From NCBI GenBank assembly GCA_038049695.1, contig CP142455.1:65544501-65608500 (forward strand): a DNA stretch of 64,000 nucleotides, written 5' to 3'. The position numbers were made by a program, and so were the translations under genes. The notes beneath the pieces were generated by a model. That model was not told the origin of the DNA. It saw nothing but the letters and a program-made list of their open reading frames with translations, and made no database searches. This document shows positions 1 to 64,000 of the stretch, in pieces (position 1 is the first letter of the stretch; each line of letters starts with the position of its first letter). This DNA comes from Cinnamomum chago. Taxonomy: Eukaryota; Streptophyta; Magnoliopsida; Laurales; Lauraceae.

Positions 1-493
1 ACCATTTTACATGTTTCAGAAGTATTTACATACTTTTGATGGTGTGATTTACACCCCATTTTCAAAATTATAATGGCCGCTTGTATTTTTAGAAGAGAAA
101 AGATTTGGGTAAGCCCATCTCAACCCACATTTCAAGAACCTAAAAGTTTAAGTTATGAAAATGAAATCATTAAAAAATCCTAATTTTTAGTGGATGTTCT
201 GCTCACATGGTGGGACTAACTCCTATTACAGATCAATTTGATGAGGGGCCATAAGTTATGAAGCCACCAACAATGATTGTTTTGAAATTTTTTATTATAA
301 ATTGGGCCCTTGGAAGTCTCTTTTTTTTAGTACCAATCTATTAAAAACTAGTTAATATGTCCAACTTAATTATCTTCTCCTTAAAATTAGATATATTTTA
401 AAGGGGTTCTGTTACTTTGCAAATCTGAATTGACATTATTTCATTGGACAACTAAAAAGAGGCAGAAACGCCTCTTCTGAAATGGGTGGTTTC

Positions 494-535
<42 letters not shown>

Positions 536-1483
536 CACACACACACCCATGTAAATAATTTACAAGTGTAAATTTTAGTATAAATAATGTATTTTTCGTG
601 TTAAGGTTTTTGCAATCTAGATCTTAGTAAAACTATTTAAATATGCAAGAAATATACTCGTTACAGGTCCCGAAAAGGTGCAGTTTGCAACAAAAAAAAA
701 AATTCATTCATTCAAATGGGGCTTATCAATCAATCTATTTGTTTGCAAAAATTAAAAAAATTGGTATCTTCTGTGAAAAGCTAAACTTTGATAGTTTGGG
801 CGTTCGCTTTTCTGGCATTGCTCTTTTCTCTTTTTCTTCTTTTGGCTGTCCCACCATCTCTCTATTCTTGCTGGCTTTTCTATTGCCTCTTTGGGTTCAA
901 GTATTCACATGCATTGCATAGCTAGCTGATCTCCTCATTGGAGATTGGTAATTGAGTCTTGAACTTTCTTTTGATTTATACAATGGCTCTCTTTTTAGTA
1001 ATAGAAAAATATTTACCTAGTTTCCAAACAAAAGTTACAAGGTTTTCTTTTTGGCCCTTGGATGGAAAGGAGCTGCATCAATGCCACTTAAATGGGCATA
1101 TGCTAAATTTAGGCATGAATATGAGGCCCAATAAAAAAAATGGACTGGGCATAGATAAGGGCTAACCCAGCCTTTCTAGGCCTATATGTAGCTGCTCTTG
1201 GAAGCTGTTAAGTAGGGGTGCTCATGGGCTCGTTCAGACTGTGCTAGATCTTGTCCAAGCTAGGTTGTCCAACATTCTGGCTACAGTCCAGGCACTGGGC
1301 ATGGAATTTGGCCTGAGCCCAACCCATTAGCAAAGTGTATGTCCCATTTGTGTTCAAAATGATGGATTTAGCCAGGCCTACAGGCAAAGATGGGGGCAAG
1401 GCTGGCCCATTTAATCATTTAGCCAAAATATACACCTGGGCCCATTTAATCATTTGCTTTTGAATTACTCATGAGTTTCTTGA
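1..1483. other. Intergenic DNA, no gene seen
   Basis: AT-rich sequence with no recognisable coding region; the short open frames here show no domain or splice context. Around 1210-1440 the composition rises in GC and resembles the degenerate interior of hAT-type MITEs (a near-terminal motif AGGGGTGCTCATGGGC is visible at about 1214), but no second terminus was found. Confidence 0.6.
495..547. repeat. (TA)n then (CA)n microsatellite
   Basis: An uninterrupted TA dinucleotide tract of about 35 bases is followed by a short CA tract. It is a simple-sequence locus of the kind that varies in length between individuals. Confidence 0.9.
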
Positions 1484-1743
1484 TATTTTTGGCAGATTCT
1501 TCTTTTTTGATGTTGGGAAGCCCCTGATCTTTGTTCAAGTCAATTAGTTCTAAACATAATAAAAGCATTAGGATGTTGTGGTGTTCTATTATAACTAGAA
1601 AAACACACCCGTGATTTTTGGCAGATTCTTCGTTTTTTGATGTTGGGAAGCCCCTGATCTTTGTTCAAGTCAATTAGTTCTAAACATAATAAAAGCATTA
1701 GGATGTCGTGGTGTTCTATTATAACTAGAAAAACACACCCGTG
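1484..1743. repeat. 130-bp tandem duplication
   Basis: The segment running from GGCAGATTCTTC at 1491 to AACACACCCGTG at 1613 is repeated directly next to itself (1620-1743). By eye the two copies differ by one substitution (GTTGTGG versus GTCGTGG) and one inserted G, so the duplication is recent. No gene is involved. Confidence 0.9.
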
Positions 1744-3300
1744 CCAATATAATCATAATATTAAAATTTATAAAAGAAATTTATAATTAGTTTCTTTAAA
1801 ATTAAATGCAAAAGGTTTTAGTTTAAGAGAGAGGAAAAAAAGAAGAAGTCCATAAGAATTCAATACCGAATACCATATAATTTAAAAAAATAATAATAAG
1901 CCCATGAAAATTGAAGATTAATGATCAAGAAGACTAAAAAAAATAAAAACAAACAAACAATAAAAACTATGAATAAAATCCAATGAAATTTGAAAGATAC
2001 ATAGAAATGAAAATCCATAATCAACTCAATAACATAAGCAATTTAAATGAATCAAACACTCATAAGGAAAAAGAAAACCTAAAAAATGGAGCACAGAAGG
2101 GCAAAGACAAAAGAATCCACAAATTCATAAAAATAAAAATAAAACACTAAAACCCATCACAAGTGAAAAATTATAATAAAATAAATACAAAATAAAATAA
2201 AATAAATTTTATTAAAAGTCTATAAATATATATATATATATATAAATAAAGATTCATAGACAATACAATGATAAAAGAAATTTCGAAGAACCAAACTAAA
2301 TTATGATAATCTAATACTTAAAAAATGGAAATCTGAAGCCACAAAAGAAATAAGAAAAATTTCTAAAAAAATTTCACAAAGAGAACTTAAAGAACCCAAT
2401 GGAAGTAAAATAAATAATTAACTCATAATGATAAGCATTAAAAAAATTAAAAATAAAACAGAAAAATGAGAATTCACAAAAACTCCCATGATAAAAAGTG
2501 ATTTAAAAGAAAGAAAAAAAATCCAAGGAGAACCCAAAACCCAAAAGTTGAAACAAAAAAGGGGAAAAAAAGAAACTCACAATCTATGAAAATCATACAA
2601 ATACAAACCATAAAAATATTGCAAATCTATAGAAATTTTAAAATGATGATTATATTTTTATAAGTCATATTAAAATGACATAACTAAAATTTCTCAAATA
2701 AAATATGATGAACTCAAAAGTAAATGAATTAAAAAAGGTTTACCTCTCAAATTGAAATGTTTGGTAATTGCACCAATTGTCTCAAGATGTTCACATTTTA
2801 AAATGAGTTGAACACTAATATAAACTATGCATGCAAATGAGACATGAGACGGTACTAAAAAGAGACACAAAGAACCAAAAAAAATTGTTTAAGTTGCTCT
2901 AAAAAAATATAATGAACTTAAAAGTAAATGAATGGAAAAAATGAAAGTTCTCTTGTTGACATAGAGAAATATAATTATATTGGAGAAAGTAGAAAATTAT
3001 GATAATAATAAGAATGATCTTAATTCTTTATTTAGATGAACCAATATTATTGGAGATTCCTTTTACCATTAGTTCCGCATTTTTAAAAAAAAGTGTACAA
3101 TCAAAATCAATATATAAAAAAGAAAGCAGACAACCCAGAATTGATAATGGATTAAATAAAAAAGACTAAGGATTAAATAAACCAGACAACCCAAAAATCG
3201 GCATTTCACATTCTAAAAAAAAAAGAAAAAAAATCATATAGTCAGAAGAAACAAAAAATACTTGAAATTCCTTAGATTAGTGGCACTTATAGACATTGTG
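1744..3300. other. A-skewed AT-rich block without genes
   Basis: The plus strand is strongly enriched in A over T across about 1.5 kb, with runs such as AAATAAAAATAAAAC and many purine tracts. No open frame of substance and no repeat termini were seen. It may be the decayed body of an old A-rich element, but nothing identifies it. Confidence 0.5.
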
Positions 3301-4080
3301 GCCCATTAACACTCAAATGATATTGCTTTGATAGAAATATGATGATATTGAGAGTTACTTAATAGACAAAAGGCATGATGGAGATTCCAAATCAAAGAAA
3401 AAAAAACTTTATTTGGAAAACTTCAGTATTTTATATTTTTTTATCAGAGAGTCAATTTGCGGTGAGAATTTGAGGTATCCCATAAAGAGTAAGGATGTTT
3501 GCCTCAATAATTGTGATTTTTAATAGATGGAGTCTATCGTAGTGTTCCACTCCATTTACATCACGATTTATAAAAGTTAAAACCATACACACAAAAAAGG
3601 AAAAAATCAGACTCCACCCTTTCTCCGTCGGCAAGCGTGCATGGTAGCACATCAGTTTTATGGAAAGTTTCCTGCCTCCTCTTTAGCTTCACGCTATTGT
3701 CGCGAGTTTTTTTTTTTCAATAATATTGTCATTTTCTTATTAACTATGAAACTTATTATTTTTGTTGATCAATTCCATATATTATATATTCATTTGAGTT
3801 TAGTTTTATTGTAAAATGGTTGTCCTAGAAAATTAATGATTATATAGGAAATCATATAAAATAGTTATTGCAAAAGTTTGATAATCTATGTTTAAAGTAC
3901 AATGCATAAGTATGAAAATAATAACAACAGTATTTATAGAGGTCAATATTCTAAAAATATAGTTATTTTTATAAATACCTCGAGGTAAATTCCAACTTAC
4001 GATCAATATTCCAAAGTGGGCCGGGTCCTTTTCTCATTAACTAATTTTAAGTTTTTGTTTATAACTATTAACAAAATTAA
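3301..4080. other. Intergenic DNA, nothing recognised
   Basis: AT-rich sequence. A 66-codon minus-strand frame (3452-3652) has no recognisable domain, no splice context and no supporting neighbour, so it is not called as a gene. Confidence 0.5.
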
Positions 4081-4084
4081 ATAT

Positions 4085-4170
4085 GCTCTATGGGGTAGTG
4101 GTAGGGTCGCTCTTAGAAATTCATATTTTTCTTGAGTTCGAGTCTTGGTACAAACCAGTTGCTCTACCTA
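4085..4170 (+). repeat. Possible tRNA-derived SINE head
   Basis: A box A-like stretch (TAGTGGTAGGGTCG, about 4096) and a box B-like stretch (GAGTTCGAGTC, about 4133) lie roughly 35 bases apart, the spacing of a tRNA-type internal Pol III promoter. The downstream sequence has no clear tail or target duplication, and box A departs from consensus, so this is weak. Chance similarity is quite possible. Confidence 0.3.
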
Positions 4171-4521
4171 ATTTACCCCGATCCGACCTGTTTGCTAGGG
4201 TCAAACTAAATTAAATTGGTAAATTGGGTGAGTCAAAATCAATTGGAACTGATTTGGATATTAAATGGGCTAACGTTCTGGGCTGAATTTGGATATTAAA
4301 TGGGTCATTACTTAGTAGGATTAATGACCCATTAGTTTGTAGGGCCTGGCATTAGAAGGAGGTAAAAAATTATAAGCTAGTCAAAATCAAATCTAAAATT
4401 GACAGCGAAATTGGAAATCAAATCCACCTCGCTTCATATTTTATAATAGAAAACCCCTCTAAAACCATATTCACTTCCAGCTGTTTATAAATGAGCATAT
4501 ACTTCCAAGTTTTCTTGGTTG

Positions 4522-4726
4522 CACTACACCAAAAATCGGAAATTGGAACGGAAAAGCGTTCCTAATCCTTCCGTTCCTAATCCGTTAAAGTGTTCCAATT
4601 TCCGTTCTAATTTGGATTAGGAACGGTTGGTACCAAATTGGAACGGAAATTGGAACACTTTAACGGATTAGGAACGGAAGGATTAGGAACGCTTTTCCGT
4701 TCCAATTTCCGATTTTTGGTGTAGTG
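4522..4726. mobile_element. Palindromic CACTA-type MITE
   Basis: A 205-bp element that is almost entirely an inverted repeat: it starts CACTACACCAAAAATCGG and ends with the exact reverse complement. The two arms of about 90 bp differ at only a few positions around a short centre. It is flanked by the direct repeat TTG (4519-4521 and 4727-4729), matching the 3-bp target duplication and CACTA termini of the En/Spm superfamily. It has no coding capacity, so it would depend on a transposase supplied elsewhere. Transcribed RNA would fold into a long hairpin. Confidence 0.88.
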
Positions 4727-4957
4727 TTGAGAGTATAAAGTCATCTGCACCTTGCAAACATCCTAAAAGACAGATTTTATGTCATTCTTAGATAATAAGG
4801 GCGCGTTTGAAAACTTTCACTGTGCAGAAAATAGAGAGGAGAGAGAAAGAATCCGAGTGTTTTCAGTCTTTATATATTGATGTTTGGATCAAAACATGGG
4901 CTAATATATGTTTGAGTGAGCGTTGGGCTCATATCATAGGCCTGTATGGGTTTTTAC

Positions 4958-5255
4958 TGTAGAAGATAAAAGGCCTGTAAAATAAAGTCTAGGCCCCAGC
5001 CCATTAAGCCCCATGTACAGCTTGTATATAATCCCATACGTGGGATTTAGTCTAGGATTGTATAGCTGATTTATCTCTTCTTACTTCCTTGTATAGACTA
5101 GGAGATATTCTTTCTAATTGTATTCTTATCATGTTTAGAGCCTTTAATTAAGGCATAATGAGATTATAAATATGGATAGTCGATCCTCTATTGAGGCACC
5201 GCCTTCTCTCCATCATCTTCTTCTTCTTCTTCTTCTTCTTCCATATATTATAACA
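4958..5255 (+). mobile_element. Solo Ty1/copia LTR
   Basis: A 298-bp sequence beginning TGTAGAAGAT and ending ATTATAACA. It matches, with divergence, the LTRs of the copia element at 56011-61062: shared blocks include GCTGATTTATCTCTT, CTTCCTTGTATAGA and GATCCTC near the 3' end. Flanks are TTTAC (4953-4957) and TTTAT (5256-5260), an imperfect 5-bp target duplication. No internal region follows, so it is read as a solo LTR left by recombination. Confidence 0.65.
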
Positions 5256-5355
5256 TTTATCATCTCATTCAACAGTGTTTGGACATACCTTAAAATACGA
5301 TATTATAACATTTATCATCTCATTCAACAGTGTTTGGACGTACCTTAAAATACGA
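5246..5355. repeat. 55-bp tandem duplication at LTR edge
   Basis: Two adjacent 55-bp copies (5246-5300 and 5301-5355) start with the last ten bases of the solo LTR and run into the flank; they differ at one position (GGACATAC versus GGACGTAC). The duplication therefore arose after the LTR inserted. Confidence 0.9.
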
Positions 5356-5509
5356 AGGAGTTCAGTACTTCCTTTGAAAGTTTGTTTGATGTTATGTTGA
5401 GCACTTACGATGATAGATCAATAAAAGATTAAAATGGGCTGATGCAATCCTTTCACAAGGTCCACTTTGTGAGCACTACCCATTGTAGTGCAAGGTGGCA
5501 TGGGTACAT

Positions 5510-5990
5510 CTTACCCTCTTTTTGGGAGGGGAGGGGAGGGGAGGGGAGGGAAAATTTGAGGGGAGGGGAAAATGAAATGGGAGGGGAGGGAAAATTAATT
5601 TTCCCTCCTCTTGTTTGGGAAGTAAGAAGGTAGGAGGAAGAATGAAAAGTAGAAAGGTAGGGGGAAGAAAAGTGAAAAAATATAATTTTATTTGTTTGTG
5701 AGGTACAGAGACAGACCATTTTATCCTTACTTTTAAAAAAAATTCAATTAGAATAAAAGGACAGTTTAGTCATTTCTCGTCACTTTCCCCTCTTTCCTCA
5801 TCCCCCCCCCCCCCCCCCGTTTTGGGGGGAAAAATTTTGAGGGAAGACAATTCATTTTTCCCTCCATTTCCCCCTCCCCTATTTTCCCTCCCCCCCTTCC
5901 CAAACACCCTCCAAAATCATTTTCCCTCCATTTTCCCCTCATTTTTTTCCTCTCCCCCATTTTCGCCCCTTCCCAAATAGAGTGTTAGTG
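5510..5990. repeat. G-rich/C-rich inverted repeat with poly-C run
   Basis: The left half carries repeated GGGAGGGG units (about 5524-5595). The right half carries their complement, including about 16 consecutive C near 5803-5818 and many CCCTCCC blocks up to 5985. The outer ends are loosely inverted (CCCTCTTTTTGGGAGG left, CCTTCCCAAATAGAGTG right), which suggests a MITE. The G tracts meet the usual G-quadruplex pattern. No target duplication was confirmed. Confidence 0.6.
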
Positions 5991-6337
5991 ATTGAGAGAC
6001 CCGAATATTATATAGTGTAAACTTAAGGCAATTCAATTCAACAGTGAATATCATTATGCCAGGAGGAAGATATCAATGTGCCATTCGTTTTGACATGTCT
6101 CTTTATTTCCATATGACCTAGTTTGCATAGTAGAATTGTAGAACATGTAATCGTAGCTTAAGTGAAATATTCACACAACTTTTTCTTTAAATTACTTCTT
6201 ATGTTACAAATATGCATCTAAAATACCATGTTACAATCTCCAAATCTAGTCTGTTACTCTTCTTTCAATGTCAAGTCTTGTATACTAAATAAGGTAGACA
6301 ATTGTAGTATTTTCCTTTGGGTTTCTTACAGTTGCTC

Positions 6338-9300
6338 TTATCTATTGTACCCAGTAACCTCTTTTAGCCATGTCCAAATTCTTGAAAATCTTTCCATCTG
6401 TAACTTCAAGCTTGCGTGAGCTCGTGCCTTGGCTTGTGCTGGTGTTTCCTCTGCGGCAGGTGCTTCCCCTACAGAAAAGATAATAGTAAAATAAAGAATG
6501 AATCTTTTCAACGAAATCATGTTATTGTTAGTAGTTGATATTGTCATGTACTAAGAAGTAACTGCTCAGTTTCTGCTTTCTGCATTTGAGCCTTGAATAA
6601 TTATATTATACATGAGTTGAGATTCTTGCAGAGTAACGTCAGGCCTTGATTTTCCACAGTACGGTTCATGGTTAGTCAAAGAGGGGCACATAAAGAACAT
6701 GGTTCATATGACCAAAACTTGAACCTAAAATATGCAAACTGAAAGATCAATTCAACTATTGTAATTTAAGTGTAATATAATTCCCTTCGAGTTGCGTATA
6801 TTCCATTGTAATTTAAGGTTTTACACAGTATGTTGCCCAAATGCTTCGATTGTAAGTGTAAACGGTGCACCTGCGACATGCCCAGGTAGCTATGATGCCT
6901 AGATACGGCATAGACACGGCAAAGACATGCCATGGACACGGCAAGGACACGGATTTTATGCGTAAAAAATGAAGTATCGGATACGATACGACACGATATG
7001 TTGTCCATTTTGAAGTATCCGTGCATCATAGCCAGGTAGTAGAACACAAAGGAAGACTTGCAAGATATTTTTATGTAGTTACCCAAATATGCTGTCTTGC
7101 TCTGCTGATCCCCTTGATTCTCACTTGAGTTGTGACACACATGACACAACCAAGAACACTTATCTCTAGTAAGATTTCTTGTTACAATCTATCCTGAAGA
7201 TCACACACCTTATGGGTTAGGTTGGATTAATTTGGTTACAAATAAGAGGGGCTGGCTATAAAATGATCCAATGGTCAGTACGTCCTACATGATATAATCC
7301 ATCCACCAAGGACCCTACTAGAACACTTTAAACAACAATCCAGACACCATCTTAGATTCATTCCCACAATTTATATCATTTTATAAATGAAGATATCTCT
7401 TAGGTTCTCTTGAAGAACCTGGACCATATTTAAGACACTGACCAACTCATTCTCTCATAATTCCATATTCTATTCTTGTAAATAGATCTATCCCTGTTAC
7501 ACACATGACTAGCCACTAACAAGGCCACAACTGTGTAAGTTCCATGCTCCACGGGTGATAAAATGTAACAAGGTAAACTACCGTAGAAGTGGGGTTTCTA
7601 GTTTAGTAAAGAAATAGAATATTAATGAAACTCCTCACTGCAGAGGAGTGAGGAACAGGCTGAAAATGGCAGTGTGGGACAGCCTGAAATTTGTGTTAGA
7701 GATGTTAGGAAATGAGTGCAAATTTCAAATAACTTTTGAGTTATTTTATTCTCACTCTCTCTCATATAAATTATTACTCAGCAGTGAATTGTACCCATAT
7801 GAAGTTCCTCAAATCTCTTTATGATACCAAACCAAAGGCCAGTAGCGATCTCAAGATTGCCGGCCATGATCTTATCCTTTTGCTTTTGTAATGATTTTCT
7901 TTCTTTATCCCAAAGAAAAAGCAAACCTCCCCAGTCCCCTCTCATCCGCACATTCATCCAAGCCTCACAATCTTGTCATTTTCATCAAGCCGCACATTCC
8001 TATACTTATGGAAGAGATCGTGACAGATTTGATCTAGTGGGCCACTGGAACCAATAAACTCAACATGAATGATATGCGGCAGGGACTTACTCTACATACA
8101 GGTGGTGACCACCAATAAAATACGAAGGATATTTTAGGAGGATATCAATCGAGATCAAGAAGTTTAATTTGATATGACCACTCACACAATCATTTGTTGA
8201 AATGACTATGCAATTGTGGGAGGCTGTTGGAGATGTTAAGAAATGAGTTTAAATTTTAAATACATTTGACTTTGAATTTTGAATAGGCTTAAATTTTTAT
8301 TTTCTTTATCTTCTCTCTTGTATAAATTGAAATGTTTTCTCATAATGAAGACAAGGTGAATTTTACTCAAATATAGTTCGTAAAATTTATTTACATTACT
8401 AGATCTTTCCATTTGAAGATTTTGTTGGATATCCCATCCATGTGCTGCACATCAATTTCTATCATTATTATCAAACCTAAGGGCTCCATTGGATTAGTAA
8501 GACATATTGGGATAGTCACGATAGTGTACACTGATGGATTAGACGTGGATAGAAAATGTCGTGACCTGGATCATTCCTCGTTTCATAGAGTGGATAGGAA
8601 GATTTTTCTCGTGCACTTATCCTCGTTTATTAACTCCAGAAAGTTGAGTGTTAATAATACACTATCATTTACCATGGTAATGTTCCTCTTGTTTGGATTG
8701 CTTGTTGAAGGCTTTGGCTGCCATGAAAACATTTGAGGGCCTCTCCCATCCACCTCCAAAAACACCATATCCTTGTTTTGGTTGTGGTCGAATGAGGAAC
8801 TCAAGCAGAGGCAGTTCTTCTGCTTCCACCCAATGGATGCAATTCACGGGACATGAATCAACAGACACCTGTCAAGACATCCACATACCACATTTTATAT
8901 GACCCAATTGAACCCCTTATCAACAAACTTTCAGTGCTAAGAAACATGACATAGATCAGAAAGTATGGGCTGGTAGTTTCACAATGTAAAAAAATATCCA
9001 GGAACATGGCATACTTCTTACATGTTAGAACTTAGAAATATGAAACATAAGCAATATACAAAACATATGCATAAATGAAAATAATACTACTCATATACAT
9101 GAACATCAGAAAATATTCGAGTCTCCCTTTTGTTTCTTCATGGGGTTTGTCTCAATAGGAAGGGGACATGGCACTTGGTTCTATGATTCCTACTACCTAT
9201 ATGAAAAAGTTAAGTTGACTAAAGGCAAGCTGGGTTCCCTTTTTCTTATTCACACAAGTAAAATTAGCATCTTATACTGTGCATAGAGTATACATCTATG

Positions 9301-12300
9301 AAACCAAAGAACAGGTACATATGGACATTGATAAGAATCAGAATTTTATGAAATCCAAGATATGGTATAGATATGTGGTATCCTATCCTTAGGTTTCTGT
9401 CTAATTAGAATATTTGATGCCTACCTAAAGAGATACACCATGCTACTAAGTTCAGATTTTATTCAAAGTACTGGTCTTGTTCTTTAGACCATTCCTTAAG
9501 TTTATGGATGATGCTTACATTTCCTACAGATATTTTTACATTGACAAAGTGAGAATGAATAAAACTTGAAGACAAGTGACAATGGTACATAGGATAAGGG
9601 AAACAGCATCTGACTAGTTCCAAAGAAGAATCTATTACTGTATCAATGTCATTTTCCGGTGATACCAATATACTATGTATCAGAGGATACATACGCATTA
9701 TTGAGTGTATTCATGCCTATACACATAATGCATGAAATCTGAAATCCAATAAATACCTCAATTTGCTTCACATCATCTCCAAACTGAACTCTGACTCGTG
9801 CACATCCAAGAGTTTCATCCATCATAAATGTTTTGCTAGCATGATGCACACATTCTTGGCAACCTGTGGCCAGGCCATAACTTTATTTTGAAATGTAGTG
9901 ATATTTACTCCAGATTCTATCCGAAATGAAAGGGTTCCACATATAATGAAAATCATTGCCAGTTCTCTTGCAAAATATATAGAGCCCATAAAGAGATTCA
10001 CTATTTATAAAGTTATTTCAATATTGAAGACAATAAATAGTCGTTTACTTCATTAAAAATATGCACATAGGGGAATTTGGATGACCTATGCATGCAGCTT
10101 CATCAACAAATAGACCTTGAGATCTTATGGGTCCATTCCATGAACTATAACCTGACCCAGAAAAACTACTTCCAAAACCTTCTGTCCTTTTGCCTGTGGA
10201 AACATCATAATTTCTTCTCAAATCATCTCTCATCAAAACTTGATAGGCCTCATTTAGCTTTAGAGTATGTTCATGTCCCTGAGAAGACAAAATTGGTCAA
10301 ATGTTAGAGAAGTTGGTAAAACAGAAAACAATAAAAAGCAACTAAATTCAAGTTGATGAGGATTGCTTAGACAAAAAGAAGTAATGAAGTAAAAACTGAG
10401 CAAGTCCTTCGAAACTAGTAGAAACATCTAAAGTAATTGGCCTTCTAATGTACTTATTTAGTTTGAGACTTTCCTATTGGGTTTATAGGAAGAGGGCTGT
10501 CTATCCTTTATTTGCTTTAAACTTTGTGAAAAGGATTGCGGATTCTAAGTTAAGCAACAAGTATGGGATGAGCTAAATGAGATAGCTGTTTTGTCTGATT
10601 TCATCATGAAAAGAAAATGTGATCCATGAGTTGGAAAATAAATAGAAGTGGTTGCACATGTCCCATGCACTACAGACACAACCACAAGGTTTTTTCTTCA
10701 CTGTTGATAAGATCTTGATTCTTAAGGATAAAAAGCCATCTAAAGTAACTTTCCATGGTACACACAAACTTTAGCAAGGTGTGCTTCCAGCATTAGGAAT
10801 GCTTACGATTATAAAATACATTCATTTTCCATGCTACCTGTGTTCAGAGGCGGACCTAGGAAATTCAACTTGGGGGTGCTCTATGTGAAAGAAATATTGG
10901 GGGAAGGGGTAAATGTTAAAAAAAAAAAAAAAAACATATTAATTTTCAGAATTTGTAGGGGGTTATTAAGAATTTTAAACTTTTTTAAGGTATGGGTAGG
11001 TGGGGGCATCAGCCCCCAGACCCTTGTACCTTGGTCCGTCCAGCCCTGCCTGTGTTTTAGGTGAAACATGAAGAATCACAGAAATCAAAGTCTCCATCCC
11101 TACCAATCAACAAACTCATTCAAAGATCTTAGATCATGCATCATATTCTATCAGGCACCATGCATGATTACCAAGGATGAAAATAGCGGTAGAAGTGGGA
11201 GCTTCTCTGCTTTTGGGTTTTCCCACCTACAAGTATCTCCACCTAGTGGGGAAGTCTCTGCTTTTGCAATTTCACATCCAAAAAGTTTCTCAATGTGGGG
11301 ACTAACTACACCACTCTGCAGCTGACAAGCTGGAAGCCGATTACTTAGATTAATCTGAAAATCACTTGGTGATCCTCTCATCTATTCCATATTAAAGGGT
11401 TAGCCCTCTTTATTGGTTCGATGTTCTGATCTAGACCGCTGACTTGGAGAAATGATACAGGATAGATATGCTTTTCCATCTATGAGTTCATCCCACTTGG
11501 AAAATGGACTTAATGCAAAATATAGGCCTTTCCATGATTTTAGACTTGGTTGATCGAATGGTTACAATCATCCCCACACAAAATAGGGACGAAAACAACA
11601 TATGGATGATGGACTCAACCATGTAAGGAACTCAAACACAACATACATAGCAGTGCCCCATGGACCACACGTTGAATCAGGGTCCCAATGAAGTTTTCTT
11701 AAACAAGTAGGCATTCTATTTATATCTTGAAACCCAAAAATTGAAACATGTTCATCTGACCATTGAAGACACGAATTTTCCTACCTTGGCAAAGTTTCTG
11801 ATAACCACAATAAGGAGAAGAGTCTTCCTAAGATAAGGGATTCATGGGAGCTAAAAACCAAACAACAGAGTCAAATATGAAAACTAAATGAAGAAAAAAA
11901 AAGTACACGAAATTCAGAGAACTAAAAAAAGAAAGAGAATGTTACAATTTCAGACCCTTTGGCCAGCTATATCTGGGTGGTGTTTCTTCTGCAATTTTCT
12001 GTAAGCTTCCTTGATTTCTTGAGAAGTGGCATCAACAGAAATTCCAAGCAACTTGTAATAATCCTCTTTAATGGCTTTCTTCCCCATCTTCCCATAAGAA
12101 CAACTGATTCCTGTACATCTCAGCCTCAAACTAGAAGACAAAAACACAAAAAGAAAGCTGATAATAAGATTACTTGACATATTAAGAAAGCTGAAGTTCT
12201 AAGAAACTTGTGAAATTTTACCAAAAAATAAAACATGAACTCAATCAAGAGAGAGAATTACCTTGAAACTGTCTTACTAGAACTGAAATGGGGTGCTTTT

Positions 12301-12341
12301 GGTACGGTGAATGGATGAAGTAAAGTTGATGAATTTGTCAT
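6338..12341 (-). CDS. Chloroplast J-domain protein with 4Fe-4S ferredoxin domain
   Basis: Six exons: 12341-12262, 12130-11956, 10278-10086, 9863-9757, 8868-8673 and 6468-6338. All introns are GT-AG, the phases agree and the spliced frame is 293 codons. Residues 1 to about 45 are rich in Ser, Thr and basic residues, like a plastid transit peptide. A J domain (about 50-110) contains the HPD motif at 78-80 that stimulates Hsp70 ATPase. A bacterial-type ferredoxin domain (about 141-200) has cysteines 148, 151 and 154, then a CPVNC motif at 191-195, ligands for a 4Fe-4S cluster. The C-terminus has a conserved-looking basic/aromatic segment ([12 protein letters not shown]). This J plus ferredoxin architecture defines the plant DJC76/DJC77/DJC82 group. 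From memory the shorter DJC82 type is closest, but that is not certain. The exon model is inferred by eye. Introns 2 and 5 carry transposon insertions. Confidence 0.88.
6890..7031. mobile_element. hAT-like MITE in J-protein gene intron 5
   Basis: A 142-bp insertion with inverted ends (CTATGATGCCTAGATACGG at the left; the right end reads inward as CTATGATGCACGGATACTT). It is flanked by a perfect 8-bp target duplication, CCAGGTAG (6882-6889 and 7032-7039). The 8-bp duplication fits the hAT superfamily. The interior is a run of short ACACGG/GATACG repeats. It has no coding capacity. Confidence 0.85.
7694..8405 (+). mobile_element. Degenerate miniature LTR element (TRIM-like)
   Basis: Two diverged direct repeats start TGTTAGAGATGTTAGGAAAT (7694) and TGTTGGAGATGTTAAGAAAT (8225). 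They share the same order of blocks for about 130-180 bp: a pyrimidine-rich stretch, ATAAATT, then GTGAATT with ACTCAAATAT or its variant. About 400 bp of non-coding sequence lies between them, and a purine stretch (GTGGGAGG) precedes the second copy, like a polypurine tract. This resembles a terminal-repeat retrotransposon in miniature in intron 5 of the J-protein gene. No target duplication was recognised. Confidence 0.45.
10845..11048. mobile_element. hAT-type MITE in J-protein gene intron 2
   Basis: A 204-bp insertion starting CAGAGGCGGACCTAGG. Its other end, read inward, starts CAGGGCTGGACGGACCAAGG. It is flanked by the perfect 8-bp duplication CCTGTGTT (10837-10844 and 11049-11056). CAGNGGCGGA-type termini and an 8-bp duplication are typical of hAT elements of the Tip100 type. 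The interior contains an A15 run and no coding capacity. Confidence 0.9.
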
Positions 12342-13415
12342 TGTTTTGGGGATTTTAGTTGTGGAGAGAGTCCTCAAAGCTGTTAGTACTGAGTTTTTGC
12401 TTGATTTTTATGAATGTTTTGTTGGAAGTTCGGAAGTTCTCTAGAATCTAATGTCAGTTTTCCACCATCCGGAACTATGGGGCCACTTAATTTGCAGCAC
12501 ATTTGGCATGAATGCACGAGAAGCAGGACCATCAAGATTGTGGGTTCCACTGTAGATTGAGTATATCTCCAAATCCTCACCAATGAAAGGACCCAACGTA
12601 TGATTTCTTCTGATACAGGTGTTTTCATGACAGTAAGTCAAGGGTCAGAATGATCAGCTTCATCATCACCATCACCACCATCATCAATAAAGCATTTTCC
12701 CAACTACATTAGGGTCGTCACATGAATTTTATTTCTCCACTTGGATCGGTGGTAGCATTAAATACGGAAAATTCGGTCACATCCTAAATATGAATTCTGA
12801 GATCTGCTTGCTATGATTTTAAATCTAATGCTTCATCTGAGATGAGACCCACAACTTCGATGGTTGGATCAATCATGTTATGCTTATTAAAAAGGAGAGC
12901 ATGGTGATAAATAACAACCCAATGACCTTTTTTAAATGATAAAAATAGAATTTTGGTGGGACCCACTTCCGTTTATTTGAATCTTCTATCTGATATTGGA
13001 TCATATGACTAACAATGATGGATATGATGGATATGTTTTAGAGGTCTAACTCGTAGTAGAAACTAGCGGACCTACCAATCAAAGCTTCCCATTTGAAATG
13101 ACTGTCATCTCGGCAATCGGCATGGACAAGTAGTCGACTTACTGGCAAGCCTCTCACACACATGTATAATGGTGAGTTGGTACTGAGCTTTTATTATGGA
13201 AGACACTTTTAAGGTCAGAGGCTCAGCCCATGGGATATTTTTCTTGGATGACTTGGGGGTGGCTTCTTTCCATGATTCCATCAATGGCAGACTACTCAGT
13301 TCTCACTCCACATATTTTCAAGGAAAAAAGACTTGAATTAATTTGGCTTATTCTCAAAGGTAGTTAAGACAATGGTAATATTAAATTGGTGATTCACATT
13401 AGAATGGGTTTGGTA
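12342..13415. other. Upstream region of the J-protein gene; otherwise empty
   Basis: This should contain the promoter of the minus-strand J-domain gene. No TATA box was convincing. A short CAT/CAC trinucleotide repeat lies at about 12660-12690. No coding sequence or repeat terminus was recognised in the rest. Confidence 0.5.
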
Positions 13416-13423
13416 TGGTGAAC

Positions 13424-13676
13424 TAGGAGTGTTCATGGCCCGGCAGCCCGCTTTTGGCCGGGCTTGGATTAAGTGATAGAATACTCATAGCCCGACCCTC
13501 TTAAGAAATGCTCACAAAAGTGCAAAAAAGCCCGATTCGACCCAGCCCGATTGATTAAATGGATAGGTCGGGCCTAACTTTTATGGCCCGTGCCGGGCTT
13601 TGGCCGGGCATTGGCCAGTGTTTCTAAAGCCGAGTCTGGCCTGGATATGCCTTAGCCTGGCTCATGAACACCCCTA
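13424..13676. mobile_element. hAT-like MITE
   Basis: A 253-bp GC-rich element with inverted ends: TAGGAGTGTTCATGGCCCGG at the left, and a right end reading inward TAGGGGTGTTCATGAGCCAG. The flanks are TGGTGAAC (13416-13423) and TGATGAAC (13677-13684), a 7-of-8 match to an 8-bp target duplication. The interior repeats GGCCCG/CGGGCC motifs. This is a common non-autonomous plant repeat type; it encodes nothing. Confidence 0.8.
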
Positions 13677-13804
13677 TGATGAACCTATTAAAGTGGGTGA
13701 TAAAATTAGGGGTGATTAGACGTGGCCCCCCTTTGTCATTATCATCATCAATGAAGACTAATCACATGTTGTATTGTCATATTAGGAGATGGTGACCCAC
13801 CTGG

Positions 13805-13932
13805 GAGTTGGAGGAGTGGCGTAAGGCACTAAGGCCAAGGTTTGCTCCAATGCCTTGTGTTCGAAACCACGTCAAATTTGGTCAATGTGCATTTGTGAGG
13901 GTTTAGCAGCGGCGCCATATATGGCAATACTC
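13805..13932 (+). repeat. Possible tRNA-derived SINE
   Basis: A box A-like motif (GTGGCGTAAGGCA, about 13815) and a box B motif GTGTTCGAAACC (about 13857), close to the GGTTCGANNCC consensus, are about 40 bases apart. The 3' side runs into the CA-repeat block. No target duplication was identified, so the SINE assignment is tentative. Confidence 0.4.
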
Positions 13933-13955
13933 CTATTAGGTCAAGGATACCTACG

Positions 13956-13998
<43 letters not shown>

Positions 13999-14019
13999 TT
14001 AGGTCAAGGATACCTACGT

Positions 14020-14048
<29 letters not shown>
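13933..14048. repeat. Duplicated unit with two (CA)n tracts
   Basis: The unit CTATTAGGTCAAGGATACCT followed by ACGTC and a CA tract occurs twice in tandem. The CA tracts are about 39 bases (13957-13995) and about 28 bases (14021-14048). The pattern is consistent with slippage plus unequal exchange. Confidence 0.9.
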
Positions 14049-14049
<1 letters not shown>

Positions 14050-14050
<1 letters not shown>

Positions 14051-14478
14051 CAAAACACCCCACTTAAAAAAATGTTTGTTTTTGTCCCCTTGTTTTTTTG
14101 TCGTCGTCATAGGGCTTACCTTGAGTCAATTTAGTCTTTTCAAAACACTAAACGCCGCCCCCCACCCCACCCCCCAACCCACACACAAAAATGAATAGCC
14201 ACAAGTTCAAATTTGACACTCATCCAACTTTTCCTCACCATTAGATTAAAATCATAAAAAACGATGCCTCTAAAACTATTAGAATTTAGGGCTATGGATC
14301 AAAAGGTTATGATGATCTTATGGAGTCAGAATTTTGTATATTGATAGGTCTCTTGTAGATCTTTCAATTTCAATGGACTTCCATGATCACCTTGCATTCT
14401 AGTGCACCCAACTAGGAGGGACATTTTTTCTCCTACAAAAAGCCTGAGCACTGTCTAGCACTACCCCATATATATATA
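14050..14478. other. Intergenic DNA, nothing recognised
   Basis: Unique-looking sequence with a C-rich tract near 14155-14178 and a short TA tract at 14468-14484 that served as the target of the MULE insertion. No coding sequence seen. Confidence 0.5.
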
Positions 14479-14487
14479 TATATAGTT

Positions 14488-14700
14488 GGGAAAATGACCG
14501 TACGGACGATCTTAAATTACGAATTTGCCTGAGACCAAACGAAAGAGTGAAATTTACCTAATAAATGATCGTACAGAAGGGTTGAACATTTTTTCCCTTT
14601 ATCCTGCGATATCCCAGGATGCTAGGATATCGAAGGATTCGATATCTCACGACACTAGGATATCGCACCGTTAGATATCCTACATATAAGCGATATCTCC
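14488..14700 (+). repeat. MULE left terminal inverted repeat
   Basis: The outer 17 bases are identical to the right end. Interrupted similarity follows (shared GATCGTACAG and TTATCCTGCGATAT motifs), then several GATATC palindromes between 14607 and 14697. The 5' region of the PMD-ULP1 gene lies just inside, so this end may also act as its promoter. Confidence 0.85.
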
Positions 14701-15789
14701 ACATTTTCACCATTCTCTTTCAACCTAGGTTAACCAAAGGACGAAGAAAACTCGGTAAAAAACCCTTTTTACTATGATCCTTTTTACTGTGATCATCTTC
14801 TTCGATCCTGCAATAGTTTTTCCTCCGATTTCTTCTCATCCTCTGTTTTCTTCTCATCGTCTTGCTATGGATATTGCAGGATCTAAGACTCCCACTCGAT
14901 TCTCCTTCACCAATCGCTGCAACGTAGTGTATCTTCAACAGTGTAGGGTTTTACTGTGTGAAATATACCCACTCGTCAAAAGATTAAGGTATGGGGAAGA
15001 AGTATTGTTTTTCCTTTATCTCTTGATTTGTTTTAGTCTTTTTTCTGGATTAGGGCTTGTTTTAAGGCTGGACATTTGGGTTTTTATTGTTAATTGGGGG
15101 TTGCATCGTGTGATGTTGCTACGAATCATATTTTTCTTCTACTATCTGATTATTGGAGATCCCTTGCAAAAAAAATCTGGTAGTGATTCTATTGTCTGCT
15201 TTTTTTACCATTTTTCCATGAAAAACTTTGTTGCTCTCCATGTTTTACTTTCAGGCTTAAAAGGTTGAACACTCACAAAATGATATATCAGCAGATTAAA
15301 AATTTTCAAGTACTGCAGGGTAGTTTGAATGCTACTTCATTCAAAATTAGTCTAATAAATTGGTAAACAACTCCTGGTAAACTTCATAGCACATGTTAAG
15401 AGATGACGTATCATGGAAGAATAAAGTTAGTTCGATGGCTTCATTTACCATGTGATTGTTAGAAAACTAAAGACCAGATTTAAAATTTAATTTGGATCTC
15501 TACTTTATATTTTTTACAAACTTTTGCAAGGGATATAGATAGTAAGCATATAACAGGAAAAAAAAACCAAGCGAATAAATTGTGTATTGTGGCTTTAACT
15601 ATTGAAATTATGTATAATGTAATAACAACAAACATACATCCAACTATTTGTGATTATAAGTACATGAAAATGACTATCACAGCACAACTATTCTCATGTC
15701 TGAGTTGATTATAATATATTATTTTATTTTTTTTACATTAGATTCTCTGTTAGATTGCATTTTATTTTTACTCAATTTTTAAATTGCAG

Positions 15790-18700
15790 ATGGAACAATT
15801 TCAACCCAGTCCTATTGATGCATCTGTATTGTCAGAACAAGAGAATCACGTATCAACATCAATATGGAATGGCAAGGAACCCGGTGTTTACCGATGTATT
15901 CCCGTTAACCCTAAGAGTGGATTTTGGAAATTAAATAATAGGCAATGCGACATTGTGAAAAGGACTGGCCTCCACCATCTATCGCAGATTTGCCACATGC
16001 GAATTGATCATGCTTTGATAAGTGCATTAACTGAAAGGTGGAGGCCAGAAACAAATACTTTTCATTTTTTGTCTAGAGAGGCTACTATTACACTTGAAGA
16101 TGTGGCATATATTTATGGCCTACCTATTGATGGTCCACCCAGTTATAGGTCGTACATACACGAAGAGACCCATCATTGAGGAAGTATGCAATTCACTCTT
16201 AGGAAAGGTGCCTAAACCCCCAAATATCGAGGGCGGACAGCTCAAACTGACGTGGTTTCATAAAAACTTCGTTGAGCCCCCAGAGAATGCATCTGAAGAG
16301 GATACCAATAGGTATACTAGGGCATATCTCTTTTGCCTTGTTTCAACCCAAATTTGTGGGTTTACGTCGGGGTCAAGGGGGCCTGCCTACCTTCTTGAAT
16401 TATTTGAATCCTTCCAAGTGTATGCATTGGCTCCTGCGTGCCTTGCAAATTTATACAAAACACTATCCAAGGCTACCCGAGTGAAAGATGGGATAAGAAC
16501 AATATGTGGGGCCTTCCAACTTCTTTAGGTAAATAACAACTACACGTATATTGCTTGGTTACAACACATATTGAAAATCCAAATTTATAAATTGATTATA
16601 TTTCGACAGATATGGGCATATTCTAGAATGAAAATTGGACGTCCAATCAAACAAAACATGGATTCTATCAAATTCGAGTTTCCATTTTTTTTAATGTGGG
16701 AAAAAAGATTGAGAAATCACTTTTGGTTGACTACTGTTGAAGAAGTTCGTCAACAACTCAATCAGCAAGGCATTGATCAGGTAAGTTCTTTCAGTTATCT
16801 CTATTTTCTTATCCATTTTTCCTCTTAAAATGGAGTAATGAAAAAATGGGTGCAGTTCGAGTGGCAGCCTTACCTCCAATTTGCTGAAGAGTTGATTGAA
16901 CACGTGTCAGAGGCAGATAGTTGTCTTTTTACAGCATGCATAGAAATGATCTTTTACTCAATTGTTGAACCTCATAATGTGGACCGTGTAATGAAGCAAT
17001 TTGGCCGGAGACAAATCCTACCTCCACCACTCCATCCAACTCCTGTGGAGAGATGAAAAAGGCTCAAGTGTTACATTCGACTGTAGAGTTAAGATGAAAC
17101 AAGAAGTAGAAGTATGGAAAAATAGAGTGTCATTAGTTATCGATGGAGAGTACGATGATTTGGTCGGTAGACATTCTGATAAGTACTTTGCTTGGTACCA
17201 CTGTATCACTAGAATGCGTGTCGGGCGGCCACCAGAAGGTAGGAGAAATCCACAATATGAACATGCAGTCCAACAAGTAATTATAGCTGCAATTTTAGCT
17301 GAAATAGTGGCGTAAGCAATAAATTTATGGTCTTTGATACATTACTTTTTTTTCTGTTTAAAGAACATGTTACTCTGTGTTATTGATGCATTACTCTATT
17401 TGGAACTAATAATCTATCATATTCTATCATCAGATGGAAATCTTCCTCAAACATATTGCGGCAACTGTAGATAGTGTGGATGAGAAATATGATTCATGGT
17501 TCTTATATAAAATTATGCAAACAATTCAACAAAAATGTTTGAAATTCTCGGTTGCCTGCACTGCTGGATTTGAAAATTTTAACTTGGAGGAATGTATTAG
17601 TAGCGGGTCGTATGAGAATTTCAATAAGGTTAGTTTTGATATATTAACAAATATTTCATTGTATACTACAAGTGTATTGAATTCCAATTTATGTTAAATT
17701 TTGTTGTTGAATATAATATGATTGTGAGATATCTATGGTGTGGAACAGGAAAATCAAGAGGAAGAAATGAGACAAGTGCAACCTGATGTCCACACACCCC
17801 AACCTTCCCCCTTTGCAAACCCAAGTCCCACACCCCATCCATCCCCATTCGTAACCACAAGCGCTACATCCCAACATTCTCCATCTGTAGTTCCAAGTCC
17901 AACACCACAACCACCCCGGTTCGTACCCTCCAGCTCCACACCATAACCTTCTCCATATGTGATTCCAAGTCTAACAACACAACCACCACCATTCGTACCT
18001 TCGAGCTCCACACACCAACCTAATCCATCCGTGGTTCGGAGTCCAACACCCCAAGCAATCCCTTTTGTAATCCACAGTCCCACACCCCATCCATCTCCAA
18101 TCGTTATCCCAAGTCCAACACACGAGGTATCTTCAATGGTAGGCAGAGTGAAAGGTAATCCTAGGAAAAGGATTATTCCTCCAAGGCTCTCTCCATATAT
18201 TTTGGCTCCAAGAAGCAAATGCCCATGGCCTAACCCACAATATTTGCTTACACCAGAAGAAGATAAGATCTTAGATAAGTTTTGGAAGTGTTATTATAAA
18301 AAGTATGTATGTATAATTTTTTTTAAAATTTACATTACTGGATTGGGCAATGCAAATATATAATGATTTTATATATGCAGCGTACCAGAATTGAATCAAA
18401 TTTGTTCAAGGGTTTCTGCTGAGAGTTTGCGTCAGTGCCTGCGTAGACATTGGGTCGATACCAATGTACGTTGCAATTATGGATAGTAATATTGTATTCA
18501 ATATTGATTTTTCCATGTAAATGATTAAATTGTGTCAGATGGATTGATTTTGGTGCATATGTCATAGATAATCAATTGCTGGTTTGATATTCTTGAGGCC
18601 AAGGTCCCAACAGCACATTTCTTTCCATGTTCACTAGGGGTATGGAATTTTTTTTATCCTTTATGACTTATAGTATGGAGTGTCACTCATAGTAACATTT

Positions 18701-19383
18701 TGTCTCTTTACCATGCAGCAGTGGGAACAGAACAATTTGACAGATTATTATTGTATTGCATTTGGGAAAGAGGGACTTTGAAAGTTTAATGACTATGAAA
18801 TGCTATTTTTTCCAATCTGGCATCAATCACATTTTTTCCTCCTAGTTGGATATCCAAAAAGAGAAAAATGGGAGTTTTATGACAGTTTGGGTAATGATGT
18901 TGACTGGAAATATACTCGTCATTTTGTAAGTGTATCTCTGCTTAAATATATTTATTATATATTTTAGAGTATCACGTCCTTGTGCATTGACATATGTAAT
19001 CTCATGTGTACAGGTTTTATTCATAAGCAGTTGTTTCTCCCAACTTGGTTGGGACGGTCCTGCATCTTGGCCAATTATACCTTATGAATGTTCTAAGCTA
19101 AGATAATATGTGAGTTTAAGTTGCAAATGTTAGATGTTTGCATTATTCAATGATGGGATACATGTTCTCACATGTGAACATTTGTGCAGGGATGATTGTG
19201 GAGTATTTATGATGGCATTTGCAGAGCATCTATTACTTGGCCGACCCATGCAGTTCACATAGAGCAATATGTGGTTTTATAGACAAAAGATCGTACATGA
19301 CATATATTAATTACAAGCAATGGGAAAATAGTGGTTTCATCGAATCTACTGCAGAGAGTGGAGGGACAGATGATGTGGAGTAG
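15790..19383 (+). pseudogene. Plant mobile domain-ULP1 cysteine protease fusion (MULE-borne)
   Basis: Translation starts at ATG 15790, directly after a splice acceptor (TTGCAG), so a 5'-UTR intron is likely. The first exons (15790-16528, 16610-16780, 16856 to about 17311) encode a plant mobile domain (PF10536 type; motifs LHHLSQICHMRIDHALISAL, ATITLEDVAYIYGLPIDGPP). A short exon follows (17434-17628), then a proline-rich repeat exon (17749-18302) and small exons encoding a C48/ULP1 peptidase. Its His region (WHQSHFFLLVGYP), Asp region (KWEFYDSLG) and Cys region (DDCGVFMMAFAEH) are all visible. Breaks: a +1 shift near 16137, a TAG replacing the last codon of exon 1, another shift near 17040, and stops at about 17944, 18780, 19105 and 19261. 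The known fold would be a SUMO/ubiquitin-like deconjugating protease; the role inside a transposon is not established. Confidence 0.85.
17785..18130 (+). repeat. Proline-rich coding repeat linker
   Basis: About eight imperfect copies of a 13-15 residue unit, consensus near PSPTPHPSPFV, occupy the exon between the mobile domain and the protease. One copy contains an in-frame TAA at 17944. A low-complexity, extended linker of this type would separate the two domains. The DNA repeats are imperfect and in frame, indicating expansion while the gene was still coding. Confidence 0.85.
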
Positions 19384-20007
19384 TTATAGGGATGTATGAA
19401 GTTTTTGTATATGATAGGTTCGGTATGATGTGATTGTACAGTTCAATTTTAATATCAATCATCGTTATTTTGTTTAACCTACAACAATGTAAAGAAAAGT
19501 GTATAGGTTTTTGGTATACATGTTTTTGTAGTGTTTAACCTACAGCAATGTAAAGAACTTTCTCATATAGTTTTTTTTTTTTTTTGGATCTATACATGTT
19601 TTTGGAGTGTTTTTGTTCCATTTTATTTTTGTTTAATCAAAATTAGGTATGAAGCCGACATATATTAGTCATTACTATATCCAATAATATCTTTAAATTA
19701 TGGGTTCAACCAGTGGTGTGATACATATGAAAAAAGAAAATTTTTTCATCATACTATCAAAATAGTTTAATAAAAAAAATTCTTACAGTGATAATGTCTG
19801 ATTTTAATAAAAGAATGATTTTTTATTTCAATATTTTTAATTTTATAATTTAAATTAATTTTATTTTTCAATAATACTAATTTGCCAAATCAAATTTTTT
19901 TATTTTTTTTTATTTTTTTTCTGAAGTTTGCGTTTCTTCTGGACTCTCTGCGATGCATTTTAGAAAAAAATACAGAGAGTGGTCTCGCTAAAGCAACCAT
20001 TTTCTTG
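19384..20007. other. Gap between the two convergent MULE genes
   Basis: AT-rich sequence with T-rich and A-rich runs, probably the 3' untranslated regions of the PMD-ULP1 gene and the transposase gene. No additional coding sequence was recognised. Confidence 0.55.
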
Positions 20008-22752
20008 CTATAGCGAGCATACGCAAGACAGAGCCCTAGGTTGTATTCTTTTTTGGTCGGCGGGTTGTCTTCTTGCATGGGGTGGTAACACCCACACGTT
20101 GCTTCTTTCCTCCCTTTGTCTTATATCTCGTGTTGCATGCAAAACATAACTGTATGTTTGTTGATATGTGTCCCTAGAGAACCAATGTTGACAAAAGTCG
20201 TATGGGTCGAGACCCCTGGCCTTGATGACAGCTAAGGCATGAGAACATGGGATTCCAAGTACATCCCACTTCCGACAAGTACAGGAATGTTTGTCAAGCA
20301 AAACGACGTCTACATACTCACCAGGTGAATGAACTTGAAATTCCCATTGACTGACTGCCTGTACTCCTAATCTACGTGAATGTTCCAACTCTTTGTTTAA
20401 GATTTTTTCAGTATAATGGGTCATTCTTGTTTCCAACAATAGTGATTTCAAGCGTCGATCTTCAGAAAACTCCAACAGTTTGGTGCATATCGCTTCAACT
20501 TGTTTCGCTATAGGAAACTCCCTCACTTCCTTCAACAAAGCATTCGTACATTTCGCAATGTTCTGAGTGAGCATATCATAACGCCAGCCCCTTACAAATG
20601 CATTTGCCCACTGCTCTTTTGGGATGTTGTCAATGTACTTGTATGCTTCCTCTGAAACAATCCTCATATCAGCCATCTCTTTATCATACTCGCATGCTCT
20701 GTACGTTCTTCCCGCTCTCTAGAACTTAGCCACGATAACTTTATCCTTGAATCTTTCGACTATATTTTGTGCAACATGCCGTACGCAATGACAATGATAT
20801 ACAGTTGGGAACCTATTAGAAACAACTTGCACAAGCCCTTTCTGCCGATCAGAGACAATGGTCAAATTCTGTGTGGGACGAAATGCAATAGAAATTGCAG
20901 CAAGGAACCACTCCCAAGAATCTTGTCGCTCAATTTCAGTTATGGCAAATGCGAGCGGAAAGAGTTTGCGATCTCCATCATAAGTCATGGCTGTGAGTAA
21001 TACTCCAGGATATTTTCCACGAAGATGGGCACCATCAACATCAATTAATGGTCTTAGGGATGAACGAAATGATTGTGCGCTTGACCCAAATGCCCAAAAA
21101 AATCTTAAGAATGAATCATCATCTTCCTTAATCAGCACCGTTATGCTACCAGGATTTGTGCTATTCAGCTCAAGGCAATAGTGGGGTAAAATACTGAAGG
21201 ACTCCTCGTAAGAACCACGTATATCAAGCATCGCAATTTCTTTTGCTTTCCACACCTTCCTGTAACTAATTACGACACCAAATTTCATTGAAAGTCAGTA
21301 ATAATTTCCTTCGGAGTGTACGACGGATGGTGTCAAAGCCGCTCCTTGATCCACTTAGCGACTAAAATCGATGTAGCTTGCCTATGCCCCATCCCCATCG
21401 CTGGCTTTGAACAACAGTGACTGTTGTTAGATGTCCTCACTTGAAATTATGGTCCAGAAGCCACAATCGAAGCGTAAATACACCACGGACATGTAGGATC
21501 AGCACATCTTGCAGTGACTTCTGTCTTGCTCGTTTGCAGAGGCTTAGTAGCAAAGTTCTTGTGCATTGCAAATCTCACCAATGTTTCTCTGAATGAATCA
21601 CGATCTGGAAATTGTCTTCCTTTCCACATGTTGTGTTGGGAATTCTCAACATGCTCATCATCAGTGTGCTCTAAATCAGGAATCAAAGTGTCAACAATAT
21701 TATTGTCTTGTATTGCATTAGATTTCTCTCCATTAACTTCTGCGACACATGCTTCGTTTTCTTGTATAATAAAATGCTGGGATTCACATAGTGGGGGAGT
21801 AGTACAGGCCACGGGATTGTTTAAATCGAATTGCATAGGTTCAATGCCCGGACTGTTTAAATCGAACTGAATAGGTTCAGTGCCAGACAAATTAAACCTG
21901 CATAGTGGATGATCAATCATAAATTCATTGATGGAAAAAAAAAATTCAGAAACTAAATTTCAAAAGATTTAGTGCAAACCTATTGGATTTAGTAATTGGA
22001 AAAAGACTGACTTCATCCTCGAGGACTATTGATGGGTTTATATCAGCTTCATTCACGAACAATCTCTTCTTTACACCATTACCCCTCGTTGCCTTCTCAT
22101 TATCTTGTTCATCCTCAAGGACTATTGATGGGTTTATATCAACTTCATTCATGAACATTCTCTTTCTTACGCCATTACTTCTCGTTACCTTCTCATCGTC
22201 TTGTTCATCCTCAAAAACTCTTGATGGCACTGTATTAGCTTCATCCATGAGCAATCTCTTCCTTACGCAAATACTTCCCGTTACCTTCTCATCATCTTGG
22301 TCTAATTGAGATATTGTACACCTACTATGCATCCAAATTAACTTAGGTAATAAAAATTATAATAATAGATATCAAGCAGTAATGTGATTTATTCCATACC
22401 TTAAACTTGGTGGTTGATGGTTTGTGGCAACACCATCACTTCTATGGATATACAGAAAGATAGGATCAACTCCATATCGAAATAATCTGAACATTCTCAT
22501 GAGATCGTCATCACTTCTTAGGCCTACTAATGTAAAGTTATGGCCTGTATGATATATGTATTGCATGTAAGGGTACCCATTTCTCATCTCCCAAATGGTT
22601 TCTGCTGTAACTTTTTCAATAAGTGAATTGTAAGTTATGTTGCTATAGACAAAGATAGGCTTCTGCTCTCCACCGTTATATATTGGATGTGAGCGATTCA
22701 CATCTAGCTCTCCATCAAAGTGCAGTATAAGACACAAATCAATATCTGACAT
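20008..22752 (-). pseudogene. MuDR-type MULE transposase
   Basis: The likely start is the Met at 22752 (MSDIDLCLILHFDGEL), opening a PB1-like N-terminal domain. The exon ends near 22398 and the next exon begins near 22325. Then come three tandem 32-residue repeats containing VRKR/VKKR (about 22300-21990), a MuDR N-terminal DNA-binding domain (WKGRQFPDRDSFRETLVRFA, CADPTCPWCIYA), the MULE catalytic domain (LIDVDGAHLRGKYPG, LTIVSDRQKGL, HCHCVRHVAQN) and a SWIM zinc finger (HSCTCRKWDVLGIPCSHALA). Damage: TAA after SGP near 21448, TGA near 21337, a one-base deletion just upstream of 21288, and TAG near 20718 in place of Trp. The catalytic Asp residues and the SWIM ligands are retained. The domain order is that of MuDR/MURA transposases; this copy cannot make a full protein. 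Confidence 0.88.
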
Positions 22753-23339
22753 CCTAATTAAAACAATAAAAATAAAATATATTTTATTAATAAAAATTGC
22801 ATGGGTTGGAAATATGCAGTAATCAAAATGCCACAATATTAGTACCTATAAAGGACTCAGAATACCATATTTTCTAGTGAGTAACAAATTCATACATTTT
22901 ATTATAACATAGAAATCCAAAAAAAAAAAAAAAAGTTTCACCAATGGACTATTAAATAGGTTTATGGTGAAAGATACAAGATGGGGGAGCAGTATATTAA
23001 TAAAAAAACACATCAATTGCAAGAAGTTGAACAAAATAATGCATTTCATGGAGAGATCTAAATCTTAATGAGTGATTTACAATTTACATAAAAAAAACCA
23101 AAGCAGAAAAAAAGTTTATCACTACTACATTTATGGGATGTTTTTTTAAGGCATTCAGAAATTATATGGTCACACGTACCTGCCGTGTGAATAAAATGTA
23201 TGAAGTACTGATGAAAGAAGATGGAATGGTAATATACTATTGGAACCCACAAGCCAAAACGGAGATGGAAATGGAGCTCTCTACAGTTTTTGGAAACGAA
23301 GGTCTGTAGATGATGTAAAAAATGAGTTATATATCGGAG

Positions 23340-23593
23340 TAGGTAACGGTGCGATATCCTACGAGCATAGGATATCAAATTGTGCGATATCCTACAAGTC
23401 TAGGATATCGAACGGTGCGATATCCCACTGGCCTAGGATATCGAACCGTGGAATATCCTACATCGCAGGATAAGGGTAAAACTGTCCGAATTTGGACTTC
23501 CTTTCCTGTACGATCTGCTGGTGGGTAATTTCTACTTTTCCATCTTGTCTTGGGTAATGTGGGATTTTGAGACGTTCGTACGGTCATTTTCCC
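23340..23593 (-). repeat. MULE right terminal inverted repeat with palindrome array
   Basis: The outer end is the inverse of the left end. Internal to it (23346-23475) are four tandem units of about 32 bp, each containing GCGATATCC then AGGATATCG around a variable centre. They resemble transposase-binding subterminal repeats and could form cruciforms. Confidence 0.87.
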
Positions 23594-25720
23594 TATATAG
23601 TTATATATATGAGAAATGTTAATGTACAAGCTTCCTTTATGGTCTTACGGTACAAGCCACCTCATGAGGCCACTTACCAGTCCATCTGAGTGGACAATCT
23701 AAACCCACCACTCTTATTTACACAATCCCACCGAATTTTGATAGATGCAAATTGAGTGAACTGTTGGATGGAAGGTCAATTTTATTATTTTACTAGTGGA
23801 GCCCTGCACCTGCAATGCACGTGTAAGGAACATACTCTTTCAGTATGATAATCTAAAAAAATAAATTCATTGAAAAACTCAATATTAACTATCCCAATGG
23901 AGAATGACCAGTTTACATATAGTTCATTTTTTTGGCAAATTAAGTAATTTACAATCACTCATTGTTCTTATGAAATTTAGTAAAAGCTTCAATAGAAAAA
24001 AGTAATAACAAGATATATGGAAGAGGATACTAATTAAAAGAAGAAGAAGTTGAAAACCAACATTTTCTAGCCATACATGATTAGGCAAAAACTCACGGAT
24101 TTCAATATAGATCAATAGTCCGGCCTATTTCCCATTAAAATTTGTCTAAAACCTAGCGCCAAATACATACCAAATTCATGTTGAGAAGCACCGAATGACA
24201 CTAATACCAATACAAAGAAATTTGAATATCATGGAAAGAAAACAAGATTGATATTTCAAGATGAGAGCCAGAGCAACAACTTAAAAAGCTTTCTTGAGTT
24301 AAGATGACACCGCTACCAAATTTTGAACCATGTACATTTGTGGCACTTCTGTTAGCTTTTTATGTATCATAAACCAGTTCTGTTGCATTCTAATTTTGTA
24401 GTAAGTGAATCTTTGAAACAAATATTATAATTTGAAGCAAGAGAACCAATTACAAAGAGATCTTTAGCCATGCACTCTAAGGGTGGGCACAACTACTTCC
24501 TTCAAACTTCCTAAGAAAATTTAATGGAAAATCCATTATCCTAGCATTATAGTAATGTGGTTGCAATGTTGGACAGGAATCAAGTCCAAGAGTAATACTG
24601 GTTCGACCTAAGATGATGCCTTGGATGAAGCAAGCAAAATCATAAAGAAAGACAATTAGCACCCTCAAACACAGTTTAGCACGTAGAATGATAATGAAGA
24701 ATGCATGTTGCCAGAATTGCCTAAAACAAAAACAAAAAAACAAAAAAAAGGGCCCTAAAGCAATCACTTCAAATCAACATAAGAGGGTGGATCTAAAAAC
24801 ATGAGTTGGCATATCATACTGATGGGTTCCATTACATCATACTCATAAAAACTTGAAAGGAAAAATAAAATGCCTTATCATAATCCAAGAAGTAATAAGA
24901 CAAGCCATTAGTCACTTGCATTGGATGTTGGTTTGATATATAGCAATAAAATTCAAAAGAAAACCAACTTGCATGGAATGAAGAAATAAAAAAAAGGCTT
25001 ACATATCACAAAAAACTTTCATGACACCGAGATTATCCAGCTACTAAGAAAATGAAGCATCTAAATGACCTTAAGCCTCTCTACAGCATCTCCATATCTT
25101 TGGCTAGTGCACCCACACATCAATGAAATATCTTCCTCATTTCAACCCAATAATGTCACCCAAGTCCTCATCACTAAGCATGAAAACACCATGCTTTCTT
25201 AGTAAAGGGGATATATGTGTGTGTGTTATAGTATTTCTTTTTCTGATCTGACACAAGCATACTCTCAAAGCACATAAAATATTTTTCTATATTTTTTAGA
25301 GTGACTATTTGGTTAGATCTACTTGTGCATAGTGTTTTGTATCGATTGCGGATTTCGACTACACCCTAACATATTTGCTAGCATACATAGGAATTTATAG
25401 TGAAACAAGCTTTGCTGAAAGATTATTAAAGAAGTGAGGGGTGAGAAACAAGAGGTTATGGATGCAAAAGGGACCTTGACCATCGTGGGATTTGATTTTC
25501 AGGGTGATGGATGAGCATTCATCTCTCATTTTTCCTCAAATCAATTTCCATTAAAAGAGAGGTTATTTGATTGTCATTTTTTAATATTCATGTATGATTT
25601 TACATTTTAACCACTAATGAAAATCTGAAGCCCTATAACTCTTAGGAACTGCAGGAACGATTTTCTGTCATTCCTTAAAAAGTTTGATGCACGAAAATGT
25701 GTAACATGTTACAATTATTT

Positions 25721-25925
25721 TTTCTTTTTTCTTTTTTCTTTTCCAGAAAGAGGGGAACGCATTAAAAGATTAAAAAAAATTATAAATGGGCCAAACCTTC
25801 TGGCAAAACTACTAATGTCAAAGATGACATACAAGATAACCAATCCACCAAGCTGGCTAATACAATAGAAAAACAACCAAAAGAAAAAAGAAAAAAAAGG
25901 CCCAACTGGTCACTACCTCCCCTGA
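25721..25925 (-). mobile_element. Possible LINE 3' end remnant
   Basis: Read on the minus strand, the sequence has a TTGTATTAGCC segment, a stretch ending TTTTAATGCGTTCC, then an A-rich tail (the T-rich run at 25721-25745). That layout resembles plant L1 3' untranslated ends. No coding part is attached, and target duplications were not found. Confidence 0.3.
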
Positions 25926-26449
25926 ATGTTAGAATTCTATTTCATTTATAACATTGCTAGTCATTTTTTAATATTCAATTTTTCTTCATTTTTAATGACT
26001 TATAAAAATTTAAAGTAAACTTCACTATTTCGGTAACATAAAAAAAAGGCCCAACATTAAAAAGAGATTGTCACAAAGTTCACTTTGTCAAATGTTGTTG
26101 GAGCACTAAATGTTTAAAATGTCACAATTCTATTTCACATATTTCATTTCTAGCATTGCAAATTCAATGAAACAAAATACCAACCAACCAAAAGAGTACC
26201 CAACTCCTAGCTTTAAAAGAATCAACAACAAATCACAAGGATTCCAAACAATCTTTGGCATTCTCATCTCTTCTTCTGACAAGCAGATCGTATCTTTACA
26301 AGCATTGGGATCAAAGTTGAAATTTTCTACACATGAAAATCTCAAATAAAATTTCTGGTTTGAGTTCTTGCAGCGAATGAACAAATTCTTCAAACACAAC
26401 CCTTTTCATGATCGTTTGAGCTAAGCATTTCATCAAAATATAATAATAC

Positions 26450-27640
26450 TAAGTGGGGCCCACAGATGTGTAGTTCTTTTTTATCTTATCTATATAATAT
26501 AATATAATATACTAATACTAAGTGAGGCCCACAGATGTGTAGAGAAAAAGCATGACAAGTTCTTCTACCAGTGGGGCCCACAAATGTGTAGTTCTCTTTT
26601 ATTATATATAATATAATAATACTAAGTGGGGCCTACAAATGTGTAGATGTAGAGAAAAAGCATGACAAGTTCTTCTACTAAGTGGGGCCCATAGATGTGT
26701 AGATGTAGAGAAAAAGCTTGACAAGTTCTTCTACGAAGTGGGGCCCACAGATGTGTCGTTTCTTTTATTTTATACATATATATAATATAATAATACTAAG
26801 TGGGGCCCACAGATGTCTAGATGTAGAGAAAAAGCATGACAAGTTTTCTTTTATTGGGGCTCACATATGTGTAGTTCTCTTTTATTTTATATATAATATC
26901 ATAATACTAAGTGGGGCCCACTGATGTTTAGAGAAAACGCATGACACTTTTTTCTCTTTTACAATAAGGGTATAGATTTTATATGATTATTATTATAATA
27001 TAATAAGAATATATTATTATATTATATTATTTGGGGGGCCCATAAAGGTGTAGTGAAAAAGTATGCAACTTCTCTTCTCTTTTATAATAAGGGTATATAT
27101 TTTATATTATTATTATTATATTATATTATAATATTTGGGGGTGGGCTCCACAAAGGTGTAGAGAAAAAGTATGCAATTTTTGCTCTTTTATAATTGTAGA
27201 TAGATTATAATATTTGGGGGTGGGCCCCACAAAGGTGTAGTGAAAAAGTTTGTAATTTCTCATAATAATATATTATTATATTATATTATACTATTTGGGG
27301 GTGGGCCCCACAATGGTGTAGTGAAAAAGTTTACAATTTCTCAAAATAATATATTATTAGATTATATTATAATATTTGGGGGTGGGCCCCACAAAGGTGT
27401 AGTGAAAAAAGTTTGCAATTTCTCAAAATAACATATTATTATATTATATTATAATATTTGGGGTGGGCCCCACAATGGTGTAGTGAAAAATTTTGCAATA
27501 TCTCCTCTTTTATAATAAGGGTATAGAGATATAGATATTATATTATTATTATTATTATATTTTATTATAATATTTTGGGGTGGGCCACACAATGGTGTGG
27601 TGAAATAACTATGCAACATTCCCTCTTTTATAATAGTATA
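26450..27640. repeat. Minisatellite array in two families
   Basis: The first part (26450-26960) repeats a unit built on ACTAAGTGGGGCCCACAGAT, GTGTAG, and GAGAAAAAGCATGACAAGTT. The second part (26990-27640) repeats a related unit with TTTGGGGGTGGGCCCCACAA, then GGTGTAGTGAAAAAGT. AT-rich spacers of variable length separate the units. The shared core GGGGCCCAC...GTGTAG...GAAAAAG shows that both families derive from one ancestor. Confidence 0.9.
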
Positions 27641-27837
27641 TATATATATATATAAAGTCATTAAATTTGTGGACCACGGATGAATGGGCTAGAGGTATTA
27701 GATTGACTTCAAATTTAATATTTAGGTTGGCCCCACTTAGATGTTTCGATCCCCTTTGTTCCATGGTTTGTGGGGTCTCTAGTGGGCCTTAAAGATGGCT
27801 TGTACAGTAAGATTGTAAGGGAAGCTTGTACAAGAGC

Positions 27838-27840
<3 letters not shown>

Positions 27841-27888
<48 letters not shown>
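27841..27888. repeat. (TC)n microsatellite
   Basis: An uninterrupted TC dinucleotide tract of about 48 bases at the right edge of the inverted-end element; it has probably erased the terminal bases or the target duplication there. Confidence 0.95.
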
Positions 27889-27889
<1 letters not shown>

Positions 27890-27890
<1 letters not shown>

Positions 27891-28980
27891 ACTATAAATA
27901 TATATGAAATTCTAAAATCGTTCACTTTAAAAACAGCTATTGGAGTGGGCTAGGCCTTGCCGGCCGTGTTCGGCGTGCCTTTTTAATTTTTTTTCGACTC
28001 ATTTTTGCCTTTTCGATATTAAATTAAAAATTAAAAGACAAACATGGCCTGTTGCTGAAGGTGGTTAGGTCTGGAGATCTCATATATCTTACTGTGCTCG
28101 AGAAGGTGTCCGAATTCTGGGGCAAATGAAGTTTCTTACATCAGATAGTTTCCCAGGCAATGAAAGAAGCAAATATTGCCTAGTTCCCAAGGTATCAATT
28201 TGTTTAATAACTTACCTACTTCATACTTGAATGATATAGTTAGTGTCCTATTTGTTTGAGTTTACAAGGAAGGTTCAGGCTAGGGATGGCATTAGGTCAG
28301 GTTGAACTTGTATATGCCAGACATGAACACAGCCCGTTTATCATCGGGGTTGGAGTGTTGGACAACCCAATTTGGCTCAAGTTGGTGAATCATAGTGCAA
28401 TGAGTCTTTTTGGCAAGTCAAACATCAAGTATCAACTCAACAAGAAAGTCAACCTACTAATAATTGGGTGAAAATGTCAACCGGAACCCGACCCAGGTCA
28501 ACTTGAAACCTGAATTACTGGGTTGTATTTGGATTGGGCTGGAAGTTCAGGAATCACCACCCACAGTCTGGCCCAATTGACCAGTGACATACTTTTCTCA
28601 CTTATTATTGAGTCTGGAAATGCCCTCTGCTGTGGTGTCCCATGTCCACTAGGTGTATGGAATTAATTCACAAAGGATAAGGAGGATAATTTGGTCTTTG
28701 TCATTCATTATTGGTGAAACGGATCATATCAGACTGATTTCATAATCCTACCTCTTGATTTTTAATGCCTGAAAATTCAGTGGCCTTTAAGTGCAACTTT
28801 AAAACAGTAGACGATGGTTAGATACTACCAAATCAGGATTCATTTCTAATTCACAGTGAAGAAAGTAACAACCGTTGGGCAAGCCAGGCGGGCCGACCAT
28901 TATAGTTAGGTCGGCCCATGGCGTGCCCTGTCGAAACGGGCCAACTATGCTAGATCCCTCAGCCCAGCATGGCCCATGGT
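27890..28980. other. Intergenic DNA, nothing recognised
   Basis: No gene or repeat terminus was supported. GC-rich patches near 27960 and 28880-28978 look like old degenerate repeats. The short open frames lack domain or splice context. Confidence 0.45.
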
Positions 28981-31150
28981 GCAACGCCCCAATCCCGAAT
29001 ACCGAGAAAACTGTCAAGGTACCCGAAGTTGGAGCCTACTTCCCGGAAAATTCGAGAACTTCCAAGATCGTGGGTCCGCAATGAGGTCAAATTTAAAACT
29101 TTTGACCAACATATAATCAATGGTTAAAATTGCGGAAGCGTAAATAGTAAAGCGAAAGCATTTGGTATTATAAAAGATGTATCAAATGTGGCAGGGCTGA
29201 AGTCCAGCCTAAATCTCAAAGTATAATTATGAACATGTTTACAAACATATCAGACTAACTCCCTACTCACCACAAAAGACACTCAAACCCAAAAAAAGAT
29301 AACACTCAAGCCCCTGGTACAGGCGCTCCATCCTCCAGCTCGACCCCCTGATCGGCTGGTCCCTATCCATAGTCTCCGGTTATGGGAGCCTCGATAAACG
29401 CGTCGTCCTCATAATCGGGTCAACACCTAAGCACCAAGAATGGGTCAAATCCAAGGATCTAGCAAGTTACATTATACAAATAACATAGGATGTATATATC
29501 AAAAGAGTAGAGACAGTAATAAGATCATTAAGAATATCCAAGGTACAAATACTAGGCAATTAGGAATCAGAAAATTAAGATAAGTCAATCTATCTATTTG
29601 ATTTGGCACATTCACACACGCTGGATACCACGGGATATTATGCCGCGACCTTCCCATACTGAACTCAGTTGCAGTGGGGAAATCTCACCAGTGCTGGGGA
29701 TAACTAACCCCGCAAATCACTCATCAATCTCAAACACTCATCACTCAAGAGACCGGACCCAGTATCACACCGTCCGTCTAAAACACAGCTCATCATGATA
29801 GCACACTCAACACTCATAAATAGCTCCTATTAGTGATGATCAGTCAACAGGCTGAGCTTAAAACAACTGAGTGAATGTTCGTGCCGACTCAGGAAACCAA
29901 TGTACAGGTCTGTGTCTGTCTAGGCTTGCCTTGTGCGAGCAAAGTTCTAACAAGTCCTTAAGAGGTCAAGTACCAATCATTGGGTCCATACTAAGGCCCA
30001 CCAAGCATAGCCTTAGTCTAAATAGATCAGGAGAGATCACCAATCTCAATCCAACATCAAACAATCCATACTCATCCAAAATGAGTTACAACTCTAATCA
30101 CAACAACCTCTCCATCCTAGGGTTCACACATATAACTTAGGCCGTATGAAGGCCCGCCTAGACACAGACACAGATCAAATTCCTCCAAACTATATCACCA
30201 GGTCACCTATAGGAAGTCCTAGGTTCAAGTCCTTCATTTTTCATTTAATTAACATGTTTATAACAAGAACAAGGATATGAGAGAAGTACAATGTATAATA
30301 ATCTCCAAGCAATAGAATCAAATGGAATAAAGCAAGGGTCCAACCTAGGTAATGGTCCACTCTCAGGTTCAGGGCCTCATCAGATAATTGGATCGCTAAC
30401 TGCAGTCTCAGATGCCAAAAATGTTATATTTGGTGCTCCTGAAGTTACGGGTATCTTTGACTATGTATAAGGGTCGAATCACTGACAATTCCAATCCCTA
30501 AACCCTACTTGGTGGTCCCCACGAGTCAAGGTCAAGCCACACCATTGACTCGTGCTTGGCACATTAATGGAAGTTCATTTGGATGGTCAATGGGCCCCAC
30601 AATCGATCAATCATAAAACAAAGGCTAAACTCATAACTTAGTATTCACAGTGTGGCAGGTCGACCTGGCAAAGGTCGGGTCGATCTGCTCCACAGGAATC
30701 AAGGTTGGGACTTGGTTTGGATTCTGGAATTTCCAGTGTACCCGATCAACCAGGTGGCCAGCCGGACGACCTGGTACACAAGTCTACCTAAATCAACAGA
30801 TTCCAGGCCAATTCTCAACTTCTGCGGTTTTCAGTGTGTCCGATCGACTGGGATAGGGTCCAGTCAACTGCGCACACTGAACTCTGGGTCTGAGGGAAAA
30901 TCCAAGTCATACACAAACTATTCTAATTGGGTTTATTAAAAACTAAATGGCTTATTCTAATTCTAAAGTCTAATGTAATTCCCAAAAGTATAAATTTTAA
31001 GGGTCCAAACTCCATTTAGGTTCATTAAAGACTAAGGGGTCTTTTTAAAGTTTATAAAACAACTAGGACTTTATATTAGATTCTAAAGGATTTTACCCAA
31101 AAAATCCCTTAAGACTTGTTAATAGCTAAAAGCACCATCAACATCTTAAA
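28981..31150 (-). mobile_element. Truncated gypsy-like LTR
   Basis: On the minus strand the sequence ends GGGATTGGGGCGTTGCA at 28981, a typical CA terminus. It has features of long plant Ty3/gypsy LTRs, such as the TTTACTATTTACGCTTCCGC stretch before the end and the GTCGATCGGAC/GTCGACC-type motifs at 30650-30850. The beginning of the LTR is not found near 31150, so the 5' part is missing. No internal polyprotein is attached on either side. It resembles, but is not, the LTR at 34568. Confidence 0.45.
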
Positions 31151-31169
31151 AAGACCACCGTAGTCTCAA

Positions 31170-31460
31170 AGGCTCTGTTTGGTATTTTTTTTTAATTTTT
31201 TCTCTCAGCAGGGATATCCCTGCTCCTTTGCCTTAAATAAACCCCAAAACCCTTTTCCCCTTTCCCCTATTCGACATCTTCACTCTCCCTCCATCTTTCT
31301 CCCTTTCTCTCCCAATCGGTTGGCACCGGCAATAGGGTTCTGTAGTTCTTCCTCTCCTCTCCACGTGACGCATTTTTCACTCTTGAGTGATCCTCTTCAT
31401 CAACTGTCTCCTTTTCAGGTATCTCTCTTTCAGTAATTTTGTTCTTCAAGTTTTAAACTA
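31170..31460 (+). promoter_or_regulatory. Promoter and leader-like segment with 18-bp palindrome
   Basis: A perfect 18-bp palindrome, AGCAGGGATATCCCTGCT (31207-31224), lies a few bases upstream of a TATA-like TTAAATAA (31233-31240). A strongly pyrimidine-rich leader follows (31250-31320), ending near a splice-like CTTTTCAGGT. This is the arrangement of a plant core promoter and 5' UTR, but no start codon with a convincing frame follows. The link to the ULP1 fragment at 32640 is only inferred from position. Confidence 0.35.
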
Positions 31461-32550
31461 CTGCTTGTACAAGTTTTGGACCATGACTCTAAACCTATTA
31501 TCCAGAGTTTGAGAAACCCTATTTTTAGTATCATAAAAGAAGTTATACTCCAAACTTCCATCTAATCATATACCGATCTCTTACCTGATTAACTAGCATT
31601 ACATCTCTGCAAACAAAAATACAAAAGGCACATCATTTTGATATAATTGATCATGATATTGCATACTGGGTCTAACCAAAAGACCCATTTAAAGATATAA
31701 TATTGACTTTCTGGAGAAGTTGCATTGAGGAATAACATTGAGGTCATTTCTTTATTCTACAACTCTGTGGGTGCCTTCCTCTTACATCTTTTTGACTTTT
31801 CAAGTGTCTGTGTTGGTACTCCAGTAAAATAGTGTGGGACAAAGAATTTTGCAATGACAGTCCTTGTATACTGCCAGGCAGTGGTATTTGATGGATCTAC
31901 TATTGTTATGGGTTTCATTTGATACCTGTGATTGATCAGAATAAATGGCCCAGACTTGACCGGTGCCAGCCCATAATTGCATCCAAGTTGCCCGACTCAA
32001 CCCCATGCTGTCCAGAATTTAGTATCATAGTCCGGACCCATGTGTAAAAGGCTCAGACTAGCTGGGAAGCCCAACTAGTCTCTTGAGTAGTGGCCAACCT
32101 AGGGTCCCACCAATTTGATAGACACACTTGGGCGACCCAAAGGCTTCTTCAAAGTTTCTGACGTGAACTATTTGGGGAGTTTCTGAATGGGAAAAAGAGA
32201 GAAAATGAAGAAGGGTCATGTTTGTAGGGAGGGTTTTATAGGGTTGGGGGTTGTTGGTTGTATTTATACCTATGTGATTGAGTCCTTTTCGATAAAAACG
32301 TTCTGGATTTGGGTGGGAAAATAAGCTAAATGTCCATTGATTCTAAGATAGAGTAGCAATTCGATATTTAAGTGAGTAATTCGATATTTAAGTGCATGTC
32401 TCTGATATTGAATCTGATTGTTGGAATGGGTTCTTACTGAAACTTATCTGTTTTATTCTTGTTAGGCTTTTTTTTATTTCTTTGTTGTGTTGATCACTTG
32501 ATCTTCCTTTCAAAAGTATCTACTTTGCAAGAATAATTTAAGAAGAGAGA
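31461..32550. other. Gap before the ULP1 fragment; nothing recognised
   Basis: Mostly AT-rich sequence. A 68-codon minus-strand frame (31800-32006) shows no domain. Earlier exons of the ULP1-like fragment could lie here, but none could be supported by eye. Confidence 0.4.
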
Positions 32551-32639
32551 AAAAGATGATGTTACTCTGTTCAATTGATATTTACATTCACAAAATTTAC
32601 ATTCTCGGATATAGAAATTCGAAAATAATTCAAGAACAA

Positions 32640-33142
32640 GAATGGTTTTGGACAATTTACTTTTGGCTCAACTTTTTGCTGCATCACATTAATCACTTCA
32701 ATTTGCTGGTCGGTTACCCATATGAGGCAGTGTGGGAATTTTACAATAGCTCAACAAGTGATCATTATTCTCTAACTACTTGCAAAGAATTTGTAAGTAT
32801 GCATTGTACTATTTTTATATAAATTATTTTCTAACTACTTGCAAACTAACATACTACTTTGATACTCCTCAGGTTGGTTGGCTAACCTCAAAATTTACGG
32901 TTTATGGTTGGAATGATCCTTTCGTCTGGACCTTCATAGAAAAGATGGACACCCCCCACCAAGACAATGGGAACGACTGTGGGGTCTTCGCATGTGCTTT
33001 CGCCGAACACTGCATTCTCAGAAAACCACTCAAGTTCACACAAGCTGACATTCCATTTTATCGGAGTAAAATAGTTTTGGAGATATTCAAAAGGACCCGG
33101 GTGCTAAACTCCTATAAGTTGGATTTAAGTGCTTTAGATTAA
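32640..33142 (+). pseudogene. ULP1-like (C48) peptidase C-terminal fragment
   Basis: Two exons (about 32640-32792 and 32873-33142) join in phase across a GT-AG intron and end at a TAA. The first holds the His region (HINHFNLLVGYP) and the position of the catalytic Asp, which reads Asn here (WEFYNSS). The second holds the Gln region (TPHQDNG) and the nucleophile region NDCGVFACAFAEHCILRKPL. It is related in plan to the protease in the MULE at 14488-23593 but clearly diverged. The N-terminal part of the protein is not visible, so it is a fragment or an incomplete gene. The two exons themselves are free of stops. Confidence 0.75.
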
Positions 33143-34562
33143 GAAACTAACCTTGATTTGACCAGTTTTTTTGTATGGTCAGTTTGCGTGTATATTCAGT
33201 TGACACAATATGACATGCTTTTGTATTATTTTGTTAGAATATGCGTCAAATTGGCAGGGAACTTGCTGTTAAATGTTGATGTGAATGTGCATGTCTACCT
33301 TTGATGGATGAATGTGTGATTATCAAGGAACTTGATGATTGATGTGAATGTGAAGGTGCATTTCTACCTTTGATACATGTTTTACTTTATATTTACATGG
33401 GCTATAGAGCTGCATTTCTCTTATGGACTAGACAAGGATATCCACGTATGGATTGTCTTGTGGGCGGCATTGGTTTCTTCATTACTCTCTGGAATTTCCA
33501 TTGCTCATTGTCATTGCTCGTCTTTCTCATCTCTCACTGCAAAAGTCCCTGCTTCTCTCCTGCTTCCTTCACTCCTTTTCATCTATTTTATCTTTTTCTT
33601 ATTCTTTTTTTCCAACACAAGTAGATCCGCAACAAGAATCCCGCGTTGTTCCACGACCATGAAACCCTTCTTACTACTCTCCCTCTCTCGTCGATCCACC
33701 GCCGAAGCTCGAACCATTGATCGCCGGAGCCGTCTCCTCTCTCAGCCCTAGGTGCTTCTTTTTCTTCTTCTTCCCTCCTTTTTCTCTTCTTCTCCTTCCT
33801 CCACCTCCTCTGCCCTCTTCTTGTCTTCTCTGTTTTCTTACCTGTGTCATTTTCCCCCTCATATAGAGTATATGTGACTACTGCTTATAGATTGAATATT
33901 ATGAATCATCTTTAGGTCGTAAAGTGTTGGGTTTTGCATTTTTTTTTTCATTTTCTAGTGCTTTGTTTTGTTATTAGCTATTGTCTGTTTACATTTGTTT
34001 AGGGTTTAATTAGGTTTTTTTAATTGAAAATTGAGTTTGTGATGTAATAAAATCATATGAACTTTTTTAACTCCTGCTCCAGTTTTGGACTTCTTGCTAG
34101 CCAACCAGAATGTAAGTAATTATCAACAAATTGGCTGGGCGAAGGTAGTATGATCTGTTTGTAGATTTCATAGTCCATAATAAGTTCATATTTGAAAATT
34201 TCACCCTTATTTTTCATTTGAATATATCTTTTTAGGCAAAGAAAATGTTGAAGAATACGAGGGTTAATGCAAGACATAAGGGCAAAGAGTTTAAAATTAT
34301 AGGACTCAGTCACAAGCCCTGCAATCAGCAGTTGTATGTACACATTTATTATGCTATTAATGTCATTACAATTTTTATGTTTTAAGTGTCTTGTGAACAG
34401 ATTTACTTGCTTGACTATTAAAACAACCTTTTTTTTTTGTGTGTGTCTATGAGTGGGAGCTTTTTCGAAGCTTTGAACTCTTCTTACTTCTACAAAAATA
34501 TGAGGGTTTTCCTTTTCTCTTAACACAAATGATATCAACATCTTGTTCAAGTTTCAACCTGT
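33143..34562. other. Non-coding DNA with a 5'-leader-like segment
   Basis: Between 33560 and 33860 there is a pyrimidine-rich stretch, then a GC-richer stretch (33630-33750) with an ATG frame that ends at a TAG overlapping a possible donor (CCCTAG/GTGCTT). It looks like the first, perhaps untranslated, exon and first intron of a gene, but no downstream exon was securely identified. The 34053-34550 minus-strand frame (165 codons) has no recognisable domain and is not called. Confidence 0.35.
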
Positions 34563-34567
34563 TGATT

Positions 34568-36935
34568 TGTTATACCCCAACCCGAGTTAATTAAGATTAA
34601 CTCTAATTAATCGAGATTAATGAATATTAAGCATGATTAGTTGATTTAATAGTGATTAATGATTGTAGTGGATCAAATTAGTCTTGAATGAATGAATTAA
34701 GCATAATGAATAAATTTGGAAGAGATTAACTTCATGGAGTTGATGTTTAGACCCAAATTATTGGAATTAAGGACTTTTCCATAAATACGAGTTTATGTGT
34801 ATTTCGTCAAATATGATGAAATTTGATACCATCGTGTGTATCTCAATGAGTACAATGATTTTCATAATACACACATTTTCGTTTGACTTACAATGAGTCA
34901 AGTGGGTCTTGGTTTGACTCAAAGAGAGAATATGTAGAAGACATGGGGTTTAAATGCAATGATGCCTTCTATAAAGTTCTATATGAACTCAGAACCCATC
35001 TTCAGTCGGTGGATCATTCTGCAGTAGTTTAGGTTCTTCCTCATAGCTTTCTTCTTCATCGGATATTCTACATAGGAACGTCACAAGTGAGATTGAAATA
35101 AAGAAAGAGCAATTTCTATAACTTTTCCATCATCTTCTTCAAGTTCTTTGGAGATTGAGTTATAGGGAAAGGCTGTGAAGTCTCTTGTTGAGCTACAAGT
35201 AAGTACTTGTAGTGGTTTTGGTTTCACTAGAGTTATTTAGCTTCTTTTTCATTCCAAATACCTTGTTCGATTCGTTTTGGAATTTTTACATGGTGTTAGG
35301 GTTTCAATTGGGTGGTTTATACCAATTAGAGCTTGGAACAAAGGGGTTTTGTGTTAGATTCATTTCTAAGGCAAGTATAAATAGATATTCTTGTTTGTTT
35401 GTTATTTGATATGGTTTTTATAGAGTTTTGTTGTAGTTTTGATTTTATTATATTCTTAGGGTTTGATTGATGGTATGGCTTGATTAGTTGGATTAGTGTT
35501 TGGAGAAGGTATAGATGAATGAGAAGGAGACAGGAGGTCCCAATTTTGTGCAGGTATTGAATGAAATGGAGAAATGGAGATCGGTTACAGGATTCTGCAA
35601 CTGGTTCGTTGCAGGTCCGATCGATCGGACTGTTACTTAACTGTGAAAATTAGTTTTCTTTTGAGTTCAATTTTGGTTTTCGGATCATAAATGGTCTATG
35701 AAAATTAGTTTAACGACTAATTCTCGTACGATTAGTGAATAAGTGAATAAGGAATCTATTAATATTCCATAAAATATTATCTTTGGATTTTGATCCAAAG
35801 AAAAGTGTACCAACAGGTTAACCAAGGTAATAATTATAACTCAATGGTACGATTAGCTTCCAAAAACTAATTGATGATAATATGTTGATAATTTGTACGG
35901 AGTTATTATAAATGCAGAATGTCTTTCTGAATTTGAAAGACAAAGCCTATTGATCATCTCAAGACTCATCTCAAGGCTAATAGTGTTGTTTTACCACCAT
36001 GGATGTTGATTAAAGAATTTTAATGTACAAAATTCACATAAACTGTGATGTCATCAAAAGTAACATGTACATTAAATAACTGATGATTACATCTTAATGG
36101 TTGGTAGTAGATAATGGAACATTGATTTGTGTCCAAGTTGAATTGTAAATCGAAACTAATTGAATCCGTTAATTGTAATGGAACGGAATTGTTATATTGT
36201 TATTGTTGAGTCTGGCACTACATGGTGATTTCTATAAGCTCGTTTGAGCTGATTCTGCTGCAGCAGATGATTTGGGGGTCTTCCGGAGCTCCATGGTGAT
36301 ATCAGTTGTCTCTGGCCCAGACTCTGATAAGTCCCACAATATAAATGAATTCTTCCTGTTTAGGAAGAGGAAATCCTATCCTTTGAGGGAGATGGAAATG
36401 AAATTGAATTGAATTGAAATGTGCTATTGTAGTTGCCAAATAAAAAGACTCTTATTAATTATGAGTTGAAATTGGAATTAAACCAGTCTAACAATAAGTT
36501 AGATGAACAATGTATCATTAACATGTTTATTCATGTAATTGTTTATACATTACTGAATTGTGAAATTCATAGTGTTATTGATGACATTACAGGCACAGCT
36601 GCCCATGCTGGTCCTTCCGAGACCACAGCGCCACTAGAGACGTCCGGTACGGTTCCTCCAGGAGGACTAGTAGAATGGAAATGAGAGAGAACAATGAGAA
36701 TGAAACTTTTATACTTTTAATCATTGCCTTGTAATTAAATAGGCGAGTGATGAGTTTGTATATAGTGTAAATCAATTGTGGTTTTATACAAACAATGTAT
36801 ATTTGTGAATATTTCCGCATAATGTATATTGATATCCCTTGTGAATTTTAATGCGTTGAGATTCACGGGAGTAAGTATGCGACGCGACTCGGGATTATCT
36901 CGGATTAGTCCTAATCTCGGGCTCGGGTCGTGTCA
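34568..36935 (+). mobile_element. 2.4-kb solo LTR, gypsy-like
   Basis: It starts TGTTATACCCCAACCCGAG and ends CTCGGGCTCGGGTCGTGTCA, with the TG...CA ends of an LTR and partly inverse termini. It is flanked by a perfect 5-bp target duplication, TGATT (34563-34567 and 36936-36940). No primer site, polypurine tract or polyprotein lies beside it, so it is a solo LTR. Length and composition fit Ty3/gypsy elements with long LTRs, but the lineage cannot be assigned without the internal region. Confidence 0.85.
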
Positions 36936-36940
36936 TGATT

Positions 36941-39900
36941 CATTTGTTTCTTTATTCCTTCTCTTGTGTTTGTCACGTGTTTCTACATGAATGCCATTAC
37001 AAAGTGCTAAAAGGTGAGGTACTACTCCAGTTTCTTATATGGGCAGTCCATCTTTGGATGATTCAGAACATTTATATGATGACCTTATTATTGGTGGAAG
37101 ATAAGCCTATTGTGCCCTCTTTAACCATGGAACATTGGCTGTTATCATCCATTTGCCTAATTTGGAAATTATCAGGGCATGGCCCCTCAGTTGTGGGGGA
37201 AATCAGATGATTCTGAGATTATACATACGGTCCTCACCACTGCCATTGTTGATAGCCTTCAAAAGATAAAATAAAATAACAATGAACAAGAGAAAAAAAA
37301 GAGGAAAATATGTGTTTTACTTGGTTTTGATAGGATACAAATGCAACTACAACTAAAGTTTTAATTTCAAACACCTAGCTCGATTCCAAATCCACTTATG
37401 TGTATGTTGGAAGACTTGGATAAGGAATTAACTCGGTCTGTACTAAGTATTGGTTGACCTTTAAGACAATTGTTTTTTAGGCATACTTTTCATATGATAA
37501 AGATGCTTTACTTTGTTTGAGGTTAATATCTTACCATCTTAATTCTACCAACAGCATTCATAGAGCACAATCATTTCCGTGCTCTTCCCTTCTTTTGAAT
37601 TGTGACTTCTTGGGCTTTTCTACAAGTTGGTGGGTACACTTGGCATAAGCTAAAGACATAGTTTAATGGAAACATTCAGCATCCAGGACCTTATGGATAT
37701 ATTCAAGTCTATATTTTCTTTGTTTTCCGAATATCCTAAGGGGAAAACTTCCAGTAAAAGAAACAATTCAAAAAAAAAAAGAAAAAGAAAAAGAAGACGG
37801 CAATATCTCTTGTAGTAAAGGCAGAGAGGAAATACCATTCTCACTAATACAATGCATGTTACACAATCTGGACCTTTCAATATGTGGTTCATCTAAATAC
37901 ACCTTTAAAACACATTGGATATGCGACACTCAAGTTGTGTAACCTTCCACTTCTTCTGTTTTGATAAACTCAATTACACCTAACTCTAAAGTCCTTTCAT
38001 TCTTTGCAATTGCCAATTGCATATAATAAGTATCCAAACGGGGACTTAAATTGTTCATTGGCTTTGTATGTGTTTCTGATTTATTCTCCATGCCCTTCTT
38101 CATTCGTTGGTGATAGGCTAAGAGAAAGAGATTTGGCTCGTGATGATATTCATATTCATTATCTGTGTCATTTTTTTCAAATCAGACTAAAAAGGAATTA
38201 ACTCAAGTCAGACAAACTTGATGCTGACATCCTTTTTTTCCTCTGAGACCAATTCAGATTCCAACATGGTTCAGCCCATCCAAATATTATCCAAATGCAA
38301 AACCTCAAGTACCTACACGGAATGTTGAAGCACCTGAAGATGCTAGCTTGGATTGACAGGTACATTGGCATTGTGGAGTTCCCAGGAATAGTTGTTTGGC
38401 TTATGCATCAGGTTTGCAATATCAACCTTTAGATTGACTGACACGGGTTATTCATTGCTTATGCTTTATATAGCTAACAAAAGAACATGGTTTTTATATT
38501 AGTAATATCATTTATGTAGTTATCTTTATCCTTTTGAAAAATTTGCATCAAACTGCACAAATCAAATGAATTTAAATGGAAATATAGCAAGATGATATTA
38601 AATAGTTCATCTTCAGGGAATATGAAGTTGGTCAACACCGTTCTTCTTTTGTTAGAATTCATCCAATTAGTTAATTAGAATTGTTTCACTTCTGTGTCTT
38701 TTAGGTCCAAAGACTTGCCAAACGAGCACCTGGAATGTTTTACATGTGTGCCATGTGTGCAGGAACAAGTCTTTATTATATCTTTTTAATTTTTTTAAAC
38801 TGACAGTAAAATTTATGAAGGCTGTAATGTTTTGAGGGGGTCACAGCTAATTTGAGTACTTTGTTGGACAGAATCAAGCTTTTCAAGCATTACTTTGTTG
38901 ATCAAACTACGAGGAATTGGAGGGAAGTGGCTAGTATTTACTAACGACCTTTTTTGTTTGTTTTTTTGTCTCTCTCTGTTTTTGTTGTTGCCTTGGTTTT
39001 GGCTAGTTTCTATTTTTTTTATTTTCTTGAAAGCTTGTCAGTATGCTTCTCTTATACTACTTGCTTTAATGAAAGTTACCATTAAAAGAAAATGTCAAGG
39101 CAGTAGAGAAAGAGAAAGACAGGGGAGCCTTTACTGCCGGAACAATATATATTTTGTTAGAAGAAAAAACAAAAACACACTTTTAGAAAGAAAACATGCT
39201 AAGGCATTAAATGACGGACATTGGAATGTAAGGCCTATAAACTCCCTCTTTAGCCAAGGAACCGGTAATTCTGTTGGCCTTGTTTATTGTATACTGGAAA
39301 ACCACTTCAAAGTGCCTTGCTAAGATGTGTATTTGTTCACTAGATGCTTTACTTGGGTTCTAAAAACACAAGTGGCCTTAAGTGTGGAACCGCCGAGATT
39401 ATAGCCACGAAGGAACTCCCATTACCTAAATTGCTCTGATATCACTTATAAAAATTTCAGATGCCACCCAAAAACCTTACAAATTATGTTAACTTGCACT
39501 AATACCAACATATGTAAAGCTTAAGTGTCTTAACAAGATTGTAATTGCTAAGAATAATTGCTAAGAATAGTTTGGGATAGTTTTTCACATAGATAGTAAA
39601 ATATAGAAGAAAAGGAGCTTTGAACTCTTGTCAGTCGAAGGCTTCTATGTGTTTGATTAAATCATGAGGATGAAATTGGAAGTCCTCTTTAAACCTCCAT
39701 GGGATGGGATTTACTGTTTTGCACGGCTTCATATCCAAATTCCAGTAATGAAGAACATGGTATGCTCTTTAACTCTGTGCGGCGATGATGTAGGTCTACT
39801 TGAAATTCCAAGGGCCTGTAAATACCATCTTACGTGGGAATGCAGAGAACTCATATGCATTTTTTCGCATATCAATAGCCCCCTCAACAAAGATGCTTTC

Positions 39901-40757
39901 CTAAAAAAATGCCTTCCCATGGATCCTTTGACAAATGATCTCTTTAATATTGAAAAGAATAGAGCTTTTTTGTGGTAATTTTCTACTAAACTTTCTCTGG
40001 AACATTGATTGTAGAGCATGCCCTTTTTGAATCTTCTAAGATAATTGATCAAATGATTGTTCTTTCTTGCAACAAGTTTATCAATGCGGCATTTCCAAGG
40101 AGGATTGATAAATAGGTTTTGAATACCAAGTGAGTATTTATTCCATGGAAAAGGAATGAAACCCATACTCTCTACATCAATTCTGCAAAGATTCTTAGAT
40201 GTATTATTATCAACGATTCAAGAGAGGGTAAGTCAATGCATTGTTTTCATATTGATTTCTTGATATTAGTCTTGACGTTTCTGTATAACATGTGCAAAGT
40301 GTGCTACTTTAGTCTTTTTTGGCCTATAAAATTAACTAGATAACAGTCCTCCTGTGATTTTAGGAACTTTTTGTTGCCATCTTATTCCTTGTAAGTTTTT
40401 ATTAGGTTTTCACATTCTTTAGAGTTTTGATGTTAAATGTCTTTAGAAGATTATATTGAAGCATATATTAGCATCTTACAATGTGTTATCGTAGTTGAAA
40501 TACGTTATTTGATCAGAATGAAAGTTTTCTTTTATGTATTAATGAACTCGAACATTCATAATAAGAACTAGACACTTGTATGTTTAACCTTTTTTATGGC
40601 AGTAAACATGTCACTAGACACTGAGGCTTTCACTAACAACTACGTACAACGCACGTACCTATCACTAGTCTACAAAAATCTAAATGTTTGGTTCGATATC
40701 GTACGAATGTCATTTTAGTGACACGTAAGTTACGTGTCTTTTTTATTTCCTAATAAA
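36941..40757. other. Region with weak coding-like segments, unidentified
   Basis: Several short stretches read like degraded exons on the plus strand, in different frames. They include DDSEHLYDDLIIGG (about 37056-37098), SDDSEIIHTVLTTAIVDSLQ (about 37204-37263), LAWIDRYIGIVEFPGIVVWL (about 38345-38404, before a GT donor) and VQRLAKRAPGMFYMCAMC (about 38705-38758, after an AG acceptor). No family was recognised and no continuous gene model could be built. It may be a decayed host gene, interrupted upstream by the solo LTR. The other open frames here look random. Confidence 0.3.
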
Positions 40758-40814
40758 CTTGCATTGTTATTAAAGAAGGAATTCAACAGGATAAGTGAGA
40801 TGAAATTCACTAAG

Positions 40815-40846
<32 letters not shown>

Positions 40847-41035
40847 TAGCGTTGCACTCATAAATAGGCCTCTTATTTTCTATTTGAACACACATATAAT
40901 GAGATAACAAAAAAGCTCCCTCTCCTCCCTCTAATCCTCTTTCTCTTAGTCTCTCTTTTCTAACACGTTATCAGCATGAAGCTCTAAGAGAAGGAATAAA
41001 ACCTAGTCTTCTTACCCAAGGAGAAGAGAAATCCT

Positions 41036-41225
41036 TCCCTGCACAGATTTTCATGGCGAAATCCTTCCCTGCGCGGATTTCCATCGCAAAATCCTTCCCA
41101 TCGCAGATTTCCATCGCGGATTTCTTGCGCAGTTTCCTTTTCAGCACGGATTTCCATTGCAGATTCCTTCCCAGCGCAGATTTTCATCTCGGGTTCTCTG
41201 CACGGATTCCTTCCCAGCACGGATT
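41036..41225. repeat. Short tandem repeats near 5' LTR
   Basis: Imperfect copies of a unit around GCGGATTTCCATCGCAAA then TCCTTCCC recur about seven times in the 5' leader of the deleted copia element. The repeats are not in an obvious reading frame. Confidence 0.75.
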
Positions 41226-41535
41226 TCAGAAAAGGGCAATATTTTTCTTCAAATATAGTAAGTAGTATCTGAACCATTCTCCAAAATCAATTTATTAGAA
41301 TGCATGCAACTATTTTATAATGCTTGTTTGCAGTAATTATAGTGTTTGGTTACTGTTCATCTTCTTGCATTATTTTTCTTTTAATTTAAATTTATCAATA
41401 CTATGAATGAATCACAAAATAGAGCTAGAAGTTCTAACTTTGAACCTGAAGTTCATCGATCTATGGACCAACAATCCTAAAAGTTGGAATACTGATATAA
41501 ACTTGTAGATTCATATCCATAAATCAAAACCTGAA

Positions 41536-41715
41536 GAGGTTCCTCCCGAAGAGGTACGCAACGCTCTTGAAAAGGTTTCTCCCAAAGAGGCAATTAACGC
41601 TCTTGATGAGGTTCATCCCGAGGAGGCACGTAACACTTCTGAAGAGGTTTCTCCCGAAGAAGCACGTAACGCTCTTGAAGAGGTTCTTCCTGAAGGGGCA
41701 CATAACGCTCCTGAA
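41536..41715 (+). repeat. Five 36-bp repeats coding a 12-residue acidic unit
   Basis: Five exact-length 36-bp copies keep one frame and encode variants of EVPPEEVRNALE. All differences are substitutions, so the frame was probably selected while the polyprotein was active. They lie inside the deleted copia element; the polyprotein region they belonged to is not clear. Confidence 0.88.
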
Positions 41716-41960
41716 GAGGTTATGGTAAAATCCGTTCTCTCTAGAATAATGAAAGTCCTTGGTGAGATCTTGAAAGCCTCTGAAGAGGCACCGGTACCGG
41801 CTAATGAAGAAATCTCTATACTTTATAATGATTCAAGAGAGAGATGGAATAGAAATGGTGATTATGATTAGGACATAGAACCACGTTCTATAAATCCCGG
41901 AAGGATTTCGTTTGCTTGAAGCAAAGCCAAGTAATATGTACTCAAGCCAATTAAGGCACT

Positions 41961-42480
41961 GGATTGGTATTAAACACATCCTACGATATTTGCGTGAAAC
42001 AACTGATTTATGAATATTTTATCATAAAGATTCCGATTTTGTAGGATATGCAGATTCAGGTTGTCTCTCTGATCCTCATAAAGGACGATCACAAATAAGT
42101 TATGTGTTTCTCAATGGTTAGGCAGTCATTTTTCGGCATTTTACTAAACAGACTTTGGTAGCTACTTCCTCAAACTATGCTGAGATTTTGGCTCTTTATG
42201 AAGCCAGTCGGGAATGTGTATGGCTAAGATATTTGATTCAGCATGTTCGTAGTTCTTGTCAATTACCTTCTATTTGCAGGTATCCCAAATATTATCTATG
42301 AAGATAATGAAGCATGCATAAAACAGATTTGAGAATGTTTCATTAAAGGAGAAAAGACTAAACATATAGCACCGAAGTTCTTCTTCACTCATGAACTTCA
42401 GAAGAACAATGAAATTGAAGTCAAACAAGTTTGTTCGAGTAACGACTTGGCTGGCCTGTTTTCCAAATCTTTGTAAAAAT
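41961..42480 (+). pseudogene. Copia RNase H remnant
   Basis: Degraded but recognisable copia RNase H sequence: HILRYLRETTD, then DFVGYADSGCLSDPHKGRSQ, then TSSNYAEILALYEASRECVW and a C-terminal SSNDLAGLFSKSL. It is interrupted by several stops (for example after TTDL and VFLNG). It is the only polyprotein domain left in this element. Confidence 0.8.
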
Positions 42481-42999
42481 CAGTATTCCAAAAGTTTGTA
42501 TATAAGATTGGCATGTGTAGAGTTCATCATCAAACTATGTAAATGGTTGTTATCATTAGGGGGGTGGTTTATCAGGGAGGATCCTGAAGTATGCTACCCT
42601 GGACATTTGTGCGCTGTACTCTTTTTCCTTTTCTAAGTTAAAGGTTTTAACGAGACATCATTATGTACGTCCAACTTCAGTTCAATAATGTTGAAGAATG
42701 TTGTACTCTTTTTCCCTTCACTTTGGTTTTTTCCCACTGGGTTTTCCTTAGCAAGGTTTTTAATGAGGCAACTGTCTTTGAATGGTGGTCATCCAAGGGG
42801 GAGTGTTATAAGATATGGATCTTGGGTGGATGCCCACTTAAGATGAGTTAGGATTAAAATTAGGGTTCCTCTCTTATGAGGTTATTTTGTCTATAAATAG
42901 GCCTCTCATTTTCTATTTGTACACACATATAATGAGATAACAGAAAGTTCCCTCTTCTCCCTCTAATCCTCTTTCTCTTAGTCTCTCTCTTTTCTAACA

Positions 43000-43546
43000 G
43001 TATCCTCACCCACTATTTATCACTACTTATTTTTATCTCATGAAACTCACCCATTACTTATCACTACCCATTTTTATCTCGTGGAACCATTCACTTCCAC
43101 TCTCCTCTTTCCAAAGTTTTACCCTTTTTAAAAAAAACTCAATTTATATCCCACCTCTTTTATATCTTACTACCCCAATTCTTTTATTACCATTTTATAC
43201 CACTTAGCTCTTTTAACCTTAGAAATAAGATTAGCAGGTGATTATTATTTGAAACTTTTTGTTAGACAGTAACGAATTTATGAGTTAATTATTTTTTATT
43301 TTTCTAGTGTTTTTATGTTAAATTCATTTTTTTACAATTATTTAATCTTTATATATATAAATATAAATATATATTCTTATTCCTTAAAGCTGAAGGTTGG
43401 TTGCAATGTCTTTTGGGAGAAAAGGCTCTAATCTCATATTTCCTTGAGCCACATCAACAATCATAACCATATCAGCATTGGATCCTCTCACTAACACCTC
43501 TTCATACCTTTGACTGAGACACCTCTACCGAACTACCTCTTCAAAA
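43000..43546. other. AT-rich spacer, nothing recognised
   Basis: Contains two near-copies of a TTATCACTAC...TTTTTATCTC phrase (43018-43080) and AT-rich sequence leading into the LINE. No coding sequence was identified. Confidence 0.45.
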
Positions 43547-44680
43547 ATGCCTCTTAATGTTTCACGTCACTTTAAGGCCTCACTAACACTTACCTTCCTA
43601 AGAAACGCCTCCTACATGTTTCACATATACATAAGACCTAGGGATGTAACTCGAGAGAACACAATGTATAGTGAGGCGATTGCAAATTTAAAGCCTCCTA
43701 CACGTCATTCTTATGATGTGGGCCAAAGTATTCTTGATGAAGGCCCTTGGTTTGTCCATGGTCGTCCCTTGATTTTGAGAAGATGGTTGAAAGAGATCAC
43801 AATGTATAATGAGAATCTAGAAACCATTCCAGTATGGGTTTGTCTCCCTAATTTGAACTTCTGCTTTAGGACAAATTATGCCTTAAGTAAAATTGCGTAT
43901 GTTATTGGAAATCCAATCTGTATGGACCATGCTACTGCGGCTGGTACTCATTATGCTTTTGCTCGAATCTATGTTGAAGTGGATGTTGATGCTGAGTTCC
44001 CATCTGAATTGCGCATGAAATATAAAAATAAAACTATCACTCAAAGAATTGAGTATGCTTGGAAACCAAACCCTCGTAAATCATGCAGAATCTTTAATCA
44101 TGGAGATAAATTATTCCCTCTAAAGGCTGATAAAAATGGCCCAAAGAAAGTTTGGGTACCAAAGAAGAATCAAACTGCAGTGCCGCAATCTGAATTGCCC
44201 ACCAATGAGCAGCCTGTAACAAATGCAAACAACAAGCAGCACGCCCTTCATGTGGATGACCAGCAGCATAGTGTTCTCGTGGAGGAATGGAATGTCGTCA
44301 AAGGGAAGAAGGGTGCAGATCGATCCTCATCTCCTCCACAAAAATCAGTGAGTAGCCCTACACATAAGACGACCTTAGGTATTTCTTTAAATAAGGAACC
44401 CAATAGATTCCTTAGTCTTTCAAACCTTGATGGTGAATCTAATGTTTCGGCAGAAGAAATTGCTACCACTACAGCTCTAGTTTACAACAGTACTACAGCA
44501 GGATTAAAACAAACTAGTTTAGGTGACCAGCAAAAGCCATTTTCATCCATTCACCAACTAGATAAAAGTTTCCTTGCAAGATTGCCAAGCACAAGTGCCA
44601 AACAAAAGCCAGGTTCTACTGGGCCCATTATAAAGAAAAGGCCAATCCTAAAATCGTTCCCCATGACAGTCATAGTATAG
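43547..44680 (+). pseudogene. LINE ORF1 protein (DUF4283) with degenerate zinc knuckle
   Basis: A 377-codon open frame. The DUF4283 part is at residues about 50-165 (PWFVHGRPLILRRWLKE, ETIPVWVCLPNLN, ALSKIAYVIGNP). The following zinc-knuckle position reads KSCRIFNHGDKL, which lacks the last ligands. The C-terminal half is low-complexity, as in other plant LINE ORF1 proteins, which bind the element RNA. The listed start may not be the original one. It ends at a TAG that falls within the endonuclease start (see ORF2), so ORF1 and ORF2 share one frame here. Confidence 0.8.
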
Positions 44681-47600
44681 AATGTGAGAGGTCTTAACAG
44701 ACCCTCAATGCAATTAGAAATCATGAATAAAATTCAAAAATTGAAGCTTGCGTTAGTTGTTTTGTTAGAGACAAAGGTAAAACAGTCCTCTTATACTTAC
44801 ATTGCTAATTCAATCCTTCCACATGGATGGAGAGAAACTTCCAATATTGAGGACGGGTCAACTGCTAGAATTTGGATGATGTGGGACACAAGGGTGATTC
44901 ATGTTTCATGCTCATCTAGGGCTGCTCAATGTATTCATTGTGATGTTCAATTCAGGAATATGGATTTCTTATAATCCGTCTGCTACGGATTTAATAATTA
45001 CATGCAAAGACGAGAACTATGGAATTCTATTGGTGAGAAATAGAAAAGTAGCGTGTTACCATGGATTGTTGTAGGTGACTTCAATACGATCCAATGGAAT
45101 CATGAAAAATCAGGGGGTGCAATCCCAAGGGCTGCTGGACTCATTGAGTTTAATGACTATATTCAAGAAGCAGGTCCGATGGAACTCAGTTTAACAGGGC
45201 CGTCATTCACATGGTCAAATTCTAGCATTGGTGATTCACGAATTGAATGTAAACTAGATAGAGTTCTAGTTAATGCAGTATTCTTTCAAACTAGCCCATT
45301 TACAGGAGAAGTTCCACTGCCAGGTATCTCTGATCACTCTCCGCTTTTACTATCCTTAAATCATAATTTTCACTTCAAAGCTCCATTCATATATTATAAT
45401 TATTGAGCCAAAATCCCGGGTTTTTTCCAAATAGTGGAAGACTCTTGGGATGCTAATATCTATAGCACTCCACTTTATATGGTGGTTCGTAAGCTCTCAA
45501 TTGTGAAGAAGAACCTTATTGAATGGAAAGAATTACATTCATCTCTTCCAACAAAGTTATCAGAGGCAGCTCTAAAGTTAGAAAATTTGCAGCGGTATTT
45601 GGTGGATGTCCAGGAAATATGGATATCCAAAAACAAGAGCGGACAGCAAGCTTTGAACTTGATCACCTATTAAAGGCCGAGGAAACTATGTACAAGCAGC
45701 GTTCTAGGGACCTGGCTGTAAACTTGGGGGATAGTAACATCAAGTATTTTTATCGTCTTATGAGGAAAAGGCAAACTCAATCTTATATATCTCAAATTGC
45801 AGATGCGGAAAGAAACATTTATACTGAGCCTTCAGGTATTGCTGCTACCTTTGTGTCTCACTTCCAAAGGATCCTGGCCCCTAAGGTTGATAACCAATGT
45901 CCTGATCTATCTCATGTTGCCCCTCATGGCTATGTCACTGAAGAGGATGCCTTAAACCTTATGAAACCAATTTCAAATTCTGAAATTGAAGAGGTCATTA
46001 AGGCTGCAAATCCTAATAAAGCCCCTGGGCCTGATGGATTCAATGCACACTTCTTTAAGGTGTGCTGGCCTATTATGGGAAATGATATTTGTACGAGTAT
46101 CAAAGATTTCTTCAAGCATGGATCCATGTTAAAACAACTTAAAAACACTTCTATTGTGTTGGTATCAAAGAGTGAAAATGCAAAAACACTAGATAAATTT
46201 CGGCCTATTGCTTTGACAAATGAATTATACAAAATTATTAGTCGAATTCTGGTGAACAGACTCAAACTCACAATGGCAACAATTGTGGGCCAATGTAATC
46301 AGCTTTTGTTCCTGGTAGAAATATCACAGATAACTTCCTCCTTGCTCAAGATCTTATTCATAATTTTCATCGGCATCAAGGGATTCCTTAAACGTGCATC
46401 AAGATTGACCTTGCTAAAGCTTATGATAGTGTCAGTTGGGATTTCTTGAAGGCTGCTCTGAAGTGTTTAAAGTTCCCGGACCATATTAGCAAGTAAATCA
46501 TGGAATGTGTATCAGGTGCGAAATTCTAGTCTTGGTTGACGGGAATCCAGAGGGTTTCTTTCAAGGAGCGCGAATCTGAGACAGGGTTGCACGTTGTCAT
46601 CATTCCTTTTTGCCCTAGTTATGGAATTTTTCTCTTTAATGATGAATCAATATGCTTCGTCCAATTTGATTCCTTCACCATTTGTGAAAAGGGGAGTCAA
46701 CATTTCTCATTTAATGTTTGCTGATGACTTGATTGTATTTAGCAAGGCTTCTCCATTTGCAGCAGCAAACCTCAGAAACTCTCTTCATCATTTTAAAGAT
46801 TTCACTGGGCTTGGGGTTAACTGGTTAAAGAGTGCTATTCTTTTTGCAAATTGTAAAGAGGAAGATCAAGCTGTTATATCTTCAATTCTAAATATTCAAT
46901 AGGCAAAGTTTCCTATCAGGTACTTGGGAGTTCCTTTATCCTCAAAAAAGATAAACTTCAATGACTGTCAAGCTCTTTTGGCCAAAGTCTAACAACGTCT
47001 ATCTAGGTGGAAAGCCAAGGTATTATCCTATGTAGGTAGACTGGAGCTAATTAAATCTACTATAGTTTCGTTTCATCTCTTTTGGGCGACTGTCTTCAAG
47101 CTACATTGCATGCTCTAGATTGCCAGGTTAGAGATTTCTTTTGGAATTGCCGGTCTTCTCATTATATTCATCCTATAGCTTGAGATTCCATATGCCAGCC
47201 CATTACTTTGGGAGGACTGGGTATTCGATCCATTTATGGAGTTGCCAAAGTTGCATTATTAAGGCAATTGCGGAATGTTGTCACTAATAAAAAAAACTTG
47301 CTGAAATATTTGGGTTAATGCAAGATGTCTGCATGGGTGTTCCCTTTGGGATGCTCCTCTCATGGACTCTGCCTCGTGGGGATGGAAAGGCATCTTAGCA
47401 CTTCGCCACATTGCCTTACCTCATATTAAATTCCTAATTGGGAATGGTCACCTAACACATTTTTGGACTGATCCTTGGCTCAATGGTGGTCGATTAAAAG
47501 ACCATTATGATGCTCGACCAATTTATGCTATGAGACTTGGTAATGACATTAAGGTTAGTTACTTTATTCAAAATGAAGGTTGGGATTTTCCTACCCCAAT

Positions 47601-48710
47601 TTCGAATAACATGATGGATATTTTTCAAACAATATCTAATGAAATCCAACCATGGGTTAATTTTGATGATGAGATTGTGTGGACTTTCGAAGATCATGGG
47701 AAATTTACTCTAAAATCCTCTTACAATTTTATATGTAATTTCCCTAGTCAGCAACTTTAGTGGCCTACTGTAATCTGGTTTAAAGGTTGTATAAAAAAAC
47801 ATTCAGTTTGTGTGTGGATGGTTCTACGAAACAGACTCAAAACCAAGGACTTCCTTCTTCAAAGGAATGTTGATTGTGACTCATGTTGTGTACTATGTGA
47901 CTGCACATGGGAGACAGCTTCTCATATCTCATGATTTATTGCCCTTATTCTCAAGCAATTTTGAATTTATTGCTTTATAAATTGAACTTGGTAGCAATCA
48001 ACTATAATATTGTGCTTGAATTGTTGGAATCAGTGACCTCTCGGCTAGCTCAACAAGGAGAAGGAGCCTTAACCCTTGGGAAACTACTCTTCAATGCCTA
48101 TGTTTGGCATATTTGGGCAAAAAGAAATAGCAGAATTTTCAAGAATATATCAAGGACACGTGAATCAGTTATGCAAATTTTTTTTCAAGTAGTGACCACC
48201 ATAATTCTCTATCTTGGTATCAGCTTACCAAATAGAATTCACTGCCATTGGAATGTTCCACCACATGTCCACGCTACTCATCCTCATCTGGTTGTTGAAA
48301 GGCGCAAAGGGTGGGATTATCAATAGTTTCAACTAACTAGGTATTAGTTGGAATTTTGTGGAACAACATACATCAACCGCAGCATGGCCGAATGGTGCAG
48401 ATGTTTGATTATTATGAAGGTGTCTTTCATCTTTTGCAACTCATCCCAAATAATGTTCAATCCATCACCATTGAGACCGAAATATCTCTCTAGCATATTC
48501 TTTTAGACCCATCCCAATCGAATTGGTTTGAGCATTTCCAAGCTAGGAAACTACGTGTAGTTGTCAAGAGCTTCCAGCAGGTGCATTTCTCATTATTACA
48601 TCCAAAGACTGTCAGGATCAGCAAATCCATTAGTAGAAATATTGGAACACTTCCAATTAATATTGGTAACATTGAGCAGCAGTATAATTTTATCCGAGAT
48701 TAGGGATTGA
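44681..48710 (+). pseudogene. LINE ORF2: endonuclease, reverse transcriptase, zf-RVT, RNase H-like
   Basis: Domains on the plus strand, in shifting frames: APE-type endonuclease (NVRGLNRPS at 44681; VVGDFNTIQ near 45070; ISDHSPLLL near 45330); reverse transcriptase (NKAPGPDGFNAHFF near 46015; FRPIALTNELYKIISRI near 46200; catalytic FADDLIVFSK near 46718; RYLGVPLSS near 46920); zf-RVT (VLRNRLKTKDFLLQR near 47823; CVLCDCTWETASH near 47890); and an RNase H-like tail (NWFEHFQARKLRV near 48520). Stops and frameshifts occur throughout (for example near 44975, 45033, 45406, 46902 and 46990). In an active element this protein nicks the target and copies the RNA; this copy cannot. Confidence 0.85.
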
Positions 48711-48947
48711 CTTTTTTACAGGGGAATATTTCTTTTGTTTGTGCTTGCGCCCGGGCTATGGGCAATGATCTATTTTGTTTGAATTATTGGGATTAGCCTA
48801 ATGGTTATTTGGTTTATTTTATTTTATGGGGTATGCCCCTTTTGGAGTTTCTAAGATCTTTTTGGGTCTTGAAACTCCTTTTCTGTACTTTATTACTTTC
48901 TCAAAAATGAAGAACTAACTTATTCTTTAAAAAAAATAAAAATAAAC

Positions 48948-49348
48948 TAGGGATGTATATGGATCGGATTAGTGCGGATTGGGCCAAATCTGTCACCAAT
49001 CCGTTATCTACGGATTGATGGATTTGAAATCCGTCACCAATCTGTTGATGTTAAAAACAGATTCGATCTGATCCGTGGAGGATCGGATCGGAACGGATTA
49101 ATCCGTTCAATCTAATGTTAAAAGAAAAATATGAAATATGTTGTAAAAAAGTTCATATTCGACCCCTTAAATTTTTTTTTTTTATATATAATGTCAACGG
49201 ATCGAATCGGATTGAATCTGCGGATTGAGGGTGAAATCCGTCACCGATCTATTATTAACGGATTATAAGATTTTCAATCCATCACCAATCCGTTTACCTT
49301 CGGATTGGATCGGTTTTACGGATCAACGGATTTTTTTGTGCACCCCTA
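48948..49348. mobile_element. hAT-like MITE (GGATCGGAT-rich)
   Basis: About 400 bp with inverted ends TAGGGATGTATATGGATCGG and, read inward from the right, TAGGGGTGCACAAAAA. The interior repeats ATCCGTCACCAATCCG and CGGATTGGATCGG. This is a widespread plant non-autonomous repeat type. A clean 8-bp duplication was not seen; the left flank is the LINE A-tail, so it inserted at the end of the LINE. Confidence 0.65.
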
Positions 49349-49386
49349 AAAACCCTATTTTCACCTTTTCAAATCCTTTATAACAG

Positions 49387-49622
49387 GAATAGTTGCAAAT
49401 GTTGATGGATCCATCAACAAAGCCACCAGGGATGAGACAAACAGAGAATTCCTCTGTGGTTGCGGATGCTTCCCTGTTCCAAAAGAAGCCATTGAACAGT
49501 TGCACGCTGGCGTAGCACTCGCGATGGAGAGATCTGAGTTGTCCAATTTGGAGTCATGCTTGAAGATCTTGATATTGGCAGACGAATTGATGGACAAATC
49601 TACTGCAAAACCATTGTACTAG
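49387..49622 (+). pseudogene. Unrecognised exon-like coding fragment
   Basis: Immediately after a splice acceptor-like TTTATAACAG there is an open frame of about 78 codons ending at TAG. It contains VANVDGSINKATRDETNREF, LCGCGCFPVPKEAIEQLHAG and SNLESCLKILILADELMDKS. Composition and base content differ from the AT-rich surroundings and look coding, but the family was not recognised. The opposite strand is also open for much of this length, so strand is not certain. It may be the last exon of a decayed host gene or a captured exon. Confidence 0.35.
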
Positions 49623-50420
49623 ATGCAAGGTACGGTGAATTGGGCCCGAAAGAGAATAGAGGAGATCGAGAGGCCCTGTTTATGCAGGCCATTGTTGTAT
49701 GTATGGTGATGCAAAATCTAGACTATTCTTCTTTACGTAGAAGCCGCATTTGTCTCTGTTGTGTTTGTTCTTGGTGTGAAGTGTGTTGGGAAGTTGTTTG
49801 AGGCCATTCCTGTGTGTATGTAACATGGAGAAATGTTGAGCAAGATTTCTCTCGCGGAGAGTGTGAGATTCGGTCCATTGATTAAGATGGGCCTCACAAT
49901 TATGTTTGATGGTATGGCCCTCTAAACAAACACGATATCTTAATTCCATAAGCATGCAAACAAATATAGTAAAAAGCATTGGGATTTTAACTTCAATCCA
50001 ACATTCATAGCAAAAGAAAAGGTCACAAATCAGTATTTCATAGGATAAAAACATATTCTTAAATATCTCTTCTTTTGCAACACATTCATCTCTTTAGTGG
50101 AATTTCTGTCAGGAATTCACCTGGACATAATGTGTGACATGTTGTTTCCTAAAATTTCTGAATTCTATATTTCTTCACTAGTATTTTTGGAATTCAGCAA
50201 CGTAAAATGTCTCTTTAAACCTTTGAGAATAGAGGAATTTCACTCCCTTTGTATTTCGGTAGAGCATCTAGAAATTCCACCATATCTGAGAATAAATGAA
50301 TTCCAGCAAAGAAACACGCCCAAAAGAGTGTTAGTCTTAATTTATCTTTTATGCCTTTTTGGTATTAGTCTTAATTTATTATTTAATTAGCAGGGAGTTT
50401 AAACCACTAGTACTAGTATA
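49623..50420. other. Intergenic DNA, nothing recognised
   Basis: Contains several short open frames with no domains (for example 49680-50054 minus and 50097-50390 plus). No repeat termini were identified. Confidence 0.45.
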
Positions 50421-50429
50421 TATTTTAGT

Positions 50430-51165
50430 TTGCAATGTTTCGCGGCCGCCAAAATATTTTGGACGCTAAAAAGTATTATAGCGGCAACCAAGTGATTTGC
50501 GGGCGCCAATAAAAGTTAAATTGAACTTCAATTAACCCTAATTTCTCGATCTTTACCCTTTTTGCTGCGGTTTCTCACACTCTCTCTCTGCTTCGTTTCC
50601 TCTTCTTCTGCAACGTGATCGCGGATTAAGCCTCGCCGAAGAAGCACAGACGCTGCTGCTCGTCGCCGAGGAAGAGAACCTCCGAGGAGGATTCGGAATC
50701 CCCTCTAGTTTCGTTCTCTGGTTGATCGTCGCTGTCGCTTCACCGTCACCGTGGAAGAGACCTGAGAATCCCGGAGTTGATTGAAGAAACAGAGGATCCG
50801 TGGTTCTTGCTCTTGCCGGAGAAGACTGCTCAAGGCCATACTGCGACCGTCGCCGGTGAACACCACTGTCGCCGGAGAGGAAACAGGCTGCATTCCCTCT
50901 ATTCGATCTTCTCCGGCATCGACGAAACAGACGAAACAAAAACCCTTTCTTCGATCTCGACCTGATCCTGTCTGCGTCTTCTCCGGCGACCCGGCAGCGC
51001 GGAGAAACGAAGATTCGAAACGTCTTCTTCAGGCCCGGCCACTGCTCCTCTCTTTGGCTCCCGGCAGCAAAACTAACAACAAGGACGACGAAGCTAATCC
51101 CAGGCTCTTTGTAGCTCTGTGTGAATCCTTCCCCTCTTGACAACAAGGACCAAACTTATTGCAGG
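50430..51165 (+). other. GC-rich leader-like segment upstream of a LINE fragment
   Basis: The base content jumps to GC-rich (50540-51150), with a CTCTCTCTCTGC pyrimidine tract and many CGCCGG motifs, as in plant 5' leaders. Long overlapping open frames on both strands (up to 197 codons) reflect composition rather than a recognised protein. Because a LINE 3' end follows at 51520, this may be the LINE 5' untranslated region, but that is inference. Confidence 0.4.
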
Positions 51166-51499
51166 TGATTGATTATTCTTGTTGAATCTATTATCCTATG
51201 CTCTATTGTTCTTGTTGAATCTATTATTCATGTGAACTTAAATTCTTGGTCGTGTTATTTTCTGTTTTGGGTTGAAGTTTTTGTTGGGTTTGCTGAGGCA
51301 GAAAGACCCAACAAGATACTCTTCTTTCCTTCTTGTTCTTCCAAGGAAAAATCTAAAAAAGGCAGTTCGTTTGTTTTCTGCTTCATCCATGATTGGGTCC
51401 ATAACTGAAATCCAGGATCCCTAAAATTATTCTCCCAGTTTTTTTCCTAAGTTATCATACCCACCATCAGATTACACTTTATGGTAGATGTAACTGTAA

Positions 51500-52668
51500 T
51501 TACCCATCATTGATTTTGAACAGTTGGGGCATTGCAAATATGAGTGCTCACTGAGAAAAGTTACTTTTATGCCTCTAACAACTTTCTTGAATTTAAACAA
51601 GCACTGTATGATCACTTGGTTGGCTCTTCATAATGGCTTGAAGACTAAAGATGTTCTAGCAACTAAGCAGATTTTCCATGACCCGATCTGTGTGCTTTGC
51701 AATTGCTTTCCTGAAAGCTGCAAACACATCATGACTGCTTGCATCTACAGCTTGAACATTTGGGATTCTATAGTTGGTTCTTTTGGTGCTACTGCCCAAA
51801 GAGATAAGCCCATTGTTGAGCAAACGGGAGATTTCCTTTCTAATTGTAACCATAGGAATGAAGATGATATTACTGTGGTGATGTTATGTTTCCTTGCATT
51901 TACTTGGCATATATGGCGTGAGTGTAACTATCAGATTTTCAGGAATAAAGCTCGCCCATGGGAAGCTGTCCTCCACGATACTAAAGCCCAGATTTGTTCA
52001 AGAGGAAATTACCTCAATCTTACGGTTTCTTCCCACATTGCAGCAGCTTGGGACCTATCTGCACACTCAAACCACATTCTTACTAAACCTATCCCATTTA
52101 GCTTTTCAAACTAGAATCTTCTTCTTTCTTCTAGAGATAATTTTACAGTGGGCTTCTTCAGGAGAAAAACTAACTCTATTCTTTGGATAAAGACTGTTGC
52201 TGATAGTGATCCTTTCAATGCAGCTTCTACTCTTCTTAAAGAAGCTTCCAAGTATTCAAACTCTTTAGTGGTGCTGGCGGACATGAAATTAATCAGCTCT
52301 GCTCTTACCAACCCAAACTTTTCTCCTTGGAAACATAGGTTCCAAGCTCGCAGGATGGCTCTCCTTGTCACTAGTCTTAACTCAACCATCTGCTCTCATT
52401 TTGACAAAGAAGCTTCTGCTTGGTCCTGGTTTGCTGCTCATCTTAGAAACCATGATTGCATCATCAATGGCCCCACCTAATGCTTTGTGGGTTTGTTGGC
52501 TCTGGCCATGTGGGTCTGTTGTTTTAGCCAGTTTTAGGCTTCCAATTATCTTTGTTTTGTTTTTTGGTGTTGTGGGTGGTTGTGCTCACGGTACCTAAAA
52601 TCTGTTTCACTGTTGTGTATTTTTGTCTTCTCCTTAATATATACAAATCTTAACTTGCAAAAAAAAAA
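51500..52668 (+). mobile_element. LINE 3' fragment with internal deletion
   Basis: The open frame at 51524-52114 contains a zf-RVT region (ITWLALHNGLKTKDVLATKQ, then DPICVLCNCFPESCKH) and the usual tail WHIWRECNYQIFRNKA. The frame at 52148-52480 looks like the RNase H domain (SPWKHRFQARRMALLV). It ends in an A-rich tail (52655-52668). The reverse transcriptase and endonuclease are missing. A zinc-knuckle-like LGHCKYEC at the very start may be an ORF1 remnant fused by deletion. Confidence 0.75.
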
Positions 52669-52689
52669 TAAAAAGAAAATAGTGTAAGA

Positions 52690-53385
52690 TTTAAAAAAAA
52701 AAACATGAGAATGATTGAAGAACCAACTTGGCAGTGTCGAAAAATTCCAAAAAAATCACCAAAAACCTTAGAAGACTTAGGCGATCTTGGCTGGACTGGT
52801 TGTTGAAGATGCTGTGATGATCATAGGTGGGCCACAGTGGATCAGAGACTATCACAGATCCTGAATGTAGATTGACTTCCAGAAACAAATCCTTGATCTG
52901 TTTTTCTTCAGAGAGAATGATTTTTCTCTGACCAAGAAGCGAATCTTCTATTTGTTCTTCCAAATGGGAACAACAGAACCAACTCTAACTTGGCTCTGAT
53001 ACCATATAATGTTATTGGAATAACCTGAGAGATAGAGAAGAGGAAGAAAGGAGTTTTGGAAGAATTGGTCATCCTCAATGGAGGATCGACTTGTATTTTA
53101 TATACATGAATGGCCTTAATCAAGGCTATAATTGATGATAATTACAGTAAGCAGAATATTAACTTAATATATTAGCTTACAAGATTTCCTAAGAGGAAGT
53201 ACACCTATACAGATTTTGGCTAAGTCGTCCTAGATATCACTCGTGTGATATTATTGTATACATGGGCCTAGTGGGCCTAATGGGCTTCTGGACTTAACGT
53301 CAGTCTTCTACAGATGTTTACCATTATTGTATACATGGGCCTAGTGGGCCTAACGGGCTTCTGGACTTAACGTCAGTCTTCTACA
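52690..53385 (-). mobile_element. Copia LTR with primer-binding site (5' fragment)
   Basis: On the minus strand an LTR runs from TGTAGAAGACTGACG (5' end at 53312 or, in the duplicated copy, 53385) to CCAATAACA at 53010. Five bases later comes the primer-binding site TGGTATCAGAGC (53004-52993), complementary to initiator Met tRNA. About 300 bp of leader follows before truncation near the LINE tail. The LTR resembles those at 56011 and 4958. On the plus strand the LTR is followed by GATGTTTACC, which continues as CACTA transposase sequence, so the copia inserted into that gene. Confidence 0.75.
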
Positions 53386-53395
53386 GATGTTTACC
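53250..53395. repeat. 73-bp tandem duplication at LTR 5' end
   Basis: Two adjacent 73-bp copies span the LTR terminus and ten bases of flank (CAGATGTTTACC ends both). They differ at one visible position (CCTAATGGGC versus CCTAACGGGC). The flank sequence being included shows that it happened after insertion. Confidence 0.9.
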
Positions 53396-54316
53396 TGCAG
53401 CCGTTGATAGAGGAGTTGAAGGAGTTGTCGGCAGATGGAGTTGAGATATACGATGCCTCTCCAAAACAGAATTTCTAGATGCATGTAGCAGACTTATGGA
53501 CAATTAGAGATTTTCTCACATATGCTAACTTATCAGGATGGAGCACTAAAAGGGAAAAATCTTGTCCCTCTTGCAACAAGGACACTTGTTTGGTCATATT
53601 GAAGAATAGATGTAAGTGGTGTTACTTGAGAAATCGTCGATTTCTACCCCTTGATCATAAGCTCCAACACAATAAGAGATCTTTTAACGGCTTTAAGGAA
53701 TTGAGATGTGTGCCAAATGCATTAACTGGTGATGATGTACTTGATCGATTGCGTGACTACGAGCAAATCACATTCGGTAATGCAGATAAGGATAAGATGG
53801 GGAGGAAGAGAAAAAGGGATGAGTGTAAATTGCCATAGAATTGGAAAAAGAAAAGTATTTTTTTCCGATTGCCTTATTGGAAAGATATCCTATTGCAGCA
53901 CAATCTGAATGTTATGCACATCGGAAAAAATGAGTGTGACTGTGGTGGGGACACTGTTGAACATGGAGGAGAAAACAAAAGGCAATTTAAAAGCTCGTCT
54001 CGATCTCAAGTTAATGGGCATAAGGGAACAACTTCACCCAAAATAGGAAGGAAATAGGTTGTTATTACCCTCTGCATGCTACTCAATCTCTATAGATGAG
54101 AAAAGAAAGTTATGTCAATGCTTCAAGGAGGTGAAGGTTCCGGATAATTATTCGTCTAACATCGCATGATGTGTTTAGGTCAAACAGTGCAGGATCTCGG
54201 GGTTGAAGAGTCATGATTGCCATGTTAGTATGCAACAACTAGTTCCGCTTGCAATACGTGGACTTTTACATAAGGATGTGTGTTCAAGTTTGATTCAATT
54301 GTCCGCTTTCTTCAGG
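53386..54316 (+). pseudogene. CACTA TNP2-type transposase relic
   Basis: The frame opens with DVYLQPLIEELKELSADGVE and continues with LWTIRDFLTYANLSGWSTK, CPSCNKDTCLV, NRRFLPLDHKLQHNKRSFNG, NWKKKSIFFRLPYWKDILLQ and HNLNVMHIGKNECD. These are conserved blocks of the Transposase_21 (PF02992) family of En/Spm (CACTA) elements. The end (GLKSHDCHVSMQQLVPLAIR) belongs to the DUF4218 part. Breaks: TAG at about 53476, TAG at about 53836, a shift near 53940, stops near 54056, 54167 and 54177. The 5' part is missing because of the copia LTR insertion at 53385. In an intact element this protein cuts and joins the ends. Confidence 0.85.
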
Positions 54317-56005
54317 CAGTTCTAAAGAATTTAGCGCTCTAAAGAATTTGGAAATCATTTATTTATATATTTGTTTATGCACTTATGAGGTCAAATATTT
54401 TAGTTTTTAGAGTTTTTAGTTTGCATAAACTTTGGATAATTAATTTTCTATATATTCGGTGGATGATTACCATATGTGACGAATAAGAGTTTTGTGGGTG
54501 ATGGCAAAAAATTATGAAAACAATTTTGGCGTGACCACAAAATTCTAACTCAGAAAATATGAGAAACTTTTGTATTCATTCCTCCAATTTATATTACATG
54601 TGTTCACATTTCAAGCCTTGTGGATGTAGGTTATTTACAAGTAAATTTCTACAACCCTTCCATTTGGCCTCAGATGGTTTCAAACTGAACAAAAAAGAAT
54701 AAAAATACAGATACATGACAAAAAGACTGCAAAATAGATTATAGGAGCCCATGTCCGAGAGACAGACATGGCTCTCTACCTGTGTATTTCCTCTATCTCC
54801 TCCTCTGTTTCCTTCCCCACGCCTCTATGGTGCCTCTGTCATGGGTTTGGGATGGCCTTACTAAGTGTATGGATGGGGAAAAACCAATTTTGACTGACAA
54901 TATTCTTTGACAACAATCACTTGTTCATCAAGAATTGCGTTTGTGCAATCCAAGGGAGTTACTGGTATATGTGTCATTGGGTATTTAAGGTTGTGTCATT
55001 CTGGGCTGTATCAGTACGGAGAACCATAGTGATGCCAGGAAAGGGGCTTGCACAACCAAGTCTCAAACAGAGACACCCTTACTCCTTTGAGTGAGAAAGA
55101 CAAAGAAGAAGGACAGAGCAGTCATAAGTTTGAGTTGAAAAGGTTGATAAGGCCATGGATATTCAGTCTCTCTTGGAGGGACATATCTAGAGGTTGAAGA
55201 CTGAATTTGTGAGGCTAAGGTTCTGTCTTGTAGAGGTTTGAAACAAAATATCACCTTCTTGAAGAGAAGTTTGGAGAAGGGAGGAACTCTTCTTGAAATT
55301 CTTAGTGTTGTAGGGATTAGAGAGCGTGGAGAGGGTTGGAGAGGCCAAGAGAGCGTGGATGATTGTTTGAGGGCTTTATTTATAGAGTGGGAGGGCAGTT
55401 GCAGTGGTTTCAGGGAGTTACAATTCGAAATTTACTGGGGGTTTATGTCTGAGAGGCAGACATGGAGTCATGTACGAGAGGCAGACATGGAGTCATGTCT
55501 GAGCGACAGACATGGAGTCTCATTCCATGGGAAGTGGGTCCCAATGATGTCCAATGACTCAGAAATTCCGGGGAATCCCTTTTGGGATGTTTTTTAGACT
55601 GATGAAGGTCTTATCACCATTGATCTCTGGAAATGGGCTTTTGGACTTCATCTCCGTATGCCCCTTTTACTTTGAATTTGCACTCTGATTTCAAATGTTC
55701 TCTGATGATTTTGAAATTGTGGGGAACTTTCTTAAGACTTGTTGTGGATCATCAGGGAAGATTTCATCTTGGTTTGACCTCTAGAATGGGTCAAAGTGGA
55801 TATCAGTGGGTCATGTTCGAAAGCCATTCAGACATGGAGGGTCAATATGTGGAAAATGGGTCCAAATGACCCCAATTTCCCTCCAATCGTAGGGAAACCC
55901 CTTTAAAGTTCGTCCTTAGTCTTTGGAGTGGATTTTATCTTGATGGAGTCTTTGAAAGTTGGTGGTAGTGAACTCTAGCCTTTCATGTCTGCACATGTTT
56001 TGACT
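54317..56005. other. Unidentified repeat-like region
   Basis: No protein domain was recognised. The phrase AGACATGG recurs in hairpin-like units (54751 and 55445-55519) and again, more loosely, beyond the copia insertion near 61397. All of this may belong to one older element that the copia at 56011 split. The 119- and 78-codon frames at 55238 and 55633 show no family features. Confidence 0.4.
55445..55519. repeat. Three 25-bp hairpin-forming tandem repeats
   Basis: Three tandem 25-bp units, each close to ATGTCTGAGAGGCAGACATG plus GAGTC. Each unit is itself an inverted repeat (ATGTCTG and CAGACAT around a 5-6 base loop). A single related copy lies at 54751-54771. Confidence 0.88.
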
Positions 56006-56010
56006 TAGGT

Positions 56011-56306
56011 TGTAGAAGATAGTGTGGCTTAGGCCCACTAGGCCCAGCCCATCAAGGGCTTGTACACAGCTATATATAAAATCCCACGTGTGGGATCATC
56101 TTAGATTATGTTGCTGATTTATCTCTTAGTACTTGTATAGATTAGGAGATTGATTGATTCATTATTTTGATTGTACTGATTAGGATGTTTAGAGCCCTTG
56201 ATTAGGGTAATGAAATTATAAATAGACAAACGATCCTCCCATTGAGGCATCAGTTTCTCTCCAAACTCTCGTCTCCTTCTTCCTTCCCTGATTACATATT
56301 GTATCA
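56011..56306 (+). repeat. 5' LTR of copia element
   Basis: 296 bp, TG...CA. Contains a TATA-like TATATATAAAATCCC (about 56072) expected to drive transcription, and a later ATTATAAATAGAC stretch. It lacks four bases in CTTCCTTGTATAG relative to the 3' LTR. Confidence 0.95.
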
Positions 56307-56318
56307 TGGTATCAGAGA
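56307..56318 (+). other. Primer-binding site
   Basis: TGGTATCAGAGA directly abuts the 5' LTR and matches the complement of the 3' end of initiator methionine tRNA, the usual primer of plant copia elements. Confidence 0.9.
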
Positions 56319-57101
56319 CAGGTTATGATCAATCCTTCTTCTCTCATTAATCCAATCATTCTCCCTGGCGTGGATCTTTTTCCTGGCGTGGATTTTCTCT
56401 CTGTCAGTGCCTGATTTGCTCACCGATCAACAATGGCCCACCTCGGATCAACTTCGTGTATCGAAGCGACCTCCTCAGTTGCGATCGCCTATCCTTGAGG
56501 GTAATTATAAAGATTTTTATGCAATTTTTCCATCACCTTTGGGGTAGGTTCCAGCCACTTCTTCCTCTGTCGGTTTTAATAAAGTTGTCAGATAGCTTTA
56601 ATCAAGACTGTCCAGATTTGTGGATCTATATCCAAATCTCATCAAATTTGGACTGAAGAAAGTAACTTTGAACTTCTTCAAGAAGTTCAAACCTGATTTG
56701 TCATTAGATCACCTTGTGGGGCCCACACACAGATCCTGAGGGAAAATTCCAGGTCTCAGGCTCTGTTTATGGAAAAATTGCACTGTTAGTGCTCTCTTCT
56801 GCTTCTCTCTTCTGGTCGATTCTTCCTACTGATAGTCCTGGTTGCTACTGAGGGCTGTTAGTATTAATTGTTGCTGTTAAGGGCTAATCAATATTGATCA
56901 TTGCTGGTTACTGCTGTTCGTGCACGCATTGTTAGTGCACTGTTGGGGCTGTTCAGGGTAAATTGCACTTTTGGGGCTGTTTGCTGCTGTTCATAGCAAT
57001 CAAACTAATCTTGTTTTCTGCTTCTCGAATATTGGTTGGTTATTTCTGCGGGCTGATCTCTTGTGTCTACTATTGCTGTCTCTTCACTTCTATCTGTTGC
57101 A

Positions 57102-58017
57102 ATGGACAAGTATGACGTTATCCGCATTAAGTTTAATTGGCAAAACTATATGGCTTGGTCCTTCCATCTGAAGAACTTCGTAGAAGGACGGGGGGCTATT
57201 TGGCTATCTGGATGGAACAGTAACAAAACCTCTTACTCCAAGTACCATGGACTCCAAAGTCTTGGCCACCTGGTCTAAGGAAAATCCCAAAGTGATTACT
57301 TGGATTCTGAACTCTATTGATTCCTCCCTTGCCGTGGCTCTTCAAGCCTATGCTACCGCAGTAGATATGTGGGCTCACCTCAAGAAAATCTACCATCAAA
57401 CTAACAAAGCCCGGAAATTTCACTTGGATAGTGAAATTGCTAAATTTACTCAAGGGGATAGATCCGTGCAAGAATATTTTAATGGCTTCCTCACCTTATA
57501 GACCGAACGGGATTCCATGTTGATTTAGACCGTCTCTTCTGGCTTTCTCTCCGAGGCTCTTAAACTCCAAGAGGAAACTTACATGAGCCAGCTCCTTATA
57601 AAACTACGACCAGACTTTGAATCGGTTCGGTCTATCCTCATGAATAGAGAACTTTCGGCTAATCTTGATACCTGCTTTCAAGAAGTCCTTCGCGAAGAAC
57701 TTCGTCTCACCTCACAACGTGCCATTCTTGAAGAACTGAAGGCCTTCCTCGCACCCCTTTCGGCTGACTCTGCTCTTCTAGCAACCCCTAATCCGAAGCT
57801 CACTCAATGCTATAAATGCAAAGGCTTTGGTCATATTGCCAAGAATTGTCGCAAGAAGTTGGTTTGCCGATACTGCAAGCGATCTGGTCATCTTATTGAT
57901 GACTGCCGCAGCCTTCAGAGAAGGAATGAGACGCAACCTAAGAAGCCTCCCTCCAATCTGCCAAGACAGAATATTCCTTCCGCATTCCAGGCTCAAGCAC
58001 CATCATCTGATGCATGA
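57102..58017 (+). pseudogene. Copia Gag
   Basis: Starts MDKYDVIRIKFNWQNYMAWS, typical of copia Gag. It shifts frame near 57210, continues as IDSSLAVALQAYATAVDMWA and KFHLDSEIAKFTQGDRSVQE, and has stops at about 57501 and 57528. The C-terminal part carries two adjacent CCHC zinc knuckles (CYKCKGFGHIAKNC and CRYCKRSGHLIDDC), which bind RNA. It ends at TGA 58017. In an intact element Gag forms the particle that holds the RNA. Confidence 0.88.
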
Positions 58018-58189
58018 AGCACTTCATCCGGGGCTGTCTCAATGACTCTTGCTCGGATTCAAGAACTGATCCAGAGCACAGTTATCTCTGCATATGCGTC
58101 TATGGGTTTCTCTGGTGGTTAGTATCAAACTCATTCTCATATAGCATCTCCTGCTTTTCATTCCTCTACATCTCTTTCTTCTCCGATCA

Positions 58190-60772
58190 CCTCTTCCACA
58201 TGGTTTTTAGATTCATGAGCCTCAAATCACATGATATTTGTAGAACATAGCTTTACAGATTCCCATCCTTACTTTGGAAAAGAGAAAATAACCACTGTTA
58301 ATGGTGATCAACTACTCATTTCTGGAGTTGGTACCATTACTTTATCTAGTATCTCTTGCCAGTCCATCACCCTTCCCAATGTTTACTTTGTTCCCAAATT
58401 ATCAACCAATCTACTTTTTGTAGGACAACTTATAGATGAGGGCTATTTTGTTCACTTTTCTTCCTTTGGTTGTGTTATATAGGGGCGACAAACTGGGAAG
58501 GTGATCGCGACGGGGAGTAAACATGGGCACTTGTTTTTGCTAGACATTGGACATCATTCATTCTTTGCTTCTTCTTTCGATAATTTCAATAAATTGTGGA
58601 CTGTTTGGCATAAACGTCTTGGTCACGTGAACAATGCCCATTTGATTTTCTTATTTAAGATTGGTTGTTTGGATTCTACTTTTGATAATAAAATGATGTC
58701 TTCTTTATCTCAATCTAAGTGTGAAACTTGTTGCTTAAGTAAGAGTAACATTTTTCCTTTTTCTGTTCATAATTCTCGTGCATTGGCATCATTTGACATT
58801 ATCCATTCTGATGTTTGGAGAATTGCTCCTACCTTGAGTAGGACGGGATTTAAGTACTATGCGACCTTTATCGATGACCATTCTCGTTATACTTGGATTT
58901 ACTTTATGCGTTTGAAATTTGAAGTCTTTTTCAAAAATTTTATAGCATGGTCCAAATCCAATTTCAGAAAGCCATGAAGGTTCTTAGGTTAGATTCTGGT
59001 GGAGAATACATGTCTCATGAATTCTCTGCCTTTCTTTCTGATAAAGGCATTCTTCACCAAAAATCTTGTCCACACACTCCTCAGCAAAATGAGATTGCGG
59101 AAAGAAAGAACAGACATATTCTTGAAACTGTTCGCACTCTTTTAATTGCATTCTTAGTCCCTTCCAACTTTTGGTGTGATGCTGCACAGACTGCTGTGTA
59201 TCTTATCAACCGTCTTCATATCACTGTTCTAGGAAAGACTACTCCTTACGGAGTTCTCTTTGGTCATACACCTTCATACTCTCACTTACGTGTCTTTGGT
59301 TGCTTGTGTTTTGTTCATCTTCCTCCTACTGAGTGCACCAAGTTATTACCACAGGTTGCCAAATGCATCTTTCTTGGGCTTGGCTATAGTAATGAACACA
59401 AAGGTTTTTTTTATGTTATGATTAGTTTGAGAAACGCATGCGCATATCTCGTAATGTGATCTTCTTGGAACATATTCCTTTCTTTTCCTTATGCTTGGAT
59501 CATCATCCTATTGTTGTGTCCTATTTGCCACAATTCTAGGAATCTGCTTCTCCATCATCTCTTCCCAAAGTCTATGTCCGGCGTAACACGGTGCCTCCTA
59601 TAGTGGCCCCCTCTCCTAATTCTCTCCCAGTGCCGCCTATTGAACTAGTAGGTAATAATGCTCCCTCTGATAGTATCTCTCTGTGACGCTCTAGTCGCCT
59701 TTTCGTTGCCCCTAACCGTTATGGATTTCCTGCTCTCTTTTCCTCTCTAGATAGTGCTCCTATACCCACCTCATATTCATAGGCCTCAAAGATCGCTTAT
59801 TGGCAAGATGCTATGAATGAGGAATTGCTCGCTCTTGAAGCAAACCAGACATGAGACTTGGTACCGACTCCTGAACGAGCCTCTGTGATTGGCAGTAAAT
59901 GGATATATTGTATAAAAGTTAACTTTGATGGGAGTCTTGATCGCTACAAAGCCAGATTGGTTGCGTAGGGTTACAAGCAGGAGTATGGCATTGACTATGA
60001 GGAGACATTTGCACCAGTGGCTAAAATGACCACATTTGCACATAGTACGGAGGATGGCCCTCCCCTTGATGATCCCTCTATTTTTTGGCGGATAGTTGGT
60101 AGTTTGCTCTACTTAACTATGACTCGGCTTGATATTTCTCATGCAATTCATACGGTTAGCTAGTTTGTGAGCAATCCTCACAAATCCCACCTTGCTGCTG
60201 CTTTGCGCATACTCCGCTATGTTAAAAGCACTCTAACTCATGGTCTCTTCTACCCTTTTGGTACTTCTCTGCGATTATCAGCTTATGCAGATGCTGACTG
60301 GGCCGGTTGCCCTGATTCTCGGCGATCTACCACTTGCTGGTGTATGTTTCTTGGCGACTCTCTGATTTCGTGGAAGTGCAAGAAGCAAACCACGGTGTCA
60401 AAGTCTTCTGCTGAGGCTGAATATCAGGCAATGTCGTCCGCAAGTGCTGAAACCATTTGGCTCCGTCGTCTTCTCTGTGAATTTGGTTTGATTGTTGGTA
60501 GTTCTACACCTCTTCATGGGGACAATACCAGTGCTACCGGAATTACTAACAATCCAGTCTTTCATGAACAGACGAAGCACATTGAGATTGATTGTCACTT
60601 CATCCGTCAACATGTTGTCACTGAGAAGATAACCTTGCCTCATATCTCTACTCATGACAAGTTGGCGGATTTCTTCACCAAAGCACTTCCCAAACCACGC
60701 CATCATGATCTCACTGGCAAATTGCTGTTTTCTGCATTACCACATCAATTTGAGGGGGATTGTAGAAGATAG
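58190..60772 (+). pseudogene. Copia Pol: protease, integrase, truncated RT, RNase H
   Basis: Protease: WFLDS at about 58204 is followed by TGA, where the active-site Gly of the D-[ST]-G triad is expected. Gag-pre-integrase: WHKRLGHVNN and CETCCLSK (HHCC zinc site). Integrase: acidic residues in FDIIHSDVW, ATFIDDHSRYTW and NEIAERKNRH, with a stop near 58977. Reverse transcriptase: the N-terminal part (ARLVA, stop, GYKQEYGIDYEETFAPVAK) ends near 60030 and jumps straight to the DPSIFWRIVGSLLYLT segment, so the palm with the YVDD motif is missing. RNase H: LSAYADADWAGCPDSRRSTT, SSAEAEYQAMSSA and HDKLADFFTKALP look intact. The family order PR-IN-RT-RH is that of Ty1/copia. Confidence 0.9.
60752..60759 (+). 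other. Polypurine tract
   Basis: GAGGGGGA directly upstream of the 3' LTR start, the primer site for plus-strand DNA synthesis. Confidence 0.8.
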
Positions 60773-61062
60773 TGTGGCTTAGGCCCATTAGGCCCAGCCC
60801 ATCAAGGGCTTGTACGCAGCTGTATATAAAATCCCACGTGTGGGATCATCTTAGATTATGTTGCTGATTTATCTCTTATTACTTCCTTGTATAGATTAGG
60901 AGATTGATTTATTCATTATTCTGATTGTACTGATTAGGATGTTTAGAGCCCTTGATTAGGGTATAATGAAATTATAAATAGACAAATGATCCTCCCATTG
61001 AGGCATCAGTTTCTCTCCAAACTCTCATCTCCTTCTTCCTTCCCTGATTACATATTGTATCA
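60761..61062 (+). repeat. 3' LTR of copia element
   Basis: 302 bp; partner of the 5' LTR, with eight visible substitutions and two indels (4 and 2 bases). Followed by the TAGGT target duplication. Confidence 0.95.
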
Positions 61063-61067
61063 TAGGT

Positions 61068-61868
61068 TGGCTTTAGCTGTCCTTTACTTGAATCTGAACC
61101 CAAATGGTCTTGATTTGTTTTTTTTTTGAACTTTTGTTTGACATTTTGAGTCAACTTTTGACCTCTAGAAGTTGATAGAATGTGGAATTCCAGTCCATCT
61201 GTGAGAGCTAGGGTTTGGAGTCCCTTTGGCTGGATTTCTATCCAAATGGCCTTGGATTGTTCTGAAGCTTTGGGGAACAACTTGAATATGCATTCCCTGA
61301 CCTTGGAGTGAGATTTATCTTTATCTGATTCTCTGAGTTGTAAATGACTTTTGAATCTGTTGTTAGTCTTCATTCAGCTGAGTGATGGACTATTGACTCC
61401 ATGTCTGTGGTGCAGACTTACCTTTGACTGATTTAGAACTGTTGAAGTGCATGTGTGATTTTTTACGTGCCAATAGTGGGTATATATGGCTGAAGAATTA
61501 CATTGCAATTTCTCTTTGAGATATGCCTGTGAGAGTTGTTGCTCTTGCTTCTTTATGCTTGTGGGAGTTGTTGCTCTTGCTTCTTTTTAATCCACTGTTG
61601 CTAAATATGTCTTGTCTTCGTTGTTTTTATGTTCATAGGTAAATATGTCTTGTCTTCGTTGTTTTTATGTTCATTACCTATTTTCTACATCTGTTTTAGC
61701 CTAAAGTGCATCAAATAATTGTCTTTGTTGATGCAATCCTTTTAAGATGTAAGAGTATAAAAATATGATTTTTGTCACATTAATGCCCATTTGTTGTCTA
61801 ATTCAATTCAAATCTTTTCTTGATGGTGTATATTTGGTTATGTGATTCAGGAAATTAATTAGATAGCC
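61068..61868. other. Spacer with small tandem duplications
   Basis: Continues the sequence interrupted by the copia element. Two small tandem duplications are visible: GAGTTGTTGCTCTTGCTTCT twice (about 61535-61587) and AAATATGTCTTGTCTTCGTT plus 14 bases twice (about 61602-61674). No coding sequence was seen. The last few hundred bases should hold the promoter or 5' UTR intron of the following gene. Confidence 0.55.
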
Positions 61869-63507
61869 ATGCGCCGTCGAAACAGAAGCAGATCTAGTCA
61901 AAGTTCCTCTGTACACCCACTAGAAGAGACATCTGAAACCCAGAGTCAGCCTACCCCTACAGAGGTTGGGGTGATTGATAGCAGCTCAAGTAAGATGAAT
62001 TAAGTTCTTAAATTAAAGTATACAGGATTATTGTTTAGTATTGTATGAGTTTTCAACTCTTATACATTGAAAACAGGTTCTAACATTGGGAAAAAAAGGA
62101 CTCGAGGGAGCACCCGAGGTATTAAGTTGTTTAATAGGCGGCCTGGTGATAAACTAGTTGTGCAGTTTAATACAGAAGGGCAACCCATAGGTGAAAATGC
62201 TAGGTCTTTTTCCACATTATGCGGAATAGTTGTAAGGGCACCTGGTAATGCACCATTACAAGTGACGAAATGGGCTGACGTTTCCGAGCAAGCAAAAGAA
62301 AAGATGTGGAGGCACATCCAGGTAAATGGTAATGAGTATTTTTGCATACTATCTATCCTCCTTTAATTAATCACTTGACGTGATCGTTATTAAATCTTGA
62401 ATCTCAGGAGACTGCGGTGGTTGATGAGGAGAGGAGAAAGTGGGTTCTACAAAGTTTAGGAAAGAAATACAGAGATTATAGAAAGGACATGAAGGATAAA
62501 TACTATTCTTCGTGGAATACAGATGAGGAGAGACTTCAACATAGACCCCCTGACGTTTCTAGCGAAGATTGGGCCTGGCTTGTGCGATATTGGGGCAATC
62601 CAGAAGTGCAGGTATGAAACCATTGTTAAAATGTTTTAGTGAACGAGGACTTTTTGCTTTCGTCTTTAAATTGTTGCAATGTTGTTGAATATATGTAGGC
62701 TGTGGCTGCGAAAAATAAGGCCAATCGTAGTCGCCAAACAGTTAAACATACAGGGGGGACAAAGAGTTTTGCTCGTTATAGAGATGAGGAGGTATATTAG
62801 TTGATTATATTATTTATTATGTTAGAATTTACATTGACATACAACTTTGTAATGAAATTAACTTTGTACATGGATAGGCTCGGAACAGGACCGATGGGAG
62901 TATACCCTCTCGAGTGGATCTCTTCATTCGCACCCATACACGGAAGGACGGGACTCCTATTGATGAGAAATCAGCGGAAATTATTGTACGTCAGTTGATA
63001 ATTTTAATGAACAACTCCAATTTGAACATATTGGTACTAATTATTATTATTTTTTTACAGTCTAAGTTTAGGGAGCTGAATGCAACGCAAGGAGGATCTT
63101 CTAGCTCCATTGGTGATGATATTTATACTCAGGTGATGGGAGTAGAGCGGCACGGTCGTGTACGCGGATATGGGCTAGGTCCAACGCCCACTTCAGTCTT
63201 TGGCTCCACGTCTAGCCAATCGCAGATCGCTTATGTGGAGATGCGTACTGAACTAAACTCAATGCGTCATAAAATGCAGCAACTGGAGGAGTGGAAGAAG
63301 AACCAAGAAGAAGAGAAGCGTGCATATTTGGAAGAGATGCAGTTGATGCGTGCCACTATGGCTGAGATGAGACGGCAGATATGTGGCCAGCAACCGAATC
63401 CTTCTAAAGGGGTAAATCTACTTATTTATTGTTTACCTAATATTACCATGATTGTGTTTATATGATTTATCTAGAGATTCGTTGCTGGGCAGTTTCCAAA
63501 TCCATAA
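61869..63507 (+). CDS. Plant Transposase_24-like (PF03004) protein, CACTA-associated
   Basis: Seven exons: 61869-61989, 62077-62321, 62408-62611, 62699-62791, 62878-62985, 63061-63411 and 63475-63507. All introns are GT-AG, the phases fit and no stop interrupts the 384-codon frame. The N-terminus is basic and Ser-rich (MRRRNRSRSSQSSS). The central part (KYRDYRKDMKDKYY, RPPDVSSEDWAWLVRYWGNP, NRSRQTVKHTGGTKSFARYR, RVDLFIRTHTRKDGTPIDEK) matches the pattern of plant Transposase_24 proteins, the second gene of many CACTA elements. The C-terminal part has a charged coiled coil (about 63235-63390; EEWKKNQEEEKRAYLEEMQL). The known role is as an accessory, probably DNA-binding, protein; it has no catalytic motif. 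It could still belong to a CACTA element or be a stand-alone copy. The same strand and family as the TNP2 relic at 53386 suggest a common origin. Confidence 0.78.
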
Positions 63508-64000
63508 TTAATAGGAGTCAGTATTGTTATTAAAGAAGGAATTTAATAAGAAGTGAGATGAATATGGGTTATAGATAGGATGACTCTAGGTCGGAACCAT
63601 ATTGGACCTGGACTTAGACACGTTTCTATATAGCGGTTTCAGTTTCGAGTCTAGTTCTAACTTGGAACCTGTTTTGTTGGTTTTAGACCCGATTTCAATA
63701 GGAAAACCCGGATCCGGCTCCAGAACCGGGTCCAACTAAAGCACCAAAATCTAATTCCAAAACCAGTTATAATTTCTTTTATTTTTTATTTTTAAAGTTT
63801 TTTCTTAAAATAAGCATATCATTTAACTTATAATAGTGCATCAAGTCTACTACCTCCTCTAGGAATAAACATAATAATGTAAAAAAGAAAACTTGATTTT
63901 GAGCTACAATTTGCAACATCAAAGACTCGTATGATAGGTCCTGGGTCCACGGGTTGGAACCTTTATGGACCTAGAACCGGACTCATTTATCAATCGGAAC
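63508..64000. other. Downstream region with a partial GGAACC-rich repeat
   Basis: From about 63570 to the window end the sequence repeats motifs such as CGGAACCATATTGGACC and AGAACCGGGTCCAAC, typical of a hAT-like non-autonomous repeat. The second end would lie beyond the window. No coding sequence seen. Confidence 0.45.

What the first reader, a model, noticed from the sequence alone, without database searches (positions are those of the whole stretch)
14488..23593. MULE with full ends that carries both a transposase and a plant mobile domain-ULP1 protease fusion
Directly seen: identical inverted 17-base ends, a perfect 9-bp target duplication, a MuDR transposase relic on one strand and, on the other, a mobile-domain gene running through a proline-rich linker into a C48 protease. 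ULP1-bearing MULEs are known in plants, and mobile domains occur in transposons; the two fused in one gene inside one element with a linked transposase is an unusual, complete layout. Inference: the element may use a SUMO/ubiquitin-like deconjugating activity together with a silencing- or chromatin-related domain to favour its own expression.
Basis: partly seen in the sequence, partly recalled or inferred. Interest (0 to 1): 0.82.

Follow-up and report, generated by a model that had tools for sequence, protein, structure and literature searches.

The report
Plant jumping gene encoding protease fusion
The stretch is a worn-out copy of a plant DNA transposon whose intact relatives in the same genome carry, besides the jumping enzyme, one long gene that joins a silencing-related domain to a SUMO-type protease, which may help the transposon escape being switched off.

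Summary
Window 14488-23593 is a Mutator-like element: 17 identical terminal bases (20 of 21), a perfect 9-bp duplication, a MURA-type transposase relic on the minus strand, and a plant mobile domain (PMD) plus C48 (Ulp1) protease on the plus strand. This copy is neither complete nor working: frames are broken and a third gene is missing. The layout is not a one-off: in this 1.06-Gb genome 27 of the 32 best-scoring PMD places (window included) have C48 downstream on the same strand. An intact 11.8-kb relative on contig C11 has TIRs, a 9-bp TSD, a convergent transposase, a Transposase_32 gene and a PMD-linker-C48 gene reading as 915 aa through 10 exons with in-phase GT-AG introns; part of another copy is 99.94% identical at a different site. 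PMD is under strong, C48 under weaker selection. Three full elements carry subterminal GATATC arrays. Best mechanism (inferred): an element-encoded factor against silencing, comparable to VANC/KIU of VANDAL elements. No expression or activity was tested. PMD-protease fusions and Ulp1 MULEs were each known; their union in an intact autonomous MULE looks like a new variant.

The parts
14479..14487 (.). left copy of the 9-bp target-site duplication, TATATAGTT
   Evidence: identical to 23594-23602
14488..14508 (+). left terminal inverted repeat
   Evidence: 20 of 21 bases complementary to 23573-23593, first 17 identical; 40 places in the genome match the first 233 bases wholly or in part at 72-100%
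14608..14697 (.). left subterminal array: 6 GATATC sites spaced 18/15/18/15/18
   Evidence: letter-shuffled ends hold on average 0.22, at most 3, for both ends together
15790..17276 (+). PMD part of the PMD-C48 gene (exons 15790-16528, 16610-16780, 16856-17276), frames broken in this copy
   Evidence: Pfam PMD E 1.6e-67; exon limits by alignment to L039
17434..18302 (+). linker exons 17434-17628 and 17749-18302: conserved segment, 12-residue Pro-rich repeats (36-bp repeats) with a stop, then a conserved basic segment before C48
   Evidence: (family D1)
18381..19350 (+). C48 (Ulp1-like) protease exons 18381-18465, 18568-18639, 18719-18925, 19014-19109, 19190 to about 19350, with stops
   Evidence: Pfam C48 E 3.5e-6; exon limits by alignment to L039; tblastn of the L039 protein ends at 19350
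20041..20047 (.). approximate point where the Transposase_32 gene of relatives is missing
   Evidence: between neighbouring matches the C11 element has about 3.5 kb where the window has 0.7 kb; Transposase_32 matches L035 and L037 but not the window
20047..21923 (-). main exon of the transposase relic: MuDR DNA-binding, MULE and SWIM domains
   Evidence: 86% and 77% amino-acid identity, two pieces, to the intact transposase exon of the C11 element
22372..22845 (-). 5' exon of the transposase relic with a PB1-like domain
   Evidence: PB1 E 0.0011, under the Pfam cut-off; E 7.8e-4, also under it, in the intact relative
23353..23442 (.). right subterminal array: 6 GATATC sites spaced 18/15/18/15/18
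23573..23593 (-). right terminal inverted repeat
   Evidence: 40 places in the genome match 23340-23593 wholly or in part at 83-100%
23594..23602 (.). right copy of the target-site duplication

Best explanation
The locus is a decayed, internally deleted copy of an autonomous, recently mobile MULE family. An intact member encodes (1) a MURA-type transposase, (2) a PMD-linker-C48 fusion protein and (3) a Transposase_32 protein, with transposase and fusion gene convergent. Shown: element limits, domain content, one continuous spliced reading frame in DNA, selection on PMD and (more weakly) C48, recent copying, regular GATATC arrays just inside both ends. Inferred: the fusion protein acts for its own element in the nucleus as a factor against silencing. 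The PMD part would engage the MAIN/MAIL-type silencing machinery or the element's chromatin, the C48 part (Cys, His and Gln kept, Asn mostly in place of Asp) would remove SUMO or a like modifier from silencing or transcription proteins there, and the GATATC arrays would be the landing sites of this protein or of the transposase.
For: Ends and TSD. 17 left/right end pairs in the right order and none in a wrong order, out of 40 left and 40 right places. PMD+C48 on one strand within 8 kb in 27 of the 32 best PMD places (43 of all 150), no pair in another arrangement. Intact C11 element with TIR 17 of 20 and TSD ATAAATTTA, 915-aa PMD-C48 CDS with 9 GT-AG introns in phase, Pfam PMD 6.7e-73, C48 1.9e-8, Transposase_32 4.2e-28, MULE 7.1e-19. 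The fetched part of a second copy is 99.94% identical over 5140 bp with another left flank. Selection, L039 against four window-family copies: PMD pN/pS 0.22-0.24 in frame against 1.14-1.47 in shifted frames; C48 0.47-0.63 against 0.58-0.92. GATATC arrays in the three full elements examined. SENP2 alignment places His, Gln and Cys.
Against: No expression, binding or protease data. The catalytic Asp is Asn in the three intact copies and in three other families, so activity is uncertain. Selection on C48 is weak in the comparison with dead copies (for L036 no better than shifted frames) and the linker is close to neutral; within the L039 group the PMD ratio (0.86) is no better than shifted frames. 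The GATATC motif was picked after seeing the ends, and the arrays could serve only the transposase. No relative of PMD was found by sequence among solved structures. Everything comes from one genome.
Confidence: 0.4

Rival explanations
1. Anatomy as above, but the fusion protein is an accessory of transposition: it helps the transposase assemble at the subterminal arrays or removes SUMO from the transposase, with no role against silencing.
For: Arrays lie just inside the TIRs on both sides, where transposase sites are expected (the expectation is general knowledge); the gene sits opposite the transposase in the intact element and in the L013 and C8 families.
Against: PMD relatives in Arabidopsis (MAIN, MAIL1) are linked to silencing rather than DNA transactions (PMC5418596, passages). 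Nothing tested here separates the two readings directly.
Confidence: 0.3
2. PMD and C48 are two neighbouring genes, the second starting at the ATG that opens exon 4.
For: In the window family exon 4 begins with ATG right after the acceptor, and PMD read unspliced stops 8 codons (L039) or 12 codons (window) after the exon-3 donor. In L017 the frame upstream of exon 4 is open and holds a Met.
Against: In L020, L040 and L017 the same exon starts with Val, not Met; in L020 and L040 an in-frame stop lies directly upstream of it. A phase-0 donor at the end of PMD exon 3 is kept in the window family, L013, L014, L020 and L040 (no clear one read in L017 or L019). The whole chain is in phase in L039, L042 and L045.
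Confidence: 0.1
3. The C48 part is a passive passenger: a captured host fragment without benefit to the element.
For: MULEs capture gene fragments often (PMC2528002, passages); Asn mostly replaces the catalytic Asp; the window and L035-L037 copies are all broken.
Against: C48 stays with PMD in families (L040, L019, L014) whose exon-1 PMD sequences are 48-62% identical to L039; PMDs linked to C48 or to the pre-C48 segment form one group in the tree (92/97); His, Cys and mostly Gln are kept; L039 against L045 has 6 synonymous changes per 111 sites and 3 non-synonymous per 462 in C48.
Confidence: 0.12

Closest known systems
KAONASHI/KIU MULEs and VANDAL VANC (Arabidopsis)
   Same: MULE with a transposase and a further gene ending in a Ulp1 protease, C48 in reverse orientation to the transposase; short DNA motifs repeated in non-coding parts of the element (PMC13317346, PMC2528002, PMC5735166, passages).
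   Different: Those are non-TIR elements, and VANC carries DUF1985; here there are TIRs and the partner domain is PMD. No DUF1985 match was found in this genome at E 0.001 or better, but that search had no positive control.
Ulp1-bearing MULEs of grapevine, melon and rice
   Same: C48 downstream of the transposase gene, in both orientations, in TIR and non-TIR elements, 9-bp TSD (PMC2528002, passages).
   Different: The words 'mobile domain' do not occur in the main text of the grapevine paper.
MULE-captured PMD-C in grasses and Amborella (Ikeda et al. 2017, PMC5418596, passages)
   Same: PMD inside a MULE; anti-silencing role proposed there.
   Different: There PMD occurs as a fusion with the transposase; here it is fused to C48 on the other strand, with an intact autonomous member.
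Genic PMD fused to protease, kinase or phosphatase domains (Nicolau et al. 2020, PMC7156037, introduction passage)
   Same: PMD joined to a protease.
   Different: Described as genic; the passages seen name neither C48 nor a transposon for the protease fusion. Here the fusion is encoded within TIR-bounded elements.

Membership tests
Mutator superfamily (MULE) | MULE/MURA transposase domains | tested here: met
   PF10551 1.4e-18, PF03108 5.9e-9, PF04434 8.4e-11; intact exon in the C11 relative
Mutator superfamily (MULE) | 9-bp target-site duplication | tested here: met
   window TATATAGTT, C8 TATTTATTT, C11 ATAAATTTA
Mutator superfamily (MULE) | terminal inverted repeats | tested here: met
   20 of 21 terminal bases; weaker similarity, about 73-76%, across the subterminal region
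VANDAL / KIU (VANC-type anti-silencing MULE) | DUF1985-containing VANC protein | tested here: not met
   no PF09331 hit in the proteins; genome search empty but without positive control
VANDAL / KIU (VANC-type anti-silencing MULE) | no terminal inverted repeats | tested here: not met
   TIRs present
VANDAL / KIU (VANC-type anti-silencing MULE) | repeated short motif in non-coding element DNA | tested here: met
   GATATC arrays; the motif differs from VANC's, and binding by the protein was not tested
VANDAL / KIU (VANC-type anti-silencing MULE) | protein causes sequence-specific loss of methylation | not testable with these tools
   needs transgenic plants and bisulfite sequencing
Peptidase C48 (Ulp1/SENP) | catalytic His, Asp, Gln, Cys | tested here: inconclusive
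   His, Gln, Cys aligned to SENP2; Asp aligned to Asn in L039. Asn also in L014, L019, L020, L035, L036, L040, L042-L045; Asp in the window and L037
Plant mobile domain proteins, clade PMD-C | placement with MAIN/MAIL sequences | not tested
   no reference PMD-A/B/C sequences in hand; only an own-genome tree was built
PMD-transposase fusions of MULEs (Ikeda et al. 2017) | PMD fused to the transposase | tested here: not met
   PMD and transposase on opposite strands

The most novel reading that the evidence does not exclude
PMD-C48 is a sequence-guided anti-silencing factor that arose apart from VANC: it reads the GATATC arrays at its own element's ends and uses a Cys-His-Asn Ulp1-like protease to strip SUMO or a like modifier from the host's silencing machinery, so that a PMD related to the host's MAIN/MAIL silencing proteins is turned against them.
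Probability: 0.2. Interest if true: 0.82.

Novelty: new variant of a known kind. Interest (0 to 1): 0.55.

Why it matters
What PMDs do in transposons, and why so many MULEs keep a Ulp1 protease, are open questions. A recently copied element with an intact PMD-C48 gene, an open transposase exon and a sharp candidate cis motif makes both testable in one system, and offers a second case, besides VANDAL/VANC, for asking whether DNA transposons evolve anti-silencing factors together with their own target repeats.

Tried and rejected
Rejected: chance pairing of PMD and C48 (no pair in any other arrangement); two separate genes (not fully excluded); a window copy that still works. Selection measured only among window-family copies was uninformative: pN/pS 0.53-0.63, no better than shifted frames, because those copies decay neutrally; among the four L039-group sequences compared the PMD ratio was 0.86, again no better than shifted frames (0.58, 1.17), while C48 gave 0.34 against 0.66 and 1.05. 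No TIR/TSD pair was found for the stretches around L013, L014 and L017, and only a weak one (13 of 20) in L019, so their element limits are unknown. L013 itself showed no C48; two relatives of its family (C1:114.49 Mb, C3:17.23 Mb) lie near C48 hits by position. A comparison of PMD with DUF1985 profiles could not be done: the genome search for PF09331 returned nothing. Relatives were sought once each in viral contigs (117-aa PMD piece) and genome contigs (transposase exon) without result, as expected for a plant element. Two papers tried by DOI (the WRKY-GCM1/PMD study and the eudicot VANC study, both DOIs and topics recalled) are not held and were not used as evidence.
Full report
Observation. 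The window element is real. Its ends are 20 of 21 bases complementary with the first 17 identical, and the 9-bp duplication TATATAGTT flanks it exactly. Read through with X at stops and frame breaks, the plus strand matches PMD over the whole profile (E 1.6e-67) and Peptidase_C48 (E 3.5e-6); the minus strand carries MuDR DNA-binding, MULE and SWIM domains and a sub-threshold PB1. The PMD-C48 frames of this copy are broken in several places and the transposase frame is interrupted.

Family in the same genome. The genome is held as 1,061,006,199 bases in 14 contigs; no species name is given. The left 233 bases gave 44 matches and the right 254 bases 45; I used the 40 best of each (72-100% and 83-100% identity) and left out the last four and five, weak partial matches overlapping or beside listed ones. 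Of these, 17 left/right pairs stand in the correct order on one strand within 20 kb, nine of 5.9-16.1 kb and eight of 1.1-2.2 kb, and none in another arrangement. Ten left-end stretches were returned (L025 is the window itself): seven, the window included, follow the window over its first 1.6-1.8 kb (L034 with a break), and three (L030, L031, L033) jump inward as internally deleted forms. Four further stretches (L035-L038) match the window at about 94% in their longest aligned blocks; L035, L036 and L037 hold PMD, linker and C48 in the same order, while L038 lacks the C48 part. L035 and L037 also hold a gene that the window lacks.

Linkage of PMD and C48. A search with the window's PMD exon 1 scored 150 of 2299 candidate places; one with its C48 gave 169 matches, of which I used the 150 listed (these are exon hits, so one gene can count more than once). 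Of the 150 PMD places 43 have a C48 hit downstream on the same strand within 8 kb; of the 32 best-scoring ones (80% identity or more, the window included) it is 27; 71 of the 150 C48 hits have a PMD upstream; no pair stands in any other arrangement within 8 kb. So 107 of 150 PMD places show no C48 by this query. Many of them are other families, whose C48 it detects poorly: L040, L020 and L019, for instance, do hold C48 by tblastn; the rest were not looked at.

Intact relative. Stretches L039+L041 on C11 hold an 11.8-kb element with ends 17 of 20 complementary and the duplication ATAAATTTA. Its PMD-C48 gene reads as 915 residues through ten exons; all nine introns are GT-AG and in phase. Pfam finds PMD (6.7e-73) and C48 (1.9e-8) in that one protein, Transposase_32 (4.2e-28) in the next gene, and MuDR DBD, MULE and SWIM in a 655-aa open transposase exon on the other strand; the upstream transposase exons were read as open frames but not joined. 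The fetched part of copy L042 on C4 is 99.94% identical over 5140 bp and the likeness starts exactly at the TIR, with a different flank: recent movement. L042 and L045 are also open throughout the PMD-C48 CDS (to the end of the aligned C48 part), L043 and L044 are not, and the window, L035, L036 and L037 are all broken.

One gene or two. In the window family exon 4 opens with ATG, which would allow a separate second gene. But in L020, L040 and L017 the homologous exon opens with Val after the acceptor, with an in-frame stop immediately upstream in L020 and L040 (in L017 the upstream frame is open and holds a Met, so it says less), and a phase-0 donor closes PMD exon 3 in the window family, L013, L014, L020 and L040. 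A segment just before C48 is recognisably shared by the window family, L013, L014, L017, L019, L020 and L040. This favours one spliced gene; RNA was not available.

Selection. L039 against the window and L035-L037: PMD pN/pS 0.22-0.24 in frame and 1.14-1.47 in shifted frames; linker 0.62-0.70 against 0.83-1.11; C48 0.47-0.63 against 0.58-0.92, which overlap. For L039 against the window the Fisher p-values on rounded counts are 1.6e-17 (PMD), 0.04 (linker) and 0.001 (C48); for C48 in L039 against L045, 0.002; for PMD in that pair, 0.38, not significant. Against my reading: within the L039 group the pooled PMD ratio (0.86) does not differ from shifted frames, while C48 (0.34 against 0.66 and 1.05) does. 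The dead copies add neutral changes.

Protease. The C48 part aligns with SENP2 (1tgz, E 1.1e-8): His, the CPxQ Gln and the DCG Cys are in place, and the catalytic Asp is Asn. Asn stands there in L014, L019, L035, L036, L039, L042-L045, in L020 and L040, and in a second C48 relic of the window at 32.6 kb; the window element and L037 have Asp. Papain-type proteases use Asn at this place (recalled), so activity is possible but unproven.

Second family and ends. A C8 element of 13.2 kb (TSD TATTTATTT, ends 17 of 20) has PMD-C48 on one strand and the transposase on the other, as in the window; no Transposase_32 match was found in its stretch L020 or L021. GATATC is enriched just inside the ends of the three full elements examined: window 6+6 with spacing 18/15, C11 4+8 with the same spacing on the right, C8 3+4, mostly in a TTGCGATATC context, with another spacing; letter-shuffled ends hold on average 0.2 and at most 3 (5000 shuffles; the motif was chosen after seeing the ends). 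[quoted passage not shown] Which protein reads GATATC is unknown.

Origin. In an own-genome tree of 17 rows (PMD exon-1 region; L003 gave no row; three rows are one family) the nine PMDs linked to C48 (seven) or only to the pre-C48 segment (L013, L017) form one group (92/97, under the 95 mark), apart from PMDs of a FAR1/Hop-like MULE type, from the L004 family and from two stand-alone genes. One origin of the pairing is consistent with this, not shown.

What is known. Ulp1 in MULEs: PMC2528002 and the review PMC13317346 (passages). PMD in MULEs as transposase fusion, with an anti-silencing idea: PMC5418596 (passages). Genic PMD fused to a protease: PMC7156037 (introduction passage). In the held library no paper contains both 'plant mobile domain' and 'ulp1', nor 'plant mobile domain', 'C48' and 'Mutator-like', nor 'PMD', 'Peptidase C48' and 'transposable element'; most subscription papers and Repbase are not in that library, so prior description cannot be excluded.

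Verdict. A decayed copy of a recently mobile, three-gene MULE family with a PMD-C48 fusion: real, recurrent, with a constrained PMD and a less clearly constrained C48, mechanism unproven.

Noticed in passing
window 32598-33088 (+): Second C48 relic of another family (40-47% identity to the L039 C48, YNS and DCGVF kept); no PMD match beside it in the window.
   Followed up: partly
L012, L016, L018 (C11, C12, C1 of G000): Another MULE type: FAR1/Hop-like transposase (MULE domain E 4.5e-26 in L012; like frames in L016 and L018 by reading) followed by an OTU-like segment (only E 0.056 to OTUD1 in the PDB, no Pfam hit), on the strand opposite to a PMD gene. If the OTU reading holds, PMD sits beside two kinds of ubiquitin-type protease in one genome.
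   Followed up: partly
L012:2129-3481 (+): This PMD protein has a weak, sub-threshold match to DUF1985, the domain of VANC (E 0.0012); a distant kinship of PMD and VANC is worth a profile test.
   Followed up: partly
L013:5978-7051 (+) and L039: Transposase_32 (PF20167) gene beside the PMD gene in two distant families (E 2.7e-25 and 4.2e-28), which suggests that this pairing is older than the window family; it was not found in L020 or L021 of the C8 element.
   Followed up: partly
L025-L034 and end pairs: Eight of the 17 end pairs span only 1.1-2.2 kb, as expected of non-autonomous derivatives; three fetched left ends jump to internal sequence.
   Followed up: partly
L035, L036, L037 and window, exon 8 of PMD-C48: Within one family the third catalytic place of C48 varies: Asn in L035 and L036, Asp in L037 and the window.
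   Followed up: no
window 43514-48323 and 57184-60769 (+): By eye from open frames, relics of a LINE and of a Copia retrotransposon; not searched.
   Followed up: no
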